64,000 bases of DNA, taken from assembly GCA_023257195.1 (NCBI GenBank), contig JALRCU010000003.1, positions 62,001 through 126,000 of the forward strand, given 5' to 3'. This document shows, in pieces, positions 1 through 64,000 of the stretch. Numbering within the stretch: the first letter of the stretch is position 1; the number at the start of each line of letters is the position of its first letter. The notes beneath the pieces were generated by a model. The model saw only the letters and a program-made list of their open reading frames with translations. It did no database searches and was not told the DNA's origin. The stretch comes from Holophagaceae bacterium. Its GTDB lineage: Bacteria > Acidobacteriota > Holophagae > Holophagales > Holophagaceae. The position numbers were made by a program, and so were the translations under genes.

Positions 1-595
1 TGACGATAACCCCAACTTACTTCGGGCTCTCACGCGCCTTCTCTGCGCTCATCAAGATTGCGTTTTACATAGGTCAACAGAGGACGCTGACGTTCGTCAA
101 AATCTCAATGGTTTTAACATTCAAGGAGTTCTACTGGATCATGATCTAGCTAAAGGCCAGAGCCCCATTATTCTTCGAACCCTCAGAGAGGATTTCCCTT
201 CGATGGTATCAAACACGTGGTTGATGCACGGCGCACTCGAAATACCTCAATGGACTCCCAATGATTTTGTGGGGGTCGCCGGCACCCTAGTGAAACCCCA
301 GGGGCTCAATCAATTGATTCCCTGGTTGGATCAACTCCGCCAATCTTATCCCCCACCCCTCTCGAGCGAAACTCTGAAAACCCTTTTAAGGTCTGTGCCG
401 GCGGAACCTGAGGAGCCAAGCCTGTCACCAGGGAAACCCGCCACGCCTTTTCAAGAGTTAGAGTGGGCCCTCAAGGATCGAGGGGCTTGGAATGTTGAAA
501 TCGCCACGCTCCTTGAAGCCCTAGAGGAGAGACTAAGCACCCATGAGGCCCAGATTATTTTGGATAGATTTAAGTTTAAAAGACCTAATGTCTAG
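1..595 (+). CDS. CheY-like receiver-domain protein, 5' end outside window
   Basis: The reading frame is already open at the window edge (first full codon at base 2), so the start lies upstream. The translated part begins with an acidic pair (DDNPN) and continues to a likely phosphoacceptor Asp in the strand VLLDHDL and a conserved Lys in LVKP. Together these match a response-regulator receiver fold of about 120 residues. About 75 further residues follow: a Pro/Glu/Ser-rich linker (around PAEPEEPSLSPG) and a short helical tail. No DNA-binding domain is visible, so it is probably a stand-alone or single-domain signalling protein. Its stop codon sits inside the first operator half-site of the next gene. 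The receiver assignment rests on motif positions only; the missing N-terminus could carry another domain. Confidence 0.65.
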   Translation, partial: DDNPNLLRALTRLLCAHQDCVLHRSTEDADVRQNLNGFNIQGVLLDHDLAKGQSPIILRTLREDFPSMVSNTWLMHGALEIPQWTPNDFVGVAGTLVKPQGLNQLIPWLDQLRQSYPPPLSSETLKTLLRSVPAEPEEPSLSPGKPATPFQELEWALKDRGAWNVEIATLLEALEERLSTHEAQIILDRFKFKRPNV

Positions 596-644
596 ATATT
601 AAAATAGACATTACAATTTATGTCTAGTTATATAATTAGACATT
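587..644 (+). promoter_or_regulatory. Operator array and -10 element of the MerR/B12 regulator gene
   Basis: Four copies of one 6-bp half-site alternate in orientation with exact 16-bp spacing: TGTCTA at 589-594, TAGACA at 605-610, TGTCTA at 621-626 and TAGACA at 637-642. They form two inverted repeats of identical geometry (589-610 and 621-642), each with a 10-bp A/T-rich spacer. A perfect TATAAT (631-636) lies inside the second repeat. The last half-site abuts the Shine-Dalgarno AGGAG (645-649) of the gene starting at 655. Binding here would occlude the promoter, which suggests autorepression by the MerR/B12 regulator. No good -35 is seen at the normal distance. Confidence 0.75.
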
Positions 645-654
645 AGGAGAATCT

Positions 655-1512
655 ATGAATACTAGTCTACTTAGTATTGGAGATATTTGTACTGAGACCG
701 GCCTGTCCTCTGATGTGGTCCGAGTATGGGAGCGCCGCTATGGATTTCCAATGCCGGTTCGCTTGCCTTCCGGTCACCGCCGCTACCGGGCGGAAGATCT
801 CAATCGTCTCCGTCTTATTGCTGAAGCGGTCGCTTCCGGCCATCGACCTTCGATGGCGGTTCGTTCGAGTACAGATCAACTTGAGGCGATGGTTTTAAAG
901 AACGCCACTGCGGCCCCGAATCCTATACTCGATGAGTTGATGATCGCTACGCAAAATTCAAATTCAGAAAAGATCAAAAATCTTTTAGCCGAAGCGTTAT
1001 TCCAACAAGGCCTCCGAGATTTTGTCATTCATACGATTGCTCCCCTGCTTGAGCGCGTGGGCGTGGCTTGGGCAGAAGGTCGACTCGATATTCATCATGA
1101 AAAACTACTTACAGAAGTACTCGAAGATCTTCTTCGTAAACTCCGTAACGAATTGGATCAACAAGCCAAGGGTCCTCGGGAAGTGGTCTTGATGACGACT
1201 TTGCCTGGAGAGCGACATCGATTGGGTTTGCTGATGGCTGCACTAATCTATACCTACAAGGGCTACAAAACCGAAGTACTCGGCATGGATGTTCCTGTGG
1301 CCAACATCGCCAAATCAGCTCGGCAAGTGGGGGCCCACAAGGTTGCGGTCAGCTTGTCTATTCTCACTGCAGGCGAAAGTGTCCGCCGTCTCCTAAAAGA
1401 TCTGCAAGAACGCTTGCCCCAAGGTTGCGGTTTAGTTATCGGAGGCCAGGGGGCCTCAAGGACTCGCAAAGTTCAAGGGGTCGAGCGCATGACTCGACTA
1501 GAAGATATTTAA
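655..1512 (+). CDS. MerR-family regulator with B12-binding domain (CarH/LitR-like)
   Basis: This 285-residue protein has a MerR winged-helix domain (about residues 5-70; motif VWERRYGFP at 24-32 and the SGHRRY wing at 39-44). It is followed by a B12-binding helical bundle (about 90-165) and a Rossmann-like B12-binding domain (about 175-285). The GERHRLG motif at 185-191 carries the His (H188) expected as lower axial ligand. The upper-face signature of photosensory CarH proteins, W-x9-E-H, is present only as W139-x9-E149 followed by Lys150. Known relatives bind adenosylcobalamin and act as light-dependent repressors; whether this one senses light, B12 or neither cannot be read from sequence. 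AGGAG lies 5 bases before the ATG. The paired repeats at its own promoter suggest autoregulation. The next gene is 288 bp downstream. Confidence 0.85.
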   Translation: MNTSLLSIGDICTETGLSSDVVRVWERRYGFPMPVRLPSGHRRYRAEDLNRLRLIAEAVASGHRPSMAVRSSTDQLEAMVLKNATAAPNPILDELMIATQNSNSEKIKNLLAEALFQQGLRDFVIHTIAPLLERVGVAWAEGRLDIHHEKLLTEVLEDLLRKLRNELDQQAKGPREVVLMTTLPGERHRLGLLMAALIYTYKGYKTEVLGMDVPVANIAKSARQVGAHKVAVSLSILTAGESVRRLLKDLQERLPQGCGLVIGGQGASRTRKVQGVERMTRLEDI

Positions 1513-1569
1513 ATTATTGATAAATCTAGGCTTAGCTTTCTTTTCATTCCTTCCCCTTTAACATTCAAT

Positions 1570-1593
1570 GTATAAATATTGAAATATTTATAC
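1570..1593. repeat. 24-bp near-perfect palindrome in intergenic region
   Basis: Perfect 11-bp arms (1570-1580 and 1583-1593) are separated by two bases. The sequence is wholly A/T apart from the terminal G/C pair and the G of the spacer. It lies in the 288-bp gap between the MerR/B12 gene and the outer-membrane cluster. Its half-site differs from the TGTCTA array upstream. A protein-binding site controlling the outer-membrane genes is the simplest reading; chance symmetry of A/T-rich DNA is the alternative. Confidence 0.45.
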
Positions 1594-1743
1594 TTAATAA
1601 TTATTTATGTTGGTCTAGGAACTTTTTTGTGAAATTAAGCAAGACTTTATGCCTTTGTTGCTCTATTGTTCTTTTAATAGCCTTTGATTCCATATCAGGC
1701 TAGGTCTAGGCCTAGTTCTATTTATTTTCATTTACAAACCAAC

Positions 1744-1785
1744 ACGAGAAAAAGATTTCTCGTACATTTGCGACAGTTATGTCGC
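1744..1785 (+). other. Twin hairpins in the mRNA leader before the Shine-Dalgarno
   Basis: Two consecutive perfect stem-loops would form in the transcript. The first has 8-bp arms at 1744-1751 and 1756-1763 with a 4-nt loop. The second has 6-bp arms at 1770-1775 and 1780-1785 with a 4-nt loop. The second ends exactly one base before GGAGG (1786-1790), the ribosome site of the barrel gene starting at 1801. Such leaders can stabilise abundant outer-membrane-protein mRNAs; that role is inferred. Confidence 0.5.
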
Positions 1786-1800
1786 GGAGGACTACACGTG

Positions 1801-2493
1801 ATGCGTTTCACAAAGTTCGTTAAAGCTACCACCTTGGCCATCATGGCCACTGGCGCACTCTCAGCTCAAATGTTTTCGGGTTGGGACGGTGCGGTTAAAT
1901 TCACCACCGGTAATGCCTCCGGATCCATCGCTAACAAAACAGGTTTCAACGATGGTGAAACTTTAAACACCTTTGCATCCGGTTTTGAATTCACAAAAAA
2001 TAATTGGGTTGTCGGCATCAACTACCGAATCAATCCAGGCCGTTTTAATTTGGTCAGTTCCATTCCTCACAGCTCACAAGCTGGAACTGCTTTGGTGTCG
2101 GGTACACCCGCAGGAACTTACGCAAGTATCGTACGTAAACCTGAGTCTTTTGGTTATGACTTTAACGTTTTGTATCGCGACAATTTCTATCGTGAAGGCA
2201 TGTATTATCAGGTTGGAGTCCGCGCACAACGGTGGACCGTGAAAGAAACTGATACGGGTTCTCGTGAAACATGGTCACTAGCGGGAACAACTTATACGTT
2301 GGTTTCCTCGTCTGCGGTTGCTGAAATCAAGACCACTAGTTCAATGACTTTGAATCCTACCTTTGGTATCGGTCAGCGCTTCACGGATCGTTACAGCGGT
2401 GAGCTCAACATCACTCAATCCAATGTGAAATTCCCCAACGCCGGTAGCAAAACCGGATTTATCACTGAACTCAGTTTTGGTATCAAGTTTTAA
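1801..2493 (+). CDS. Outer-membrane beta-barrel protein
   Basis: The start was set at the ATG at 1801 because a strong GGAGG lies at 1786-1790 and the product then begins with a clean signal peptide (MRFTKFVKATTLAIMATGALSA). Earlier in-frame starts would add an unlikely leader. The 230-residue product has alternating hydrophobic/polar strands rich in Tyr, Gly, Thr and Asn and ends in a terminal aromatic strand (LSFGIKF), typical of small outer-membrane barrels. No specific family or ligand was recognised. It is followed after 29 bp by a TonB-dependent receptor and then by another small barrel, so it probably belongs to one outer-membrane operon. Confidence 0.7.
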   Translation: MRFTKFVKATTLAIMATGALSAQMFSGWDGAVKFTTGNASGSIANKTGFNDGETLNTFASGFEFTKNNWVVGINYRINPGRFNLVSSIPHSSQAGTALVSGTPAGTYASIVRKPESFGYDFNVLYRDNFYREGMYYQVGVRAQRWTVKETDTGSRETWSLAGTTYTLVSSSAVAEIKTTSSMTLNPTFGIGQRFTDRYSGELNITQSNVKFPNAGSKTGFITELSFGIKF

Positions 2494-2522
2494 TCGCCTC
2501 TCGCGACTATTTGGAGTAAACA

Positions 2523-5500
2523 ATGAACCGATTTAAATCATCTCTCACCATGCTCTCCCTTGCATTGGTTGCCGGTCCTGTTCTGATGGCTCAAGAAGCC
2601 ACTGGAGCCCTCACTGGAACCGTGCGAGACCGCAAAGGTAACCCCGTCCCAGGTGTTGAGGTTCGTATCTCAGCTCCAACTTTGCAAGGAGTTCGCACGA
2701 TCTTCACCGATGCTAATGGTAGTTATCGCGCTCCGCTCCTGCCTCCCGGCAGTGCCTACAGCATCAGCCTCCGCAAGGAGGGCTTTGTTGGTGCATCCGC
2801 GACCGGCGTGAGTGTCAATGTTTCCCAAACGTCTCGTCAAGATCTATTGATGGAGGCTACAAGCGCTTCAGCTACGGTTGAAGTGTCGGACAACAAAGCC
2901 AGCGTGGATAAGACCAATACCTCATCACAAACGACCATCACCGCTGAAACCTTTGATGTGCTTCCTGGAACCACACGCGGTATCGCAGATGCTGCCTTGA
3001 GAGCTCCCGGTGTCACCCCCGGTGGTTTCACCGACGGTGGTCGCTTATCCATTCGTGGACAACAAGGGTTTGGAACTCGATTCCTCCTTAACGGCGTGGA
3101 TATTGCTGACAACGTATTCGGCGGTACCAACGGTCGAAATTCATATTACGTTGATGATTCAATCGCTGAAATTCAAGTCATTCAGTCACCCATCAATGCC
3201 AAGTATGGCGGATTCTCCGGCGGTGTCATTCAGGCTGTTTCCAAATCCGGAAGTAATAGTTTCTCTGGAACCATGCGAGCCAATATTAGCCGTACCGCTT
3301 GGTCAGCGATTTCTCCTATGGGTATGCGATTTGATCGCAGCACAGGTCGACCTGCTCCCGGCACGGATCTACAGTCTGCTGAATACACCGTTTTCATTGG
3401 TGGACCGATTATTCAAGATAAATTGTGGTTCACTGCTTCAACTATTCTGTCGCCCGCGGCCTATGGATCTGGTACTTTCTCCAATCCTACGGGTACCTTA
3501 TTGCAAACTTCTGCGATGGCAGTCTATGGTTGGAACGGCGGCCTAACCGGCGCGTCCTTTATTTTTCCGACCGCGGGTCAACAGTTCAATACAGTTTCAG
3601 CTAATCAATTCTATGACTTGAAACTGACCTATGCGATTAATCAGGATCATAGCCTTGAGTTACAGAGTAATCGTGCCGTGACCCAACAACAAAACCGTAA
3701 CTACACGGCCACCATGGATCCTCGCAATTTGGTTCCTCAGACAAATTTGAATGAATATCAAACGATTGCCTATCGTGGAGTCCTTAGTTCCAATACCACG
3801 ATGGAAGCTCGTTACGGATTTAAGAACCAAAACTTGTCTGCAGGTGGTGATCCCGCCCTCGGTGATGTCATCGGCAGTTACTATGGTGCTGGTTTCAGCA
3901 CTCTGTTCTCCCACAATGGGATCTTTAACAAATCGGACGGGGGAGATGCCCGTAAAATTCAAACCTACTCCGTTAACTTGAATCATTTCCTCAATGACGG
4001 TCCTCTGGGTAGCCACAACTTTGATGTTGGGTTCGAGTTGCTCCGTCAATCTCGCGCCGCTGCGAATGATCAATCGCCTACGGGATCCATCATCTACAAT
4101 GCTGGATATAATTCCAACGGTACGTTCGTCGTTGACGCAGCCTCATGGGATAACGATGCAGCCTTGTATAACTACTCAACCGATCGCGGTGCTGCTAAGA
4201 ACAAATTTGACTCTTACTACTTCAATGACTTGCTAACCATCAATAAAAACCACCAACTGATGCTAGGCGTCCGCTATGACAAGTCCACGGCTTCTGATAC
4301 CCTCGGATCTCCTGTAACGTCTCAGAGTGCGACTAGCCCTCGAATGCAATATCGCTATGATCTGAACGGAGACCAAAAATATCTCTTCACGGTCAGTCGA
4401 GCTCGCTTCGTAGAAAAGTTAGGCGATGGTTTTACCAACCGCTTTACTCGTGCCGGTAGCCCCATCACGACTGCATGGAGATTCAAAGGCATCACTCAAA
4501 CCACGGGTATTACTTGGGTGAATACAGTCTACGGCTCCCCTTATGCTTTCGCCAACATCTCCTATGCACAATTGGTAGATCGTGGAAACTGGCAGATTAA
4601 CTCTAATGCAGGACTCCTTTTTTACTCCTCGCCTCTCAATCGCGGAACATCGCCTAACACAGCCGCTCCTTACAGCGATGAAACCTCTCTCGCTTTCCGT
4701 CACAATTGGGATGATGGTTCTTTCTTAAATATTTCCTACAATATGCGAAAAGGTGGCGATTTCTTCTCTCGAAGTCAAGCCATTGGCCCCAACAATGAAA
4801 TCAGTCTTGCTATTGCAGGTACCACTTTAACTTCTCAAGTTCTCTTTGAACGATGGGCGACCAACAACAACATCGTCCGCGATTACAAGAGTGTTGAAAT
4901 GGAATTCAATGCTCGCTTAGATCGTAATTGGAACCTAGGGGGCAATTGGACCATGTCGAAACTACAAGGTAATTCGACTGGTGCTGAAGGTGGCAATCCT
5001 CCCGTTCAATCTGAACCCATTGGATTCTACGAAGATGTCCACACACTGTATGGTCGTACTTATAACGACTACGCACCTTATGGATATTTGCCTGGTGAAC
5101 AACGTCACCGTGGATTGATCTTCTTGACCTACACCAATCGATCTGCTCAGGGTGCAGCCATGAATGCTGCCTTAACCTTTGAATACTTGGGCGGCGGTGC
5201 TTACAGCCTGACCCGAACTCAGTTCTTCGAAGGCCGTCTCAGAGCTGCCGCAGCGGGTTCAACCATTTCTTCGCTTTATCCCAATACCTACAGTCAATTC
5301 TATGGACCTCGTGGTATCGGTCGCTTTAATGACACGTATAATTTCAACTTCAAATTGGGCTTGGAATACCCAATTGTTGACAAGATCCGATTCTTCACCG
5401 AAGTTAACGTATTTGGATTGTTCAACCACTGGCAGTTAGCCAGTTACTCCACCGCATCCATTGCAGGATCTAACGGTACGACTCCTTTAGCGAGTGCCGT

Positions 5501-5633
5501 GTCGTCCTTCCGCGCTGCAGGTATCACTCCTTCGTTGATTCCTTTGGGAACGCCCCTGGGCTATGGTGTCTACGGTAACGGTAACTTTGCTGGAGGCCGA
5601 AGCGTTCGGTTGTCCACTGGATTCAAGTGGTAA
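2523..5633 (+). CDS. Oar-like TonB-dependent outer-membrane receptor
   Basis: This 1036-residue protein has a signal peptide ending near LMAQ (residue 24). An N-terminal carboxypeptidase-regulatory-like domain follows (about 25-110, beginning GALTGTVRDRKGNPVPGVEV). A plug domain covers about 125-240, with SIRGQQGFGTRFLLNGVDI around 174-192. A long beta-barrel ends in an aromatic strand (STGFKW). This architecture matches the Oar/SusC-like receptors abundant in Acidobacteria, Myxococcota and Bacteroidota. The substrate is unknown: no SusD-like partner, degradative enzyme or TonB gene is adjacent. GGAG lies about 8 bases before the ATG. It sits between two small barrel genes, and the three are probably co-transcribed up to the terminator at 6277. 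Confidence 0.85.
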   Translation: MNRFKSSLTMLSLALVAGPVLMAQEATGALTGTVRDRKGNPVPGVEVRISAPTLQGVRTIFTDANGSYRAPLLPPGSAYSISLRKEGFVGASATGVSVNVSQTSRQDLLMEATSASATVEVSDNKASVDKTNTSSQTTITAETFDVLPGTTRGIADAALRAPGVTPGGFTDGGRLSIRGQQGFGTRFLLNGVDIADNVFGGTNGRNSYYVDDSIAEIQVIQSPINAKYGGFSGGVIQAVSKSGSNSFSGTMRANISRTAWSAISPMGMRFDRSTGRPAPGTDLQSAEYTVFIGGPIIQDKLWFTASTILSPAAYGSGTFSNPTGTLLQTSAMAVYGWNGGLTGASFIFPTAGQQFNTVSANQFYDLKLTYAINQDHSLELQSNRAVTQQQNRNYTATMDPRNLVPQTNLNEYQTIAYRGVLSSNTTMEARYGFKNQNLSAGGDPALGDVIGSYYGAGFSTLFSHNGIFNKSDGGDARKIQTYSVNLNHFLNDGPLGSHNFDVGFELLRQSRAAANDQSPTGSIIYNAGYNSNGTFVVDAASWDNDAALYNYSTDRGAAKNKFDSYYFNDLLTINKNHQLMLGVRYDKSTASDTLGSPVTSQSATSPRMQYRYDLNGDQKYLFTVSRARFVEKLGDGFTNRFTRAGSPITTAWRFKGITQTTGITWVNTVYGSPYAFANISYAQLVDRGNWQINSNAGLLFYSSPLNRGTSPNTAAPYSDETSLAFRHNWDDGSFLNISYNMRKGGDFFSRSQAIGPNNEISLAIAGTTLTSQVLFERWATNNNIVRDYKSVEMEFNARLDRNWNLGGNWTMSKLQGNSTGAEGGNPPVQSEPIGFYEDVHTLYGRTYNDYAPYGYLPGEQRHRGLIFLTYTNRSAQGAAMNAALTFEYLGGGAYSLTRTQFFEGRLRAAAAGSTISSLYPNTYSQFYGPRGIGRFNDTYNFNFKLGLEYPIVDKIRFFTEVNVFGLFNHWQLASYSTASIAGSNGTTPLASAVSSFRAAGITPSLIPLGTPLGYGVYGNGNFAGGRSVRLSTGFKW

Positions 5634-5668
5634 TTTGGTTAACTTAAAACTTATTTGGAGTTAAAAAA

Positions 5669-6259
5669 ATGAATCTCAAACGATATGCCTCACTGGTTTT
5701 GTTAACCATCCCCTTGATGGCCCAAACCCCCTCTCCCTTCGCCATTTCATTTAATGGCATGATTGCCAATGCAGACCTCAATAAGGTTGTCTCTAGTAAC
5801 AACCTGGCTGGGTATGGTCTGGGTCTCAACGTTCATAGAACGGTGACTCCCGGCCTGGATCTTCGTTTTCATGGAACCTTATTTGGTATTAAGGGTAAAG
5901 TGGGTACCGGTTTTGATAACGTGGTACGACCTAGTTTTTCAGCTGGATTTGACCTTTATCAAGAGTGGAACGGCAACTATGTCTATGCGGGTATTCTTGG
6001 AACCGCTTGGAAACAAAATGCCCTCACGGCTACCAATTACCTTTTCAATAACACAACGGCCGTAAGTACAACGGCAGTTAACCCTGATGGCGGAAATAAT
6101 CTCGTCGGCAACGATATCAAATGGGGATTTCGTGTTGGTATCGAACGACCTATCACGTCTCAGTGGTCTGTGAATTTTAACTTTACGCAGTCAGAAATGA
6201 ATAAGGTCTTCAATCCTTCCTGGTTTACGGTTGGTGTTGTTTATCGCTTCAATCAATAA
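5669..6259 (+). CDS. Small outer-membrane beta-barrel protein
   Basis: This 196-residue product has a signal peptide (MNLKRYASLVLLTIPLMAQ) followed by amphipathic strands. Visible features include GLGLNVHRTVTPGLDLRF and the last strand WFTVGVVYRFNQ, as in porin-like or OmpW/OmpA-type barrels. No specific family was recognised. The leader (TTATTTGGAGTTAAAAAA before ATG) resembles that of the preceding receptor gene (ATTTGGAGTAAACA), suggesting similar translation strength. It lies 35 bp after the TonB receptor and directly before a strong terminator, so it is the last gene of the outer-membrane cluster. A supporting role for the receptor is inferred from position only. Confidence 0.65.
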   Translation: MNLKRYASLVLLTIPLMAQTPSPFAISFNGMIANADLNKVVSSNNLAGYGLGLNVHRTVTPGLDLRFHGTLFGIKGKVGTGFDNVVRPSFSAGFDLYQEWNGNYVYAGILGTAWKQNALTATNYLFNNTTAVSTTAVNPDGGNNLVGNDIKWGFRVGIERPITSQWSVNFNFTQSEMNKVFNPSWFTVGVVYRFNQ

Positions 6260-6276
6260 CCTGCCTTCATTTCACT

Positions 6277-6306
6277 AAAAAAGGGCCCCTAAAGGGCCCT
6301 TTTTTT
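6277..6306 (+). terminator. Rho-independent terminator
   Basis: A GC-rich stem (AAGGGCCC at 6281-6288 paired with GGGCCCTT at 6294-6301) has a 5-nt loop and is followed by a run of T (6300-6306). The A-run before it makes it work in both directions. It closes the outer-membrane cluster and separates it from serS. Confidence 0.9.
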
Positions 6307-6385
6307 AATCTTTGTATAAATCCTTATTCAATCTCGCAACTACCGCCAGTCATTCCACTGACTAGGGCTAAAGTAAACTTATCCT

Positions 6386-7663
6386 ATGCTTGATCCTCAA
6401 CTCTTGAGAGCCCACTTGGACACAACGATCCAAAGTCTTAAATATCGTCATTATGATTTCGATCGAACTATGTGGACTGAATTAGAGAGAGCTCGTAAAA
6501 AAGCGATCCAAGACCTCGAAAGCCTCAAAGCTGAACGCAATAAAATGACGGAACTTATTCGAGTCCGTAAGCAGTCTCAGCAAGACGCCACTGACCTTCT
6601 TGAACAGCAAAAAGTATCGTCTCAGGCCCTAGTTGATTGCGAACAAGATATGCGCTCGATAGAGTCGCAATGGCAAAGTTTTTTGGCACAGATACCCAAC
6701 GTATCACATACTTCCGTGCCTGTGGGATTGAACGCCGAAAGTAATCAGGAGATGAAGAGATGGGGAACGCCTCCCGTCATTCATCAACCTCAGGATCACG
6801 TTGATCTTGGAGTTACCTTGGGCATCTTAGATTTAGAACGTGCTTCTAAGATTACAGGAACACGATTTGCTGTTCTCAAAGGAATGGGGGCCAAACTTGA
6901 GCGAGCCTTGGCCTCTTTTATGCTCGATCTTCATTTGAAGCAAGGGTATACGGAAATTCTCCCTCCCTATTTAGTCAATGCACAATCCATGTTTGGGACA
7001 GGGCAGTTACCCAAGTTTGAAAACGATCTCTTCAAGGTTCCCCACGGTGATACGCGCCTATATTTGATCCCGACTGCGGAGGTTCCGGTCACTAATCTCT
7101 ACCGAGATGAAGTACTAAAAGAGACCCAACTTCCTATTCGCCACTGTGCTCTTACCCCCTGCTTTCGAAGTGAAGCGGGAAGTTACGGAAAAGATACCAA
7201 AGGTATTATCCGTCAACATCAATTTCATAAAGTTGAATTAGTTAGTTTCATTCAGGAAGAAGCGGCTCCCAATGAACTCGAACGTTTAACGGCGCATGCC
7301 GAAAGCATTCTTGAAGCCTTGGAATTACCTTATCGACGCATGTTGTTATGTACCGGAGACATGGGCTTTAGTAGTCATAAAACTTATGACCTCGAAGTCT
7401 GGCTTCCTTCCCAGAATGCATATCGTGAAATTAGTAGTTGTTCGTGGTTTGGAAGTTTCCAGGCTCGTCGAGCAGGCTTGAAGTATCGGGCCTCAACCCC
7501 CAAGGGGGAGAATCGCTTTCTTCACACACTCAATGGCTCTGCGTTGGCCATTGGTCGGACATGGGTAGCGATTCTTGAGAATGGCCAACAAGCCGACGGC
7601 AGTATCCTTTTGCCGAAAGCGCTTGTGCCTTATATGGATGGCCTTGAACGAATTACTTCGTGA
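6386..7663 (+). CDS. serS: Seryl-tRNA synthetase
   Basis: This class II aminoacyl-tRNA synthetase charges tRNA-Ser (and tRNA-Sec where present). The 425-residue length is normal for the family. An N-terminal coiled-coil arm (about 30-105) is followed by the catalytic core: the serine-specific TAEVP (230-234), motif 2 CFRSEAGSYGKDTKG (259-273) and motif 3 with NGSALAIGRT ending at 392. All key residues are present. No strong Shine-Dalgarno is seen before the ATG at 6386. The 3' end overlaps the convergent isomerase gene by 11 bp. Confidence 0.97.
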   Translation: MLDPQLLRAHLDTTIQSLKYRHYDFDRTMWTELERARKKAIQDLESLKAERNKMTELIRVRKQSQQDATDLLEQQKVSSQALVDCEQDMRSIESQWQSFLAQIPNVSHTSVPVGLNAESNQEMKRWGTPPVIHQPQDHVDLGVTLGILDLERASKITGTRFAVLKGMGAKLERALASFMLDLHLKQGYTEILPPYLVNAQSMFGTGQLPKFENDLFKVPHGDTRLYLIPTAEVPVTNLYRDEVLKETQLPIRHCALTPCFRSEAGSYGKDTKGIIRQHQFHKVELVSFIQEEAAPNELERLTAHAESILEALELPYRRMLLCTGDMGFSSHKTYDLEVWLPSQNAYREISSCSWFGSFQARRAGLKYRASTPKGENRFLHTLNGSALAIGRTWVAILENGQQADGSILLPKALVPYMDGLERITS

Positions 7664-9602
7664 GCCCTAGGGCTTTCTCGTCCATCCAAATGCCGTCCCA
7701 TAGACCCCAGAGAGATCTTAGTCCTGAGCGAGATTTACCTACTTCCAGGAGCCGTTGCACTTCATATTGCAACATTTGACCTGCTTCTCGATTTTGAATT
7801 TCATTGACTAAATTCAATCGAGTCTCGACGGTGAGTGGGGGAAAAGCTTCTCGTTGACTTATTTGAGCGCACCAAAAAGACCCATCTTCTTGGAAGATGA
7901 TAGGAGTAAGCTGATTGACTGGCGTTTGAAGGAGCGCTTGGCGAATTTGAGGCTGAGTGACCAACTCTTGCTTCGAAATGATGGTAATAGATTTAGTTTC
8001 TGTGATAGCTCCCAAATCTTTGAAAGCATCGATTGTTCCCGCTTGTCGAAGGGCTTGCATTTGTATTTGGGTTGCTTTAGCCGCTTGCTCTTGACGCCAG
8101 GCTAGAAGCACTTTTGGTCGGATATCTTTCAAGGGAGGGACGCTTGGTTGGAACTCTTTTTCAACACGATAGATCATGTAAGAAGAACCGACTAATTCTG
8201 GGCCGGAAACCTCGCCGACTTTTTTCGAAAAGGCTCGTGTTGCTAAATCTCCAACATTAAAGAACCCTTCTATACTGGGAGTATCCGTCGCTTCGAAAGG
8301 CGGACTATTAACAGCCTTAAGGCCCAGGGATTGAGCCGCCGACATCAAGTCTCCCCGTCCCGCTTTCTTTTTCAACAGTTCTAATTTTTCTTTGGCTTTT
8401 TGAGCATAACGTTCTTCGGTTAGATCCAACTCTAGTCGAGATTTCACATCCTCAAATGGAGTCACGCGCTCGGCTCGTCGATCATCAATACGGATGAGAT
8501 GAATTCCGTATTGAGTTTGCACTGGTAGGCTGACCTCTCCCACCTTCAGACTAAAGGCAGCATCCGAAAACTCTTTCACCATACGAGAGCGATCAAACCA
8601 ACCTAGATCTCCGCCTGGACCCGCTGCTTGGGGGCTATTATATTTGTTGGCCAACGCTTCAAATTTCTCTCCTTTAGTCAATTGCTCTCTGACTTCGAGC
8701 GCTTTCTTTTTTGCTTCGAGTATCTGCTGAGGCGTGGTGGCATCAAAAAGAATGTGACGACCCTTTACTTCAGGGGCCTTTGTAAAAGATACTTTTTGGT
8801 TTTCATAGGCCTTTTGTACCGCTGATTCATCGATGTTTAAATCTCCGATCATATCTCTGGAGACGGCCACTACTTGAATTTGGCGACGAAGGCCTTGCTT
8901 GAAGAAGGATCCCTCGGCCTTGAGATAGAGCTCCAAAGGTCCATCACCGGGATCACTAATATCTTGGCTAGAAGGAGTTACCATCACGGACTTGAACGAA
9001 ATCTTTTCTTCTTTTAGGCGATGTTCTAGGGCTAATCGTTCAGCGGATATGGGGACTTTATTTGCATAAATCTGAAAAAGTTTCTGGCGAACTGTTTCTT
9101 TTCGAGCAACGCGCTCAACCGTATTAATAAAAGCTCTCACGGGTTCTTGGTAGATCTTGACGAGTTCATCCATGCTACGCAAACGGCCTGAAGGATCAAA
9201 TAAGCCCTTCAGTTCGGGCTCTTGTTTGGCCTGAGAGGTTAGGATCAATTCTAGTGTCGTTTTAACTTCTGCATCGCTAACCACAATACCCTCGCGTTCA
9301 CAAAGCTCCTCCACAATCTTGTCTTGGATGACAGATTGAATGGCCTGTGGCTTCAGTAAGGGGAGTAACTGTTCTTGTTGAGCCTGCGCCCCCCCAAATC
9401 GTTGCATTAAATCCATGAGTGCCTGATCAATATCTCCTTGTTTTATGTCTCGACCATAAACACGACCCAAGACGGTTTCTGGAGTTACAACGGAATTGCC
9501 TGAAGGAACGAGGTAGGCCAAGAGCCCAAGGGTCAGCACAATCATGACGGCGGCGACCGGGGTTCGGTTTGATTTAATGGCAGTTCTAAAGCTACGTAGC
9601 AT
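7653..9602 (-). CDS. PpiD/SurA-like periplasmic peptidyl-prolyl isomerase
   Basis: This 649-residue protein has one N-terminal membrane anchor (about residues 16-33), a SurA-N-like chaperone region, and a parvulin domain at about 280-380. The parvulin motifs are GRHILFDA, a GGDLGWFDR loop and YGIHLIRIDDRR. A second, weaker repeat follows, then a C-terminal tail. The architecture (TM anchor, chaperone arms, parvulin) matches PpiD, a periplasmic folding factor for outer-membrane proteins. That fits the several barrels and TonB receptors nearby. It is divergent from def, with 72 bp between the two start codons, and its 3' end overlaps serS. Confidence 0.85.
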   Translation of the reverse strand: MLRSFRTAIKSNRTPVAAVMIVLTLGLLAYLVPSGNSVVTPETVLGRVYGRDIKQGDIDQALMDLMQRFGGAQAQQEQLLPLLKPQAIQSVIQDKIVEELCEREGIVVSDAEVKTTLELILTSQAKQEPELKGLFDPSGRLRSMDELVKIYQEPVRAFINTVERVARKETVRQKLFQIYANKVPISAERLALEHRLKEEKISFKSVMVTPSSQDISDPGDGPLELYLKAEGSFFKQGLRRQIQVVAVSRDMIGDLNIDESAVQKAYENQKVSFTKAPEVKGRHILFDATTPQQILEAKKKALEVREQLTKGEKFEALANKYNSPQAAGPGGDLGWFDRSRMVKEFSDAAFSLKVGEVSLPVQTQYGIHLIRIDDRRAERVTPFEDVKSRLELDLTEERYAQKAKEKLELLKKKAGRGDLMSAAQSLGLKAVNSPPFEATDTPSIEGFFNVGDLATRAFSKKVGEVSGPELVGSSYMIYRVEKEFQPSVPPLKDIRPKVLLAWRQEQAAKATQIQMQALRQAGTIDAFKDLGAITETKSITIISKQELVTQPQIRQALLQTPVNQLTPIIFQEDGSFWCAQISQREAFPPLTVETRLNLVNEIQNREAGQMLQYEVQRLLEVGKSRSGLRSLWGLWDGIWMDEKALGLTK

Positions 9603-9629
9603 GAGGCCTCAATTCTCCGAACTCTTAGA

Positions 9630-9658
9630 TTACCAAGTAAATACCGGCATTCTATAAT
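9630..9658 (+). promoter_or_regulatory. Probable sigma-70 promoter of def-fmt
   Basis: TATAAT at 9653-9658 is preceded by TTACCA at 9630-9635 with a 17-bp spacer. Transcription would start near 9665, leaving a very short leader before GAGG (9666-9669) and the ATG at 9675. The -10 is perfect and the -35 is weak. Confidence 0.5.
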
Positions 9659-9674
9659 AGAAATTGAGGTCATT

Positions 9675-10181
9675 ATGGCTGTTCGCGAGGTCATCCATTG
9701 GGGTGACCCTAGGCTTAAAATTAAGAGTGCTGATGTGGGCCCCTGGACCCCAGAATTAGACCAATTGGTCACAGATCTCTTTGAGACTGCTCTTGTGGAA
9801 GACGGGGTTGGTATTGCTGCTCCTCAAATAGGAATCAATTTGAATTTAGCCGTTATTGATTGTTCGTGTGGAGAAGACCCCGATTCAAAAATTATTCTGA
9901 TCAATCCAACCATCGTCAAAGAAGAAGGCAAACAAGTCGGCCCCGAAGGTTGTCTATCAATCCCTGGTATTCACGAAGTATTGGAACGACCTCAACGGGT
10001 CACGATTCGAAATCGGAAAAAAGATGGAGCTTGGTATGAGCTCGTTGGTGAAGATCTCTTAGCGCGAGCCTTTTGCCATGAAATTGATCATTTACGAGGC
10101 CGTCTTTTTGTCGAGTATTTTGGACCAATTAAAAAGAAACTCATTCAAAGAAAATTTATCAAGCAACTGCAGGTGGTATAA
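9675..10181 (+). CDS. def: Peptide deformylase
   Basis: It removes the N-formyl group from nascent proteins using Fe2+ or another divalent metal. The 168 residues carry all three family motifs: GVGIAAPQIG (44-53), EGCLSIPG (91-98, metal ligand C93) and HEIDH (135-139, metal ligands H135/H139 and catalytic E136). GAGG precedes the ATG at normal distance. The stop codon is directly followed by the GTG start of fmt, the usual def-fmt pairing: one enzyme adds and the other removes the formyl group. Confidence 0.97.
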   Translation: MAVREVIHWGDPRLKIKSADVGPWTPELDQLVTDLFETALVEDGVGIAAPQIGINLNLAVIDCSCGEDPDSKIILINPTIVKEEGKQVGPEGCLSIPGIHEVLERPQRVTIRNRKKDGAWYELVGEDLLARAFCHEIDHLRGRLFVEYFGPIKKKLIQRKFIKQLQVV

Positions 10182-11123
10182 GTGGTTCGCCCTCGCGTGG
10201 CTCTTTTGGGAACCCCTCGCGTGGCACTTCCCACCCTAGAGATATTAGCCTCGCTTCGGTCAGTCGATGTAGTCATCACAGGCCCCGATCGCCCATCGGG
10301 GCGAGGCCAAAACCTCCTCCCGTCTCCGGTAAAAACTCGCGCGCTAGCGCTGGGTATCCCCCTTTTTCAGCCCGATGATTGGGGTGCTTCCGATACCCAA
10401 GCGATATGGGGCTCGCTCAAAGTCGATCTTGCTTTTGTGATTGCCTATGGATCCATTCTGCCGCCATGGATGATTGATAGTTGTCACCTCGGTGTTTGGA
10501 ATCTTCATTTTTCAAAGCTCCCTCGCTGGCGAGGCGCCGCTCCTGTTAACCATGCAATTTGGAAGGGGGACGAGGAAACAGGAGTGTCCCTTATGAAAAT
10601 CTCTCCTGCTCTAGACGCAGGACCTACTGTCGACTGTCTTGATCGCCCCATTACTCTTGCATCCGATACGCAGAGCCTTCTGGATCTACTATCTCGCGAT
10701 GGTGCTCAACTGATTAAAAAACACTGGTTGGATTTAATCCGTGGATCCTGTTCTTTGATCAATCAAGATGAGCAAAAGGCAACCTGGGCTCCTAAATTAA
10801 CTAAGGCTTGCGCGCTCCTATCGGTGGAACGACCCGCCATCGAGATTCATCGCCAAGTTCGTGCCCTACAGCCCTGGCCTAGTGTCGAATTTAATCTTGA
10901 TCTTGAAACTATAAAAATTAGATCCGTTGGCCTCATGAAACTCTCATCTTTGAATCCCGGTACCCTGAGTTGGTCTCATAGCGAAGGAGTATGGCTCACG
11001 GCAGGGGATGGACAGGCTGTTGAAATTGTGTCGCTGCAGCGCCCCGGCAAAGGTATTCAGGCTTCACTTCAGGCCTTACAGCCTTGGGGACATCAAGGGC
11101 AAAAAAATCTCCTGCCCTCTTAA
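10182..11123 (+). CDS. fmt: Methionyl-tRNA formyltransferase
   Basis: It transfers a formyl group from 10-formyl-THF to initiator Met-tRNA. The 313-residue product has the N-terminal formyltransferase fold with the signature LPRWRGAAPVNHAIWKGD and the conserved GVSLMKISPALDAGP, then a C-terminal OB-like domain. The start is GTG, placed immediately after the def stop with no gap, so translation is probably coupled. The active-site Asp is in ALDAGP. Its substrate links to the atypical folate enzyme at 27331. Confidence 0.95.
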   Translation: MVRPRVALLGTPRVALPTLEILASLRSVDVVITGPDRPSGRGQNLLPSPVKTRALALGIPLFQPDDWGASDTQAIWGSLKVDLAFVIAYGSILPPWMIDSCHLGVWNLHFSKLPRWRGAAPVNHAIWKGDEETGVSLMKISPALDAGPTVDCLDRPITLASDTQSLLDLLSRDGAQLIKKHWLDLIRGSCSLINQDEQKATWAPKLTKACALLSVERPAIEIHRQVRALQPWPSVEFNLDLETIKIRSVGLMKLSSLNPGTLSWSHSEGVWLTAGDGQAVEIVSLQRPGKGIQASLQALQPWGHQGQKNLLPS

Positions 11124-11177
11124 CAAACTAATCGGGAAAGGAAGTTCTGCTGATAATCTAAGCAAACGTGGAAATAT

Positions 11178-12776
11178 ATGCATCCCTTTTTTAAACAGAT
11201 GTTTCAAACCAAAAGCCTTGAACAAATCATGGCGAATTCTGAATCCACGGATCATCCTCAATTAAAAAAAACTCTTGGGGCTTGGGATCTTGCTCTTTTA
11301 GGTGTCGGGGCCATCATTGGTGCTGGGATCCTTTCGGCCCTTGGTACGGGCCTAGCTGGGGGTTTAGATACGACCTTTGGCTTAACCCGACCGGCGGCAG
11401 GACCCGCTCTCATTGTCAGTTTTATCATTACAGCCATTGCTTGCGGTTTCACGGCGCTTTGTTATGCCGAATTCGCAAGTATGATCCCGGTTTCTGGCAG
11501 TGCGTATACCTATACTTACGCCACGATGGGCCAACTGATGGCGTGGTTGATTGGTTGGGATCTTTTATTGGAATATGCAGTCTCCAATGTGGCTATTGCC
11601 ATTAGTTGGGGAAGCTATATGGATAATCTTTTACAGGGCTTCGGCTTTATTCTTCCTCGGTGGTTATGTATTGATTCCCGCACGATGTTAACGACGATCG
11701 ATCCTAACCTTGTACTCTCATTCAGCGACAAGATTGACCTACTTATGCAAGCAAAAGCCGGTGTGATTTCAGGGAGCCATACATTTAAGTTTTGGGATAT
11801 TCTCAATGCCGCTCCGACGATTTATAACATTCCTGTCGGCATTAATATCCTAGCTATTTTTATTACTTTCCTCATCACACTTTTATGCATCTGGGGTGTA
11901 AAAGAAAGCGTCAGAACAAATAATATCTTAGTGGCGATTAAGGTGGTTCTATTGCTTTTCGTCATTGGTATTGGTGCCTTTCATGTTCAAGCGGCTAACT
12001 ATAGCCCTTTTGCCCCCAATGGATGGCATGGAATTCAAGCCGGTGCCGCCATCATTTTCTTTGCATTTATTGGGTTCGATGCGGTGAGTACCACGGCTGA
12101 AGAATGCCGAGATCCGGGTCGTGATCTACCCCGCGGCATCATTGGCAGTCTTATCATTTGTACGGTGATTTATATCGGTGTCTGTGCGGTTATTGCTGGG
12201 ATGCTTCCCTATACTGCCTATCATGGTGTTGCGGACCCTATTGCTCACGCTTTTACCGCTATTGGAATGAACAAAATATCAGCCCTGATTAGCGTTGGTG
12301 CTGTGGTGGCCCTTGGTGGGGCACTCTTGGTGTTTCAAATGGCTCAACCCCGGATTTTTATGGTGATGAGTCGCGACAGGCTGCTTCCTCCTTGGTTTGG
12401 AAAAATTCATCCAAAATATAGAACGCCCTTCAATTCTACGTTATTAACCGGGCTCATTGTAATCTTGCCAGCAGGCTTAATGAACATTGATGAAATTATT
12501 GAACTCACCAATATCGGCACTCTTTTTGCTTTTATTCTAGTGAGCGGCGGCGTGATGATTCTTCGAATTCAGCGTCCCGAAGCGCCTCGTAAGTTTCGTG
12601 TTCCATATATATGGGTGGCAGCTCCCTTAGGTATTCTCTTCTGTGTTTGGCTAGCTTGGGGTCTCCCTACACGAACGTGGGAACGGTTTTGGATATGGCT
12701 AGCCCTGGGTTTACTTTTGTACTTTATTTATGGCGCCCGCCACGCACGCTCTGAAGTTATTAAAGGTGTAAGGTAA
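11178..12776 (+). CDS. APC-family amino acid permease (CAT-like)
   Basis: A 532-residue integral membrane protein with about 12-13 hydrophobic segments. The first carries the substrate-site glycine motif GVGAIIGAGIL, and GFDAVSTTAEECRDPGRDLP matches the cationic amino acid transporter branch of the APC superfamily. It imports amino acids across the inner membrane; the exact substrate cannot be told. The ATG at 11178 is used; an in-frame ATG at 11199 (MFQTKSLEQIM) is an equally reasonable start, and neither has a strong Shine-Dalgarno. Its stop overlaps the ribE start (TAATG), so the two are translationally linked. Confidence 0.88.
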   Translation: MHPFFKQMFQTKSLEQIMANSESTDHPQLKKTLGAWDLALLGVGAIIGAGILSALGTGLAGGLDTTFGLTRPAAGPALIVSFIITAIACGFTALCYAEFASMIPVSGSAYTYTYATMGQLMAWLIGWDLLLEYAVSNVAIAISWGSYMDNLLQGFGFILPRWLCIDSRTMLTTIDPNLVLSFSDKIDLLMQAKAGVISGSHTFKFWDILNAAPTIYNIPVGINILAIFITFLITLLCIWGVKESVRTNNILVAIKVVLLLFVIGIGAFHVQAANYSPFAPNGWHGIQAGAAIIFFAFIGFDAVSTTAEECRDPGRDLPRGIIGSLIICTVIYIGVCAVIAGMLPYTAYHGVADPIAHAFTAIGMNKISALISVGAVVALGGALLVFQMAQPRIFMVMSRDRLLPPWFGKIHPKYRTPFNSTLLTGLIVILPAGLMNIDEIIELTNIGTLFAFILVSGGVMILRIQRPEAPRKFRVPYIWVAAPLGILFCVWLAWGLPTRTWERFWIWLALGLLLYFIYGARHARSEVIKGVR

Positions 12777-13378
12777 TGTTCACAGGTCTCATTAGAGAAC
12801 TCGGTAGCCTCAAAGGTCGAGAAAGACGCAAAGAGGGCGCTCGTTTGGAAATAACGGCCTCTCCCACTTTGTTGCTTCGAGCAACCGTAGGTTCAAGCAT
12901 TTGCGTTAATGGAGTCTGTTTAACATCGACTTATGTGGATGAAGAAAGTTGGATTGCTGAGTTGAGCGATGAAACTCTTCAAAAAACAACCCTAGGGACC
13001 TTGCGGATTGGCACTTCATTACATCTAGAACCTAGCCTTCGGCTGGGAGAGCCTCTTGATGGACACTCGGTCTCTGGCCATGTCGATGGGCTTGGTCATG
13101 TCTTGGAACGTACAGAGGGGGAAGGCCTGTGGAAATTTTCAATGCCCATATTTATTAGCACCATGACCGCTCCCAAAGGTAGTATTACGGTTGATGGTAT
13201 TTCTTTGACGATAGTCGAGTGTGGATTAGATTGGTTCACTGTTTCTCTTATTCCCGAAACACTCCGACAAACTGCACTAAAAGACTATCGACCAAATCAA
13301 TCGGTAAATTTAGAGGCTGATCCAATGGGACGTTATATTGCGCATGCTCTAGCTATGCGTAATATGCATACGAGTTAA
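12776..13378 (+). CDS. ribE: Riboflavin synthase alpha subunit
   Basis: It dismutates two 6,7-dimethyl-8-ribityllumazine molecules to riboflavin. The 200 residues comprise two tandem lumazine-binding barrels, starting MFTGLI and, in the second repeat, GHVDGLG. CVNGVCLT and the paralogous TVDGISLT mark the two repeats, and a C-terminal trimerisation helix follows. No other riboflavin gene or FMN riboswitch is adjacent. It is coupled to an amino acid permease instead (start codon inside the permease stop). The 3' end shares four bases (TTAA) with the convergent glycosyltransferase gene. Confidence 0.95.
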   Translation: MFTGLIRELGSLKGRERRKEGARLEITASPTLLLRATVGSSICVNGVCLTSTYVDEESWIAELSDETLQKTTLGTLRIGTSLHLEPSLRLGEPLDGHSVSGHVDGLGHVLERTEGEGLWKFSMPIFISTMTAPKGSITVDGISLTIVECGLDWFTVSLIPETLRQTALKDYRPNQSVNLEADPMGRYIAHALAMRNMHTS

Positions 13379-14328
13379 TTGGTTTTTCGATGAATATGCT
13401 TCACTATGGATCGGGGGCGTACGCGAACTTGACTATAAATGCGTCCAATATATTCACCCAAAATGCCTAATCCAAGGAAAAGAATGCCGAGAATAAGAAA
13501 AACTAAAGCAAAAAGGGTGAAGACTCCATTGGTATTGTCAGGGAAGCCCAACAAACGCATGATTAAGAGATAAATACCTAACCCAAGACTTCCGACGCTT
13601 ATAAGGATGCCAATACCTGAGAGCATTTGTAAGGGAAATGTACTAAAGCCCGTGGTGAGATCAAATTGAAGGCGAATTAATGCCAATAAACCGTATTTGG
13701 AATCCCCATGTAGACGGGGAGCGTGGCCGACATCGACTTCCGTAATAGATTTGGCAAAGGTGTTAGCGAGCACTGGAATAAAAGTACTTTTTTCGTCACA
13801 GGACAGCATCGCCTCGACAACCGATTTGGTATAACCACGAAGCATACATCCATAATCAGTGAGGGCGACTCCGGTCGTTTTGCGCGTCACATAGTTTACT
13901 AATTTACTCGGCCATCGCCTCCAAAAACTGTCATTTTGAGCTCGTGTTCTGCGAACACCCCCAACTACTTCATACCCTTTTTTGAGTTCGGTGATTAAAC
14001 GAGGGATATCCTCGGGGGGATTTTGCAGATCTGCATCGAGCGTAATGACATACTGCGTCGAAGAAGCAACCGTTTGAAAACCCTGCATAATGGCTGCGTG
14101 CTGTCCATAATTTCGATTAAACTCAATAACGATCAAGTGCTCATCGCGCTGTGCAATTGATTTTAATAACGAAAGACTCTGATCTTTAGAGCCATCGTCG
14201 ACCATAATGACCTCCCAACCTTCCGCATCAAAAGGAGACATGGATTGTCGTAGACGCTCCCATAAGGTATGAAGATTAGGCTCTTCATTAAAAACAGGAA
14301 TAACAATACTAATCGTGGGTGAAGCCAT
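13375..14328 (-). CDS. GT2 glycosyltransferase, polyprenyl-phosphate sugar transferase type
   Basis: A 317-residue protein with a GT-A domain: IVIPVFNEE at the N-terminus, VDDGSKD (44-50) for nucleotide binding, and the metal-binding D98-x-D100 in ITLDADLQNPPED. Two C-terminal transmembrane helices follow (about 234-260 and 268-295). This matches the dolichol-phosphate-mannose synthase/ArnC/GtrB group, which load a sugar onto undecaprenyl phosphate for transfer across the membrane. The undecaprenyl diphosphate synthase gene lies about 800 bp downstream on the other strand. The sugar and acceptor are unknown, and no flippase or acceptor-transferase gene is adjacent. Confidence 0.85.
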   Translation of the reverse strand: MASPTISIVIPVFNEEPNLHTLWERLRQSMSPFDAEGWEVIMVDDGSKDQSLSLLKSIAQRDEHLIVIEFNRNYGQHAAIMQGFQTVASSTQYVITLDADLQNPPEDIPRLITELKKGYEVVGGVRRTRAQNDSFWRRWPSKLVNYVTRKTTGVALTDYGCMLRGYTKSVVEAMLSCDEKSTFIPVLANTFAKSITEVDVGHAPRLHGDSKYGLLALIRLQFDLTTGFSTFPLQMLSGIGILISVGSLGLGIYLLIMRLLGFPDNTNGVFTLFALVFLILGILFLGLGILGEYIGRIYSQVRVRPRSIVKHIHRKTN

Positions 14329-14379
14329 GCTGACTCCTTTGTTCTATTCTAGTAGGATAGGCACCCGAGGTCCCTATTC

Positions 14380-15081
14380 ATGACAAACCCTAAAATATTG
14401 CTCGTAGAAGATGAAGAAAGTTTAGCAGAAGGTATACAACTCAATCTCGAGATGGAGAATATCTCTTGTATATGGGTGGCTCGGGGTGACGAAGCTCTGA
14501 TGCGAATGCAATTAGAAAAATTTGATCTCGTGCTCTTGGATATTATGCTTCCCGGCATGGATGGTCTAACCGTTTGTCAAGAAATGAGGACGCGACACAA
14601 CTTAACTCCCGTCCTGTTTTTAACCGCTAAGAATACTGAAAATGATCGATTTTTGGGGTTCGACTCGGGAGGTGACGATTATTTGGGAAAACCTTTTCAA
14701 GTACGAGATCTCCTCATTCGTATTCGATCTATTTTACGGCGCGAGATATGGTACCAAAATCAGTCACTAGATCGAAAAAAGTATTTTGGGTCTAATTGGA
14801 TTGATTTTGATAATTTTACAGGCAAGGGGCCACGAGGTGAATTTCAGTTGAGCGTTAAAGAATCTATGATTATGAAATTCTTGATGGAACATTCAGGCCA
14901 TGCAGTCACCCGTGACGCCATCATGGAGAAGGTATGGGGAGAAGGGGCCCATGTGACCCCGCGTACCATTGACAACTTCGTTGTCCGCTTGAGAAAGTTA
15001 ATCGAAGATGACCCCCAACGTCCCCATTGGATTCATACCTATCGAAGCGTTGGCTACCAATTTGGCCCGATGTCTAAATAG
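14380..15081 (+). CDS. OmpR/PhoB-family response regulator, no adjacent kinase
   Basis: A 233-residue two-domain regulator. The receiver carries acidic residues E10/D11, phosphoacceptor D54 (LLDIMLPGMDG), T82 and K104. A C-terminal winged-helix DNA-binding domain (about 130-230) includes TPRTIDNFVVRLRKLIEDD and ends GYQF. It is complete and intact. No histidine kinase gene lies in the window next to it, so its partner is encoded elsewhere. It is divergent from the GT2 gene (51-bp gap) and about 55 bp upstream of uppS. Its position before the uppS-cdsA-dxr-rseP genes might reflect envelope control, but this is only positional. Confidence 0.92.
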   Translation: MTNPKILLVEDEESLAEGIQLNLEMENISCIWVARGDEALMRMQLEKFDLVLLDIMLPGMDGLTVCQEMRTRHNLTPVLFLTAKNTENDRFLGFDSGGDDYLGKPFQVRDLLIRIRSILRREIWYQNQSLDRKKYFGSNWIDFDNFTGKGPRGEFQLSVKESMIMKFLMEHSGHAVTRDAIMEKVWGEGAHVTPRTIDNFVVRLRKLIEDDPQRPHWIHTYRSVGYQFGPMSK

Positions 15082-15136
15082 TAAGGAATATAGGCTAGGT
15101 CAGATTAGAATAAACCTTAGTTTAAGGACCTATACC

Positions 15137-15826
15137 ATGGGCTTTCCCCAACATGTTGCCATTATCATGGATGGAAATGGACGTTGGGCAGCGGACCAAG
15201 GTCGTTCTCGATCCAAGGGTCATAAAGCTGGAGTTGATGCAGCTGACCGAGCGGTGGAAGCCGCTGCAGAATTAGGCATTAAACACCTTAGTCTCTATGC
15301 ATTCTCAACGGAAAACTGGAAGCGCCCAGCCTTCGAAGTGAATACCCTTATGGCGATGCTACGAATGTACTTAAAAATGTTTCTTCCTAAACTTCTTAAA
15401 AACAATATTCGCTTTCATCACCTAGGTCTACTAGAAGGAATACCCACCAGTATTCAGACAGAAATTCAGTCTCTAGAAGAAAAGACCGCCCACTGTAATC
15501 GAATGACCTTTCATCTTGCCGTTAATTATGGATCGCGTCTTGAAATTGTAGAGGCTGTAAAAAAACTCATCAAAAACGATACGCCTATTGATCAGATCGA
15601 CGAAAATCTCTTCCAAAATACACTTTGGACTGGGACTGCTCCCGAGGTTGATTTATTAATCCGAACCGGGGGCGATAATCGTATTTCAAACTTTCTATTG
15701 TGGCAATCAGCCTATGCTGAAATCATCACTCTTGATACTTATTGGCCTGATTTTGGAGCGACACACCTAAAAGACTGTCTTGAAGAATTTGATCAAAGAG
15801 AAAGGCGTTTCGGTGGACTTGCATGA
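15137..15826 (+). CDS. uppS: Undecaprenyl diphosphate synthase
   Basis: This cis-prenyltransferase extends farnesyl diphosphate with isopentenyl diphosphate to the C55 lipid carrier for peptidoglycan and LPS. The start at 15137 gives MGFPQHVAIIMDGNGRWA, matching the conserved N-terminus with catalytic Asp12; an upstream in-frame extension overlaps the preceding regulator gene and is rejected. The 229 residues include FSTENW and LLIRTGGDNRISNFLLWQ near the C-terminus. The usual Glu after GG is Asp here, a conservative change. Its stop overlaps the cdsA start (ATGA), giving the classic uppS-cdsA-dxr-rseP order. Confidence 0.95.
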   Translation: MGFPQHVAIIMDGNGRWAADQGRSRSKGHKAGVDAADRAVEAAAELGIKHLSLYAFSTENWKRPAFEVNTLMAMLRMYLKMFLPKLLKNNIRFHHLGLLEGIPTSIQTEIQSLEEKTAHCNRMTFHLAVNYGSRLEIVEAVKKLIKNDTPIDQIDENLFQNTLWTGTAPEVDLLIRTGGDNRISNFLLWQSAYAEIITLDTYWPDFGATHLKDCLEEFDQRERRFGGLA

Positions 15827-16731
15827 GTCTAGATCTCAATAATCTTAAACAGCGAATCGCTTCGGGTGTCTCACTAGCTTTCATCCTTCTCTTATTCCTT
15901 TATGTTGGAGGAGGTCCCACAACCATAGGGGGGTATGTTTTAGGGGATGGACGATTATGGTCTTCTTATGCATTCGGTCTTCTAGTTGCAGGAGTCATCT
16001 ATCTTTCGATCAAGGAGTTCGCCCACCTCGCTGAAGGGCAAGGCTTTACCCTCTCTAGGTCTCGAAGTGTTTTAGTGGGTCTCATCGTAGCACTTAGCCT
16101 AGCTGAACCCTATGGCGGCACTTGGACACTCCCTTTGTGGCTTGCCCTTATTTTGGCTTTCCTTTTATCTTGTTTGGGGAGTTTATGGAGCCGTGAATCC
16201 TTAGATCGAGCCCTTCCAAATCAATCACTGACATTGATGAGCGGTCTCTTAATCGGGTTCGCCATGGGCCTTCAATGGAAAATCTTTATGATGGAGGGTC
16301 TGCTCTCAAAAACCGGAAGTCGACTTCTTGTGAGCCTTTATTTAATTACTTGGTTCGGCGACGTAGTCGCTTACTTTGTGGGCTCATGGCTTGGAAAACA
16401 TAAATTAGCCCCACGCGTTAGCCCCAAGAAGAGTTGGGAAGGATTAGCAGGAAATTTTATGGGTAATTATGCTGCCGCTAGTTTTTCAAAAATCTTTCTC
16501 TATCAAGACTGGACTTGGATGGATGTTTTATTGATAGGTTTTTTAGTGGGCTTCGCTGCTCAAATGGGTGATCTAGTGGAAAGTACTTGGAAGCGGGGCG
16601 CTGGGGCTAAGGATTCATCCCCCTCTCCTCTCATTCCTGGACACGGGGGGCTCTTAGATCGGATCGATAGTCTTTTATTTGCCACCCCCGTATTTTATTG
16701 CTATCTCCATTTCGTTCATGGGTTTAACTAG
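15823..16731 (+). CDS. cdsA: Phosphatidate cytidylyltransferase
   Basis: It makes CDP-diacylglycerol, the precursor of membrane phospholipids, at the inner membrane. The 302-residue protein has about eight hydrophobic segments and the family signature near the C-terminal third (SPKKSWEGLAGNFMG), followed by GDLVESTWKRGAGAKDSS and GHGGLLDRIDS, which hold the metal-binding Asp residues. It overlaps uppS by four bases and is followed by dxr after 5 bp, so all are one transcript. Confidence 0.95.
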   Translation: MSLDLNNLKQRIASGVSLAFILLLFLYVGGGPTTIGGYVLGDGRLWSSYAFGLLVAGVIYLSIKEFAHLAEGQGFTLSRSRSVLVGLIVALSLAEPYGGTWTLPLWLALILAFLLSCLGSLWSRESLDRALPNQSLTLMSGLLIGFAMGLQWKIFMMEGLLSKTGSRLLVSLYLITWFGDVVAYFVGSWLGKHKLAPRVSPKKSWEGLAGNFMGNYAAASFSKIFLYQDWTWMDVLLIGFLVGFAAQMGDLVESTWKRGAGAKDSSPSPLIPGHGGLLDRIDSLLFATPVFYCYLHFVHGFN

Positions 16732-16736
16732 CGCAT

Positions 16737-17891
16737 ATGAAAAATCTAGCAGTTCTAGGCTCGACAGGTTCGATCGGTCAATCAACCCTCGAGGTTGTCA
16801 AACACCATCCAGACCGCTTACGTGTCGTGGCACTAGCAGCCGGAAAAAATAGAGATAAATTTTTAGAACAGTGTCGAATCTTTCGGCCTGAGTTTATTTC
16901 CTTGGCGACTCGAGAAGACCTACAGTGGGTATTGGATGCATTAGACTATCAGCCTCGTTCTGCTCCTAGCGATGAAGGGCTTCTGCATTGTGTCGAAGCT
17001 GAAGGTGTTAATACTGTTGTCTCAGCTATCGTCGGAGCGTCAGGGCTACGCAGTACGGAAAAAGCTCTTCGACATGGACATCGCGTATGCCTTGCAAACA
17101 AGGAGTCCTTAGTGGTTGGAGGAACGCTCATTCTCGAAGCTCTTCGACAAGGTCAAGGGGAACTCCTCCCGATCGACAGTGAACATGCAGCGCTGCACCA
17201 ATTACTGCACGGTAAAGATATGACCACGATTCGTACGATTCGCCTTACAGCCAGTGGGGGTCCTTTTCGAGAATGGTCATTGGCTCAGATGAAAAAAGCC
17301 ACGGTTCAAGAAGCCATTAATCATCCCACTTGGAAGATGGGACCTAAAATTACGATCGATAGTGCCACCCTGATGAATAAGGGGCTTGAGGTGATTGAAG
17401 CCTGCCACTTGTTTGGGTTAACTCCTGAACAAATTGGGGTCACCATACATCCTCAAAGTCAAGTACATGCCATGATCGAGATGCACGATGGAAGTTTTCA
17501 AATGCAGGCTTCCGCTAACGATATGAGACTCCCGATTCAATATGCTCTCTTATACCCTGATCAAATTCCTAGTCCTGCGAATGTCTTTAGTTGGGATCAA
17601 CCTCGAACTTGGGACTTCCATCCTCCTGATTTAAACCGATTTCCTTGTTTGCGGTTGGCCTATCAGAGCCTTTGCACTGGACAAAGTGCGTCCATCATCC
17701 TTAATGCAGCTAATGAAGAATCAGTCAATGCCTTTTTGAAAAGTCATATCACTTTTGGTCTTATTGCTGAATGTAATGAAGCGATGCTAGATACATTTCC
17801 TCTTCAGCAACCTGAAAATATTGATCATGTACTTGAGATTGATAAAGAGGTCAGGTTGCATACTCAAAAGTGGCTTGAAGCTCACCGATAG
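16737..17891 (+). CDS. dxr: 1-deoxy-D-xylulose 5-phosphate reductoisomerase
   Basis: The second enzyme of the MEP isoprenoid pathway converts DXP to MEP with NADPH. The 384 residues show the nucleotide motif GSTGSIG (8-14), ANKES, the metal/substrate motif PIDSEH, MGPKITIDSATLMNKGLEVI, and the C-terminal NAANE. All are intact. It works downstream of Dxs, which is encoded 31 kb away with ispA, and upstream of UppS in the same operon. Confidence 0.96.
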   Translation: MKNLAVLGSTGSIGQSTLEVVKHHPDRLRVVALAAGKNRDKFLEQCRIFRPEFISLATREDLQWVLDALDYQPRSAPSDEGLLHCVEAEGVNTVVSAIVGASGLRSTEKALRHGHRVCLANKESLVVGGTLILEALRQGQGELLPIDSEHAALHQLLHGKDMTTIRTIRLTASGGPFREWSLAQMKKATVQEAINHPTWKMGPKITIDSATLMNKGLEVIEACHLFGLTPEQIGVTIHPQSQVHAMIEMHDGSFQMQASANDMRLPIQYALLYPDQIPSPANVFSWDQPRTWDFHPPDLNRFPCLRLAYQSLCTGQSASIILNAANEESVNAFLKSHITFGLIAECNEAMLDTFPLQQPENIDHVLEIDKEVRLHTQKWLEAHR

Positions 17892-17935
17892 CCTAAAAGA
17901 TTTAGAGAAGGTAAACTAATCGTTAAGGATTCGCA

Positions 17936-19009
17936 ATGCAACTTACTACCCTAGCTCCATTGCTCATGCTCTCGGGTTTAGTTTTCATCCATGAAATGGG
18001 ACATTTCCTAGTTGCTAAATGGTTAAGACTCCCGGTAGAAACTTTTTCCGTGGGAATGGGACCCCGATTGATCGGGTTTAAATGGAATGAGACTGATATG
18101 CGTCTATCCGCCATACCCCTTGGCGGCTATGTTAAATTGGCGGGCTATAATCCAGAAGAACCTGAGGCCGATGACCCTCATGGCTTTGAACAAAAACCCT
18201 ATTTCCAAAAATTTCTTTTTTACTCTGGTGGCATCATTGCCAATCTCCTCACCGCTTTTGTACTACTGATAATTGTCGGAGCAGATAGTCACCGTGTAGT
18301 TTCCCGGATCCCCGAATCTTCCCCTCTCTATGTAGCCCAAGTTGTGAAAGGGAGCTCAGCTGAAATGGCAGGGCTTCGCGAAGGAGACAAAATTCTTGGC
18401 CTCAACGATCTCCGTTTTCCCGGATCCGATGATCGCCAAGCAGTGAGCTACATACGACAGCAAGCAGGGAAACGCCTATCTCTTTTAGTTGATCGTAATG
18501 GTAACAATTTGAAACTTGAGGCGGTGGCTCAAAATATTAGCGGCCAGGGCCGCTTGGGTATTCTCTTTCAGCCTACAAAATATACTGAAATTCGAAGACC
18601 TTTCGCTTGGTCAGACTGGCCTCCAGGTTTTATTTTTGCAGGCCATGCTCTTGGTGATATCAGCTCACAAATATTTGAATTTTTGGGACGCGTATTGAAA
18701 TGGGATGTTTCCTCAGATCAGTTAGCAGGGCCCATTGGAATCATTCAGCAGGGATCCCAAGCTGCTAAATTAGGCTGGTCCACTTTCTTGGTCATGGCTG
18801 CAGCCATCTCTCTTCAGTTAGGTATCTTAAATGCTCTTCCTATCCCCTTGCTAGATGGAGGTCATGTTGCCATGATGACTGCCGAGGTCATTGCTCGTCG
18901 TCGATTCAGCTGGCAGGTCAAACAGCGTATTCTGATGGCAGGGTTTGTATTATTAATTACGATTATGGGCTCAGCTGTTTTTCTCGATATTGGAAGATTG
19001 CTAAATTAA
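17936..19009 (+). CDS. rseP: RseP-like site-2 zinc metalloprotease
   Basis: This intramembrane protease cuts anti-sigma factors or signal-peptide remnants in the inner membrane. The 357 residues carry the zinc motif HEMGH (H19, E20, H23) in the first transmembrane helix. One PDZ domain lies at about 125-195 (AEMAGLREGDKILGLN), and the second active-site motif NALPIPLLDGGH lies near residue 300. E. coli RseP has two PDZ domains, so this is the shorter single-PDZ type. It ends the uppS-cdsA-dxr operon. The stop codon shares TTAA with the convergent smpB stop. Confidence 0.93.
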   Translation: MQLTTLAPLLMLSGLVFIHEMGHFLVAKWLRLPVETFSVGMGPRLIGFKWNETDMRLSAIPLGGYVKLAGYNPEEPEADDPHGFEQKPYFQKFLFYSGGIIANLLTAFVLLIIVGADSHRVVSRIPESSPLYVAQVVKGSSAEMAGLREGDKILGLNDLRFPGSDDRQAVSYIRQQAGKRLSLLVDRNGNNLKLEAVAQNISGQGRLGILFQPTKYTEIRRPFAWSDWPPGFIFAGHALGDISSQIFEFLGRVLKWDVSSDQLAGPIGIIQQGSQAAKLGWSTFLVMAAAISLQLGILNALPIPLLDGGHVAMMTAEVIARRRFSWQVKQRILMAGFVLLITIMGSAVFLDIGRLLN

Positions 19010-19461
19010 TCTCGATCCCCTTTTCGAATTCGATCCATTTCCCTTTTCGCTTGTCGCGCTTTCAGCGCTGCTTTCTTGTCGGGAGCCTGCTTTCCTTCGG
19101 CTAAGGCAATCTGGATTTTGATCTTACCCCGATCATTGACATAAATTGATAAAGGAATAAGGGTCAGACCTTTACGTTCAATATGTTTTGCGATCTTAAG
19201 AATCTCGCTCTTTTTGAGTAAGAGTTTGCGATCCCTTAGGGGGTCGTGGTTAGTCCATGAGGCACTCGTCCAAGGGGCGATATGACACTGTCGAAGCCAA
19301 AGTTCACCGCGGATATGATCAACATAGGCATCTTGAAGTTGCCCTTGGCCTTCCCGAAGAGATTTAACCTCGCTTCCCAATAGAGCAACGCCTGCCTCCC
19401 ATGTATCGAGAAGATGGTATTGAAATCTTGCCTTTCGGTTAGTCACTAAATCGTTAGCCAT
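19006..19461 (-). CDS. smpB: SsrA-binding protein SmpB
   Basis: It binds tmRNA and delivers it to stalled ribosomes for trans-translation. The 151 residues show the family core (GVALLGSEVKSLREGQ, DAYV, DRKLLLKK, GKIKIQIALAEGK) and the usual Lys/Arg-rich disordered C-terminal tail that enters the mRNA channel. No tmRNA gene was seen in this window. It converges on rseP with a 4-bp overlap and follows hemW on the same strand. Confidence 0.96.
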   Translation of the reverse strand: MANDLVTNRKARFQYHLLDTWEAGVALLGSEVKSLREGQGQLQDAYVDHIRGELWLRQCHIAPWTSASWTNHDPLRDRKLLLKKSEILKIAKHIERKGLTLIPLSIYVNDRGKIKIQIALAEGKQAPDKKAALKARQAKREMDRIRKGDRD

Positions 19462-19511
19462 GTGTTCAGTCTATCGAAGCTCAGACCCATAGCCTAAGAG
19501 AACCGAAGGGT

Positions 19512-20696
19512 TTAAACAAATATTTGGAAGATCTCATTTGAAAGCAACCTTCCCTTGGTCGTAAGGCGCACTTTAGAATCTTCGAAAATTACTAAACCAG
19601 CCATCTCGAAATGTTTCATTTGATGGGTCCATGAGTGAAACAATGGCACAACGTTTAAATGCGATGCTTTCATAGAAAGTTCATTCCAATCAATGCCTTC
19701 ATCGAGTCGAAGGCCTAGAAGTGGAATTTCCATCCATTCATCCACGGGATCAAGAACTTCGAGAGTGAGTTGACCCCTTCCTTGATTCCAAGCGGTAATT
19801 GAAAGATCCGATGTCCATCGATAGGGACCCAGATGACTCGCTGCACTAGGGCCTAGGCCTAGATAAGGATGTCTTCGCCAATATTTTTGATTATGTCTAG
19901 ACTGAGCTTCTTGTTTTGAGTAATTACTTATTTCATAAGGAGTAAAACCCAAGCGAGGTAATTGATCTTGAAGGATTTCATAGAGTGAAGCAACTTGATC
20001 TTCATTCGGTAAAATAAGTCGACCAGCTTCAACTTCTGTTTTAAGTGCACAAGCCTTGTCAAGATCTAATAAATAAATACTAATATGGTCGACCCCATGA
20101 TTAATCATTTTGAGGGCATCTACATATACGGACTCTGGTGATTGATTGGGAAGTCCAAGGATAAGATCTGCCGATATATGGCTAAATCCCGCCTGCTTAG
20201 ACCACCCTAGAGCTTGTAATGCCTGCTCTGAGGAATGAATTCGCCCCAGTGCTTTGAGAAGATCATCATGCAGAGTCTGAACTCCCCAACTAATACGATT
20301 AAACCCAAGCCCTTGGATGCATTTAAGCCACTCCAAAGAGAGCGCGCCAGGATTCGCTTCTATTGTTTGCTCTGAGCTAGGCTCGATTTGAAAATATTCG
20401 TGAATCACTCCGGCAATATGAGCAACCTCAGATTCAGACAAAATAGAAGGAGTCCCACCGCCCCAATAGATGGTATTAATCGTAGGTCGGTCTAGAGCTT
20501 GCCCCCATTGTTGAACTTCTTTAGTCAATGTTCGAATAAAAAGATCTCGATTTTCTTCTTCGCTCGTACGAACAAAGGAACAATAGGTACATCGATCTTT
20601 GCAAAAGGGGACATGAAGATAGAGTCCCAAAGGTTCTTGTTTGGCTAGCGCTTTAAGATGAACTCCGTATTCTTTGTGAAACCCTTGGGTATCCAT
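19512..20696 (-). CDS. hemW: HemW-like radical SAM heme chaperone
   Basis: A 394-residue radical SAM protein with the cluster motif C32-x3-C36-x2-C39 (FCKDRCTYCSF) and the SAM-binding GGGTPS (79-84). It lacks the fourth cysteine of the CxxxCxxCxC motif of true coproporphyrinogen dehydrogenase HemN. That places it with HemW, which inserts heme into respiratory enzymes rather than oxidising coproporphyrinogen. A C-terminal HemN-type domain is present (about 320-394). The old name oxygen-independent coproporphyrinogen oxidase would mislead. Confidence 0.88.
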   Translation of the reverse strand: MDTQGFHKEYGVHLKALAKQEPLGLYLHVPFCKDRCTYCSFVRTSEEENRDLFIRTLTKEVQQWGQALDRPTINTIYWGGGTPSILSESEVAHIAGVIHEYFQIEPSSEQTIEANPGALSLEWLKCIQGLGFNRISWGVQTLHDDLLKALGRIHSSEQALQALGWSKQAGFSHISADLILGLPNQSPESVYVDALKMINHGVDHISIYLLDLDKACALKTEVEAGRLILPNEDQVASLYEILQDQLPRLGFTPYEISNYSKQEAQSRHNQKYWRRHPYLGLGPSAASHLGPYRWTSDLSITAWNQGRGQLTLEVLDPVDEWMEIPLLGLRLDEGIDWNELSMKASHLNVVPLFHSWTHQMKHFEMAGLVIFEDSKVRLTTKGRLLSNEIFQIFV

Positions 20697-20705
20697 GGTT
20701 GTCCC

Positions 20706-21269
20706 TTAGGACAAAGAATCCATGGATTCACAGAGAAAGTGGAGAATCATTTCATGTATTTCTTGAATGCGGGCGGTCACCTGAGATGGGACGATGAAGG
20801 CATCATCCACGAGGTTCTTCAGGGCACCCCCGTCCCGCCCAAGCAGTCCTATTGTGCGAATACCGCATGCCTTTGAGGCTTCGACAGCTTTGATAATATT
20901 AGCGCTTTGACCACTTGTACTGATGGCGATCAAGATGTCTCCACTCTTACCAAGACCTTCTATTTGTCTAGAGAAAATAACTTCAAATCCATAATCATTA
21001 CCTATAGCAGTGAGAGCGGAGGTATCCGTTGTCAGAGCTAGGGCAGGGTAAGCGCCACGCTCTTTAAGATACCGACCTGTCAACTCAGCGGCAAAATGCT
21101 GAGCATCCGCAGCGCTTCCGCCATTACCACAAATGAGAATCTTATTACCTGAGTTCATGGCTCTATGTATCTCAGAGGCGAGTTGAACGATATGAGGTAA
21201 CTCGGAAGTTAAGTATCCGTTTTGAAGTTCCGTTGATTCCCGAAGGTTGTTTTTTAGCTGGAGAATCAC
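20706..21269 (-). CDS. gmhA: Phosphoheptose isomerase, SIS domain (GmhA/DiaA family)
   Basis: The start chosen is GTG at 21269: it has AAAGGA five bases upstream and gives a 187-residue protein, the usual GmhA length. A longer reading into ftsK is unlikely. The single SIS domain contains CGNGGSAADAQHFAAELTGR and the second sugar-phosphate loop ISTSGQSANIIKAVEA. GmhA converts sedoheptulose 7-phosphate to glycero-manno-heptose 7-phosphate for the LPS core. The paralogue DiaA regulates DnaA, and sequence alone does not fully separate them. It follows ftsK by 34 bp. No other heptose gene is nearby, but kdsA elsewhere in the window supports an LPS core. Confidence 0.8.
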   Translation of the reverse strand: MILQLKNNLRESTELQNGYLTSELPHIVQLASEIHRAMNSGNKILICGNGGSAADAQHFAAELTGRYLKERGAYPALALTTDTSALTAIGNDYGFEVIFSRQIEGLGKSGDILIAISTSGQSANIIKAVEASKACGIRTIGLLGRDGGALKNLVDDAFIVPSQVTARIQEIHEMILHFLCESMDSLS

Positions 21270-21303
21270 AAACGTCCTTTTTGACTGATTAGAATAGTTT
21301 ATC

Positions 21304-23814
21304 TCAGGGCTGTCTAAAAATTTCTCTCGGCTTTCCGACACCTCGGTCGGGACCAATGACACCCTCATTTTCCATACGATCAATAATACGGGCTGCACGA
21401 CCGTACCCAAGCCCCAATTTTCGTTGCAATAAACTAGTACTGGCTTTCCCTTCCCTTATCACCACCTCAATGGCTTTCTGATAAATATCTCCCCCACTTC
21501 CTGAATTAGGTCCGATATCCATAGCCTCTTCCGATTCATCCGTTTCTATGACCTTGATGAGCTGTTCATTGTAGTCAGGTCGGCCTCGATCTTTCAACCA
21601 ATCGACCAACCTCAAGGTCTCTGTTTCAGTCAAATAGGGAGCATGAATTCGACTTGGTCGAGCTGCGCCAGGAGCCAAGAAAAGACCATCACCTTGACCG
21701 AGGAGATTTTCTGCTCCAGAGCAGTCCAAAATCGTACGCGAATCAATTTTAGTACTTACCCGATAACTCAATCGACTTGGAAGATTAGCCTTAATGACCC
21801 CCGTCAAGATATCGACCGAGGGGCGCTGGGTGGCAAGAATCAGATGGATACCCACGGCACGAGCTTTTTGTGCAATACGCGCGATACTGTCCTCGACTTC
21901 CGTACGAGCGACCATTATAAGATCAGCCAACTCGTCGATGACCACCACTACATAAGGGATGGGCTCTAAGGTTGCAGGACGATCCGGCCACTTTGGAGTG
22001 GGGGTAGGATCAGGAAGGGTAAAAGTTCCTCCGTTCTTTTCTATTTTTTCATTATATTGCTCCAGGTTTCTCACACTCAATAAGGCTAAGCGCTTATAGC
22101 GTTCCTCCATCTGAGCGACCACCCAGCGAAGAACCCGACCTGCTTCTTTCATATCGGTTACAACAGGGGACCATAGGTGGGGAATATCTTCATAGATACC
22201 CATCTCGACCATTTTGGGATCGATTAAAATTAGTTTCACTTGCTCAGAAGTCGCACGGAGCAGAATAGAGCAAATCATGGCATTGACTGCAACGCTTTTT
22301 CCGCTTCCGGTCGAGCCACCAATTAACAAATGGGGCATGCGAGCAAGATCCATCACCAAGGGGGACCCAGAAATATCTTTTCCCAATGCCATAGTTAGCA
22401 AACTCTTCGATTGTTGAAAAGCATCAGATTCAATAATCTCTCTGAATACAATAAGATCTCGCCGAGGGTTTGGCACTTCTATTCCTACAGCATTCTTCCC
22501 TGAGATGCGATCCATACGGATCGCTTCGGCCTGAAGAGCCATGGCAAGATCTTCTTCCATGTTCAAGATTTTGGAGAGCGGAATACCTGGATCCGGCTGG
22601 AATTCATAAACAGTCACAATAGGGCCGGGTCGATTTCCAATGACTTGACCTGAAATCTTGAATTCTAAAAGCTTCTGGAGAATTGCTTCTTGGGTACTTT
22701 TGATTACAGATAAATCCATCTTTTCAGACTTCAATGGCTGATCAAAAAGATCTTTAGATGGCAAACTTCGGTTGGTAGATTTTTTAACTTCTTTCTTGAT
22801 CTTAGGGGGATCTGGTAGGGGAGGTATGGGTAGAGGAGGCTGCACAATAGGGCGCCCCTGGCCATCCTTCCCCGTCAGCGCCTCCTCCAAATAGGGCTCT
22901 TCAGGGGGGGTGGTTACTCCTTGGAGCAGATCACTCCTAAAATCGGTCAGCGCATTGGAAGCAGGTGCATCTAGATTAATAGAATGTATTTCGGGAAGAA
23001 CATCTCGAGGAGATGGCGGGGCTAAAGAGTTTCGACTCTCATCGTGTGCCTTTTGTGCACGCTCTAGAGCTTCTCGTTGCTCATCAAAACTAATTTGGGA
23101 TAGAGTATTCTTTCGAATCTTAGCTTCTTCACGTTTACGACGAAGAAAGTTAAATACAGAAATCCAATGACCCCAAAGATTGCGAAGACCAGTCATGGGA
23201 AGAGCCTGCAATTTAGGCCACCAATACCGTTCTGCCCAAGTTGCTAATCGACTTCCTATCCAAGTGGCTAAAGCCGGTGAGACGATTAATAAACTAATAG
23301 CTAACAGTGCAAGACAGAGAACATAAAGTCCGGTCGTACCAAACCAACTCTGAAGCCAGGGCTGAAGAACAGCACCTAAAAGACCTCCCATTCGGAAAGA
23401 AAATACTTGGGGAGCAAATGCCCACATCACCGAGAGCGAGGCGATGAGTCCTAGCCAGGCTAAACGCCTAGCCCATCGGGGAGCATCACTGGTATCTGGC
23501 CATATTTCCCAAAGGATCCAGCCTGGAATCAGCCAAGCCATTATCCCAAATATGGTGTAGAAAAGACCGGCTAGGTAACTGCCGAGTTTTCCACATAAAT
23601 TATGAATAATTTCGATCCTATTCGTGGTGTTGAAGAAACTGGGATCAGTCGGATTAAAACTCACTAAGGAAAAAATAAGAATCAGCACAAAAGCTAATCC
23701 AGAAAGGCGAATAATCCAAGGCCAAGCGAGTGACCCTAAATGCTTCTTTCCAGGTGTAGCCAAAGAGAACTCCCAAAGTACATCAAGTTTAACCCCGAAG
23801 CAGGGCAAGTTCAC
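21304..23814 (-). CDS. ftsK: DNA translocase FtsK
   Basis: This divisome-associated motor pumps chromosome ends to dif during division. The 836 residues begin with about four transmembrane helices (to about residue 190), then a charged/proline-rich linker. The RecA-like motor has Walker A GGSTGSGKS near 499-507 and Walker B around VVVIDELADL. The C-terminal gamma winged helix (last about 65 residues, with LGYGRAARIIDRMENEGVIG) recognises KOPS. The start is GTG at 23814 with AGGA upstream; a later start is possible. The linker is short compared with E. coli FtsK. Confidence 0.95.
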   Translation of the reverse strand: MNLPCFGVKLDVLWEFSLATPGKKHLGSLAWPWIIRLSGLAFVLILIFSLVSFNPTDPSFFNTTNRIEIIHNLCGKLGSYLAGLFYTIFGIMAWLIPGWILWEIWPDTSDAPRWARRLAWLGLIASLSVMWAFAPQVFSFRMGGLLGAVLQPWLQSWFGTTGLYVLCLALLAISLLIVSPALATWIGSRLATWAERYWWPKLQALPMTGLRNLWGHWISVFNFLRRKREEAKIRKNTLSQISFDEQREALERAQKAHDESRNSLAPPSPRDVLPEIHSINLDAPASNALTDFRSDLLQGVTTPPEEPYLEEALTGKDGQGRPIVQPPLPIPPLPDPPKIKKEVKKSTNRSLPSKDLFDQPLKSEKMDLSVIKSTQEAILQKLLEFKISGQVIGNRPGPIVTVYEFQPDPGIPLSKILNMEEDLAMALQAEAIRMDRISGKNAVGIEVPNPRRDLIVFREIIESDAFQQSKSLLTMALGKDISGSPLVMDLARMPHLLIGGSTGSGKSVAVNAMICSILLRATSEQVKLILIDPKMVEMGIYEDIPHLWSPVVTDMKEAGRVLRWVVAQMEERYKRLALLSVRNLEQYNEKIEKNGGTFTLPDPTPTPKWPDRPATLEPIPYVVVVIDELADLIMVARTEVEDSIARIAQKARAVGIHLILATQRPSVDILTGVIKANLPSRLSYRVSTKIDSRTILDCSGAENLLGQGDGLFLAPGAARPSRIHAPYLTETETLRLVDWLKDRGRPDYNEQLIKVIETDESEEAMDIGPNSGSGGDIYQKAIEVVIREGKASTSLLQRKLGLGYGRAARIIDRMENEGVIGPDRGVGKPREIFRQP

Positions 23815-23852
23815 CTATTTCCTAGGAGATTTGAAGTGAAAATTCAATCAAA

Positions 23853-24191
23853 TTAGGGTCGACACCGGGCCCAATAATTTGCCTTTTCTTGGATACGTAT
23901 TTCCGTCACGCAGTGTCCGCGACTTAACAAATATTCACAAGCCCATTGGGATAACAGTTCAGCGGTAGGGTTACGTCCTTTGAATTCGGTCGCATCATTG
24001 AGAAGGGTGTAGTCAACGGATTGAATCCACGTATGAACATCGTCATGGATAGTACTTCGATCTTTTAACTGTTGTATTTCAAAAGAGGCCTCAATGTGCC
24101 AATTGTGACCATGTCGTGCTTCTGTAAAGCCTGGTAAATCATGAAAATGATCGGAGACAAAAGGATGACTGAGGGAAAAAATAATAGACAT
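23853..24191 (-). CDS. PTPS/QueD-family protein with ExxHGH motif (PTPS-III-like)
   Basis: The ATG at 24191 gives a 112-residue 6-pyruvoyl-tetrahydropterin-synthase fold; upstream in-frame starts (24209, 24218) lack ribosome sites. The zinc ligands are H9, H27 and H29 (HGHNWH). PTAELLSQWACEYL and the C-terminal catalytic-type Glu (RIQEKANYW) fit the family. The catalytic Cys of QueD/PTPS (CxxxHGH) is absent; Thr23 stands there and Glu24 gives ExxHGH. That motif is known for PTPS-III, which makes 6-hydroxymethyl-dihydropterin and can replace FolB in folate synthesis. A QueD (queuosine) role is the alternative. It is divergent from dsbD (66 bp). Confidence 0.7.
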   Translation of the reverse strand: MSIIFSLSHPFVSDHFHDLPGFTEARHGHNWHIEASFEIQQLKDRSTIHDDVHTWIQSVDYTLLNDATEFKGRNPTAELLSQWACEYLLSRGHCVTEIRIQEKANYWARCRP

Positions 24192-24257
24192 AACCCCATT
24201 GTAAATCATGAGTATCAAATAGAGAGTTCATCAATCTATGCTGTAAACTATAAAAAG

Positions 24258-25883
24258 ATGAAAAATCTATTAGTAGCCTCTTTTTTAATGGCCTCTAGTT
24301 TGTGGGGGCAGGTTTCGGTTGAGTTTCGCCCCGTAGAATCCATACGGATTCTACAGAATCAAGATCGCTTAGTTATTCAGATTCCGCCAAAAGCCCACCT
24401 CAAAACAACCTTCCTAAAAGTTGAAGCATTATCGTCACCCCAGGCCATCAGGATGGGTGAACTTCCTAAGGCGTCGGGGAAAGATGAGTTAGGTGACAAT
24501 ATTTATCGCCAGGAATTAGTTTGGCCAATCTTATTCAATACCACTGAGACCGATCTTGAGTTGACCGTGACCTATCAGCCCTGTACCGAGGGACCTGGGG
24601 GAATATGTTATCCACCCACCCAGCAAAAAATTAAAGTTCGTTCTGTAGCCTCTTCACCCACAGATTTTTCATTTCCATGGTGGTCTTTCTTGGGTATTTT
24701 CTTTGCAGGCCTTCTCGCTTCCCTTACGCCTTGCGTTTATCCTATGATTCCCATCACGATAGCCGTCATTGGAATACGCGATATTTCGAAGAAAAGAGCC
24801 GCTATTTTAACTTTAGCGCTCGTAATGGGCATGGCTATAATGTACTCATTACTAGGTATATTTGCTGTACTATCAGGAAACGTATTTGGATCTATCTTAG
24901 GATCAGCTAGTTTTATCATAGTTATTAGTATCTTATTTTTTATCTTTGGCCTATCCCTTTTGGGTGCTTTTGAATTTAGCATATCGACTTCCGCCCAAAA
25001 TCGACTCCAGTCATGGTCGACTCGCTCTGGAATCTGGGCCCCCTTTTTAACCGGAGTCGTCTTGGGCCCTTTATCGGCTCCTTGTATCGGCCCTATTTTG
25101 GGAACTATTTTAGTTAGTATTTCGAAGGGAAGTCTTTTCTTGGGTGCCGTAGAGTTATTTATCTTTGCACTCGGCATGGGAGTACCGTTCATGTTAGTCG
25201 GTATATTAGGGGTACAACTTCCTAAAAGTGGTGCTTGGCTCGAATTCCTGAAAAAAACTATGGGATTTATAGTTCTTGCCTTTGCCATATGGACATTGCG
25301 CACCATTCTCCCGGTTACCTGGACATTATGGCTATGCTTTACCCTAGTGATAGTAGCCATTTGGCTTTATCAAAAAATCCATATTGATTCTTCGCCTTTG
25401 AAACTTATTTATAGAATTATCTGTGTTTTGTTGGGTTTATTCGTAGTCTATTTTTCTCTTCGTCTGACCGAAGTCTACCTCAAGATCACCATTTTTAAAG
25501 GCAGTACCGCTCGCATTCTTGGACTAGATCAAAGCTTCAAACAAGAATGGATGAACCAAGATTTAGAGGCAGCTATAGAGGAGGCCAAGAAAAAAGATCG
25601 TCCTATTTTGGTAGATGTTTATGCTGATTGGTGTGCTGCCTGTTTCGAACTAGATCAAAGAACGTGGCCGGATGAAGCAGTTCGTGATTATGTTCGAAAA
25701 AATTATATTGCTATCCGAATCGATATGGACAAGATTCGCCCAGATCTCGCTAAGCGCTATCAAATTCTGGGCTACCCGACAATCTTAGTTTTAGATACCG
25801 AAGGACGAGAGATTAAGCGCATCTTGGGATATCAAAGTCCCCAAGAGATGCTTCGATTTATGAACCTGAATCAGGTAAAGTAG
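24258..25883 (+). CDS. dsbD: Thiol:disulfide interchange protein DsbD
   Basis: It carries reducing power from cytoplasmic thioredoxin across the inner membrane to periplasmic thiol proteins. The start at 24258 gives a signal peptide (MKNLLVASFLMASSLWGQ); an upstream in-frame start would place it in the middle. The 541 residues contain a periplasmic alpha domain with C109/C117, an eight-helix membrane domain with C159 (LTPCVYP) and C276 (APCIGP), and a C-terminal thioredoxin domain with C459-A-A-C462 (WCAAC). All six electron-transfer cysteines are present. The 3' end overlaps the convergent nth-fusion gene by 13 bp. Confidence 0.94.
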   Translation: MKNLLVASFLMASSLWGQVSVEFRPVESIRILQNQDRLVIQIPPKAHLKTTFLKVEALSSPQAIRMGELPKASGKDELGDNIYRQELVWPILFNTTETDLELTVTYQPCTEGPGGICYPPTQQKIKVRSVASSPTDFSFPWWSFLGIFFAGLLASLTPCVYPMIPITIAVIGIRDISKKRAAILTLALVMGMAIMYSLLGIFAVLSGNVFGSILGSASFIIVISILFFIFGLSLLGAFEFSISTSAQNRLQSWSTRSGIWAPFLTGVVLGPLSAPCIGPILGTILVSISKGSLFLGAVELFIFALGMGVPFMLVGILGVQLPKSGAWLEFLKKTMGFIVLAFAIWTLRTILPVTWTLWLCFTLVIVAIWLYQKIHIDSSPLKLIYRIICVLLGLFVVYFSLRLTEVYLKITIFKGSTARILGLDQSFKQEWMNQDLEAAIEEAKKKDRPILVDVYADWCAACFELDQRTWPDEAVRDYVRKNYIAIRIDMDKIRPDLAKRYQILGYPTILVLDTEGREIKRILGYQSPQEMLRFMNLNQVK

Positions 25884-27271
25884 TTTTGCTTCAAATATCG
25901 GAGGGCCGCAGGGGTTCGACTTAAGTACCAGGTCAAAAGTTCTCCGTTAATAATATCCACCTTGCTTTTCGGGAATAATTTCATCATTTCTTGTCGGTCT
26001 TTCTCGTTAAAAGGATAGGGTTCGGTTGGCAGAAGTATTAGATCAGGCTTTAGCTTTTCCATCTCTTTTGAGGTCAGCTTAGGGTAGTCCATAGATTTAT
26101 TGGTATCTCCAAGCACTTGGCCCCCTAAGGCCTTTAGTAATCCACCGCAGTAAGACTGCGAACCTGCCACAATCCATGGAGATTTCCAAACGAAAATAAG
26201 AACTTTGAGAGATTTGACTCGCCGGCCGAGAATACACCTTCTAAGTTCTGCGACAGACTTTTTGGATTTAGTTTCTCGATGAAGACGCTGCCCTAGGAGT
26301 TGATAAGCCTTAATACAACTCTTCAGGTCTGTCACATTCAGGACAAGAGTTGGAATTCGTGCTCCTTCCAATTCCTGAGCTATCTTTTTAGTATTCTCCG
26401 TGCGCTCGAGAATGACTAAGGTAGGTTTGAGTCTCAGAATATCCTTGAATCTTGGATTTTTAGTTCCTCCCACCCTCGGTATTTTTTCCAGCACTCTAGA
26501 TGGATGAATACAGTAGTTGGTTCTTCCCACTAAGGAGGAGGCTAATCCCCATTGACACATCAGTTCAGTAACAGAAGGGACAAGACTTATGAGTCGCTCA
26601 GATGTTTTTACCCATCGTCCCGTATGAGGATCTTTCTTCTCTCGAAGCCCCGTTGGGCACAGCGGCCGAAGGGAGCATTCATGACAAAGAGGACTTTGCG
26701 CTTTGCATATAGTTCGACCGTGAGTAATGAATTGATGATGCAGCAGAGTCCATGTTTCTCTTCTAAATAAGCGGCATAAATCTTTTTCGATATGGTCAGG
26801 ATTTTTAGAAGTACTTAACCCAAGTCGACGCGCCAATCTCCCAACATGGGTATCGACGGCCATGGCGGGTATTCCAAAAGCATTGCTGAGGACGACATTC
26901 GCGGTCTTTTTTCCTACTCCTGGTAGTTGAATCAGATCTTCGGATCGAGAAGGAATGTTCCCTTGATGAAAATGCACTACCCGTTGGGCCATAGCGATTA
27001 GAAATTTGGATTTATTTCTATAAAATCCAGTAGCTTTAATCAATTTCTGAAGATCTTTTATGTTGGCGGAGGCTAGAGTATCTAGAGTTGGATATTTTTT
27101 GAATACTGATGGCGTAGTGATATTGACTCGTGCATCTGTACACTGCGCACTCAATATGGTTGCAACGGTCAACTCATAAGCATTACGATGATCCAGCATG
27201 CATATGGCTTTGGGGTATAGTTTGTTGAGGTATGTCTGAATTTTTTTCAAATCATTAGGGGTTCGAGTCAT
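25871..27271 (-). CDS. Endonuclease III fused to a BtuF-like (cobalamin-binding type) domain
   Basis: One uninterrupted 466-residue frame joins two families. Residues 1-207 are a full endonuclease III: helix-hairpin-helix LPGVGKKTANVVL (116-128), catalytic K122 and D140 (VDTHVGR), and a 4Fe-4S loop C189-x6-C196-x2-C199-x5-C205. It removes oxidised pyrimidines from DNA. After a linker of about 18 residues, 226-466 is a periplasmic-binding-protein fold of the BtuF/helical-backbone-receptor type, with RLISLVPSVTELMCQWGL, VGGTKNPRF and LKPDLILLPTEPYPF. There is no signal peptide, so the BtuF-like half would be cytoplasmic. Signal-less single-domain relatives exist in this superfamily, but the joining to Nth is unusual. 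No frameshift is visible. Confidence 0.9.
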   Translation of the reverse strand: MTRTPNDLKKIQTYLNKLYPKAICMLDHRNAYELTVATILSAQCTDARVNITTPSVFKKYPTLDTLASANIKDLQKLIKATGFYRNKSKFLIAMAQRVVHFHQGNIPSRSEDLIQLPGVGKKTANVVLSNAFGIPAMAVDTHVGRLARRLGLSTSKNPDHIEKDLCRLFRRETWTLLHHQFITHGRTICKAQSPLCHECSLRPLCPTGLREKKDPHTGRWVKTSERLISLVPSVTELMCQWGLASSLVGRTNYCIHPSRVLEKIPRVGGTKNPRFKDILRLKPTLVILERTENTKKIAQELEGARIPTLVLNVTDLKSCIKAYQLLGQRLHRETKSKKSVAELRRCILGRRVKSLKVLIFVWKSPWIVAGSQSYCGGLLKALGGQVLGDTNKSMDYPKLTSKEMEKLKPDLILLPTEPYPFNEKDRQEMMKLFPKSKVDIINGELLTWYLSRTPAALRYLKQNYFT

Positions 27272-27330
27272 AAGTCTAGATTAGATTAATGGCATATAAC
27301 CGATTAGAATAGTTGAAGAAGGGAAATTCA

Positions 27331-28185
27331 TTGTCTAACCTAACTTTTAAACTCGATTGCCAAGAAACTTCAGAACATTACCGTCGGGTCATTGAGAAAA
27401 ATATTAAGCAATTAGGCCAATCTCCCGGCCTAGCTGTCATTTTGGGGTGCAGCGAAGAGGGGTGCATTACATATCATCGTTTCTTGATGAAAGATTGTCA
27501 GGATCTAGGTATTCGAGTTCAAGATATTGAGGTAGAAAGCGGTTTAGAGCTCGTAAAGACCGTCTCTCGCCTGAACCAAGATCCCAAGTATCAAGGTATT
27601 TTTATTTTTTATCCCCTTAAGTATCCAGGTCTCAAAGACGACGAAATTATGGATCTCTTGGACCCCGAAAAAGATATCGAAGGGCTTCATTCAACAAACA
27701 TTGGGTATCTTAATAAATTTCGAAAACGTATGGATGGATCAGATCATCGATGTATGACTCCGTGTACTGCTCGCGCCGTTGTGAAAACTCTTAAGCGAGG
27801 ATTTGGAGAAGAGTGGTTAGCAGGTAAAACAGTTTTGGTAATTAATGATTCCTTACGTATTGGAAGACCTCTTACAGCCATGATGGCTAATTTGAAAGCT
27901 ACTCCTATTTTGTGTCACCATAATACCTCGGTCAGTCACCTAGAAAAATTCACTGCTATGGCGGATGTAATTGTTTCAGCTGTTCCAGTACTCGGCTATC
28001 AAATTGAGACTTCTCTTATTCAGGACCATACACTTTGTTTTGACTTGTCAGGGCATGGAAACTTCAATTTCCAAGAACTAGAAGCCCGTGGGATCGCGCA
28101 CACTGATAATAGCCACAACAGTATTGGTAAAGTAACACGCATGATGGCGCTTTTGAATCTGACTTATGCAGCAGGTCTTAAATAA
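27331..28185 (+). CDS. FolD-superfamily methylene-THF dehydrogenase, yeast MTD1-like
   Basis: The start chosen is TTG at 27331, six bases after AAGAAGGGA; an earlier in-frame TTG (27313) lies inside that ribosome site. The 284 residues align with FolD but keep few catalytic motifs. At the YVxxK position it reads YHRFL, so the cyclohydrolase Lys is Leu. KDVDG is KDIEG, and the C-terminal PGGVGP is replaced by SIGKVTRMM. The pattern (YPLKYPG, KDIEGL, PCTARAVVKTLKR, GRPLTAMMANL, GKVT) resembles yeast Mtd1p, an NAD-dependent 5,10-methylene-THF dehydrogenase without cyclohydrolase activity. It abuts convergent kdsA. A genuine bifunctional FolD may be encoded elsewhere. Confidence 0.75.
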   Translation: MSNLTFKLDCQETSEHYRRVIEKNIKQLGQSPGLAVILGCSEEGCITYHRFLMKDCQDLGIRVQDIEVESGLELVKTVSRLNQDPKYQGIFIFYPLKYPGLKDDEIMDLLDPEKDIEGLHSTNIGYLNKFRKRMDGSDHRCMTPCTARAVVKTLKRGFGEEWLAGKTVLVINDSLRIGRPLTAMMANLKATPILCHHNTSVSHLEKFTAMADVIVSAVPVLGYQIETSLIQDHTLCFDLSGHGNFNFQELEARGIAHTDNSHNSIGKVTRMMALLNLTYAAGLK

Positions 28186-28998
28186 TTACGAATTAGTTGC
28201 TCGTCCAGTTCTCCAAATTAATAATAGTTGATCTAAGAGTTCTGGAAACTTAGTGAGGTGCATCGCATTAGGACCATCGCTATGAGCATGATCAGGGTCG
28301 TTATGCACCTCGAAGAAAAAACCATCTACCGAGGTCGCCGCTGCTCGAGCCAGAGTCGGGATCATATCACGTGCTCCTCCGGTCCTAGATCCGAGCGCCC
28401 CAGGTTTCTGAACGCTATGTGTTGCGTCAAAAATCACAGGGCATCCGGTTTGTTTTAAATGAGGAAACGATTGAAAATCTACTACCAAATTTCCATAACC
28501 AAAAGTCGTGCCACGTTCCGTAACCCATACCGGAGAGGATCCGGCAGACCGCACCTTGTCTACCGCATGTTGGAGATCCCACGGAGCTAAAAACTGTCCC
28601 TTTTTGATATTGACGACTTTTCCTGTTTTACCTGCAGCCATTAAAAGATCAGTTTGTCTGCATAAAAAAGCAGGTATTTGCAAAATGTCCACGTATGAAG
28701 CCACTTCAGAACATTGGGTAGACTCATGAACATCTGTGAGAACTGGAATCTGTAGGGTCTCTCGTATCTCACTCAATATCTTGAGACCTTCTTTCATACC
28801 CGGACCACGAGCGCTAGCCATTGAAGTTCGATTTGCTTTATCAAAACTACTTTTAAAAATAAAAGGAATTTTTCGTGCTTCCGCAATCTTTTTTAACTCT
28901 GTCGCCATCATCAGTGCATGCGTTCGACTCTCGATGACACACGGACCCGAGATGAGAAAAAAGCTATTGGGAGTATAGGGTTGGTTAAAGTCCATCAT
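28186..28998 (-). CDS. kdsA: 3-deoxy-8-phosphooctulonate synthase (KDO8P synthase)
   Basis: It condenses arabinose 5-phosphate with PEP to KDO 8-phosphate for the inner core of LPS. The 270 residues contain SGPCVIES (17-24), SSFDKANRTS and DATHSVQKPG. Cys20 in the SGPC motif, with the His of DATHS and the EVHNDPDHA segment, marks the metal-dependent class (E. coli KdsA has Asn at the Cys position). The stop codon is directly adjacent to the stop of the convergent folate gene, with no bases between. It is followed, on the other side, by a kynureninase-like gene. Confidence 0.93.
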   Translation of the reverse strand: MMDFNQPYTPNSFFLISGPCVIESRTHALMMATELKKIAEARKIPFIFKSSFDKANRTSMASARGPGMKEGLKILSEIRETLQIPVLTDVHESTQCSEVASYVDILQIPAFLCRQTDLLMAAGKTGKVVNIKKGQFLAPWDLQHAVDKVRSAGSSPVWVTERGTTFGYGNLVVDFQSFPHLKQTGCPVIFDATHSVQKPGALGSRTGGARDMIPTLARAAATSVDGFFFEVHNDPDHAHSDGPNAMHLTKFPELLDQLLLIWRTGRATNS

Positions 28999-29009
28999 GA
29001 TGCGTTTAA

Positions 29010-30149
29010 TTATCTCTTGATTATGGAGTCAAGAGCGTTAAAACAGGCTAGAACCTCACGCTCCTCGGTGTAAAAATGTCCTGAAATCCTGAGTCCACAA
29101 TAGGGTCTTGAATCCAACAGAATCTTTTCCTTGCCAAGGAGCAGCTCTATCTTATGGGCATTATCGATCCCTACGCATACTTGACCCCCTCGGGCCTCAT
29201 CTTTTAGTGGTGAGTTGATTTTTAGACCTCGCTCCTGTGCTAAACGAATAATCTGATGGCTGATATGTAGTACATGTTGTCGAATAGGTGTAACACCCAC
29301 CTCGAGAATCGTTTCCCACCCCACCTTCGCTGCGTAAAGAGAAGGGATACCAAAAGTTCCCGTCATAAATGCTCGAGCGTCATCAGCAGGCTGAACATCA
29401 GGAGCAAATCCAAAAACTTCTCGTTGTGCCATCCATCCATACAACTGAGGCTTAAGAGTTCCAAGCAAATCAGGTCGAATATATAGATAACTAGCTCCCG
29501 GCCCCCCGCATAGCCACTTATGTGACCCACCTACTGCAAAATCAACTCCCCAATCCGTCACGGATAATGGGTACATCCCTGCCGTTTGGTAGGTGTCTAC
29601 CAAAACACGAGCTCCGTGTTGATGAGCTACTTGAACAATAGGTGGAATATCGATGATGGCAGATGAACGATAAATGCCATGATCAATCATAATTAAGGCA
29701 GTTCGGGCATTAATTAGAGACGTAAAATCTGAAGAATCATGACTAATGCCGTCTCGACTAGGCACGCGAATGATATGAATGCCTGTTCCCTTAAGTACTT
29801 CAAGGCAATATTTAAGAGTTGGAAAAGTGAGCTCAGAGATCAAAACCTCATTTCGAGAGCTCGACCAGTCAAATGTTCCCAACACCGAATGCACAAGGGT
29901 ACTAACATTTTGATGAAAGGCGATAGCTCTGCCAGGAGCCCCAATAATTTTCCCCAATGTAGCCCGGCAGTCATCCACAAAGGGTACCCATCGATCCCAA
30001 GCGGTAATCCCCAAGTCATTCCAAGAGTTCCAATATTCCAATATCCTTTCCCGACTATCCAAAGGAGCGGCCCCCATGGAGTGAGATACCAGATAAGTTG
30101 AGTGGCTAAGTATAGGGAACTTATTTCTCAGTGTTGGCTGCGTCATCAC
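29010..30149 (-). CDS. Class V aminotransferase-fold PLP enzyme, kynureninase-like
   Basis: A 379-residue PLP enzyme of fold type I. The PLP lysine is K211 in GGSHKWLCGGPG, with DTYQTAG (185-191) upstream supplying the pyridine-nitrogen Asp. The N-terminal YLVSHSMGAAP and the WLCGGPGASYLYI stretch are closest to kynureninases and their relatives. Class V enzymes also include cysteine desulfurase and isopenicillin N epimerase types, so the substrate is uncertain. No tryptophan-catabolism gene is adjacent. It lies 11 bp from kdsA on the same strand, likely co-transcribed but functionally unrelated as far as can be seen. Confidence 0.7.
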   Translation of the reverse strand: MMTQPTLRNKFPILSHSTYLVSHSMGAAPLDSRERILEYWNSWNDLGITAWDRWVPFVDDCRATLGKIIGAPGRAIAFHQNVSTLVHSVLGTFDWSSSRNEVLISELTFPTLKYCLEVLKGTGIHIIRVPSRDGISHDSSDFTSLINARTALIMIDHGIYRSSAIIDIPPIVQVAHQHGARVLVDTYQTAGMYPLSVTDWGVDFAVGGSHKWLCGGPGASYLYIRPDLLGTLKPQLYGWMAQREVFGFAPDVQPADDARAFMTGTFGIPSLYAAKVGWETILEVGVTPIRQHVLHISHQIIRLAQERGLKINSPLKDEARGGQVCVGIDNAHKIELLLGKEKILLDSRPYCGLRISGHFYTEEREVLACFNALDSIIKR

Positions 30150-30182
30150 TTCTCATGAAAAACTTAAAGGATATCTATGATT

Positions 30183-30680
30183 CTATCTCTTTTCAGATTG
30201 AAGACTTGCACTAAAACCTTTTTTCTTCAGTTGTTGAATAATTTCATTTCCTTCGGCCTCACTGTAAGACGGAACCAGGCGTACCCAAAAGTTATTACCT
30301 CTATATTTAGTTGTGATCGCTGTCAAATTAGCGTCTTGATTTATTTTCTTAATTAGAAGATTAGAATCTTTATTATTTTGGCCACCTAAGGGTCCGATAA
30401 CAACCATATAAAGAGGTTCTGACGAGCTAGGCTTTGAAGTAGCCGAAGCTACATCGGAAGCCAATGGGCCAGAAATATCTTGGTACACCTCGTTGAGCTG
30501 ATTACCTAAGGGATTATCGTGATTGCTAATCTGGTTTGTAGAATTCATATCCACCGATACACCAGATTTTTTTCCAAACTGAACGCCTAGAATGAATGAG
30601 ATAAAAACCAAGAATACAGCTAAAAAAGATATGATCAGGCTAGTTCTGGATCGTGAGGGTTCAAAAGTAGGGAAAGCCAT
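30183..30680 (-). CDS. Single-pass membrane protein with SPOR-like C-terminus
   Basis: The 165 residues start with a short cytoplasmic segment and one transmembrane helix (about 15-35, LIISFLAVFLVFISFILGV). A Ser/Asn-rich linker follows, then a C-terminal region (about 88-163) with the SPOR layout: YMVVIGPLGG, two helices, RGNNFWVRLVPS, and KKKGFSASL. SPOR domains bind denuded peptidoglycan at division septa. The match is by pattern only. It follows the TonB receptor gene by 18 bp and is the last gene of that pair. No Shine-Dalgarno of good quality is seen. Confidence 0.55.
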   Translation of the reverse strand: MAFPTFEPSRSRTSLIISFLAVFLVFISFILGVQFGKKSGVSVDMNSTNQISNHDNPLGNQLNEVYQDISGPLASDVASATSKPSSSEPLYMVVIGPLGGQNNKDSNLLIKKINQDANLTAITTKYRGNNFWVRLVPSYSEAEGNEIIQQLKKKGFSASLQSEKR

Positions 30681-30698
30681 GAGTATTCTCTATGATAA

Positions 30699-33212
30699 TT
30701 AGAAACGATAAACGAAATCGAGAGTTATGTTGCGTCCTTCTCCAGGGACTGCAGCATTGATGATGGCATAGGACCAATATGTTTGATCAAATAAATTCTT
30801 GAGATTCAATCGCATCTCCCAGGATGGACCCCGATAAAAAATACCTGCATCCCATACCTGATACCCTGGAATAATTCCGAGACTATCGGGTGGACCGTCT
30901 CTAAAAATTGTTGTGATGCTATCTCTGCGGCGAAGACCCAACCCCATTCCCCACCTTCGCCATGCTCCCTCCTGAATCTCATAACTAGTCCAAAGTCGCC
31001 CTGTTCTTTTAGGAGTCCCTGGAAGTTGCTTTCCCTTAAGCCATAAATCTTCAACTGATGGCTCGCTATAAATAGGATTCATCCAAGACCAAGCTCCCAG
31101 AACAAACCATCCAGCGAAAGGTTGTGCCCTAAAGTCCAAATCTAGCCCATCGACACGCTGTTCTGGTGTCTGCGTAACGACTAAATCTCCCGCAACAAGG
31201 GTTACGTTATTCACATTGAATCGAATAGTTCTGAAGAGCGAAAGTGTTAGGTGTAACTTATTGCTAAACCATTGTGATCGATTCCCCAATTCGAGTTGCC
31301 GATTACTCTCTGGAAGCGTAGCTGTTCTTGGATCTTTAGTTGTAAAGTTAGCCAATCTCCCCCATGATGTTCCTAGAAAAAAACTTAAATTTGGTACGGG
31401 ATCAAAAACCATACCAATTTGACCATTGTTGAAATGAGTATCTGTGACTAACGGCTTTTCTTTTGCTAAAGCAGTATTAAAATCATTAAGGCCAAGTCGC
31501 GGAATATAAAATTGTGCTCTTGTATTCAGCACTTCTGTAAAAGAAGTATTACCCAAATTGTTATATGAACCATCGTCAATCATCTGATACCGATCTTGTC
31601 GTAAGTTAGTTCGTATTCTTAAAAAATCATTGAGAATCCATTGATCGATGATGTAAAAACCAGCTTGGCTGACATCAATCGATCGATCAAATATCCACGC
31701 CCATGCGTCGGTGAGATCGGCCCCAGTCTCCGGGAGTATTGGATTATATGCATCTAAAATAGGTGCAAACTTTGCATGTCGTCGATTCGTCGATATATCA
31801 GATTTGAATATATCAATTCCCCCTTGCACCTTGTGATCGTATCCACCCAAGTTTCCCTGCCAAGCAAGAAACGTCTGTAAACTCTGATCAGTGAATCGAT
31901 CATGCTGTCTTCGTAAATACCGATTGAAAAGGGTGGGTAGACCCGTGGCGCTCTTGAAATCAGGAACACTCCAATTTCGATATAGATCTAAGGAGCGATC
32001 TCCATAGGCTAAATTAGTTTCCCATCGAATATTCGGACTCAGACGATCAACATAATTAAGTGAAATTCTTAAAAGATCAGTAATGCTCGATGCCACGGGA
32101 GAAACGAAGCTAGTTTCTTTGGGTACACCTAATATAGTTGGACTATGAAAAGGATAATTACCCAAACTATCTCGATAAGAACTCACACGAAAAGGAATTC
32201 CAGTTGCATCTGGAACCAATGTTAGATACCGATTCTCGACCGATAATAAAATTGACTTAAAAGCAGTTGGCTGCCAAAGAAGAGAAACGGTCCATTCATT
32301 AGTCGAAGACGATAATTTTCTAAATCCATCGGATTTGCCCGTGTGACCGATAATACGATAGGACCAACGTTCGTTTATAGGACCTGTAATATCTAAAATT
32401 CCTCTACGTGATCCAAAGCTACCTAGAGAAAAATCAGCCACCATTGAGAACTCTCTTTTTGGCTTTTTCATTGTGAGATTGACAGTGCCTCCACCGCCAG
32501 CACTCCCAAAAAGTGCACTCCCAGGCCCCTTAAATATTTCAATCTGTTCAACGTCAGCCAAGGATCTTGTATATCCCATAAACGTAGGTCCATCATTCAA
32601 CCCTTCTCTTGTATAAGTAGCGTTCAGGCCTCGAATCAATTGGTGATCAAAATACCCACCATTCGATGCGGAGCTAGGAACGATACCGCTAACATTAACG
32701 AGCGCCTGATCTAAGCGCCTCGAACCTGTTTCTTCCATAATGAATGAAGGTATGACCACGACAGTTTGCGGAAGCTCTTTCATTGAACCGCTTATTTTCG
32801 CCAAACCAATATTAGTTGCAAAGTATAGAGAATCTGACACTTCAATTTTGGCTGATGGAATAGATCTAAGGTCCAAGTCTAAATTAGTCTTGGGTTGGTC
32901 TAAGCGAAGCGATCTTTTCAGGATAGTTTCGCCGTTTCTTATGACATGTAGTTCGTAGTTTCCTTGGTATAGCTTTTGAAAACGATAGACCCAATTTTGA
33001 TCCAAAGAAGTCGATTGAATAGGCTTCGTCCCATCATCCAATGTAATGGTCAAAAAGGAGGGCTTTTCGATTTCTTGATAAAGCACGCGTCCCGTGAGTA
33101 CGAAATCTTGGCTCTGTAGGTAAGCAATAGATAAAATTAAGCCCGCACTTATCTTTTTTCGGTAAAACAAACCCCCCCCAATACGTCGTCTACTTTCCGA
33201 TAATTCAAACAA
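30699..33212 (-). CDS. TonB-dependent siderophore/metal-type receptor
   Basis: An 837-residue outer-membrane receptor. The first about 110 residues contain a small carboxypeptidase-regulatory-like beta domain (VLTGRVLYQEIEKPSFLTI). A plug domain follows (about 140-260) with LIRGLNATYTREGLNDG and GPGSALFGSAGGGGTVNL, then a 22-strand-type barrel ending VYRF. The plug resembles FhuA/FhuE-like siderophore receptors; the ligand is not identifiable. The start is uncertain: TTG at 33212 has no ribosome site, and a TTG at 33170 would give a better signal peptide (FYRKKISAGLILSIAYLQSQ). No transport ATPase or TonB gene is beside it. Confidence 0.82.
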   Translation of the reverse strand: MFELSESRRRIGGGLFYRKKISAGLILSIAYLQSQDFVLTGRVLYQEIEKPSFLTITLDDGTKPIQSTSLDQNWVYRFQKLYQGNYELHVIRNGETILKRSLRLDQPKTNLDLDLRSIPSAKIEVSDSLYFATNIGLAKISGSMKELPQTVVVIPSFIMEETGSRRLDQALVNVSGIVPSSASNGGYFDHQLIRGLNATYTREGLNDGPTFMGYTRSLADVEQIEIFKGPGSALFGSAGGGGTVNLTMKKPKREFSMVADFSLGSFGSRRGILDITGPINERWSYRIIGHTGKSDGFRKLSSSTNEWTVSLLWQPTAFKSILLSVENRYLTLVPDATGIPFRVSSYRDSLGNYPFHSPTILGVPKETSFVSPVASSITDLLRISLNYVDRLSPNIRWETNLAYGDRSLDLYRNWSVPDFKSATGLPTLFNRYLRRQHDRFTDQSLQTFLAWQGNLGGYDHKVQGGIDIFKSDISTNRRHAKFAPILDAYNPILPETGADLTDAWAWIFDRSIDVSQAGFYIIDQWILNDFLRIRTNLRQDRYQMIDDGSYNNLGNTSFTEVLNTRAQFYIPRLGLNDFNTALAKEKPLVTDTHFNNGQIGMVFDPVPNLSFFLGTSWGRLANFTTKDPRTATLPESNRQLELGNRSQWFSNKLHLTLSLFRTIRFNVNNVTLVAGDLVVTQTPEQRVDGLDLDFRAQPFAGWFVLGAWSWMNPIYSEPSVEDLWLKGKQLPGTPKRTGRLWTSYEIQEGAWRRWGMGLGLRRRDSITTIFRDGPPDSLGIIPGYQVWDAGIFYRGPSWEMRLNLKNLFDQTYWSYAIINAAVPGEGRNITLDFVYRF

Positions 33213-33318
33213 CTCGATGACAACAGGAGGTTAAGAAGTCCCGACATCAAGTCTTTACAAAATTGCTCACCTAAAGGCGATAGAATTAAGTTTAATAGTA
33301 ACCGGAACCTAAACGTTT

Positions 33319-33696
33319 ATGAATGCTGCTACTCCCTTTTTACCACTTCTACTTTTAGCCCTTGCGGCTATCGTGATTGCAACCGCTGTCCTAGTTTTAT
33401 CAGGAGTTATTCTTCCTAAATTAAAACCCAATAATCCTCAAAGTTCTAAACTTGAACCTTATGAATGCGGAGTCCCACCTCAGCAACAAGGTGCTCGCCA
33501 TCGCTATAGCGTCCAGTTTTATCTTGTGGCTATGCTTTTTATTTTGTTTGATGTAGAAACTGCTTTTTTATTTCCTTGGGCTACTAATTTTAAGAATGCC
33601 CCAGAAACTTTTGGAGTCATGATCCTCTTTCTTTCCACTCTTCTCCTCGGCTATGTGTATGCCTTAGGAAAAGGTGCTCTAGATTGGGAAAAATAA
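33319..33696 (+). CDS. nuoA: NADH-quinone oxidoreductase subunit A
   Basis: A small membrane-arm subunit of respiratory complex I. The 125 residues form three transmembrane helices, with the conserved loop [21 protein letters not shown] between helices 1 and 2 and [12 protein letters not shown] in helix 2, both diagnostic of NuoA. First gene of a nuoABCDEF cluster; nuoB starts one base after its stop. Confidence 0.96.
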
Positions 33697-33697
33697 G

Positions 33698-34306
33698 ATG
33701 AGTGAATTAAGCCTCAACGATGCAGTGGTAACAACCCGCCTAGACTCTGTTGTGAATTGGGCACGAAAAAACAGTCTCTGGCCCATGCCTTTTGGCACCG
33801 CCTGTTGTGCCATTGAGTTTATGAGCGTCATGGCTAGCAAATACGACATGAGTCGCTTTGGCGCTGAGGCAATGCGTTTCAGTCCTCGCCAAAGCGATAT
33901 GATGTTGGTGTTGGGTACCGTGACTAATAAAATGGCCCCTATCCTTCGGACGATTTATGCTCAAATGGCCGAACCCAAGTGGGTTATTAGTGTCGGAGTC
34001 TGTGCTAGTTCGGGAGGAATGTATCGTACCTATGCCACCCTTCAAGGAATCGATCGAGTCATTCCTGTTGACGTCTACGTTCCCGGATGTCCTCCACGCC
34101 CAGAGAGTATGATTTATGGCGTGATCAAACTTCAAGAAAAGATTGAAAAAGAATCTTTAAGTATGCGAAAAGATCACGTTCGGCGTTTTTATGAAAGTTT
34201 GGATCGACAAGAAAAAATACAGATGAACGAAGGGTTAACTGGCCAACAAACTATTCAAAATATGTTGCGCCAAGCAGCGCACGATAAAGTTGCCACTATT
34301 TTTTAA
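33698..34306 (+). CDS. nuoB: NADH-quinone oxidoreductase subunit B
   Basis: This subunit carries cluster N2, the last iron-sulfur cluster of complex I, which reduces quinone. The four ligands are visible: adjacent C36-C37 ([11 protein letters not shown]), C102 ([11 protein letters not shown]) and C131 (PGCPPRPE). The 202 residues run somewhat beyond the conserved core, with a charged C-terminal tail (about 155-202). It sits one base after nuoA and 11 bp before nuoC, so the operon is tightly packed. Confidence 0.97.
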
Positions 34307-34317
34307 GAGACGTACGC

Positions 34318-34806
34318 GTGTCCATCTTAGATTCCCTCCTAGAAAAATGTCCCTCATCAATCCAAGACTCATATCGATTTCGAGGGGATCAGACCGTTAT
34401 CGTTGCCCCAACCTCTTTCGTGACTCTGGTTGATCTATTGATCTCCGAAGGATTTAATTTCTTGGTGGATATTACTGCGGTCGATTGGCTTGGTAAGACC
34501 GAGCACCCCGCTCGGTTTGAGGTTGTTTATCATTGGCTCAACCTAGATTCACAAGAACGGCTCCGTGTAAAGGTTCGCCTTCAAGAAAATGAATCCTTAC
34601 CCAGTCTAGCCATTAAATTTAAGACTGCGGATTGGTACGAACGGGAAGTCTACGATATGTTTGGAATTTCTTTTTCGGGACATCCTAATTTGACTCGACT
34701 CCTGACTTGGAGTGATTTCCCAGGACATCCTTTACGAAAAGATTTCCCGCTTGATGGGGGTGATCCCTTCTGTATGTCTGATAGTACCTCTCCCTTCACG
34801 CACTAG
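34318..34806 (+). CDS. nuoC: NADH-quinone oxidoreductase subunit C
   Basis: A hydrophilic connecting subunit of complex I (30-kDa family). The 162 residues carry the signature WYEREVYDMFGISFSGHPNL and LRKDFPL. It starts with GTG. It is a separate gene, not fused to nuoD as in E. coli. nuoD begins 12 bp downstream. Confidence 0.95.
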   Translation: MSILDSLLEKCPSSIQDSYRFRGDQTVIVAPTSFVTLVDLLISEGFNFLVDITAVDWLGKTEHPARFEVVYHWLNLDSQERLRVKVRLQENESLPSLAIKFKTADWYEREVYDMFGISFSGHPNLTRLLTWSDFPGHPLRKDFPLDGGDPFCMSDSTSPFTH

Positions 34807-34818
34807 GATAGAAATCCC

Positions 34819-36018
34819 ATGGATTCCATAGCAATTACTAAGACACAACTTGAGGGCGATCGTATGATCGTGAATATGGGTCCGTCACATCCTGTGACCC
34901 ACGGTACTCTCCGAATTGTCTTAGAACTTCAGGGTGAAATTATCACTCAGGCGACTCCCGAAATCGGGTATCTTCATCGAGGAGTCGAAAAATTAGGTGA
35001 GAACCTTAGCTACCAACAATTTATTCCCCTGACGGATCGACTGAATTATACGAGCAGTATGATGAACAATGTCGGCTATACCCTAGCCGTCGAAAAGATG
35101 CTCGGTATCTCTATTCCAAGACGCGCTGAGCAGATCCGAGTGCTGGTCAGCGAACTTGCCCGTATCGCCGACCATATTATTTGTTTAGGAATTAATGCAG
35201 TAGACATTGGAGCATTTACTGCCTTTTTATATCTTTTTCGACAACGTGAAACCGTCTACGATCTTTTTGAGATGGCTGCAGGCCAACGTCTCCATACAAG
35301 CTTTACTCGTGTCGGAGGACTTTTTCGCGACTTACCCCCCGAATTTATTCCACTGTGCGAACAGTTCTTGAAAGATGCCCCCAAAGCAATTGATGAACTT
35401 GAGAAGCTCCTCACCAAAAATCCCATTTGGCATGATCGCACTAAGGGAGTAGGCGCGATGTCGATTGAAGAGGCTATTAACTGGGGATATTCGGGGCCCT
35501 GCCTTCGTGCATGTGGACTAGCGCAAGACCTAAGGGTGAAGCAGCCTTATATGGGGTACGATCAATATGAATTTGATATTCCTGTCGGAACGTCTGGTGA
35601 TGTCTTCGATCGATACTTAGTCCGTGTTGAAGAGATGCGACAGTCGCTTCGAATTATTCGCCAAGTAGTCAAGACATTAGAGTCCGGACCCATCATTATT
35701 GACGATTACAAAATCGCCCTTCCCCCAAAAGAAAAAGTTTATACCCGTATGGAGAGCCTCATCCACCATTTCAAATTAATTATGCACGGTATGGAAATGC
35801 CGGTCGGAGAAGTGTATTCTTCAACAGAAGCAGCCAACGGTGAATTAGGGTTTTATATTGTTTCAGATGGAGGTAAAAACCCCTATCGTATAAGAGTTCG
35901 ACCACCTTGTCTTCCTATATTTTCTAGTTTTGCGACGAAGGTACGAGGCCGTCTTATTGCCGATGCAGTAGCCGAACTAGGCTCCATGAATATTATCGCT
36001 GGCGAACTTGACCGCTGA
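34819..36018 (+). CDS. nuoD: NADH-quinone oxidoreductase subunit D
   Basis: The 49-kDa subunit forms the quinone-binding pocket with NuoB. The 399 residues include NMGPSHPVTHGTLR, EIGYLHRGVEKL, and a C-terminal end with PSFSS-type residues (LPIFSSFATKVRG) and a final DR in the usual GELDR. The quinone-site His is in the SHPVTHG segment. A 108-bp gap, larger than elsewhere in the cluster, separates it from nuoE. Confidence 0.96.
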   Translation: MDSIAITKTQLEGDRMIVNMGPSHPVTHGTLRIVLELQGEIITQATPEIGYLHRGVEKLGENLSYQQFIPLTDRLNYTSSMMNNVGYTLAVEKMLGISIPRRAEQIRVLVSELARIADHIICLGINAVDIGAFTAFLYLFRQRETVYDLFEMAAGQRLHTSFTRVGGLFRDLPPEFIPLCEQFLKDAPKAIDELEKLLTKNPIWHDRTKGVGAMSIEEAINWGYSGPCLRACGLAQDLRVKQPYMGYDQYEFDIPVGTSGDVFDRYLVRVEEMRQSLRIIRQVVKTLESGPIIIDDYKIALPPKEKVYTRMESLIHHFKLIMHGMEMPVGEVYSSTEAANGELGFYIVSDGGKNPYRIRVRPPCLPIFSSFATKVRGRLIADAVAELGSMNIIAGELDR

Positions 36019-36126
36019 TTAACCTTCCACATACGTTGCCAATCAGAGCTGCTCTTAAATAAATTACTTTGACACTCAGTTCGAGACTTAACTCGGACGA
36101 GCGAAGCCGTTAGACTATAAGAGTCT

Positions 36127-36702
36127 ATGAATTCCTCGTCGAGTTCCACTCGCTCTGCCTTACCTCTAGCTCCCGGAGAACGATTGCCGGTAAGTAAGGT
36201 ATTGACCCTGAGCCCAGAGGCACTCAAAGAAATCGATCAACTCGCCGATAAATTTCCTGACCGATTGGCAGCGACTTTACCTGCCTTACATATTGCCCAA
36301 AGGGAATTTGGATTTGTGAGCCTGGAAGCCATGAAAGCGGTGGCCAAAGCCCTGGATATTCCCGAGGGCCATGTTTATGGGGTTGCTAGTTTCTATTCTA
36401 TGTATCAAAAACATCCGGTGGGATCTTTTCATATTCAGGTTTGTACCAATATCTCGTGTGCACTTAATGGAGCCGTCGCCCTTTTAGATCTTGTAAAAAA
36501 GAAAACGGGCATTTCACAGCGAGGCGAAGTGAGTTCGGACGGATTGTGGAGCGTAGAAGAAGTGGAATGCTTGGCTTCTTGTGGATCTGGACCTTGTCTT
36601 CAGGTGAATCATGATATCTATGATGAATTTGTTAACGAAGCTGAACTAGATCGAGTTTTAGAGGCGTGTCGATCGGGTCAGTATCGGGAATGGGCAAAGT
36701 AA
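36127..36702 (+). CDS. nuoE: NADH-quinone oxidoreductase subunit E
   Basis: A thioredoxin-fold subunit with the N1a [2Fe-2S] cluster. The ligands are C106, C111, C148 and C152 (CTNISC and ECLASC). At 191 residues it is longer than usual because of about 27 extra N-terminal residues (Ser-rich). No good Shine-Dalgarno precedes the ATG at 36127, and a TTG at 36202 would give a conventional length, so the start is uncertain. The stop codon overlaps the nuoF start (TAATG). Confidence 0.94.
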   Translation: MNSSSSSTRSALPLAPGERLPVSKVLTLSPEALKEIDQLADKFPDRLAATLPALHIAQREFGFVSLEAMKAVAKALDIPEGHVYGVASFYSMYQKHPVGSFHIQVCTNISCALNGAVALLDLVKKKTGISQRGEVSSDGLWSVEEVECLASCGSGPCLQVNHDIYDEFVNEAELDRVLEACRSGQYREWAK

Positions 36703-38066
36703 TGACTTCCTACCGGCAAAAAAAAGATCCTCAGAGTTATTCCTTCGAGGGATTTGGAACTCCTGCGTTCCCCAATCTTATGTTGAGAGGGGCTGGAAAT
36801 TTAGATAACTGGAGACTGGCTATTTACCAAAAAGAGCATGAAGGCTATTTGGGCTTGAAGCGCGCTTTAAGCATGGAGCCTTCCCAGGTCATTGACGAGA
36901 TGAAAGCATCTGGTATTCGGGGTCGGGGCGGTGCTGGATTTCCCGCAGGGCTCAAGTGGTCTTTTATGCCCAAGGATACAGCCGATAAAAAATATACTCG
37001 CTATTTAGTTTGTAATGCCGATGAGGGTGAGCCCGGAACCTTTAAAGATCGGTCGATTATGGAATATAACCCCCACCAACTAATTGAGGGGATGATCATC
37101 GCGGGCTTTGCTATGCAGTGCCATATGGGTTTTATTTATGTTCGCGGAGAATTTCTTTGGCTGATCGAAAAACTTGAAGCAGCAATTGAAGAAGCTAAAA
37201 AAGAAAATCTGCTAGGACAAAATATTTTAGGATCTGGTTTCAATTTTGATCTGATCGTCTATCGCGGAGCCGGTGCTTATATCTGTGGTGAAGAAACTGC
37301 CCTTCTAAACTCCCTAGAGGGACGCCGAGGAGAACCTAGAATCAAGCCACCTTTCCCGGCGTCTAAAGGGGCTTTCGGGCAACCGACCACTATTAACAAT
37401 GTCGAAACTTTGGCCGCCGCCGCTCCGATTCTACGAATGGGAGGAGCTGAATACGCTAAAATCGGTACCCCTAAAAATACTGGGACCCGTATTTTCTGTG
37501 TTAGTGGACATGTTCAGCGCCCTGGTCTTTATGAGTTACCCCTAGGTGTTCCACTCATCACCCTTGTCAAAGATCTCGCCGGTGGAACCCCTAATGGAAA
37601 AAAAATAAAAGCGATTATTCCGGGCGGTGCAAGCTCAGCTGTCTTCACGGAAAGTGACTTTGACTGTCCTCTCGATTTTGATACGATCCGAGATCGCGGA
37701 TCCATGGCAGGCTCTGGAGGAATTATTGTTATTGATGAAGACACCTGTATGGTTCAGGTATGTCTTCGTCTGATCAGATTTTATGCTCATGAAAGCTGCG
37801 GACAATGTACGCCCTGTCGCGAAGGGTGCAATTGGATGGAAATGATTCTTACGCGTATTGAAAACGGCGAAGGACGCCTAGAAGATTTAGAGACTCTTAA
37901 AAGTATGACCCCCCGTATTGCAGGAAAAACACTTTGTGCCCTTGGCGATGCCGCCTGTGGTCCTATGGATTCGATCTTGGGTAAGTTTAGAGACGAGTTT
38001 ATTCACCACATTGAGCATAAAAAATGTCCGAAACCTTCTTGCCAGCTAGTGACTTATAGCCATTAA
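36702..38066 (+). CDS. nuoF: NADH-quinone oxidoreductase subunit F
   Basis: The NADH-binding, FMN-containing subunit, where electrons enter complex I. Motifs: FMN/NADH site GRGGAGFPAGLKW (about 73-85), NADEGEPGTFKDR (about 105), and the N3 [4Fe-4S] ligands in CGQCTPCREGC (about 366-376) plus a distal Cys (KTLCALGDAACGP). The start at 36702 was preferred because it overlaps the nuoE stop and gives 454 residues; an in-frame ATG at 36690 is possible. The cluster ends here: nuoG-N are not in this window. Confidence 0.96.
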   Translation: MTSYRQKKDPQSYSFEGFGTPAFPNLMLRGAGNLDNWRLAIYQKEHEGYLGLKRALSMEPSQVIDEMKASGIRGRGGAGFPAGLKWSFMPKDTADKKYTRYLVCNADEGEPGTFKDRSIMEYNPHQLIEGMIIAGFAMQCHMGFIYVRGEFLWLIEKLEAAIEEAKKENLLGQNILGSGFNFDLIVYRGAGAYICGEETALLNSLEGRRGEPRIKPPFPASKGAFGQPTTINNVETLAAAAPILRMGGAEYAKIGTPKNTGTRIFCVSGHVQRPGLYELPLGVPLITLVKDLAGGTPNGKKIKAIIPGGASSAVFTESDFDCPLDFDTIRDRGSMAGSGGIIVIDEDTCMVQVCLRLIRFYAHESCGQCTPCREGCNWMEMILTRIENGEGRLEDLETLKSMTPRIAGKTLCALGDAACGPMDSILGKFRDEFIHHIEHKKCPKPSCQLVTYSH

Positions 38067-38098
38067 TTCTCGTAAGCCCATAAGATTAACTAAAGCTA

Positions 38099-39439
38099 CT
38101 AAAAAATCTTTGACGGGTTGAAGATATTAAATGGATCTAGAGACTGTTTGATTTTTATCATTGCCCTCAGCGTGTAGGGATCGGTAAGTTCAACAAAAGC
38201 TTTCTTTTTGGCTAATCCGATTCCATGCTCTCCGGAAAGCGACCCCCCATGTTGCTTGGTTAATCTGAAGAGATTGAGTATTGAATCTTCAAAAGCATCA
38301 AGAGACTTATGGTCACGATTTAAAAAATTGACATGTAAATTCCCATCCGCCAAATGGCCATAGGTGACGCAGTCCAATTGAAGTTGCTCAAGATGATAAA
38401 AGAACGATTCTAGTTGATTTAGGGGTATCGATATGTCCTCACTAATTTTGGATGGGTATCTTTCTTTTAGGAATGAAGAAGTCAGCCTTCGAAGAGCCCA
38501 AAGGTCCTCGCGTTGTCGCTGATCTGAAGCCACTTGAAAGTGTGTTGCAGCACTAAATAAAGATTCACAAGAGGCCAGAAAGAGATCGGATGTACATCCC
38601 TCATGATCAAACTCTACAATGGCGAAGGCATGCCCCTGAATTTTGCGAGCTTCGGGCAGACCTCCATTTTTCAACTCTTGAAGGACCAAAGGATCGAAGA
38701 ACTCAATAGCAGATGGCTTATATCCAGACTGAGAAAACTTTCCGGGAAGTCGAATAAGGTCTTTCATATTATCGAAGGAGATCAAAAGCGTTAAGAACTC
38801 CTTGGGCTTTGGCAAAAGTCGTGCTGTTGCCTTGGTAATGAACCCAAGTGTTCCTTCGGATCCTATTAATAGTTGGGTTAAATTGAGCCCAGCATTATCT
38901 TTTGTTCCATGAATACCCAAGGTATGAATATCGCCATCACTCATGAGACAGTCGATGCTGACAATCCAATTTCGAGTCATGCCGTACTTGCAGGCATTGG
39001 GACCCCCTGCGTTGGTTGCCAAACTTCCACCGAAAGAACAATGCATCCAGCTATTCGGATCAGGAGGGTAAAAAAGAAGCTGGGCCTCTGCTTCCTCTTT
39101 AACCTTTCGAAGAGGAACAGAACAACTAGCTGTAAGTTGCATTCCGACCGGATCAATCATAAGTTCCTGAGGCCACTCGGAAAAATCTACTAATAAGGCT
39201 CGGTCTTGGTCCACCAAACAACCTCCGGCTTTTCCCGTTCCTGATCCGCGTGGTATGAGTGCCCAGCCCTCTTGCTGAGCAAATTTCACCAGAGCTTTCA
39301 GGGCTTTCGGACTTCGGGGGCGAATGCAGGCCCAAGGTACTAAGCCTTGAATATGCGATTCATCCCGTTGATAAGCCCCCAAATCATGTTGGTCAAACAA
39401 AAAGGTGGCATCAGGAATATGTTCAAAAAGCGGGGACAT
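38099..39439 (-). CDS. FAD-linked oxidase, glycolate oxidase GlcD/D-lactate dehydrogenase type
   Basis: A 446-residue flavoprotein with an N-terminal PCMH-type FAD-binding domain and a C-terminal FAD-linked oxidase domain. The PCMH motifs are PRGSGTGKAGG, SFGGSLATNAGGPNACKYGMTRNW and SEGTLGFITKATARL. The second domain has TYGHLADGNLHVNF and GSLSGEHGIGLAKK, where the His residues bind the substrate carboxylate. It oxidises an alpha-hydroxy acid (D-lactate, glycolate or 2-hydroxyglutarate); which one is not clear. No GlcE or GlcF partner is adjacent. It lies 6 bp after pyrH, probably on the same transcript. Confidence 0.87.
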   Translation of the reverse strand: MSPLFEHIPDATFLFDQHDLGAYQRDESHIQGLVPWACIRPRSPKALKALVKFAQQEGWALIPRGSGTGKAGGCLVDQDRALLVDFSEWPQELMIDPVGMQLTASCSVPLRKVKEEAEAQLLFYPPDPNSWMHCSFGGSLATNAGGPNACKYGMTRNWIVSIDCLMSDGDIHTLGIHGTKDNAGLNLTQLLIGSEGTLGFITKATARLLPKPKEFLTLLISFDNMKDLIRLPGKFSQSGYKPSAIEFFDPLVLQELKNGGLPEARKIQGHAFAIVEFDHEGCTSDLFLASCESLFSAATHFQVASDQRQREDLWALRRLTSSFLKERYPSKISEDISIPLNQLESFFYHLEQLQLDCVTYGHLADGNLHVNFLNRDHKSLDAFEDSILNLFRLTKQHGGSLSGEHGIGLAKKKAFVELTDPYTLRAMIKIKQSLDPFNIFNPSKIF

Positions 39440-39445
39440 CAGAAC

Positions 39446-40150
39446 CTAATGAATCAATGTTCCTACCGACTCACCCAGGACGGCAGAAACTAAGTTGCCC
39501 GGCTTCATCATATTGAAAACCAGTATGGGCAATTCATTATCCATACAAAGCGCAATCGCGGAAGCGTCCATCACTTTAAGTCCCCTTTCGAGGACTTCCT
39601 GAAAGGTTACTTTCTCAAATCGCTGAGCTTTTGCATCTTTCTTCGGATCTGCGCTATAAACACCATCCACATTAGTAGCCTTGAGTACGACCTGAGCTGA
39701 GATTTCATTGGCCCGGAGAGCTGCCGCCATATCCGTACTGAAGTAGGGGTTGCCGGTGCCACTTCCAAAAATGACTACCCGGCCTTTCTCCAAGTGACGA
39801 ATGGCTCGCCGTCGAATATAGCTTTCTGCAATACGTGGCATTTCGATTCCAGAAAGAACACGAGTCTGAACCTGTTTTTGCTCCAAGGCATCTTGGAGGG
39901 CTAGGGCGTTAATCATGGTCGCCAACATACCCATTTGATCAGCGGTGACGCGATCCATACCTTTGGTGGCTCCAGCGACGCCTCGAAAAATATTGCCACC
40001 ACCAATGACGAGGCCCACTTCAACACCATGTTTCTGAATATCTTTAATTTGATCAGCAACCATGGCTACCACACTAGGATCAATCCCCATATTCTGTTCA
40101 CCCATCAGTGCTTCGCCTGAGAGTTTCAAAAGTACACGTTGGTATCTCAT
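39446..40150 (-). CDS. pyrH: UMP kinase
   Basis: It phosphorylates UMP to UDP, feeding nucleic acid and sugar-nucleotide synthesis. The 234 residues have the amino-acid-kinase fold: [12 protein letters not shown] (7-18), [28 protein letters not shown] and [15 protein letters not shown] full-length bacterial hexameric type. It follows a terminator that separates it from tsf, breaking the common rpsB-tsf-pyrH-frr order; frr is not here. AAAGGAG lies before the ATG. Confidence 0.97.
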
Positions 40151-40179
40151 AAGTCTCCTTTAGTGTAGATGAATCGATA

Positions 40180-40212
40180 AAAAAATAGGCGACTTTAAGC
40201 CGCCTATTTTTT
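40180..40212 (-). terminator. Rho-independent terminator between tsf and pyrH
   Basis: The arms AAAAAATAGGCG (40180-40191) and CGCCTATTTTTT (40201-40212) form a long stem with a 9-nt loop, and the A/T ends serve as U-tracts in both directions. It lies 19 bp after the tsf stop and 30 bp before the pyrH start, leaving little room for a separate pyrH promoter. Partial read-through (attenuation) is likely. Confidence 0.85.
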
Positions 40213-40230
40213 AATTATCAAGAATAAGCC

Positions 40231-40887
40231 TTACTTAGCAATTTGAGCATTCACTTCCTCGGCAAAATTTTCATTTCGTTTTTGCAACCCTTCACCTAGA
40301 ACAAACTTGGTGAAACGGCGGATACTCAGCTTTTCACCAATCTCAGCCGTCCTTTGTGAAACAAATTGTTCGATCGTAAGATCGGGATTCATAATAAAAG
40401 GCTGCTCCAATAAACATACTTCCTTGTAAATAGAATTCAGCTTGCCTTCGACGATTTTTTCTACAATCGCAGGCGGTTTGCCTGTAGCCTCAGCTTGAGC
40501 CCTTGCAATCTCAATTTCCTTATCAATAAATGCTTGTGTTACTTCGCTTTTAGAAACAAAAAGAGGTACAGGATCTGCCGCAGCAATGTGCATGGCTATT
40601 TCTTTAACCATGCGTTGGAAAGACTCATTTCGAGCAACAAAGTCTGTTTCTGAATTGATTTCAACCAAGACTCCGACACGACCGCCTGGATGAATATATG
40701 CATCAACCAATCCTTCGGAAGCAATCCGATCCGATTTCTTAGAAGCGGCTGCTAAGCCCTTTTTACGAAGCCAATCAATGGCTTGTTCCATGTCACCCTG
40801 ATTTTCCTCAAGGGCCTTTTTACAGTCCATCATTCCAAGACCCGTTTTCTCTCTTAACTCTTTAACATCATTGGCAGTGTAAGCCAT
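40231..40887 (-). CDS. tsf: Elongation factor Ts
   Basis: The nucleotide exchange factor for EF-Tu. The start at 40887 gives MAYTANDVKELREKTGLGMMDCKKAL, the conserved N-terminus, with GGAG eight bases upstream; a longer in-frame start 18 bases earlier is rejected. The 218 residues keep the EF-Tu-contact motif TDFVARNE. The coiled-coil region found in longer EF-Ts proteins is reduced, as in compact versions. It follows rpsB directly and is followed by a terminator. Confidence 0.96.
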   Translation of the reverse strand: MAYTANDVKELREKTGLGMMDCKKALEENQGDMEQAIDWLRKKGLAAASKKSDRIASEGLVDAYIHPGGRVGVLVEINSETDFVARNESFQRMVKEIAMHIAAADPVPLFVSKSEVTQAFIDKEIEIARAQAEATGKPPAIVEKIVEGKLNSIYKEVCLLEQPFIMNPDLTIEQFVSQRTAEIGEKLSIRRFTKFVLGEGLQKRNENFAEEVNAQIAK

Positions 40888-40905
40888 GAGGGTAACTCCT
40901 ATCAA

Positions 40906-41673
40906 TTAAGCCTGGGGTGTTGGTTCATCCATCTGAATTTTTTCATCCATCATATTTTTCATGGCAGTAGTCTGACCCTTATCTTTTAGAGCAGCGCGAC
41001 CCTCGATGATGGAATCTGCAATACGCTCGGCGAATAACATAATTGAGCGGATGGCATCATCATTACCTGGAATAATCATATCCACCATATCGGGATCACA
41101 ATTCGTATCGACAATCGCCACGACGGGGATTCCGATTTTTTTAGCTTCAGTCACCGCAATAGTTTCATGATTGGGATCAATTACAAAAAGAATATCGGGA
41201 AGGGCTCTCATATCTCGTATGCCCTTGAAGGACTCCTCCAATTTATCTTTTTGACGGGTAATTCCTGATATTTCTTTTTTGGAAAGTTCAGCCAAACGAA
41301 CAGGATCGGCCAATAGTGATTGTGTTTCACGATATTTTTCTAGGCTTTTCTTTACCGTTGAGAAATTAGTCAACATCCCGCCAAGCCATCGGTTATTGAC
41401 ATAGAATGCGCCGCATCTTGCAGCTTGTTCAGCTACGACTTCTTGAGCTTGAGGCTTCGTGGCCACAAACATAAAAGTCTTTCCTTGGCTCGCAGCTTTA
41501 GTGATGAAGGTTGATGCAGCATTCCAAAGACGCAGAGTTTTTTGGAGATCAATAATATAAATACTATTGCGGGCCCCGAAGATGTATTTCTTCATTTTAG
41601 GGTTCCAGCGTTTTGTTTGATGTCCGAAATGAACACCCGCTTCGAGTAGTTCTTTCATTTGTATAGCAGCCAT
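40906..41673 (-). CDS. rpsB: 30S ribosomal protein S2
   Basis: The 255 residues have the universal S2 features: [49 protein letters not shown] and [13 protein letters not shown]. It binds late to the small-subunit head/platform. AGGAGG lies before the ATG. The 132-bp gap to rpsI probably holds its own promoter; I could not pick one clearly. A 6-bp inverted repeat (41737-41742 with 41747-41752) is in that leader and might be regulatory. Confidence 0.98.
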
Positions 41674-41805
41674 AGAGGCCTCCTCAGTGAGTCCCGCAAA
41701 GGGGAACTAGGGATAATAGGCGTGAGTGCCCGATTCGATCCCATACGGGATCCGATTTTTAGACTCCCAAAGAAAAGTCTCGGGAGAATATCAAAGAGCC
41801 AATGA

Positions 41806-42198
41806 TTAGCGTTTGCTGAATTGGAACCGACGACGCGCAGCTTTGCGTCCTGGTTTTTTTCTTTCTTTCATACGTGGATCACGTGTCAGCAACATGGCTC
41901 CTCGGAGCAGTGTGCGAAGTTGATCATTGTATTGAAGAAGGGCACGAGAGATACCCAAGCGGATGGCAGCAGCCTGAGCGGCACTACCCCCACCTTTCAC
42001 AGTAATCATCATGTCCCATTTATTAACATTTTCTGTGAGAACAAATGGCTGTTGAACCATCATGCGTAAAACGGCATTAGGGAAGTAATCATCTAATTCA
42101 CGACCATTGACGGTAATTTGGCCACTACCGGGCTTCAAAAAGGTACGAGCAATAGCAGTTTTGCGTCGTCCGGTCCCGTAGTGATGTCGAGTGGCCAT
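41806..42198 (-). CDS. rpsI: 30S ribosomal protein S9
   Basis: The 130 residues match S9: GTGRRKTAIARTFLKPGSG, GGGSAAQAAAIRLGISRAL, LTRDPRMKERKKPG and the invariant C-terminal FSKR whose last residues reach the P-site tRNA. Co-transcribed with rplM 13 bp upstream, the standard rplM-rpsI pair. Confidence 0.98.
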   Translation of the reverse strand: MATRHHYGTGRRKTAIARTFLKPGSGQITVNGRELDDYFPNAVLRMMVQQPFVLTENVNKWDMMITVKGGGSAAQAAAIRLGISRALLQYNDQLRTLLRGAMLLTRDPRMKERKKPGRKAARRRFQFSKR

Positions 42199-42211
42199 GT
42201 AAATACTCCCT

Positions 42212-42646
42212 TTATTTCTTTAAACTGAAAGCAATGGGATTCTGAGCTTTTTGTTGATGTTCGGTGCCTGCGTAGACGATTAATTTTTTTAACATTGCGT
42301 TTCCAAGAGGACCCTTCGGTAGCATCCCCTTAACGGCTTTTTCGATAGCTCGAGTAGGATGGGCTTCTCTTAGGACTCCGGCCTTCACTTCTTTCATGGA
42401 ACCCGGTTGGGTTGTGGTGGTTCGATAGATTTTTTGAGTTGCTTTTTTACCCGTGAACACGGCTTTTTCAGCATTGATGACAACTACGTGATCCCCTGTA
42501 TCTAAAAAGGGCGTCCAGGTAGGTTTATGTTTTCCAGCAAGAAGTTCGGCGACGATAGAACTGACTCGCCCCACTGAAACGCCAGAAGCATCCACCAGAA
42601 ACCATTGGCGTTTGATATCGTTCGCACTAGGGAAAAATGTACCCAT
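42212..42646 (-). CDS. rplM: 50S ribosomal protein L13
   Basis: The start at 42646 (MGTFFPSANDIKRQW) was chosen because TTGGAG lies six to nine bases upstream; an in-frame TTG at 42658 is part of that ribosome site. The 144 residues match L13: VDASGVSVGRVSSIVAELL, GDHVVVINAEKAVFTGKK, and AVKGMLPKGPLGNAMLKKL. An early assembly protein of the large subunit. A promoter is visible about 70 bp upstream, and the intervening leader could be a site for autogenous control. Confidence 0.97.
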   Translation of the reverse strand: MGTFFPSANDIKRQWFLVDASGVSVGRVSSIVAELLAGKHKPTWTPFLDTGDHVVVINAEKAVFTGKKATQKIYRTTTTQPGSMKEVKAGVLREAHPTRAIEKAVKGMLPKGPLGNAMLKKLIVYAGTEHQQKAQNPIAFSLKK

Positions 42647-42715
42647 GGATTGCTCCAAAAACGGTCAACAAAGTGCCCCAACAAGCCTTCTAGGTCCCAC
42701 AAGGGCAGAAAATGT

Positions 42716-42744
42716 AGATTATCGCGAGCCACCCCTCGGGTCAA
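42716..42744 (-). promoter_or_regulatory. Probable sigma-70 promoter of rplM-rpsI
   Basis: On the minus strand TTGACC (42744-42739) is followed by a 17-bp spacer and TAATCT (42721-42716). Transcription would start near 42709, giving a leader of about 60 nt before the rplM ATG. It overlaps the 3' end region following the PseG-like gene. Confidence 0.5.
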
Positions 42745-42766
42745 CCTCGAATTACCCAAGAACCCC

Positions 42767-43834
42767 CTATTTTTCAGCCAATTTCCACAATTCCTTGGCC
42801 ACTCGGGTAGCTCCAAGCCCATCAATTAGGCTCATTCCTGCTACCACCTGTTCTTGACGGCTTTCTTGACCCTCCGGTCCGAGCCAATGTTCCAAAGCAT
42901 CTTCAACAGTTCGAGAATCTGCAGAGGGACCTTCGCCAAGGCCAAAACAGGCGCCGTGTTGACCCAACTCTGTTAAACCCTGAACTTGTCTTTCATTTTG
43001 TCCCCAAGCGACGACCGGGACGCCGAGACAAAGCGCATCAATAAGCGTGACACCGCCGGCGCACCATAGAACATCGTATTGAGGTATCTTCTCGGTAAGT
43101 TGAGTGACGGACGCATGCACGGTGCAACCCGGAAATAAATCACCCTGGATGCCTTGGGGCGCCAGGATTACCGCGCCGCCTCTCCATCGCCCTTCTTGGT
43201 GAAGATTTTTTAGAATATTGAAAGCTTTTTGAGCCAATCCTGCAGCATCACTCCCTCCAAAAGTTACTAATATTTTTTGGGCATTCAGGGGTTGAATGGG
43301 TTCTCGTTTGGGACGTAAGGTTCGAGCAACGGCGCTCGCCACAATATAAGAAGCTCCACAGAGGACATGGCATTTGCCCCGTATATCTTCATGAGGCTTT
43401 AATTTCATACCTTCTTTCACTCGAAGGGGATGATCAGGCCAAACAATTCCCTCCAGATAGGGCTGGAACAGAAGATCGGATTCTTCGTAGGCGTCCCCGT
43501 CATCCTCCATCAGGGCAATTTTACGAGGCAAAGCCTCTTTGATTTGATCCCTCGATGACGTCCATTGATCGAAAAGAACGACGTCCCCTTGGATGTCTTT
43601 CCCCAGGGGCGCCAGGCTATTTTCACCCAAATCAACCACCTGAGTGGGAAGATCGCCTACCTGGAGAATATTTATCCCCCGACCCACTTGGCGAGCGCGC
43701 TCGTCCCCTGAAACAGCCAAGGTGGTCTGTCCACCAAGAGCTTTCCACTCCTGATGAATAGCAAGGGCGCGACTTAAGTGTCCCAATCCTAGTATTGGAT
43801 CAATATGAATCCTTAAAATTAATCGACCTATCAT
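42767..43834 (-). CDS. PseG-like / GT28-fold sugar-nucleotide protein
   Basis: A 355-residue protein with two Rossmann-like halves. The N-terminus LRIHIDPILGLGHLSRALAI matches the PseG/MurG-type nucleotide-sugar fold with the GHLxR loop. KILVTFGGSDAAGL starts the second half, and YDVLWCAGGVTLIDALCLGVPVVAWG is the UDP-binding region. PseG hydrolyses UDP from an intermediate in pseudaminic acid synthesis, but no PseB, C, F, H or I gene is nearby, so a different glycosyltransferase-like role is equally possible. It is separated by 120 bp from rplM and by 182 bp from the carbonic anhydrase gene. Confidence 0.6.
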   Translation of the reverse strand: MIGRLILRIHIDPILGLGHLSRALAIHQEWKALGGQTTLAVSGDERARQVGRGINILQVGDLPTQVVDLGENSLAPLGKDIQGDVVLFDQWTSSRDQIKEALPRKIALMEDDGDAYEESDLLFQPYLEGIVWPDHPLRVKEGMKLKPHEDIRGKCHVLCGASYIVASAVARTLRPKREPIQPLNAQKILVTFGGSDAAGLAQKAFNILKNLHQEGRWRGGAVILAPQGIQGDLFPGCTVHASVTQLTEKIPQYDVLWCAGGVTLIDALCLGVPVVAWGQNERQVQGLTELGQHGACFGLGEGPSADSRTVEDALEHWLGPEGQESRQEQVVAGMSLIDGLGATRVAKELWKLAEK

Positions 43835-44016
43835 AACGACTTTACCGTCGACTTACCGACACCGGGCATGATGTCATAAATGGATACCCTCATGTCGACA
43901 TCATCAAGCACATTGATATGAAAGCTGATGTGATAAATCTGAATATAGATGACTCAAGACCGTGGGTTTCATTTCGTCTCTTAGCATAATACGAGACAAT
44001 AGATTGGATCAAATGC

Positions 44017-44598
44017 TTAAGGATAAGGATGGCCTTCAGCAAAACCTCCCTGGGGTTGAGGATGATCAGGTGCTTGGGCCATCGGCCACCCATCCTTGAA
44101 ATAGGCCTCTTTATAGCGGAGATAACGAGCCGGAATAGACGCCACTAATTCTTGTTGCCCTTGTGATAAAGGCCCCTTCACTTCGGCGGGCCATCCAGCG
44201 ATCAATGAGTGAGGGGGAGCTTTGAATCCTTCTCTAACTAAAGACCCTGCGGCAACAAGGCACCCCTCGCCAAGAATCGCACCATCCATAATGGTTGAAC
44301 TCATGCCGACCAAGACTCCATTACCCAGCGAACAACCGTGCAGCATTACATTGTGTGCAATGCTGCAGTCCGATCCTAGGCGTGTTGGATGTTTAGCGTT
44401 CGTGACATGAATACAAGACATGTCTTGTATATTGGTTCGGTCGCCAATTTGTATCCAATTCACGTCACCGCGAATCACACAATTAAACCAGATACTTACG
44501 TCCTCGCCAAGAGTTACATCGCCCAAGATTAGGGCATTATCGGGCACGAAGACGCGACTTCCAATCTTAGGAACCATACCTTGGAAAGGAATTATCAT
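44017..44598 (-). CDS. Gamma-carbonic anhydrase-like hexapeptide protein
   Basis: The 193 residues form a left-handed beta-helix of hexapeptide repeats. The metal ligands H64, H82 and H87 (CIHVTNAKH, SIAHNVMLHGC) and the accessory R43/D45/Q58 are present, as in the CaiE/YrdA/gamma-CA group. Activity in this group varies: some are true Zn/Fe/Co carbonic anhydrases, others are inactive. A C-terminal helix and a Pro/Gln-rich tail of about 20 residues extend beyond the core. The 182-bp gap between it and the PseG-like gene has no recognisable gene. Confidence 0.85.
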   Translation of the reverse strand: MIIPFQGMVPKIGSRVFVPDNALILGDVTLGEDVSIWFNCVIRGDVNWIQIGDRTNIQDMSCIHVTNAKHPTRLGSDCSIAHNVMLHGCSLGNGVLVGMSSTIMDGAILGEGCLVAAGSLVREGFKAPPHSLIAGWPAEVKGPLSQGQQELVASIPARYLRYKEAYFKDGWPMAQAPDHPQPQGGFAEGHPYP

Positions 44599-44634
44599 GA
44601 AGTCTCCACCCTAATTACAACTTAAAATAGTTTA

Positions 44635-45843
44635 ATGGATACTCATCTAATTTCTTCTCGACATAATCTTGAAGGTGATGACCCCATCTTTAGAATTAAT
44701 ACGATAGCTCAATCTCGTCAGGCCCAAGGCCATCCAGTCATTAACCTATCGATCGGCACCCTATTAGATGATGATGGACAATTGGTCACCTTGAAAACGG
44801 TGATCGACACTTGGAAGGCCTTAACTCCCCTCGAGGTTCATCCTTACGCTCCCATCATGGGAGATCTGAAATACATTGAAGCGATGACCCATCGCTATTG
44901 GCCCGAGTCTCCCACGCCAGTATTGGGTTGTGCAACTCCTGGGGCTACCGGTGCCTTGGTGGTGAGCCTCCGCAACTTACTTGAACCCGGTCAGAGCGTG
45001 GTTACCTTCGCTCCCTGTTGGACACCGTATGAAACCTTGGCCTTTGAAAATAAGATCAAATTGGAAAAAGTGCCTTACCTCTTTATGGGAGATGACACCC
45101 CATTAGCAGTCATTGAATCGAAACTAGAATCCATCATGAAACAACAAGGGCGTATTCTATTTTGGCTCAATGATCCTTGTCATAATCCTACGGGACAACA
45201 TTTGACGACCGCTCATCGCCAAGCTCTCTTAAGCATGTTTGATCGGTTATCTCAACAAGGCCCTGTTTCGGTCATATTAGATTTAGCCTATTTAGAATTT
45301 GCTCGTGACGCCTCAGCAATCCAAAATATATTAAAGGATTACGCTGAGTGGGGTGCCTCAACGCCAGCGCTCCTGGGCGCAGCGCTTTCGATTTCTAAGC
45401 CCTTAACCCTATACGGTGCTCGTTGCGGGGCATTGGTTTTTCCTTGGCGAACGGATGATCAATTGAAGACCGCCTTATCGATAAGTTGCCGAGGCCTCTT
45501 TTCCAATGCTCCCCGAGCGCCTCAGTCTCTAGTAAAAAAACTCTATGGCGATAAAAGTTTGCTCCAAAAATTGAAGTCCGAGCACCATCATTGGTCAACC
45601 CTGCTCACAAATCGTGCAGATCAGCTATCAAAACTCCTTTCAGAAAAACATATTGACCACTCTCATTTTGATGGTGGTTTTTTTATTACGGTGCCCCACG
45701 ATAAACCTCAAGAACTCTCCCAAAGACTCGAGGCTCAGGATATTTACTCAGTTCCACTTAAGCGTGGTATACGGGTTGCTATCTGTGCATTAAAAGAAAA
45801 AGAAACCCCGAGATTCGTTGATGCTTTGCATCGTTCCATTTGA
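44635..45843 (+). CDS. Class I/II PLP aminotransferase
   Basis: A 402-residue fold type I aminotransferase. Features: the N-terminal INLSIGTLL, NDPCHNPTGQHL (conserved NPTG), VILDLAYLEFA supplying the PLP-pyridine Asp, and the PLP lysine in SISKPLTLYGARCGALV, where Arg of YGAR holds the phosphate. The C-terminal Arg expected to bind the substrate carboxylate lies in LKRGIRVAICAL. It most resembles aspartate/aromatic amino acid aminotransferases; the substrate is not certain. It is divergent from the carbonic anhydrase gene (36 bp) and is followed by tRNA-Val. Confidence 0.82.
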   Translation: MDTHLISSRHNLEGDDPIFRINTIAQSRQAQGHPVINLSIGTLLDDDGQLVTLKTVIDTWKALTPLEVHPYAPIMGDLKYIEAMTHRYWPESPTPVLGCATPGATGALVVSLRNLLEPGQSVVTFAPCWTPYETLAFENKIKLEKVPYLFMGDDTPLAVIESKLESIMKQQGRILFWLNDPCHNPTGQHLTTAHRQALLSMFDRLSQQGPVSVILDLAYLEFARDASAIQNILKDYAEWGASTPALLGAALSISKPLTLYGARCGALVFPWRTDDQLKTALSISCRGLFSNAPRAPQSLVKKLYGDKSLLQKLKSEHHHWSTLLTNRADQLSKLLSEKHIDHSHFDGGFFITVPHDKPQELSQRLEAQDIYSVPLKRGIRVAICALKEKETPRFVDALHRSI

Positions 45844-45925
45844 CGCTTAAATTATCAATCGAGCAATATCATTAACCTTGAGTTTCTTTCGGGTGTTAAA
45901 CTACCCATTCGGCCAAGCATATACC

Positions 45926-46000
45926 GGGCATATAACTCAGCGGTAGAGTGCTACCTTCACACGGTAGAAGTCACAGGTTCGATCCCTGTTATGCCCACCA
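45926..46000 (+). tRNA. tRNA-Val (anticodon CAC)
   Basis: The full cloverleaf is visible. Acceptor arms are GGGCATA (45926-45932) with TATGCCC (45990-45996); the anticodon stem is 45951-45955 with 45963-45967, loop TTCACAC, anticodon CAC at 45958-45960. The T arm contains GGTTCGATCC. The CCA end (45998-46000) is encoded. It lies 15 bp upstream of efp and may be co-transcribed with it. Confidence 0.96.
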
Positions 46001-46015
46001 TCCCTAGGAGTCCTA

Positions 46016-46582
46016 ATGCCCTTTATTCTTTCGACCCAAGTTCGCAGTGGAATGATTATTAATTTTGAAAAAGAACTCTGTCGAGTTATCAGTGTTGAGC
46101 ATCAAACTCCGGGTAATCTCCCCGCCCGAGTGGTGGTTAAGATGAAAAGACTCAAGGATGGAATTAATCGAGAAAACCGATTCGGCTCTCAGGATAAAGT
46201 CGAGCGAGCGAACTTAGAACAGCATAAGATGGAATTTCTTTATGCCGATGGAGATAACCTGGTTTTCATGAATAATGAAACCTACGAGCAAATTGAAATT
46301 CATAAAGATATCATGGGCGAGGATCTCGGCCTCTTGGAATCCAATATGGTGGTGGAATTAGAATTCAATGAGGGAGTTCCCTTGTCGGTGAATTTACCCT
46401 CGACTCTAGTCAGTGAGATTGTAGAAACAGAACCCGTCATGAAAAATGCGAATGCTACAGGATCCTATAAGCCGGCTAAATGTAAAAATGGCCTAACGGT
46501 TGGTGTCCCCCCCTATATCCAGACGGGGGAAAGAATTAAAATCAATACTGCAGACCGAACCTATATGGAGCGAGCTAAGTAA
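46016..46582 (+). CDS. efp: Elongation factor P with Asn at position 34
   Basis: EF-P enters the E site and rescues ribosomes stalled at polyproline. The 188 residues comprise an N-terminal KOW domain and two OB domains, the usual length, ending in a normal C-terminal segment (GERIKINTADRTYMERAK). The tip loop, canonically PGKGxA with a modified Lys34, reads P32-G33-N34-L35-P36-A37. The alignment to E. coli EF-P is gap-free from residue 1, so Asn replaces the modified Lys. The protein is presumably not lysylated by EpmA nor rhamnosylated on Arg. CTAGGAG precedes the ATG. A tRNA-Val gene is 15 bp upstream. Confidence 0.93.
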   Translation: MPFILSTQVRSGMIINFEKELCRVISVEHQTPGNLPARVVVKMKRLKDGINRENRFGSQDKVERANLEQHKMEFLYADGDNLVFMNNETYEQIEIHKDIMGEDLGLLESNMVVELEFNEGVPLSVNLPSTLVSEIVETEPVMKNANATGSYKPAKCKNGLTVGVPPYIQTGERIKINTADRTYMERAK

Positions 46583-46620
46583 ATTAGGGCTTCGAGACAA
46601 ATTTTCCTCAGATACACCCA

Positions 46621-46638
46621 AGTTTCTGAATAGAAACT
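46621..46638. other. Short hairpin between convergent efp and lipoprotein genes
   Basis: A 7-bp perfect stem (AGTTTCT at 46621-46627, AGAAACT at 46632-46638) with a GAAT loop sits at the 3' ends of both genes and reaches the lipoprotein stop codon. There is no T-tract on either side, so a rho-independent terminator is doubtful. Confidence 0.35.
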
Positions 46639-47140
46639 AGGGACGAATGACACCTAGTTGCTGCATAAAGACTAGGTTATCCATAAAATCTTGTTCCTCA
46701 GAAATTTTACCGCCCTTCATTTTGACAATCGTACATCCAATGACATCAACATTTTTCCCAGTAGCTGGAATTCCAAAGAATGCACCCGTATGCTTTCCTT
46801 TAAATTGCCAGTACTTGACCAATCGATCTCCATCAGCAAATATCTCCTTGACGATGAACTTTCTTTCAGAAAAGCCGGTGACAAAGTTTTCGTAGTAGGC
46901 CTTCACGTTGGCTTTCCCTTTCACTGCAGGGCTCGTATGAAGAATGGCATCGTCTACATATGCCGTATCTAAAATTTCCGTGCGCCCCTCGTTAATAGCT
47001 ACTTCCCAAACATTCGAATAGAAAGTCACATTCCTTTTGCTTAACTCTGCATTCTTGACTAATTCTGGGTTATTCACTTTCACGGACACACAACCAGTAA
47101 GTGCACCAAACATTAAGAGCAATATCATCGTTTTTTTCAT
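46637..47140 (-). CDS. NTF2/SnoaL-like lipoprotein
   Basis: The start at 47140 has CAGGAG upstream and gives MKKTMILLLMFGALTGC, a lipoprotein signal with the lipobox Cys at 17; an earlier in-frame start would bury it. The remaining 150 residues have the NTF2-like cone fold seen in SnoaL/nuclear transport factor 2-type proteins. Features include NVWEVAINEGRTEILDTAYVDDAILHTS, a helix, and strands GDRLVKYWQFKGKHTG and VIGCTIVKMKGGKISEEQDF. The family includes small-molecule cyclases and binding proteins; no catalytic call is possible. It is probably anchored in the outer or inner membrane facing the periplasm. Confidence 0.75.
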   Translation of the reverse strand: MKKTMILLLMFGALTGCVSVKVNNPELVKNAELSKRNVTFYSNVWEVAINEGRTEILDTAYVDDAILHTSPAVKGKANVKAYYENFVTGFSERKFIVKEIFADGDRLVKYWQFKGKHTGAFFGIPATGKNVDVIGCTIVKMKGGKISEEQDFMDNLVFMQQLGVIRP

Positions 47141-47210
47141 AACAAAAGACTCCTGAATAGAAACATTATCAATCATATTACTAGACTCTTAAGTGGGCAC
47201 AGGGCGCTTT

Positions 47211-47259
47211 AAACAAAAAGACAAAAGCCATACGCTGAGGATGGTGCGGATGGCTTGTC
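47211..47259 (-). terminator. Probable terminator of the tRNA-Asn gene
   Basis: On the minus strand, 6 bases after the tRNA 3' end, AAGCCAT (47256-47250) pairs with ATGGCTT (47231-47225), with an inner CGC/GCG pair. It is followed by a T-rich run (47226-47211). The loop is large, so efficiency may be moderate. Confidence 0.6.
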
Positions 47260-47264
47260 AAATG

Positions 47265-47341
47265 TGGCTCCGGTGGAGGGATTTGAACCCCCGACATCAT
47301 GATTAACAGTCATGCGCTCTAACCAACTGAGCTACACCGGA
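47265..47341 (-). tRNA. tRNA-Asn (anticodon GTT)
   Basis: On the minus strand, the acceptor arms TCCGGTG (47341-47335) and CACCGGA pair. The anticodon stem is 47314-47310 with 47302-47298, the loop is CTGTTAA, and the anticodon GTT is at 47307-47305. The T arm carries GGTTCAAATCC and the D arm AGTTGGTTA. The discriminator is G and the CCA end is encoded. Confidence 0.97.
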
Positions 47342-47350
47342 AAGAGTATG

Positions 47351-47356
47351 ATTGTA
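47351..47356 (-). promoter_or_regulatory. Probable -10 element of tRNA-Asn
   Basis: TACAAT (47356-47351 on the minus strand) lies about 9 bases before the mature 5' end, a normal position for a tRNA promoter. The best -35 at 17 bp (AAGTCA) is weak. Confidence 0.4.
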
Positions 47357-47483
47357 TCTAAAAAAGGCTAGTTTGACTTTTTGAATCTTCCACTGGCCCA
47401 TTTGGGCATGGATAAACCCCGGGTCTTTTAAGCATCTCCATTAGCGATAGAATTGTATAAACTAAAATCCCCTTGGAGATTCT

Positions 47484-47723
47484 ATGGCCGAAAGTAAACC
47501 TAAAAGTTTTGAAGATGGGCTTCAACAACTTGAATCGGTAGTCCAAAAACTTGAATCCGATGGATTAACCCTTGAACAATCCCTTGTTGAATTTGAAAAA
47601 GGGGTTAATTTAGCAAAAGATCTTCAGGTTCAGTTGGAACAGGCCAAGCGTCGAGTAGATGTTTTAAAACAATCGCTGAACGGCGAATTAGAAGCCAGTC
47701 CTCTTGATTCTGATCCCACATGA
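47484..47723 (+). CDS. xseB: Exodeoxyribonuclease VII small subunit
   Basis: A 79-residue helical protein with the family signature FEDGLQQLESVVQKLESDGLTLEQSL and the following helix GVNLAKDLQVQLEQAKRRV. It joins XseA to form ExoVII, a single-strand exonuclease in repair. XseA is not in this window. The stop overlaps the ispA start (ATGA), giving the common xseB-ispA-dxs order. Confidence 0.93.
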   Translation: MAESKPKSFEDGLQQLESVVQKLESDGLTLEQSLVEFEKGVNLAKDLQVQLEQAKRRVDVLKQSLNGELEASPLDSDPT

Positions 47724-48601
47724 ATGACTTCGCACTTTTAGTTGCGCAAGATCAAAACCGTCTCTTACCCCTCATAGAAAAAGAATTGGTTGCGCGATTT
47801 CAGCAACTCCCCATCCACACTTCACTAAGTAATCTGCAGGGGGCGATTAAATACAGCTTAGAAGCCGGAGGGAAACGTGTGCGTCCCATGCTATGTTTGT
47901 TGGCGTGTGAAGCTTGTGGCCATGCAGCGGAATCAGCTCTTCCCGGTGCGATTGCGGTGGAGTATGTTCACACTTACTCTTTAATTCACGATGATCTACC
48001 CGCAATGGATAATGACGATCTCCGACGAGGAAAACCCTCCAATCATAAAGTCTTTGGAGAAGGGCAGGCAATTCTAGCGGGTGACGCACTGCTGACAGAA
48101 GCTTTTGCTATTCTGGCTGAAGCTAAAAATTCTATGGCAGGCTCCTGTCTTGCACGGGGTGCTGGGTGGTTAGGGATGGTTGGTGGTCAGTCACTCGACT
48201 TGCAATGCGAAAATCAAGCATCCGATCCCCATCTCTTACCGATAGTTCATCAGCTTAAGACGGGAAAATTAATGAGAACTGCACTCGAACTCGGAGGTAT
48301 TTTTGCCGAGGCCTCTTCACAAGAAATATCTTCATTAGGATCTTTTGGGGAGGCCCTAGGCCTTGCTTTTCAAATAAAAGATGATCTCTTAGATGCCACT
48401 TCTAACGCCCATCATCTAGGGAAGGGTACCCAGAAAGATCAGCAGAGAGGTAAACTAACCTACGTATCTGTTATGGGTATCGAGAAAGCAGAAGCGGCCT
48501 TGGGTCAAGTTACTCAAGATGCTCTGGAACATCTCGAGGGGCTTCCTAATCCCCAAGCCCTAAGAGCGTGGGCGCACCACTTAACCAAGAGAGCATTGTG
48601 A
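47720..48601 (+). CDS. ispA: Farnesyl diphosphate synthase (short-chain trans-prenyltransferase)
   Basis: It condenses IPP with DMAPP/GPP. The 293 residues have the first Asp-rich motif DDLPAMDNDD (91-100) and the second, KDDLLD (near 222); GGKRVRPML (51-59) binds IPP. The two residues before the first motif (IH) lack a bulky block, and the length is typical of FPP synthases; a GGPP product cannot be excluded. It overlaps both neighbours and supplies the FPP used by UppS. Confidence 0.92.
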   Translation: MNDFALLVAQDQNRLLPLIEKELVARFQQLPIHTSLSNLQGAIKYSLEAGGKRVRPMLCLLACEACGHAAESALPGAIAVEYVHTYSLIHDDLPAMDNDDLRRGKPSNHKVFGEGQAILAGDALLTEAFAILAEAKNSMAGSCLARGAGWLGMVGGQSLDLQCENQASDPHLLPIVHQLKTGKLMRTALELGGIFAEASSQEISSLGSFGEALGLAFQIKDDLLDATSNAHHLGKGTQKDQQRGKLTYVSVMGIEKAEAALGQVTQDALEHLEGLPNPQALRAWAHHLTKRAL

Positions 48602-50508
48602 AAACGTATCCCTTACTTGACTCTCTATCCCAGCCTGAGTCGATTCAACAACTTAATCCCCCTGAGTTGGAGCAACTCTCGAATGACGTTCGTCAATTCT
48701 TAGTTGATACCATCAGTGTCACCGGAGGTCATTTCGCTTCTAATTTGGGAACGGTCGAGCTGACCGTTGCTTTATTCAATCAATTTGACTTTCGCACCGA
48801 TCGTGTTCTCTGGGATGTGGGACATCAAGCTTATCCCCATAAAATTCTCACGGGTAGAAAGTCGCAATTTCATACCCTTCGTCAACACGGAGGCTTATCT
48901 GGATTTTTAAGACGATCCGAGAGCCCGATCTATGATCATTTTGGAGCTGGGCATGCGAGTACCTCTATTTCGGCCGGTGTTGGCATGGCTAAAGCCCGAG
49001 ATTTAGCAGGCGAAGATCATGCAGTTGTGGCCGTAATTGGGGACGGGTCCATGACGGCTGGTATGGCCTTTGAGGGTCTTAATCAAGCCGGGTACCTAGA
49101 ACTGAAGAATTTTTTAGTGATTCTCAACGATAACGACATGAGCATTAATCCCAATGTGGGCTCACTGCAGGGTTATTTGAACCAACTTATTTCAGGTCAA
49201 TATTACGCGCGCTGGCGGGATCGTATTGAGTCGATAATTAAATCAATTCCGGTAGATTCGCTCAGCAAAGGGGTAGCAAAATTAGCAAAGTGGAGCGAAG
49301 AAACACTTAAGCGTATTTTTATTCCTGGATTACTTTTCGAAGACTTGGGCTTCAATTACATGGGTCCCGTGAATGGTAATGATGTTGTGGCCACGCAGAA
49401 ACTATTAATTCAGGCCAAAGAAAAAATGAAACAAGGCCCTGTGCTTATTCATGTTCAAACAAAAAAGGGTTACGGCTATGCTCCAGCTCAGAAAGATCCG
49501 CTAAAGTGGCATGGCGTCACGGCTTTTGATCCGATTGCGGGAGAAATTAATAAATCTACTTCAGTTTCTCCTCCCTCGTTTACCAAAGTATTTGCTGAAG
49601 CTCTCATCTATTTAGCCGAAAGAGACGATAAAGTGGTGGGCGTGACGGCAGCCATGCTCGATGGAACAGGACTGAATCTATTCCAAGCGAAATTTCCTGG
49701 CCGCACCTTTGATGTTGGGATTGCGGAACAACATGCGGTTACTTTTTCAGCGGGCATGTCTACAAAGGGTTTCAAACCTGTTTGTGCAATTTATAGCACC
49801 TTTCTTCAAAGAGGCTACGACCAAGTTGTACATGATGTTTGTCTTCAAAATCTTCCCGTTGTATTTGCTATGGATCGTGCAGGTCTCGTCGGAGCAGATG
49901 GACCTACGCATCACGGTCTTTATGACATCCCTTATTTGCGATGTCTACCGAATATGATTTCGATGGCGCCTAAGGATGAGAATGAAATGCGCCACATGCT
50001 CTTCACGGCGGTCGAGCTTCGACAACCGGTCTCCTTAAGGTATCCCCGAGGTAACGGCTTTGGCGTTCCCCTGGACCCCACGCTAAGGATGCTTCCCGTG
50101 GGTAAAGGTGAACTTTTACGCGAAGGTTCAGATTTTTGCCTTATTCCCCTCGGTACGCTAGTGACCCCCGCGCTTGCAGCGGCAGAAATTTTATCGGCGA
50201 AGGGAATTGAATGCTCCGTGATTAATCCTCGATTTATCAAACCTCTCGATGTTCCTTTAATTACTCAATCTCTGAACCATTCTCGTGCCGTCATTACCAT
50301 GGAGGATGGAGCGCTTGAAGGAGGCTTCGGCTCGGCTATTTTGGAATTAATGTCTCTCGAAGGTATACAGAAACCGTCCTTGAGGCTTGGTGTACCAGAT
50401 CAAGTCATTGAGCACGGAGACCCCAAAATACTCGCTCAAGAAGTCGGCCTCACCCCCGACCGCATCGCAGATCGAATTTTTAAATTTAAGACCCAGTTAT
50501 TTGGCTAA
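48598..50508 (+). CDS. dxs: 1-deoxy-D-xylulose 5-phosphate synthase
   Basis: A thiamine-diphosphate enzyme making DXP from pyruvate and glyceraldehyde 3-phosphate, the first and usually rate-controlling MEP step. The start used is GTG at 48598, overlapping the ispA stop (GTGA) with AAGAGAG upstream; an in-frame start 30 bases earlier is less likely. The 636 residues contain WDVGHQAYPHKILTGR, the TPP motif GDGSMTAGMAFEGLNQAG, FDVGIAEQHAVTFSAGM (catalytic Glu) and DRAGLVGADGPTHHG. Its 3' end overlaps the convergent nucleotidase by 12 bp. Confidence 0.96.
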   Translation: MKTYPLLDSLSQPESIQQLNPPELEQLSNDVRQFLVDTISVTGGHFASNLGTVELTVALFNQFDFRTDRVLWDVGHQAYPHKILTGRKSQFHTLRQHGGLSGFLRRSESPIYDHFGAGHASTSISAGVGMAKARDLAGEDHAVVAVIGDGSMTAGMAFEGLNQAGYLELKNFLVILNDNDMSINPNVGSLQGYLNQLISGQYYARWRDRIESIIKSIPVDSLSKGVAKLAKWSEETLKRIFIPGLLFEDLGFNYMGPVNGNDVVATQKLLIQAKEKMKQGPVLIHVQTKKGYGYAPAQKDPLKWHGVTAFDPIAGEINKSTSVSPPSFTKVFAEALIYLAERDDKVVGVTAAMLDGTGLNLFQAKFPGRTFDVGIAEQHAVTFSAGMSTKGFKPVCAIYSTFLQRGYDQVVHDVCLQNLPVVFAMDRAGLVGADGPTHHGLYDIPYLRCLPNMISMAPKDENEMRHMLFTAVELRQPVSLRYPRGNGFGVPLDPTLRMLPVGKGELLREGSDFCLIPLGTLVTPALAAAEILSAKGIECSVINPRFIKPLDVPLITQSLNHSRAVITMEDGALEGGFGSAILELMSLEGIQKPSLRLGVPDQVIEHGDPKILAQEVGLTPDRIADRIFKFKTQLFG

Positions 50509-52110
50509 CAAGCGACCTCGATCAATCATAGGAATAATTCTCCATGAGCTAATCGAAGGGATCGTCAAATTGGGACGCTCAAGGACATACTTTAGAAGTA
50601 AATTTCGCTTGGACTGGCTCGATGTAAAAATAGGCGTCCCTTTGAATTTAACAGCCTCGGTAAAACCGCCTCCCCCATAGGCTCGATACGTGGTTACTGC
50701 TACTGTAAAGATCCGCTGAGTATCAATCGGGCTCCCTTGATAAGTAAGGCTCTGGATGCGATCCCCCTCGGCTCTAGTAAGGTCCATGGTGTAGCTAACG
50801 CCTGCCATAAAATCAATATTATAAAAAGGGACTTCATCTTTAAAAAGATTGGGCTCGTAACTAAATCGATAAGCCGAAGCCGAATGCTCTAGCCAAAGTT
50901 TTACTTGAGCGCCAGTGAGTTTGAGGGTGACGATATTATCTTCGTAGGTGTTAATGGCATAAAATTGTCGAATACTGGTGGGGCCTTTGGGAATATAAAT
51001 TTTAGGGTATACACATGAGGCAGCACTTAATTCTGCCCCGGTTGCTTTTAATTGAACATGATGAATGAGATCTATGATGGGAGAGGGTTCCATACGTGAC
51101 CATCGGGAATCCAAAGCCGTCATCAGATTAGTAGCAGGCGTATTGAGATACCGCTCCGTTTCTTCACGAATCTTCTCGGTAAGGGCTAAGACCTGAGAAT
51201 CGAGTGGGGTTTCATCAGTGGGAGTGAGTAGGGTTGGAACGCTTCGGACGATTGACCACTTTCCAGACAAGCGATTCATACTAAATGAAATTTTAGCGAG
51301 GGCTTTCCCATGCGCCGATGCCTGAATAATAGGAATATTTTTATAACGTTGAGCAATAGGCTGATGGGTATGGCCACTGACGATGCCATCGATGCCGGAA
51401 ACTTGATCAATTAAGCGAAGCACGACATTCTCATCTCCCACATTTCCAGGACTTTCGCCTAGACCCGAATGCAATAAAACAATGAGGAGATCCGGTTTAT
51501 CTTGAGTTCTGATTTTTGGAATTAGAATCTTTGCAGTTTGGACAATATCTTCGAACTTAATCCCTTGATATTTACTCGGATCATCCCATTTGGGAACCCA
51601 AGGAGTTGTGAATCCCACAACTGCGATCTTAAGATTTCCTAACAAAAATAGACGGTAACTATCGAAAGCAGGACGACCGGTCTTTTCTACTAAGGTATTC
51701 GCTGAAAGAAAGGGAAATTTGGCTTGTTTTTGGACCTGCCTTAAATTCGAAAGACCAAAATTGTATTCGTGGTTCCCTATTGCCATTGCCTGGTATCCCA
51801 AAGCATTCATGATGTCGATAGAGGGCTCAGGAAGCATTGGACTAACAAAAGTTCTTACATAATTAACCGGGTCTCCCTGAATGGTGTCTCCCGCATCTAA
51901 AAGCAGGGTATTTGGATTCTTAGCTCGCTCTTCTTTGATGAGCGTAGCAATCTTAGCCCAACCCTGATTCACTGGAAGTAGTGAATAGGTATCGGAAGGC
52001 AAAATACGCCCGTGCATATCCGTGGTGCTTAAAATTTGAATTTGAATCTCCTGACCTTGAAGGGAAAATAGGTTGATCAGCAGAGATAAGCCGAGTGTTC
52101 GAAGTCGCAT
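50497..52110 (-). CDS. Periplasmic 5'-nucleotidase/UshA-type metallophosphatase
   Basis: A 537-residue secreted enzyme with a signal peptide (MRLRTLGLSLLINLFSLQGQ). The N-terminal calcineurin-like metallophosphatase domain has STTDMHGRI, DAGDTIQGDP, IGNHEYNFG and SGHTHQP, which supply the dinuclear metal ligands. A C-terminal 5'-nucleotidase substrate domain has AINTYEDNIVTLKLTGAQVK and YRAYGGGGF. It probably strips phosphate from nucleotides or 2',3'-cyclic nucleotides in the periplasm. No GPI or LPXTG anchor is seen. Confidence 0.9.
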   Translation of the reverse strand: MRLRTLGLSLLINLFSLQGQEIQIQILSTTDMHGRILPSDTYSLLPVNQGWAKIATLIKEERAKNPNTLLLDAGDTIQGDPVNYVRTFVSPMLPEPSIDIMNALGYQAMAIGNHEYNFGLSNLRQVQKQAKFPFLSANTLVEKTGRPAFDSYRLFLLGNLKIAVVGFTTPWVPKWDDPSKYQGIKFEDIVQTAKILIPKIRTQDKPDLLIVLLHSGLGESPGNVGDENVVLRLIDQVSGIDGIVSGHTHQPIAQRYKNIPIIQASAHGKALAKISFSMNRLSGKWSIVRSVPTLLTPTDETPLDSQVLALTEKIREETERYLNTPATNLMTALDSRWSRMEPSPIIDLIHHVQLKATGAELSAASCVYPKIYIPKGPTSIRQFYAINTYEDNIVTLKLTGAQVKLWLEHSASAYRFSYEPNLFKDEVPFYNIDFMAGVSYTMDLTRAEGDRIQSLTYQGSPIDTQRIFTVAVTTYRAYGGGGFTEAVKFKGTPIFTSSQSKRNLLLKYVLERPNLTIPSISSWRIIPMIDRGRLLAK

Positions 52111-52224
52111 TTATAGAGCCCTTTTTGGTGAACTTAAATTCAAACTTGGTAACCTCACTCTTAAAGGTTAAACTAGTGAACTACCCTAAAGTAATCTTTT
52201 CCTTGATCTTTTATGGAGTTGTTT

Positions 52225-52686
52225 ATGGCCGAAAATCAAACCAATGCACCCAAGCATGAATTCACCATCTTATGCGATGACATTCGTGCTGAAATGGGCG
52301 GTAAAACCTCTCTCATGGGTCTTTATGATCATCACATCGTAGTTCCTAAGGTTCCCTTCGATCTACCCAAGGTCTGTTTTTATACCAAATTCTCAAAGAT
52401 GGACGGACAATTTAAATTTAGCTTCTCCATCGCTTCTCCAAATGGAGATCGCAAAGATGTCATCAAAGATTCGGATGTTCAGATACCCGAGGGGGCCACA
52501 GAAGGCACTTTTAATGTCATCGCTTCTCCCTTTACGGCTAACGCCGAAGGCCTTTATGAAGTGATTATTGGACTCACGAAAGGATCTGATCGCTTTGAAT
52601 ACGTATATAAATTTGCTATTTCAGATGGTGAACGACTCCAAAAAGAATTCGAGAAAGCAAGAGATACACAAAAAAAAGATAACTAG
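52225..52686 (+). CDS. Conserved protein of unknown function (DUF6941-like)
   Basis: The start at 52225 has GGAG six bases upstream (52215-52218); the ATG 12 bases earlier contains that site. The 153-residue soluble protein begins with a short polar tail, then FTILCDDIRAEMGGKTSLMGLYDHHIVVPKVP, a beta-sandwich-like pattern and a charged C-terminal helix (GERLQKEFEKARDTQKKDN). I recognise the opening motif from a family I would call DUF6941, with modest certainty; no function is known to me. It is a single-gene unit with its own strong terminator. Confidence 0.7.
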   Translation: MAENQTNAPKHEFTILCDDIRAEMGGKTSLMGLYDHHIVVPKVPFDLPKVCFYTKFSKMDGQFKFSFSIASPNGDRKDVIKDSDVQIPEGATEGTFNVIASPFTANAEGLYEVIIGLTKGSDRFEYVYKFAISDGERLQKEFEKARDTQKKDN

Positions 52687-52704
52687 GCTTTTGGCTTACC
52701 TAAT

Positions 52705-52734
52705 AAAAAACGACGCCTTTAGGCGTCGTTTTTT
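52705..52734 (+). terminator. Rho-independent terminator, bidirectional
   Basis: The arms CGACGCCT (52711-52718) and AGGCGTCG (52721-52728) are perfect and flanked by A6 on the left and T6 on the right. They lie 18 bp after the stop of the unknown gene at 52225 and before thiF. Confidence 0.92.
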
Positions 52735-52773
52735 ATTACCCCCTTACCGTTTAAATCCTCATACTCTTAATCT

Positions 52774-53769
52774 ATGAGCCGTTACGCCAAGCAGTCTCTG
52801 TTTCTCGGGGAGGCTAGTCAACTTAAGATCGCCCATGCCAGCGTGGCAATTGTAGGTCTTGGAGCTACGGGGTCCGTATTAGCTCAATGGCTTGCACGCG
52901 CAGGTATTGGAACTTTACACCTTATTGATCGAGATTTTGTGGAGATAAGTAATCTCCAACGCCAACTTCTCTATGACGAATCCGATATAGGCCAACCCAA
53001 AGCTCTCGCCGCCGAAAAAAAACTTCGATCTATTAATTCTTCCATTAAAATTTATGCCCACGTTGTTGATCTTGTCCCCGATAATGCGGAAAAACTTTTG
53101 AGCCATGCTGATGTCATCGGTGATGGCTCGGATAACTTTGATGCCCGATTTCTTATGAATGATGTCAGTATTCGCCATCGTATTCCTTGGGTCTATAGCG
53201 GAGCGGTGGGAAGTGAGGGAATGGTCTGGCCGATTCATCCCCCTGCGACTCCTTGTTTTCGCTGCCTAATGGAACAACCTCCTGAGCAGGCCGACATTGA
53301 TACTTGCGATACCGCAGGTGTTTTGGGGCCCGTCACCGGTCTTGTAGGATCCTGGGCGGCTACTGAGATTCTTAAATTCGTTGTGGATGAGCCGCCTCAG
53401 CCTGACCTCATTCGTCTCGATCAGTGGAGTAATGAGCGTCAATTTATTCATGCCCCAACGGATCGATGTCGATTCTGTCTCGAAGGGATCACCGAATTTC
53501 TTGATACCCCCTGGCAAATAAAAACAAGTGCTCTATGTGGAACCCCTGGGGTTCAGTTGAGAGTCAATCCAGCTCGAGATCTGGATCTTATTTCCCTATC
53601 CAATCGACTTAAATACAGAAAAGATTCGGACTGGAAACGGACCCCACTTTTCATTCAGGGAAAAGAGGGGGATGTAGCCATCACCATATTCAAAGATGGT
53701 CGAATGATATTTCGAGGTGACATTCTGCCTGAGAGAGCACAGCATTGGTTCCATGAGGTTTTGGGATGA
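52774..53769 (+). CDS. thiF: ThiF/MoeB-family E1-like adenylyltransferase
   Basis: It activates the C-terminal Gly of a small sulfur carrier (ThiS or MoaD) by adenylation. The 331 residues show the nucleotide fold VAIVGLGATGSVLAQWL, RDFVEISNLQRQ, the ATP-site Asp in GDGSDNF, and two CxxC zinc pairs (CFRC and CRFC). A C-terminal segment of about 80 residues ends ITIFKDGRMIFRGDILPERAQHWF, the type seen after ThiF/MoeB in Firmicutes-like proteins; it lacks a rhodanese Cys motif. ThiF or MoeB cannot be separated by sequence alone; moaA and thiC both lie downstream. It overlaps rdgB by ATGA. Confidence 0.8.
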   Translation: MSRYAKQSLFLGEASQLKIAHASVAIVGLGATGSVLAQWLARAGIGTLHLIDRDFVEISNLQRQLLYDESDIGQPKALAAEKKLRSINSSIKIYAHVVDLVPDNAEKLLSHADVIGDGSDNFDARFLMNDVSIRHRIPWVYSGAVGSEGMVWPIHPPATPCFRCLMEQPPEQADIDTCDTAGVLGPVTGLVGSWAATEILKFVVDEPPQPDLIRLDQWSNERQFIHAPTDRCRFCLEGITEFLDTPWQIKTSALCGTPGVQLRVNPARDLDLISLSNRLKYRKDSDWKRTPLFIQGKEGDVAITIFKDGRMIFRGDILPERAQHWFHEVLG

Positions 53770-54362
53770 TTCGAATTTTACTGGCTTCTCGTAATAGCGG
53801 AAAACTCAGAGAATTTGAGACCCTCCTCCCTGAGGTTCATTGGTTTACCCTACCGGCCACAGTGAGTGAATTACCCGAAACGGGGACTTTTTTTGAAGAG
53901 AATGCACGACAAAAACTAGAGGCCGCACGATCTTGGTATGAACAACAGTCAGCTCTATTGGTGGATGGAATTCTTTCCGATGATTCAGGGTTGTGTGTGG
54001 ATGCTCTCTGGGGTGGCCCCGGTGTTTTGACAGCCCATTTCGGACCTGGCCTCAGTGCTCAAGAAAGAAATATCAAACTCTTAACTTTACTTAATCCCTA
54101 CGATCCCAGATCAGCTCGCTATGTCTGTGTACTGGCTTGGTGGCAACCCAATCAGGGGATAAAAATATTTTCAGGGGTCGCCGAAGGCTCTCTCGCTAGG
54201 ACCCCTAGGGGCTGTAAAGGTTTTGGATACGATCCCATCTTTCAACCCTATCCCTCAGAGAAAACCTTTGGAGAAATGGAAGACTTAGACAAAAATCTCG
54301 TGAGTCACCGAGGATTAGCCACCCAGGCTCTTAGGAACTATTTAGAGCTTTCTCAAAAATAA
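53766..54362 (+). CDS. rdgB: XTP/dITP diphosphatase (RdgB/HAM1)
   Basis: It hydrolyses non-canonical purine triphosphates (ITP, XTP) to keep them out of DNA and RNA. The 198 residues show ILLASRNSGKLREFETLLP, DDSGLCVDALWGGPGV, the central GYDPIFQPYP and the final SHRGLATQAL, with the catalytic Asp and metal ligands present. It overlaps the preceding ThiF-like gene (ATGA). The cobalamin riboswitch leader begins about 50 bp after its stop. Confidence 0.94.
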   Translation: MIRILLASRNSGKLREFETLLPEVHWFTLPATVSELPETGTFFEENARQKLEAARSWYEQQSALLVDGILSDDSGLCVDALWGGPGVLTAHFGPGLSAQERNIKLLTLLNPYDPRSARYVCVLAWWQPNQGIKIFSGVAEGSLARTPRGCKGFGYDPIFQPYPSEKTFGEMEDLDKNLVSHRGLATQALRNYLELSQK

Positions 54363-54411
54363 ACTTGCTTTTTATAAGTCAGGCCCTCAAGGTAAAGAAC
54401 TGACAGTTCAA

Positions 54412-54600
54412 TAACGTTTTCGATGTCGGGAAGCTGGTTAAAATCCAGCACTGCCCCGCAACGGTAAGCACCATGATTAGTATGCTCATGAGACTTAAAA
54501 ATTTTGGTCACTGAGTTTGACTCGGGAAGACCAAAGTTGGGAGTGTATTTCCCGTCGTGTGTAAGTCCGGAGACCGGTCGTAAACATCATGAAACCTAGC
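54412..54600 (+). ncRNA. Cobalamin (B12) riboswitch aptamer
   Basis: Conserved B12-box elements are visible in order: GGGAAGCTGG (54428-54437), a small hairpin with loop TTAAAAT, the core ACTGCCCCGCAACGGTAA (54450-54467) and AAGTCCGGAGACCGG (54563-54577). The closing stem is GATGT (54422-54426) with ACATC (54584-54588), extended by GTTT (54416-54419) with AAAC (54592-54595). It lies directly upstream of btuB. The aptamer would bind adenosylcobalamin and shut off the uptake operon when B12 is plentiful. It fills most of the 303-bp gap between rdgB and btuB. Confidence 0.93.
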
Positions 54601-54645
54601 CGGGGGGCTTGCGTCATTGGAATTTAGTTCCAACTCAAATCCTTG

Positions 54646-54660
54646 GCCTCATGCGGAGGC
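54646..54660 (+). promoter_or_regulatory. Shine-Dalgarno-sequestering hairpin of the B12 riboswitch
   Basis: GCCTC (54646-54650) pairs with GAGGC (54656-54660) around a 5-nt loop. The right arm overlaps the btuB Shine-Dalgarno GGAGG (54655-54659), six bases before the GTG start at 54666. There is no T-tract here, so control is most likely at translation initiation rather than termination. The switching partner strand was not identified. Confidence 0.65.
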
Positions 54661-54665
54661 ATGAA

Positions 54666-56696
54666 GTGAAATTCATATCCTTTTCTATCTTTTTAATGGT
54701 AACCCTATCTCTTGGTGGGCAAGAATCTGCCTTGCTTGAATCTGAGATCAAGAGGAGTCCCTCGGCCGTTGTATCCGTAATGGCCGAATTTGGTCAGGTT
54801 GACCTCAGAAAAACACCTAACCATATCCGTGTCCTCACTCAGGTAGATATTGAACGATATGGGGCCAAGACGCTCGGGGATTTATTAGCCTCAACAGTCC
54901 CCGGACAGGTTCTGTCGACGGGCGGACCTGGCTCTGCAGCGACCTTGCGTATTGGAGGAAGCCGGCCTGAGGATGTCACTGTTTTATTGAATGGTATTCG
55001 TATCAATGATGCCGCAGGGCTAGGAGCGGTGAATCCTAATAGCATTTCTCTCGTCGGGATCAAGCGTATAGAAATTATTGAAAGTAATGCCTCAACCCTT
55101 GTTGGATCAGGAGCCATGGGCGGTGTCGTTGCGCTTTATACAGATAACAATTCCCTGAAAGATGAAAAAAATAGTGTTGACGTCTCGCTCGGTAATCAAA
55201 CTTATCAAAACTTAAGATCTTCATTGCACACGCAATGGAAAGAAGGTTGGCTTCAAGGCTCTATTGATGCGAGTCGAGAGAGCCTCTCTACCCCGACTGC
55301 TCGAAGCTATCGAAGCATTGGTACTCACTTAGGGGTGGGTCAAGCCGTAGAAAATCACTCTTTCTTTCTGGACTATCGTAACTTTTATCAGGGAGTTCCT
55401 ATCCCTTATGTGAAAGTCGAATTAGGCCCTAGCCCTCGGCCCTCGTCAGATTACGATGCAAATCGAAATTTCCAACTTCGTAATGAACAATTGAGTCTTC
55501 GCTATGAAACAGAATTACCAAATTCCATCCCCCTTTCCTTCCATTTTGGATCTTCATCCCAATCGCGATTAGAACCCAAATATAACAACTCGGGGTATGA
55601 TCCGTATGAAAGTCGAAGAACAGAAGGTGGCCTGAAAGCTCGTTGGCAATGGTCAACAAATTTATCCTTCGCGTACCGGCTGGAATTATTTGAAGAACAA
55701 GCACAGACTCCTGCCTATCCTTTGGGTATAGATCAAGGCTCTGCCCATCACTTGTCTAATTCCATTGAGTCCCATTGGCAAGCTTCCGAAATCTTTCGTT
55801 TTCTTGTTACCTTTCGAGAAGATTACGATAAGCAACGCTTCACAACGGCTTCATCTGGATTTAGTATTGAACCCTTGACGTCTCGATCCCATACATGGCG
55901 TTTGGGGGTAACCTATCTTCCGAAAAAACAATGGATAGGCCAAGAGGAGAAATGGTTTATCTCTTTGGGCACAGGCTTCAGCCTGGCTCCACTAACCAGC
56001 AGCCTCTACCATGCCCAAAATATGCTAGATCCTAACAGCTACGGGTATGATCCGACTCGCTATACAAAGTTAGAAACCGAAGAAGGCTCTTACATTCATT
56101 TAGGTTATGAAACTTATTGGGATCGGTATCAACTTCAATTCAAATTATCTCGATTACACCATCGTAATCTTGTTTACTTTGATCTTAATTCTTTTGACTA
56201 CGCAAATGGACAGAACTTAAGAATTCAGAGTGCTGAAATGATTTTGACCTATCGTGGCGATGGTTGGAATGCGAGGGGATCTTATCGAAATCAAGAGGCT
56301 CGTCAACTCGACGTCCCCCAAGTACAGCAGTTAGTTACCAGCGCTTCTATCCGACGCCCCTTCAATATTCTTTCACTTGGGGTTGATCAACAATGGAAAG
56401 AAGTTCGTGCCAATCTTCAATGGAGCTATTCTGGAAGCCATTACGATAATTTTGGTGGTTTTCCAGCTAGGTTAGGCGCTTATCGCCACCCCTTTCAAGA
56501 TTTAAGTCTTGGGGTGTCTTGGTTGAAGAGTTCATCACTAGAGGTCACTCTTCGGGGACAGCATTTGTTACAGCCTAGGGTCACCCTCCAAGATTGGCTC
56601 TCTCGGAAATATGATTTTACGAATAATGCTCAGCAACTATATGGCTTTCCAGCCCAAGAACCGATTGTCAGCCTAGGCATAAAGTATCTTTTTTGA
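54666..56696 (+). CDS. btuB: BtuB-like TonB-dependent cobalamin receptor
   Basis: It imports cobalamin through the outer membrane. The start is GTG at 54666, set by GGAGG at 54655-54659; it gives a signal peptide (VKFISFSIFLMVTLSLGGQ). An upstream TTG frame entry lies in the riboswitch and is rejected. The 676 residues contain a plug (about 50-165) with LLASTVPGQVLSTGGPG, LRIGGSRPEDVTVLLNGIR and SGAMGGVVALYT, then a barrel ending LGIKYLF. The cobalamin identity rests on the riboswitch and the following BtuF, C and D genes. Confidence 0.93.
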   Translation: MKFISFSIFLMVTLSLGGQESALLESEIKRSPSAVVSVMAEFGQVDLRKTPNHIRVLTQVDIERYGAKTLGDLLASTVPGQVLSTGGPGSAATLRIGGSRPEDVTVLLNGIRINDAAGLGAVNPNSISLVGIKRIEIIESNASTLVGSGAMGGVVALYTDNNSLKDEKNSVDVSLGNQTYQNLRSSLHTQWKEGWLQGSIDASRESLSTPTARSYRSIGTHLGVGQAVENHSFFLDYRNFYQGVPIPYVKVELGPSPRPSSDYDANRNFQLRNEQLSLRYETELPNSIPLSFHFGSSSQSRLEPKYNNSGYDPYESRRTEGGLKARWQWSTNLSFAYRLELFEEQAQTPAYPLGIDQGSAHHLSNSIESHWQASEIFRFLVTFREDYDKQRFTTASSGFSIEPLTSRSHTWRLGVTYLPKKQWIGQEEKWFISLGTGFSLAPLTSSLYHAQNMLDPNSYGYDPTRYTKLETEEGSYIHLGYETYWDRYQLQFKLSRLHHRNLVYFDLNSFDYANGQNLRIQSAEMILTYRGDGWNARGSYRNQEARQLDVPQVQQLVTSASIRRPFNILSLGVDQQWKEVRANLQWSYSGSHYDNFGGFPARLGAYRHPFQDLSLGVSWLKSSSLEVTLRGQHLLQPRVTLQDWLSRKYDFTNNAQQLYGFPAQEPIVSLGIKYLF

Positions 56697-56707
56697 TGGA
56701 ATCCTCA

Positions 56708-57538
56708 ATGCGACTTATAGTTTTCAGCTTCTTTTGCAGCGCTTTACTTTGGTCTCAAGGACTCCCTCAGAGAATTGTGTCGCAAACCGTGGGGACGGAT
56801 GAATTATTAGTCGATCTTTGCCAGCCTCATCGAATTGCTGCCTTGAGCTTTTTATCGAGAAATCCGGCCTATTCGGACGTTGTCCTTGCGGCAGAAAGAT
56901 TTCCTCAAGTTCAGGATGGAAGTGCAGAGCAAATTCTCAAGTACAAACCGGATCTAGTCTTATTTACGAATTACTCAAGACCTGAACTAGTGGAACAAAT
57001 TAAAAGAGCAGGTATTCCCATTTTAGTCTTTGATCGCTTCAACACGCTCGAAGATGTTTATGGAAATATTCGTAAACTCGGTAAGGCGCTGGGTAGGGCT
57101 CAGGCTGCAGAGTCTCTTATTCGTCAATGCGAAGACCGAGTCTCTGTTCTTCAAAAACGCCTACAAGGAGTTATCCCTCGCCGTGTCATAGCCCCCTCTT
57201 CATATCATTACCTCGCGGGTCTCGAAACTACCTTTCAGGATTTATGTGATCATGCAGGCGCAATCAATGTAGCTGGAGAAGCCGGCCTACGGGGTCACAG
57301 CCCGACTCCTACTGAGGCTTTGATGCGATGGAGCGTCGATTATTTGGTCCTTTCAGACACTGGTGCTCGGGATAAATTAACTACCCTAAGAAAACATCCT
57401 TCTTTTGGGATGTTGCCAGCAACCCAAATGGGGCGAGTCGTTTGGATTCCCGAGGCGCTTCTGTCGAGTGTTACGCACCGTCGAATCCGAGGTTATGAGA
57501 TGATGGCTCAACAACTTTATCCCGAGTTATTCCGATGA
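56708..57538 (+). CDS. btuF: BtuF-like periplasmic cobalamin-binding protein
   Basis: A substrate-binding protein that passes B12 to the BtuCD transporter. The start at 56708 (GGA upstream) gives MRLIVFSFFCSALLWSQG, a signal peptide; an ATG at 56696 overlapping the btuB stop is an alternative. The 276 residues have the helical-backbone receptor layout: PQRIVSQTVGTDELL, LKYKPDLVLFTN, and a mature domain ending RGYEMMAQQLYPELF. Unlike the BtuF-like domain fused to endonuclease III, this one is exported, so the two proteins act in different compartments. Confidence 0.88.
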   Translation: MRLIVFSFFCSALLWSQGLPQRIVSQTVGTDELLVDLCQPHRIAALSFLSRNPAYSDVVLAAERFPQVQDGSAEQILKYKPDLVLFTNYSRPELVEQIKRAGIPILVFDRFNTLEDVYGNIRKLGKALGRAQAAESLIRQCEDRVSVLQKRLQGVIPRRVIAPSSYHYLAGLETTFQDLCDHAGAINVAGEAGLRGHSPTPTEALMRWSVDYLVLSDTGARDKLTTLRKHPSFGMLPATQMGRVVWIPEALLSSVTHRRIRGYEMMAQQLYPELFR

Positions 57539-58512
57539 AAAAATATCCACTTATCCTAGGATTGATCACCCTTGCTTTGAGCATCTTATTCTTTGCGTCG
57601 ATTATTTGGGGGGAAGTCTACCTATCTTTTCCAGAATTATGGGATGGGCTAAGACGTACCGATCCGGTGGTGCAAAGTATTCTTTGGAATATTCGTCTTC
57701 CTCGAGCATTAGTGGCAATGGCGGTTGGCGCCAGCCTTTCAATTTCGGGTTTAATGATGCAGGCCTATTTCAAAAATCCTCTAGCCTCTCCCGGCTTGCT
57801 TGGGGTTTCGAGCGGTGGTGCTCTTGGGGCTGTTCTCTATATTGGATACGGTTCTAACTGGCTTGGAATGTGGGGACTCCCCGGTGCTTCGATGGCCGGA
57901 GCTTTCTTGGCTACATTCTTGGTCCTATCGCTCTCAGAGATTGGTCTTGGAACTCAGAGATTGCTTCTAGCGGGAATTGCTCTCAATGCCCTTTTGGGAG
58001 CCGCCACTAGCTTTGTTTTATCGCTCTCTGTTTCCTCATTTGAACGCTCAGGTCAAATACTATTTTGGCTCTTGGGTAGTCTTGAAGATCGGACATGGGA
58101 ACACGTATGGGTGAGCTTGCCACTCACCGTGGTTCTTGGTTTTTTTATTACGTCCTTAGGTTCACCCATGAATCTTTTAAGTTTAGGTGAATCTGGAGCG
58201 CAAAGTTTAGGTGTCAATGTTCGTCAATTTCGCTGGAAGATGATTATTCTTTCCACTCTCCTGACGGCCGTAGCTACGGCTGTAGCGGGCGTGATAGGTT
58301 TTGTGGGTCTCATTATCCCCCATATTTTCAGACTTCTTTTGGGCCCTGATCATAAACGACTGATTCCTTGTTGTCTCATCGGCGGTGCAGCGTTTCTTCT
58401 TGGATGTGATCTGATATCCCGAACATTGAATATAGGTTTGCGGGTTGGAGTGATCACTTCATTGATTGGGGGCCCTTTCTTTCTTTGGCTTCTCCAAAAG
58501 CGTGCCGTATGA
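57535..58512 (+). CDS. btuC: BtuC/FecCD-family ABC permease
   Basis: The inner-membrane permease of the B12 ABC importer. The 325 residues form about ten transmembrane helices with the FecCD signature FKNPLASPGLLGVSSGGALGA and the C-terminal FVGLIIPHIFRLLLGPDHKRL that contacts the ATPase. It overlaps btuF (ATGA) and btuD (ATGA), so translation is coupled throughout. Confidence 0.93.
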   Translation: MKKYPLILGLITLALSILFFASIIWGEVYLSFPELWDGLRRTDPVVQSILWNIRLPRALVAMAVGASLSISGLMMQAYFKNPLASPGLLGVSSGGALGAVLYIGYGSNWLGMWGLPGASMAGAFLATFLVLSLSEIGLGTQRLLLAGIALNALLGAATSFVLSLSVSSFERSGQILFWLLGSLEDRTWEHVWVSLPLTVVLGFFITSLGSPMNLLSLGESGAQSLGVNVRQFRWKMIILSTLLTAVATAVAGVIGFVGLIIPHIFRLLLGPDHKRLIPCCLIGGAAFLLGCDLISRTLNIGLRVGVITSLIGGPFFLWLLQKRAV

Positions 58513-59231
58513 GTTCCGTTCTCAAAACAAAAGATCTCCAGGTTGTACATCGTTTAAATCCGATGTCTTTGACCTTTCAATCCGGCTCACTAATCGCCAT
58601 TATCGGACCAAATGGCTCGGGTAAATCCACATTTCTCCAGGCGATTTCAGGCTTGCTCTCCTATGACGGAGAGGTCATCTGGAACGGATTTAATCTCAAT
58701 GATATTCCGGTCTATCAGCGAGCTCAACAATTGGCTTGGGTTGGCCCAGAGCCTAATTTTCAATTTCCTTTCACCGTTCAGGAAGTTCTTCGTATGGGTC
58801 GTTTCGCTCGGGGTGAGGATAGTCACAATCTAGAGCCTTACTTAAAGGACATGGACTTAGTAAGTCTAGCTGATCGCCCGATTACCCAAATTAGTACAGG
58901 GGAAAAGCAACGCACTTTATTAGCGCGCGCCATGGTGACTCAAGCTCCTATTCAATGTTGGGACGAACCCCTTTCATCTCTTGATATTCGGCATCAGTTA
59001 GAAATTCTGATGAAGGCAAGAGCGATGGCCGATGCAGGTGCTACTATCTTGATTTCACTTCATGACTTAAGAGTTGCTCATTGTATGGATCAAGTTGTTT
59101 TACTCGATCAAGGAAATTTGATAGCCTGCGGATCGCCAGCCCAAGTCCTTACCCCGGCCTTACTCCGACAAGTCTTTGGTGTGCTCTCTCGTGAATCGAT
59201 GGGCTTAGTTCTTGAACTCCCCCCTAAATAG
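58509..59231 (+). CDS. btuD: BtuD-like ABC transporter ATPase
   Basis: The ATPase of the B12 importer. The start at 58509 overlaps the btuC stop (ATGA); an upstream in-frame start lies inside btuC. The 240 residues contain Walker A GPNGSGKST, Q-loop WVGPEP, Walker B CWDEPLSSLD and switch His in SLHDL. The signature, usually LSGGQ/E, reads ISTGE, a permissible variant. Last gene of the riboswitch-controlled operon; recA follows after 146 bp. Confidence 0.92.
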   Translation: MSSVLKTKDLQVVHRLNPMSLTFQSGSLIAIIGPNGSGKSTFLQAISGLLSYDGEVIWNGFNLNDIPVYQRAQQLAWVGPEPNFQFPFTVQEVLRMGRFARGEDSHNLEPYLKDMDLVSLADRPITQISTGEKQRTLLARAMVTQAPIQCWDEPLSSLDIRHQLEILMKARAMADAGATILISLHDLRVAHCMDQVVLLDQGNLIACGSPAQVLTPALLRQVFGVLSRESMGLVLELPPK

Positions 59232-59276
59232 AGGTCCATAAAGGGTAATATAGTTATATTTTTAAAATATAAGAAT

Positions 59277-59289
59277 TGTAATAATTACA
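59277..59289. promoter_or_regulatory. 13-bp palindrome upstream of recA, possible operator
   Basis: TGTAAT (59277-59282) and ATTACA (59284-59289) are perfect inverted arms around one base, in the A/T-rich 146-bp gap between btuD and recA. A TTGAC-type element follows at about 59304. It could be an SOS-type operator, but LexA sites vary widely between phyla, so this is a candidate only. Confidence 0.3.
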
Positions 59290-59377
59290 CTTAACATCAT
59301 TTTATTGACGCCCAAATCTTTTTCTTGTTTTTTTCGCTTTTTGGGTCATTCTATTAATCCTGACTTGGAGATAACTT

Positions 59378-60433
59378 ATGGCTGCGACTGACCGCGACGA
59401 ACGCATCAAGACCCTCTCACGAACTTTAGCTGATATCGAAAAAAGCTACGGTAAGGGTTCGATTATGAAATTAGGGGAACGTGAAAACGTGGCTGAGGGC
59501 CTAGAAATAATTTCTACAGGCTCAATTGCTCTCGACGCTGCTCTAGGTGTTGGCGGGATTCCCAAGGGCCGTATTGTTGAAGTCTATGGTCCAGAATCTA
59601 GCGGTAAAACCACTTTGGCTCTACATATGGTTGCCGAAGCTCAAAAAGCAGGTGGTATAGCAGCCTACATTGATGCAGAACATGCACTGGATCCTGATTA
59701 TGCAAAAAAGTTGGGCGTCGATGTTGAGAATCTCTTCATTAGTCAACCTGATTCAGGAGAACAGGCCCTCGAGATTTGTGATCAACTTGTTAAATCAGGA
59801 TCGCTAGATATCATTGTTATTGATTCTGTAGCTGCTCTTGTACCGAAAGCAGAAATTGATGGGGAAATGGGAGATAGTCATGTAGGCCTACAGGCTCGCC
59901 TGATGAGTCAAGCTCTGAGGAAAATGGCTGGAACCATTAGCAAAACCAATACCTGCGTTGTTTTCATTAATCAAATTCGTATGAAGATCGGCATTATGTT
60001 TGGTAATCCTGAAACGACAACCGGGGGAAATGCGTTGAAATTTTATGCTTCGGTACGTTTAGATGTTCGAAGTGTTCAGAGCATCAAGGGTAATACATCA
60101 GACCCTCTTGTTGCCGCAAAAGATGAAGATGCTTCCGTCATTGGTAAAAAAACTAAAGTAAAAGTTGTCAAAAATAAAGTAGCTCCCCCTCTCAAAGTTA
60201 TTACGTTCGACATTATGTATGGCGAGGGTATTTCAAGACCTAGCGAATTAGTTGAATTGGCAACGACACTTGAAATCATTCAGAAGAGCGGATCGTGGTT
60301 CAGCTATAAAGAATCACGTCTAGGACAGGGAAGCGATAATATTCGAAAATTATTTATCGATAATCCCGAAATGGCCGATGAAATTGAAAATCAAATTCGA
60401 GAAAAGTTAGGTTTAAAGGCAAAAATAAAATAA
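59378..60433 (+). CDS. recA: Recombinase A
   Basis: It forms filaments on single-stranded DNA for homologous recombination and triggers LexA self-cleavage. The 351 residues show Walker A GPESSGKT (71-78), Walker [11 protein letters not shown], the L1/L2 DNA-binding loops ([36 protein letters not shown]) and a normal C-terminal domain. The end is basic (LGLKAKIK) and lacks the acidic tail that moderates E. coli RecA. CTTGGAG precedes the ATG. A strong inverted repeat lies 29 bp after the stop. Confidence 0.98.
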
Positions 60434-60462
60434 ACACCACTCCTGGAAGGGGTAGCGCTAAA

Positions 60463-60488
60463 ATGACGAGCAGTAGTCTGCTCGTCAT
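60463..60488 (+). other. Perfect 11-bp stem-loop after recA, no T-tract
   Basis: ATGACGAGCAG (60463-60473) pairs fully with CTGCTCGTCAT (60478-60488) around TAGT. What follows is AGAGGGGC, not T, so it is not a standard rho-independent terminator. The next gene's Shine-Dalgarno (AAGGAG, 60497-60502) lies 8 bases later. Confidence 0.65.
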
Positions 60489-60508
60489 AGAGGGGCAAGG
60501 AGTAGTTC

Positions 60509-61459
60509 TTGAGTTTTGTTGTTCATACAGTCGATTTGAGGGAATTCCTAGAGGGAAGTCCTAGCGAGAGGCAGTCCTTTTCTCGTCAAATCGGTGAAAG
60601 CCTGAAAAATACAGGATTTGTTAAAGTCTCGGGACATAGCATTACCCCTCAGCGTCTTAATCATGCCTATCAGGACATCAAGGCTTTTTTTGTACTTCCT
60701 GAGGTTACTAAAAATCAATACATCGTTCAGGGCTCAGGGGGGGCAAGAGGCTACACGTCGTTTGGACAAGAGCACGCCAAAGATAATCCCATTCCAGATC
60801 TAAAGGAATTTTGGCATGTTGGACAAGAAAATCCACCCGACGGGTTTGATCCTTCCATCTATTTCAGAAATCTTTGGCCCCATGAAACTCCTCGATTTAA
60901 AGAAAGCCTGTGGAGTCTTTATCGTGATCTTGAAGTATGTTCGCAGCAGTTATTAGAATCCCTAGAATTGTATTTTGATCTTCCTCACCGCCATTTAGCC
61001 GATATGGTAGTCCAAGGTAATTCGATTTTGAGGCTGATCCATTACCCTGCCCTTAAAGACCGATTTATTCCAGGAGGTGTCCGAGCCTCAGCCCATGAAG
61101 ATATCAATTTGATCACCTTGCTTCCAGCTGCAACAGAGAGTGGCCTTGAGCTACAGGATCGAGAGGGGCATTGGCATGCTGTGGATGGATTAGAAGGAGA
61201 AATAGTGGTTGATGCGGGCGATATGCTGAGCCGCCATGTAAACGGAATTATTCCGAGTACGACTCATCGCGTGGTAAATCCTAAATCACCAGATGATGTT
61301 CGCTACTCTATGCCCTTTTTTGCACATCCAAGGCCGGAAGTGATACTCGATTGTCCACCCTCTTTGCTCAAAGAGGGAGCGCTAAAAAAATATTCTCCCA
61401 TCCGAGCTAATGACTTTCTTATACAGCGTTTGATAGAAATTGGGCTTATCAAACCATAG
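60509..61459 (+). CDS. 2-oxoglutarate/Fe(II) oxygenase, isopenicillin N synthase-like
   Basis: A 316-residue non-heme iron oxygenase. The jelly-roll carries the facial triad H196-x-D198 (SAHEDINLITL) and H253 (STTHRVVNP), with R265-x-S267 (RYSMPFF) for 2-oxoglutarate. The N-terminal domain (DIKAFFVLPEVTKNQY) fits the isopenicillin N synthase/ethylene-forming/gibberellin oxidase group. The reaction is unknown. The start is TTG at 60509, supported by AAGGAG six bases upstream. It follows recA and precedes moaA, with no obvious functional link to either. Confidence 0.85.
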   Translation: MSFVVHTVDLREFLEGSPSERQSFSRQIGESLKNTGFVKVSGHSITPQRLNHAYQDIKAFFVLPEVTKNQYIVQGSGGARGYTSFGQEHAKDNPIPDLKEFWHVGQENPPDGFDPSIYFRNLWPHETPRFKESLWSLYRDLEVCSQQLLESLELYFDLPHRHLADMVVQGNSILRLIHYPALKDRFIPGGVRASAHEDINLITLLPAATESGLELQDREGHWHAVDGLEGEIVVDAGDMLSRHVNGIIPSTTHRVVNPKSPDDVRYSMPFFAHPRPEVILDCPPSLLKEGALKKYSPIRANDFLIQRLIEIGLIKP

Positions 61460-61507
61460 GAAAGTAAGTTCGACTATGTATCGATCCAATTCTTCTCAGG
61501 AACCCTT

Positions 61508-62503
61508 ATGATCCAGGATCGCATTGGTCGACCCCTTACTGCACTCAGGGTATCCGTAATTGACCGTTGTAATTTGAGATGTACGTACTGTATGCCTGCA
61601 GATGTGTTCAATAAGAATTATACTTACCTAAAATCCAATGAAATTTTAACTTTTGATGAAATACAACAAGTTGTTCAATCCGCAATGCAGGTGGGTGTTC
61701 GAAAGATCAGATTGACCGGTGGTGAACCCCTCTTGCGCCCTAACCTCTCTGAGCTCGTCAAAAAGATTAAGTCAGTTGGGATCGATGAAATTGCCCTCAC
61801 CACCAACGGTCTCTTATTGGATGAACATGCTGAGACCCTTTACGATGCAGGTCTTGATCGAGTCACCATAAGCTTAGATACCCTTAGCCCCTCTATTTTT
61901 CAGAAGATGTCTGGTACATCGGTATCGATCCAGAAGGTTTTCAGTGGCATTAGAGCCGCTCAAAAGACTGGATTTCTAAGTATTAAAGTGAATGCGGTAA
62001 TTCAGCGCGGTATGAATGACGGTGAAATACTGCCATTGGCTCACTTCGCACGGACCGAAGGAATTCATCTCCGCTTCATTGAGTTTATGGATGTGGGCCA
62101 CACAAATCAATGGTCTAAAGATCAAGTGGTATCGGGTCGAGAAATCCTAGAAGTACTCAAAAGCCGTTGGGATTTGGTCCCCATTCCTCCGAAAAAAAAT
62201 CATGTTGCTCAAGATTGGATCTATGAAGACGGCTTGGGTAAAGTAGGATTTATTAATTCCGTTAGCGAGGCCTTCTGTGGCGGCTGTGATCGAGGTCGAT
62301 TGACTGCCGATGGAATTTTCTATACATGTTTATTCTCCGCTAAAGGCCACGATCTCAAAAGAGCCTTGAGAGAATCTTATGATGCCGATCTACTAACGCA
62401 AATACTGAAGTCACAATGGTCTGAAAGAGAAGATCGTTACTCGGAATTACGTGCGGATAAAAACGAGCAACCTCGAATGGAAATGAGTCGAATAGGCGGT
62501 TAG
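61508..62503 (+). CDS. moaA: GTP 3',8-cyclase MoaA
   Basis: The first step of molybdenum cofactor synthesis, converting GTP to cyclic pyranopterin precursor with MoaC. The 331 residues have the radical SAM cluster C21-x3-C25-x2-C28 (DRCNLRCTYCMP), the C-terminal [4Fe-4S] ligands (CGGCDRG and a Cys about 14 residues later) and the essential C-terminal Gly-Gly (SRIGG). It is complete. MoaC and the other moa genes are not adjacent; a ThiF/MoeB-type E1 lies 8 kb upstream. The stop shares bases with the convergent small gene. Confidence 0.96.
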   Translation: MIQDRIGRPLTALRVSVIDRCNLRCTYCMPADVFNKNYTYLKSNEILTFDEIQQVVQSAMQVGVRKIRLTGGEPLLRPNLSELVKKIKSVGIDEIALTTNGLLLDEHAETLYDAGLDRVTISLDTLSPSIFQKMSGTSVSIQKVFSGIRAAQKTGFLSIKVNAVIQRGMNDGEILPLAHFARTEGIHLRFIEFMDVGHTNQWSKDQVVSGREILEVLKSRWDLVPIPPKKNHVAQDWIYEDGLGKVGFINSVSEAFCGGCDRGRLTADGIFYTCLFSAKGHDLKRALRESYDADLLTQILKSQWSEREDRYSELRADKNEQPRMEMSRIGG

Positions 62504-62958
62504 CCTAATCGGACTCGAACGGCTTGGAGGCAAGCTGTCCATACGCTGTCCGGGGTTTCATCAATAAAGAATTCGATGGCATTACCGGCAGGGCGACCCT
62601 CGGGATGCTGACTCCAGTCTTCAAAGAGTTGATCCAGGGGTTTGCGATCTAAGGGATTAGCTTTCATTTTATGAGATCGCCTCATACGATCCGGATCCGG
62701 GCCCCGCAAGCTCATGCCTTGACGAGGAACGGATCTGAAAACAAAAGCATGACACCATTGATTGCTTAGAAATAAATTGAAATGTAAAAAACTTCCATGT
62801 CCTGAATGTGTAGCGGTAATGCTTTTATTTTTTCCTACCCATGCTGCTCGCCACGTTTCAATTACTTGAATTGCTCGCTCTCGATCGGAGGCATTTTTAA
62901 TATGGGCTCGAACACTGATAAAGAAATCATCAATCGATTCTTGTTCTAAGTCATTCAC
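62500..62958 (-). CDS. Conserved hypothetical protein
   Basis: The 152 residues are soluble and charged, with no signal peptide, membrane segment or recognised motif. The visible pattern is a helical N-terminus (SIDDFFISVRAHIKNASDRERAIQVIETW), a central beta-rich part with HSGHGSFLHFNLFLSNQWCHAF, a basic segment (GPDPDRMRRSHKMKANPLDRK) and an amphipathic end. It lies 3 bp downstream of thiC on the same strand and overlaps moaA by 4 bp convergently. Close spacing suggests co-transcription with thiC; a thiamine role is not implied. Confidence 0.6.
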   Translation of the reverse strand: MNDLEQESIDDFFISVRAHIKNASDRERAIQVIETWRAAWVGKNKSITATHSGHGSFLHFNLFLSNQWCHAFVFRSVPRQGMSLRGPDPDRMRRSHKMKANPLDRKPLDQLFEDWSQHPEGRPAGNAIEFFIDETPDSVWTACLQAVRVRLG

Positions 62959-62961
62959 AGG

Positions 62962-64000
<1,039 letters not shown>

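Follow-up and report, generated by a model that had tools for sequence, protein, structure and literature searches.

We identified, in the window (the whole 64,000-nucleotide stretch of Holophagaceae DNA analysed here), a gene whose single reading frame joins endonuclease III (Nth) to a domain of the BtuF/TroA type. No paper joining these two families was found in the open-licence PMC literature, and the architecture, which is real, is apparently undescribed there. In the reading that we prefer, and to which we give an even chance of being right, this is a fixed two-domain protein in which Nth carries a ligand-binding C-terminal domain that has turned basic and serves as an accessory module on the DNA side. 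The fusion places a stable domain architecture on a core DNA-repair enzyme, and it provides a way into a large family of BtuF-like proteins of the cytosol that is uncharacterised.

An endonuclease III and a BtuF-like domain share one reading frame

The fused gene lies on the minus strand (25871-27271), with its ATG at 27271 and its stop at 25871, and encodes 466 amino acids. Residues 1-212 (26636-27271) form the Nth domain, as delimited by TIGR01083, invariant residues and Foldseek. A linker of about 13 residues in the window genus follows (residues 213-225; 26597-26635), and the TroA/BtuF-like ligand-binding domain, delimited by NF038402, AlphaFold2 and Foldseek, occupies residues 226-466 (25874-26596). 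In free-living relatives the linker is long and of low complexity, and it is variable in most genera outside the window genus. A convergent gene for a DsbD-like thiol:disulfide interchange protein (24141-25883, plus strand) overlaps the end of the fused gene by 13 bp, and a divergent folD-like gene (27313-28185, plus strand) lies 41 bp from its start; both were named from their translations, and both are retained beside the fusion in several relatives.

The N-terminal half has the features of an ordinary endonuclease III. It matches the NCBIfam equivalog TIGR01083 over residues 9-196 (E 5e-73; 244.8 bits, where the cut-off is 211.7) and contains the Pfam HHH motif. The catalytic K122 and D140 and the Fe-S site C-X6-C-X2-C-X5-C (C189, C196, C199 and C205) are invariant across 24 aligned fusions, and Foldseek matched this half to the Nth-DNA complexes 1orp and 1orn at a target-normalised TM of about 0.80. 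The fused protein thus shares with endonuclease III (TIGR01083; 1orn/1p59, 2abk) the whole domain, the catalytic lysine and aspartate, the four cysteines and the fold, and differs in its C-terminal 240-residue ligand-binding domain. From these features we infer that the N-terminal half is an oxidised-pyrimidine glycosylase/AP lyase. The second glycosylase match in the window genome is distant and MutY-like, so the fused gene is apparently the cell's sole Nth.

The C-terminal domain is internal to the frame, and the fused protein has no signal peptide. An internal start yielding a free C-terminal domain was considered and rejected, as the linker holds no in-frame ATG and the next in-frame methionine is M240. 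AlphaFold2 modelled the fused protein with a mean pLDDT of 91.2 and a pTM of 0.65; each domain is therefore predicted with confidence, but their placement relative to one another is not. The first-pass annotation of this DNA, made from the letters, had called an intact Nth with K122, D140 and four Fe-S cysteines, a full BtuF-like domain at residues 226-466, the lack of a signal peptide and a true fusion of the two, all of which our analysis bears out.

The fusion recurs across Holophagaceae and both halves are constrained

Both halves occur in one frame in 60 of the 77 genomes of Holophagaceae (Acidobacteriota), representing 7 of 11 genera, a count tallied by shared frame, with 24 frames extracted and read individually; ORF calls in the high-GC loci are rough. 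Eight of the remaining genomes encode Nth alone, two have the gene split by contig ends and seven, several of them incomplete assemblies, have no full match. The fused protein has counterparts in two congeners, 80% and 71% identical to it. Misassembly or a lost stop codon merging two genes is accordingly almost inconceivable to us: we found nothing in its favour, the 60 genomes include named Geothrix isolates, and congeners share the flanking genes of the fused gene. A frameshift is rejected on the same recurrence.

Outside the family, the best 80 of 590 confirmed stretches included no fusion, and the part of the phylum that was sampled likewise had none. Within it, we saw no re-splitting of the fusion into two genes, and a separate C-domain gene was not found in the eight genomes with Nth alone. 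In a tree with the standalone domains, the fused C-terminal domains group in a single clade (SH-aLRT 99). On the Nth tree the fused or unfused state takes only two changes, though support is weak at several forks and the branch to the window genus is long. The simplest reading of these trees is a single gain in or near the Holophagaceae ancestor, followed by losses.

Pairwise comparison of the fused genes of G000 and G002 (NG86) gave dN 0.095 and dS 1.03 for Nth (dN/dS of about 0.09), and dN 0.12 and dS 1.66 for the C-terminal domain (about 0.07), ratios that are approximate because synonymous sites are close to saturation. Purifying selection acts on both halves, even in the 1.2-Mb window genome (97% complete, 56 contigs). 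That the C-terminal domain is held under constraint in so strongly reduced a genome argues for its usefulness.

The C-terminal domain belongs to a widespread signal-less family

The C-terminal half matches NF038402 (helical backbone metal receptor, TroA-like) over residues 226-449 with E 1e-39 and 136 bits, against a cut-off of 30 bits, and matches Pfam Peripla_BP_2 with E 9e-16. Its predicted structure has the bilobal TroA/BtuF fold: in Foldseek the target-normalised TM was 0.80 against E. coli BtuF (1n2z) and 0.86 against 5m2q, HmuT and BtuF structures together spanned 0.78-0.86, and HmuT was the best match for this half. The ligand-binding fold proposed by the first-pass annotation was thus recovered in the model.

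Standalone homologues that by inspection lack a signal peptide, in frames of 234-342 residues, occur in other Acidobacteriota and also in Bacteroidota, Proteobacteria, Calditrichota, Chloroflexota and others. By its sequence, then, the C-terminal domain is a member of a widespread signal-less standalone family and not an escaped periplasmic protein. The earlier premise of export as the norm for such domains has to be corrected, since membership of this broad family means that cytosolic BtuF-like domains are not unusual in themselves; what is unusual is the link to Nth.

Across 64 sequences (21 fused and 43 standalone C-terminal domains) the residues S229, P232, S233, C254, P257, K271, P283, E292, N293, W362, P365, P418, F421, G443 and W448 are invariant, and they probably line the cleft. 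Fused and standalone members share the motifs SLVPS, (F/Y)CxxP, GGTK, EN, WxxP, EPxxF and GxxxxW and the lack of export. They differ in that the fused domain sits on Nth and is basic where its relatives are acidic, and in that the fused clade has E289, P415 and L450 where standalone relatives have N, S and G; W241 likewise sets the fused clade apart.

We compared the cleft with that of E. coli BtuF, in which Y50, W66, F162, F168 and W196 contact cobalamin (PMC5662663). Two of these five positions are aromatic in the alignment, Y50 corresponding to Y253 and W196 to Y396. The other three are replaced: W66 by T270, which precedes the invariant K271, F162 by V361 and F168 by I367, with W362 and W366 one residue off. 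The comparison of aromatic residues proposed in the first-pass annotation is therefore mixed, and the partly kept set would make cobalamin possible while the cleft gives no pointer to it. Two BtuF glutamates dock to arginines of BtuC (PMC3741162); their positions are K276 and K402 here and are variable across the fused set, and this lack of conservation is consistent with a non-transport role.

A plain BtuF identity was rejected. The domain scores 36.1 bits against the BtuF equivalog NF002894 (cut-off 234 bits), and it lacks both the export signal and the docking glutamates. It shares with BtuF (1n2z) the fold and the two aromatic positions and differs in its lack of a signal peptide and in the three replaced contacts; moreover, the window genome has a separate, riboswitch-controlled btuF. 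Likeness to the heme-binding proteins HmuT and IsdE (3md9, 2q8p) is likewise one of fold, as the domain is not exported and its 60.7 bits against the IsdE equivalog TIGR03659 fall below the cut-off of 298.65 bits. A second, distinct signal-less BtuF-like family, with the motif VG(R/V)(S/T)HECD(F/Y)P, is encoded near the first at two loci (L064, 2748-3686; L071, 1-525; both minus strand).

Cobalamin as a lead for the ligand

A corrinoid or cobalamin type of ligand is our tentative first guess for the C-terminal domain, and we treat cobalamin as a lead rather than a result. Of 73 named standalone loci, 11 have a gene for AdoCbl-dependent IcmF in their flanks, adjacent in several; these loci come from three phyla (Flavobacteria, Gammaproteobacteria and Calditrichota). 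At one acidobacterial locus (L071, 5097-8525) the genes run BtuF, C domain, BtuC and BtuD, with the signal-less relative directly after an exported BtuF-like gene. The window genome encodes IcmF, MetH, a mutase small subunit and a CarH-like regulator.

Several simple links to cobalamin were considered and rejected. A strict partnership with IcmF fails, as none of the 20 standalone-positive Acidobacteriota sampled outside Holophagaceae showed co-occurrence of the two, and Holophagaceae without the fusion may have IcmF. A search of 25 loci found no riboswitch that would control either the fused or the standalone genes; there is no cobalamin riboswitch ahead of the fused gene in the window or at eight other Holophagaceae loci. 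Nor does B12 dependence explain retention of the domain, as the cobalamin riboswitch and Met_synt_B12 occur both with and without the fusion.

Some further observations concern cobalamin in these genomes more generally. The window holds a complete B12 uptake operon (54404-59231, plus strand) in a genome of 1.2 Mb: a cobalamin riboswitch (54404-54596; Rfam RF00174, 80.6 bits) precedes btuB, the first gene of a btuB-btuF-btuC-btuD-like run (54609-59231), with its own exported BtuF at 56693-57538. At 640-1509 (plus strand) the window encodes a CarH-like regulator of the MerR type that contains a B12-binding domain and may respond to light or B12. The reduced genome retains the fused isobutyryl-CoA mutase IcmF and MetH, both cobalamin-dependent (G000:C4:20597-21997, locus L175, and G000:C44, locus L174). 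Two Holophagaceae genomes of one genus, G018 and G010, both lacking the fusion, have nine and four cobalamin riboswitches, compared with one or two in others.

The fused C-terminal domain has become basic

Mean net charge of the C-terminal domain is +6.1 (pI 9.0) in fused proteins and -4.6 (pI 6.0) in standalone ones, with a mean of -6.7 in the acidobacterial standalone domains. Net charge is positive in 18 of 21 fused but only 5 of 43 standalone domains. The p values for the shift are about 1e-8 but ignore kinship, the fused set being one clade. Since the shift stems from one clade, it counts as one evolutionary event. A basic stretch (residues 340-358; 26198-26254, minus strand) is specific to the fused clade by comparison with standalone relatives; its mean net charge is +5.0 in fused and +1.3 in standalone domains.

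In the window genus net charge is +18 to +21 for the C-terminal domain and +13 to +17 for the Nth half. Samples of soluble proteins from genomes with and without the fusion are all close to neutral: the median charge per 237 residues is -0.6 for free-living Holophagaceae, -0.1 for the window genus and -1.8 for others, and in the window genus only 3% of the sampled soluble proteins have +6 or more on that scale. The composition of the domain suggests adaptation to sitting beside DNA, which may mean contact, gating or just a loss of repulsion from DNA. The first-pass annotation had offered a ligand sensor, a switch or a structural dock as possible roles; the charge shift lends some support to a dock or an accessory DNA-side role.

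What the fusion may do

We propose that the C-terminal half derives from the signal-less NF038402 family and was joined to Nth in a single event, in or near the Holophagaceae ancestor. Because the conserved residues of that family are kept, it most likely still binds a ligand, probably a small chelate or cofactor. Its basic surface would let it rest on DNA, or close to it, next to Nth, making the domain an accessory DNA-side module, perhaps tuned by its ligand. The pTM of 0.65 and the variable, low-complexity linker outside the window genus count against this proposal, as they suit loosely tethered, independent domains. They favour instead two independent proteins in one chain, with the C-terminal domain doing the cytosolic job of its standalone relatives, which would be to carry or buffer a corrinoid or metal chelate, and the charge change only sparing Nth on DNA. 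Such a passive arrangement is a possibility that we take seriously but hold to be somewhat improbable. It fits the retention of all family motifs, the fact that fused genomes show no further standalone copy (E <= 1e-15) and the lack of nth among the neighbours of the 73 named standalone loci. It sits poorly with a fusion that is never seen re-split, with a linker of so few residues in the window genus and with a charge shift there that runs far past neutrality.

A further reading couples the two halves: the C-terminal domain would sense cobalamin, heme or an iron chelate and switch Nth activity or the redox state of its Fe-S cluster. An intact ligand-binding fold and an intact Fe-S enzyme on one chain, retained across Holophagaceae, together with the fused-clade residues E289, P415 and L450, are compatible with ligand-gated repair. 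Nothing in the analysis points to coupling, however, and the C-terminal domain has been lost repeatedly, or is at least absent in several genera, with Nth kept; we judge this reading unlikely. Equally doubtful is its family-wide form, cofactor-gated DNA repair in which a corrinoid, tetrapyrrole or iron chelate held in a BtuF-type clamp sets the glycosylase's engagement of DNA or its activity. Were ligand and repair activity coupled, this would be the first such link known to us; if they are not, the fusion exemplifies an added domain that has altered its charge to suit the DNA-acting enzyme that carries it.

Gene neighbourhoods

In a Pfam survey of neighbouring genes, the neighbours were mostly lineage-specific (PALP/CBS, AroA, PyrF), and no DNA-repair family was among the 25 most frequent. 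At 14 of 73 loci (L107, L115, L134-L136, L145, L148, L149, L151, L154, L155, L158, L169 and L172) the standalone signal-less gene is closely preceded by a cystathionine-beta-synthase-like gene.

Follow-up and report, generated by a model that had tools for sequence, protein, structure and literature searches.

The efp gene of the window (the whole stretch of 64,000 nucleotides analysed here) encodes an elongation factor P (EF-P, a factor aiding ribosomes in joining prolines) that carries an asparagine, Asn34, at the tip of its loop, followed by Leu35, Pro36 and Arg38. From sequence comparisons we propose, giving the idea an even chance, that this protein is a working EF-P of an 'Asn-tip / shifted-Arg' loop class, which would act without post-translational modification. 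In a wider form, which we hold more tentatively and place a little below an even chance, the proposal is that a modification-free class of EF-P (N34 - bulky 35 - R36), with arginine replacing the tip lysine, occurs in at least three phyla, and that Holophagaceae would have adopted a second solution, N34-L35-P36-A37-R38, on which the host, with its reduced genome, would rely solely. The host genome (1.195 Mb, 96.97% completeness) belongs to the Holophagaceae (Acidobacteriota); its kin are Acidobacteriota MAGs and, within the family, Geothrix and other Holophagaceae. The relevant features of the window are as follows:

45926..46000, + strand: tRNA-Val(CAC), ending 15 bases 5' of the efp start
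46016..46582, + strand: efp, elongation factor P, 188 aa, the sole EF-P found in the genome (equivalog and Pfam domain scores)
46106..46126, + strand: beta3-Omega-beta4 loop, residues 31-37, T-P-G-N-L-P-A (sequence; AlphaFold model strands 20-30 and 38-45)
46115..46117, + strand: codon AAT, Asn34, at the site of the modified Lys/Arg (sequence, alignment)
46118..46120, + strand: codon CTC, Leu35; Gly in 129/129 Lys-tipped EF-Ps compared
46121..46123, + strand: codon CCC, Pro36; Arg in 91/100 Asn-tipped EF-Ps
46127..46129, + strand: codon CGA, Arg38, where beta4 begins in the model; proposed Arg36 replacement

The efp open reading frame is complete, with an ATG start, a TAA stop and an AGGAG ahead of the ATG. 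Its product matches the NCBIfam efp equivalog TIGR00038 from end to end (residues 6-187 on model positions 3-184; 205.2 bits for a cut-off of 185.8), passes the cut-offs of the three Pfam EF-P domains (PF08207, PF01132 and PF09285), has EF-Ps as its best fold matches, and remains below the cut-off of the EfpL model (140.2 versus 216 bits). The AlphaFold model (mean pLDDT 86.7) places the loop between strands 20-30 and 38-45, which gives it the canonical length of seven residues (31-37). The tRNA-Val(CAC) gene was found just upstream of efp in 30/30 Holophagaceae loci scanned (the L032-L078 subset) and in 0/3 Blastocatellia; the tRNA and efp are probably carried on one transcript.

Numbered after the tip lysine of E. 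coli EF-P (residue 34), the loop reads T31-P32-G33-N34-L35-P36-A37-R38 and aligns to solved EF-Ps without a gap (tPGNLPA against kPGKGSA of S. aureus 6rji). The preliminary description had placed Asn at the normally modified residue, and Pro at position 36 of a PGNLPA loop. Both points are confirmed by the exact coordinates, the gap-free loop alignment and the CCC codon, but it had overlooked Leu35, which replaces an otherwise fixed glycine, and Arg38 as a part of the pattern. Asn tips and unmodified EF-Ps are already known: PMC6544042 reports Asn tips in 2.23% of 1166 EF-Ps, and the window EF-P is itself one of these, as it has both N34 and P32, together with the common seven-residue loop. 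Judged by its sequence, it is a variant rather than a strict member of the Asn-tip/Arg36 class (N34, non-Gly35, Arg36), residue 36 being Pro, with Arg at 38 instead. It has the fold, P32, G33 and loop length in common with the EpmA-modified Lys-type EF-P of E. coli, but neither Lys34 nor Gly35, and the EpmA-model match in its genome lies below the cut-off. It differs from the EarP-type EF-P (Arg tip, no Pro32, EarP gene) by its Asn34 and Pro32, and from a hypusinated factor (IF5A-like; Lys acceptor plus deoxyhypusine synthase, DHS) by the absence of the Lys acceptor, a DHS homologue being present in the genome.

EF-Ps were found in 107/109 Acidobacteriota genomes, 70/70 genomes from the phylum of an Ignavibacteria MAG and 67/69 from the phylum of a Bacteriovoracaceae MAG. 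Once the rows with EfpL-like loops (PTARG or PSARG), a gap at the tip or fewer than 150 aa were excluded, 240 EF-Ps were retained from these three phyla (129 Lys-tipped, 100 Asn-tipped and 11 Arg-tipped), in which the tip and the residues past it are linked in a near-perfect manner. First, Gly35 occurs in 129/129 Lys-tipped and 0/100 Asn-tipped EF-Ps, the latter having Leu (77), Trp (15), Lys (7) or Arg (1) at this position. Second, Arg36 accompanies the Asn tip in 91/100 cases, and the other nine, all from Holophagaceae, have Pro36 and Arg38 instead, and are the only Asn-tipped rows with a basic residue at 38. By comparison, position 36 or 38 is basic in only 9/129 Lys-tipped EF-Ps, and Arg36 is not exclusive to Asn tips because it is also found with Lys34 in 8/129 rows; each of the 240 EF-Ps has Lys or Arg in at least one of the positions 34, 36 and 38. 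Third, columns 35 and 36 are the most informative on the tip (0.99 and 0.71 bits; next best 0.57), also within phyla (0.91 and 0.76 bits; next 0.58), and Fisher's p for the tip linkage, uncorrected and ignoring kinship, is 5e-42. Fourth, with the loop columns left out of the tree, the Asn state changed at least 12 times, at least six of them on well-supported branches; among the independent pairs, 4.3 of 6 have the basic residue at 36 going with the tip and none has it going against (median p 0.125), a result that is consistent with the linkage and is not significant at 0.05.

The Lys-tipped families f10, f20 and f52, which nest within an Asn clade, have no Arg36, while families f17 and f43 combine Lys34 with Arg36 beside Asn clades. 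Genome G076 (loci L173 and L176) encodes two canonical EF-Ps, with PGNLRG and PGKGRA loops, and offers a natural comparison of the Asn and Lys tips. The Lys34/Arg36 families beside the Asn clades and the G076 pair both fit the idea that Arg36 may have arisen before Asn34, or may have permitted it. Other rows of the survey have loops of their own: in genome G070, locus L239 reads IANRRA, an Asn tip that lacks Pro32 and Gly33 and is followed by Arg35 and Arg36, and three rows from the phylum of G170 are Arg-tipped EF-Ps with a KTARAAAKVW loop, unlike EarP or EfpL loops. Outside the loop, residue 55, in the KOW domain, is Arg in 93/100 Asn-tipped and Thr in 100/129 Lys-tipped EF-Ps, and is possibly a further linked change; the PP at residues 165-166 gives a weaker signal than the loop (P166 in 42/100 Asn versus 13/129 Lys rows).

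In E. coli EF-P the modified Lys34 runs along the CCA backbone, and EfpL (YeiP; 8s8u) is modification-free and works with an unmodified Arg that, according to docking, lies on the CCA bases (PMC11611912). Similarly to this Arg of EfpL, which is carried at the tip of a loop two residues longer, whereas the window EF-P combines an Asn tip with the canonical length, we propose that the role of the modified lysine is taken over by an arginine located two to four positions beyond the tip. In the Asn class, Arg36 would contact the tRNA CCA end and residue 35 would set the course of the loop. In Holophagaceae, the Arg would have moved two further residues to R38, with Pro at 36, leaving a loop bounded by P32 and P36. 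Arg38, perhaps on the same strand face as Arg36 because it stands two residues further on, would then make the CCA contact, and Pro36 would stiffen the turn, which is the weakest point of the proposal. Against it, R38, as the first beta4 residue in the model, may be too distant from the tRNA end, and the window's own family breaks the R36 rule. As for experiments, the preliminary description held that non-Lys tips were known to work through loop shape, a view that is not borne out in this form by PMC6544042, which reports Asn tips, yet finds the K34N mutant of E. coli EF-P inactive. In the same paper, Asn-, Gln-, Met- and Ala-tipped EF-Ps were found dead in E. coli, and G35N or Q36S alone cost most of the E. 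coli EF-P activity. Our proposal leads one to expect the K34N failure, because that mutant kept Gly35 and Gln36 and was without the companions Leu35/Arg36.

The alternative that fares best, though we regard it as unlikely, is that of a rigid loop alone, in which P32 and P36 would stiffen the turn as in the actinobacterial PGKGP EF-P, the backbone acting with no side chain past the tip. This actinobacterial EF-P (6s8z) presumably acts unmodified. Its prolines at 32 and 36 have the same spacing as those of the window EF-P, with G33 also in common, and P36 is fixed in all Holophagaceae loops covered; moreover, PMC11611912 refers to unmodified loops that are stiffened (its ref. 79). However, the PGKGP EF-Ps retain Lys34 and Gly35, where the window EF-P has N34 and L35 together with R38. 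P36 is found in only 9/100 Asn-tipped EF-Ps, and stiffening by P36 cannot explain the Asn-tip class because 91/100 have Arg36. A rigid loop would also leave unexplained the Arg38 that is present exactly where Arg36 was lost. The preliminary description had itself suggested an unmodified EF-P that depends on loop shape. The first half of that suggestion agrees with the absence of a second EF-P and of an EpmA above cut-off in the genome, but an explanation by loop shape alone takes no account of the Arg that goes with every Asn tip (R36 in 91/100, R38 in 9/100).

Somewhat less likely still is that an enzyme of a new kind modifies Arg36/Arg38 or Asn34, which would make the class another modified EF-P. 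Most EF-Ps studied are modified, and new modifying enzymes have been discovered repeatedly; to our knowledge, the known EF-P modifications require Lys or Arg at 34. Against such an enzyme, no candidate modifier gene was seen beside efp in the window (neighbours judged by reading), and among enzymes of known type only the DHS homologue is a candidate. As for the known enzymes, the homologue check that the preliminary description had proposed for epmA detected no EpmA above cut-off in 61 Holophagaceae genomes, host included; the best EpmA-model match of the host (235 versus 286.9 bits) falls in a 507-codon frame that looks like a lysyl-tRNA synthetase (LysRS) gene. Across the 109 Acidobacteriota genomes, EpmA was above cut-off in 11, of which 10 have a Lys-tipped EF-P, one (G110) has no EF-P match, and none has an Asn-tipped EF-P; the EpmA gene directly adjoins efp in G143, G160, G075 and G104. 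EarP was matched in 0/61 Holophagaceae, a count that shows little since the search gave no match in the controls either.

The DHS homologue of the host is located as follows:

G000:C10:183670-184578 (L143 18653-19630): DHS homologue, on a contig other than that of efp, beside rpsT and argS (names by reading)

That this protein modifies the window EF-P appears very improbable to us. A DHS-like protein is encoded in 58/61 Holophagaceae, including 3/3 of the genus, and in the host homologue a likely catalytic Lys region (WGK) is recognisable by eye. DHS homologues occur in 55/56 Asn-tip versus 21/49 other Acidobacteriota genomes (genome-level Fisher p 3e-11), which repeats an observation of PMC6544042, where modification of Lys- or Asn-tipped EF-Ps by DHS was the subject of speculation. 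DHS requires a lysine acceptor, however, and the strong genome-level association disappears when ancestry is taken into account: of 4 independent pairs, DHS goes with the tip in 0.8 and against it in 0.4. Furthermore, the Lys-tipped families nested in the Asn clade retain DHS, and 2/5 Asn-tip genomes outside Acidobacteriota, which may be incomplete, are devoid of it. The host homologue matches no NCBIfam model above cut-off, its best match being the homospermidine biosynthesis protein (130 versus 450 bits), its gene is unlinked to efp, and bacterial DHS homologues make homospermidine, caldomycin or related polyamines (PMC9992855, PMC10981699). The DHS homologue is probably a polyamine enzyme, and its co-occurrence with the Asn tip probably follows ancestry. 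It is retained in the 1.2-Mb host genome; G070 (the genome with the IANRRA loop) is the only surveyed Asn-tip Acidobacteriota genome without it.

Returning to the Asn-tip / shifted-Arg proposal, the loop is constant within the family. PGNLPA was read in 84/84 Holophagaceae loci covering the loop (some genomes counted twice; two further loci, outside the 84, are fragments without the loop), so that a sequencing error is excluded; the type strain of Geothrix fermentans has the PGNLPAR loop as well. Across 62 distinct genes of the family, residues 28-38 are invariant for a median protein identity of 0.85; as these genes were selected by motif, the invariance rests on the 84 loci, and only the codon variety is informative (two Asn codons at 34, four Pro codons at 36, all six Arg codons at 38). 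Holophagaceae-type EF-Ps with PGNLPA (70% and 76% identity) were also seen in L074 and L079, from MAGs titled Deltaproteobacteria and Bacillota, which are probably mislabelled bins.

A second canonical efp gene, which according to the preliminary description would speak against an unmodified EF-P, was looked for and none was found in the host genome, a single EF-P match being present there and in each of two congeners (3/3 genomes of the genus). In most other Holophagaceae, EF-P is present in a second copy, 25-33% identical (L124-L140). The 17 copies examined have an extended PTARGGQ loop, where Pro precedes Arg by three residues, as in the EfpL described in PMC11611912. We name them EfpL-like only, because the one copy scanned misses the cut-off of the EfpL model (153 versus 216) and passes that of the efp model (197.6 versus 185.8). 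No counterpart was found in the three genomes of the window's genus, from which the EfpL-like copy was presumably lost in genome reduction, and which relies on its Asn-tip EF-P alone. An EfpL-like copy was also considered as a needed partner of the Asn tip (22/56 Asn-tip versus 3/49 other genomes), but the family-level p is 0.075 and the copy is absent from the genus, hence it is not required. More widely, in at least 31/56 of the Asn-tip Acidobacteriota genomes the Asn-tipped protein is the sole EF-P homologue, and two more have an unread second match (G111:C11 and G131:C1). The genus still encodes polyproline, as the PPPNITG motif of ValRS is kept in 3/3 genomes; this count uses only the rows showing PPPN.TG, since the longest-frame pick missed ValRS in some relatives with large genomes (L277, L278 and L286-L288). 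As background, a crude ORF picker gave 42 PP runs in 58 ORFs of the window. We see very little chance that the Asn tip marks a degenerate EF-P retained for a weak or different role, as the inactive K34N mutant of E. coli might suggest (PMC6544042), given the constancy of the loop, the many Asn-tip genomes with no other EF-P homologue and the PPP retained in ValRS.

The Asn34 - non-Gly35 - Arg36 linkage and its Holophagaceae exception were not found in the open-access literature searched. The linked change offers a reason for the K34N failure. If the proposal is true, what EF-P requires is a positive charge close to the CCA end and not a modification, a notion that would bear on the origin of the modification systems and on the design of a modification-free EF-P for in vitro translation.
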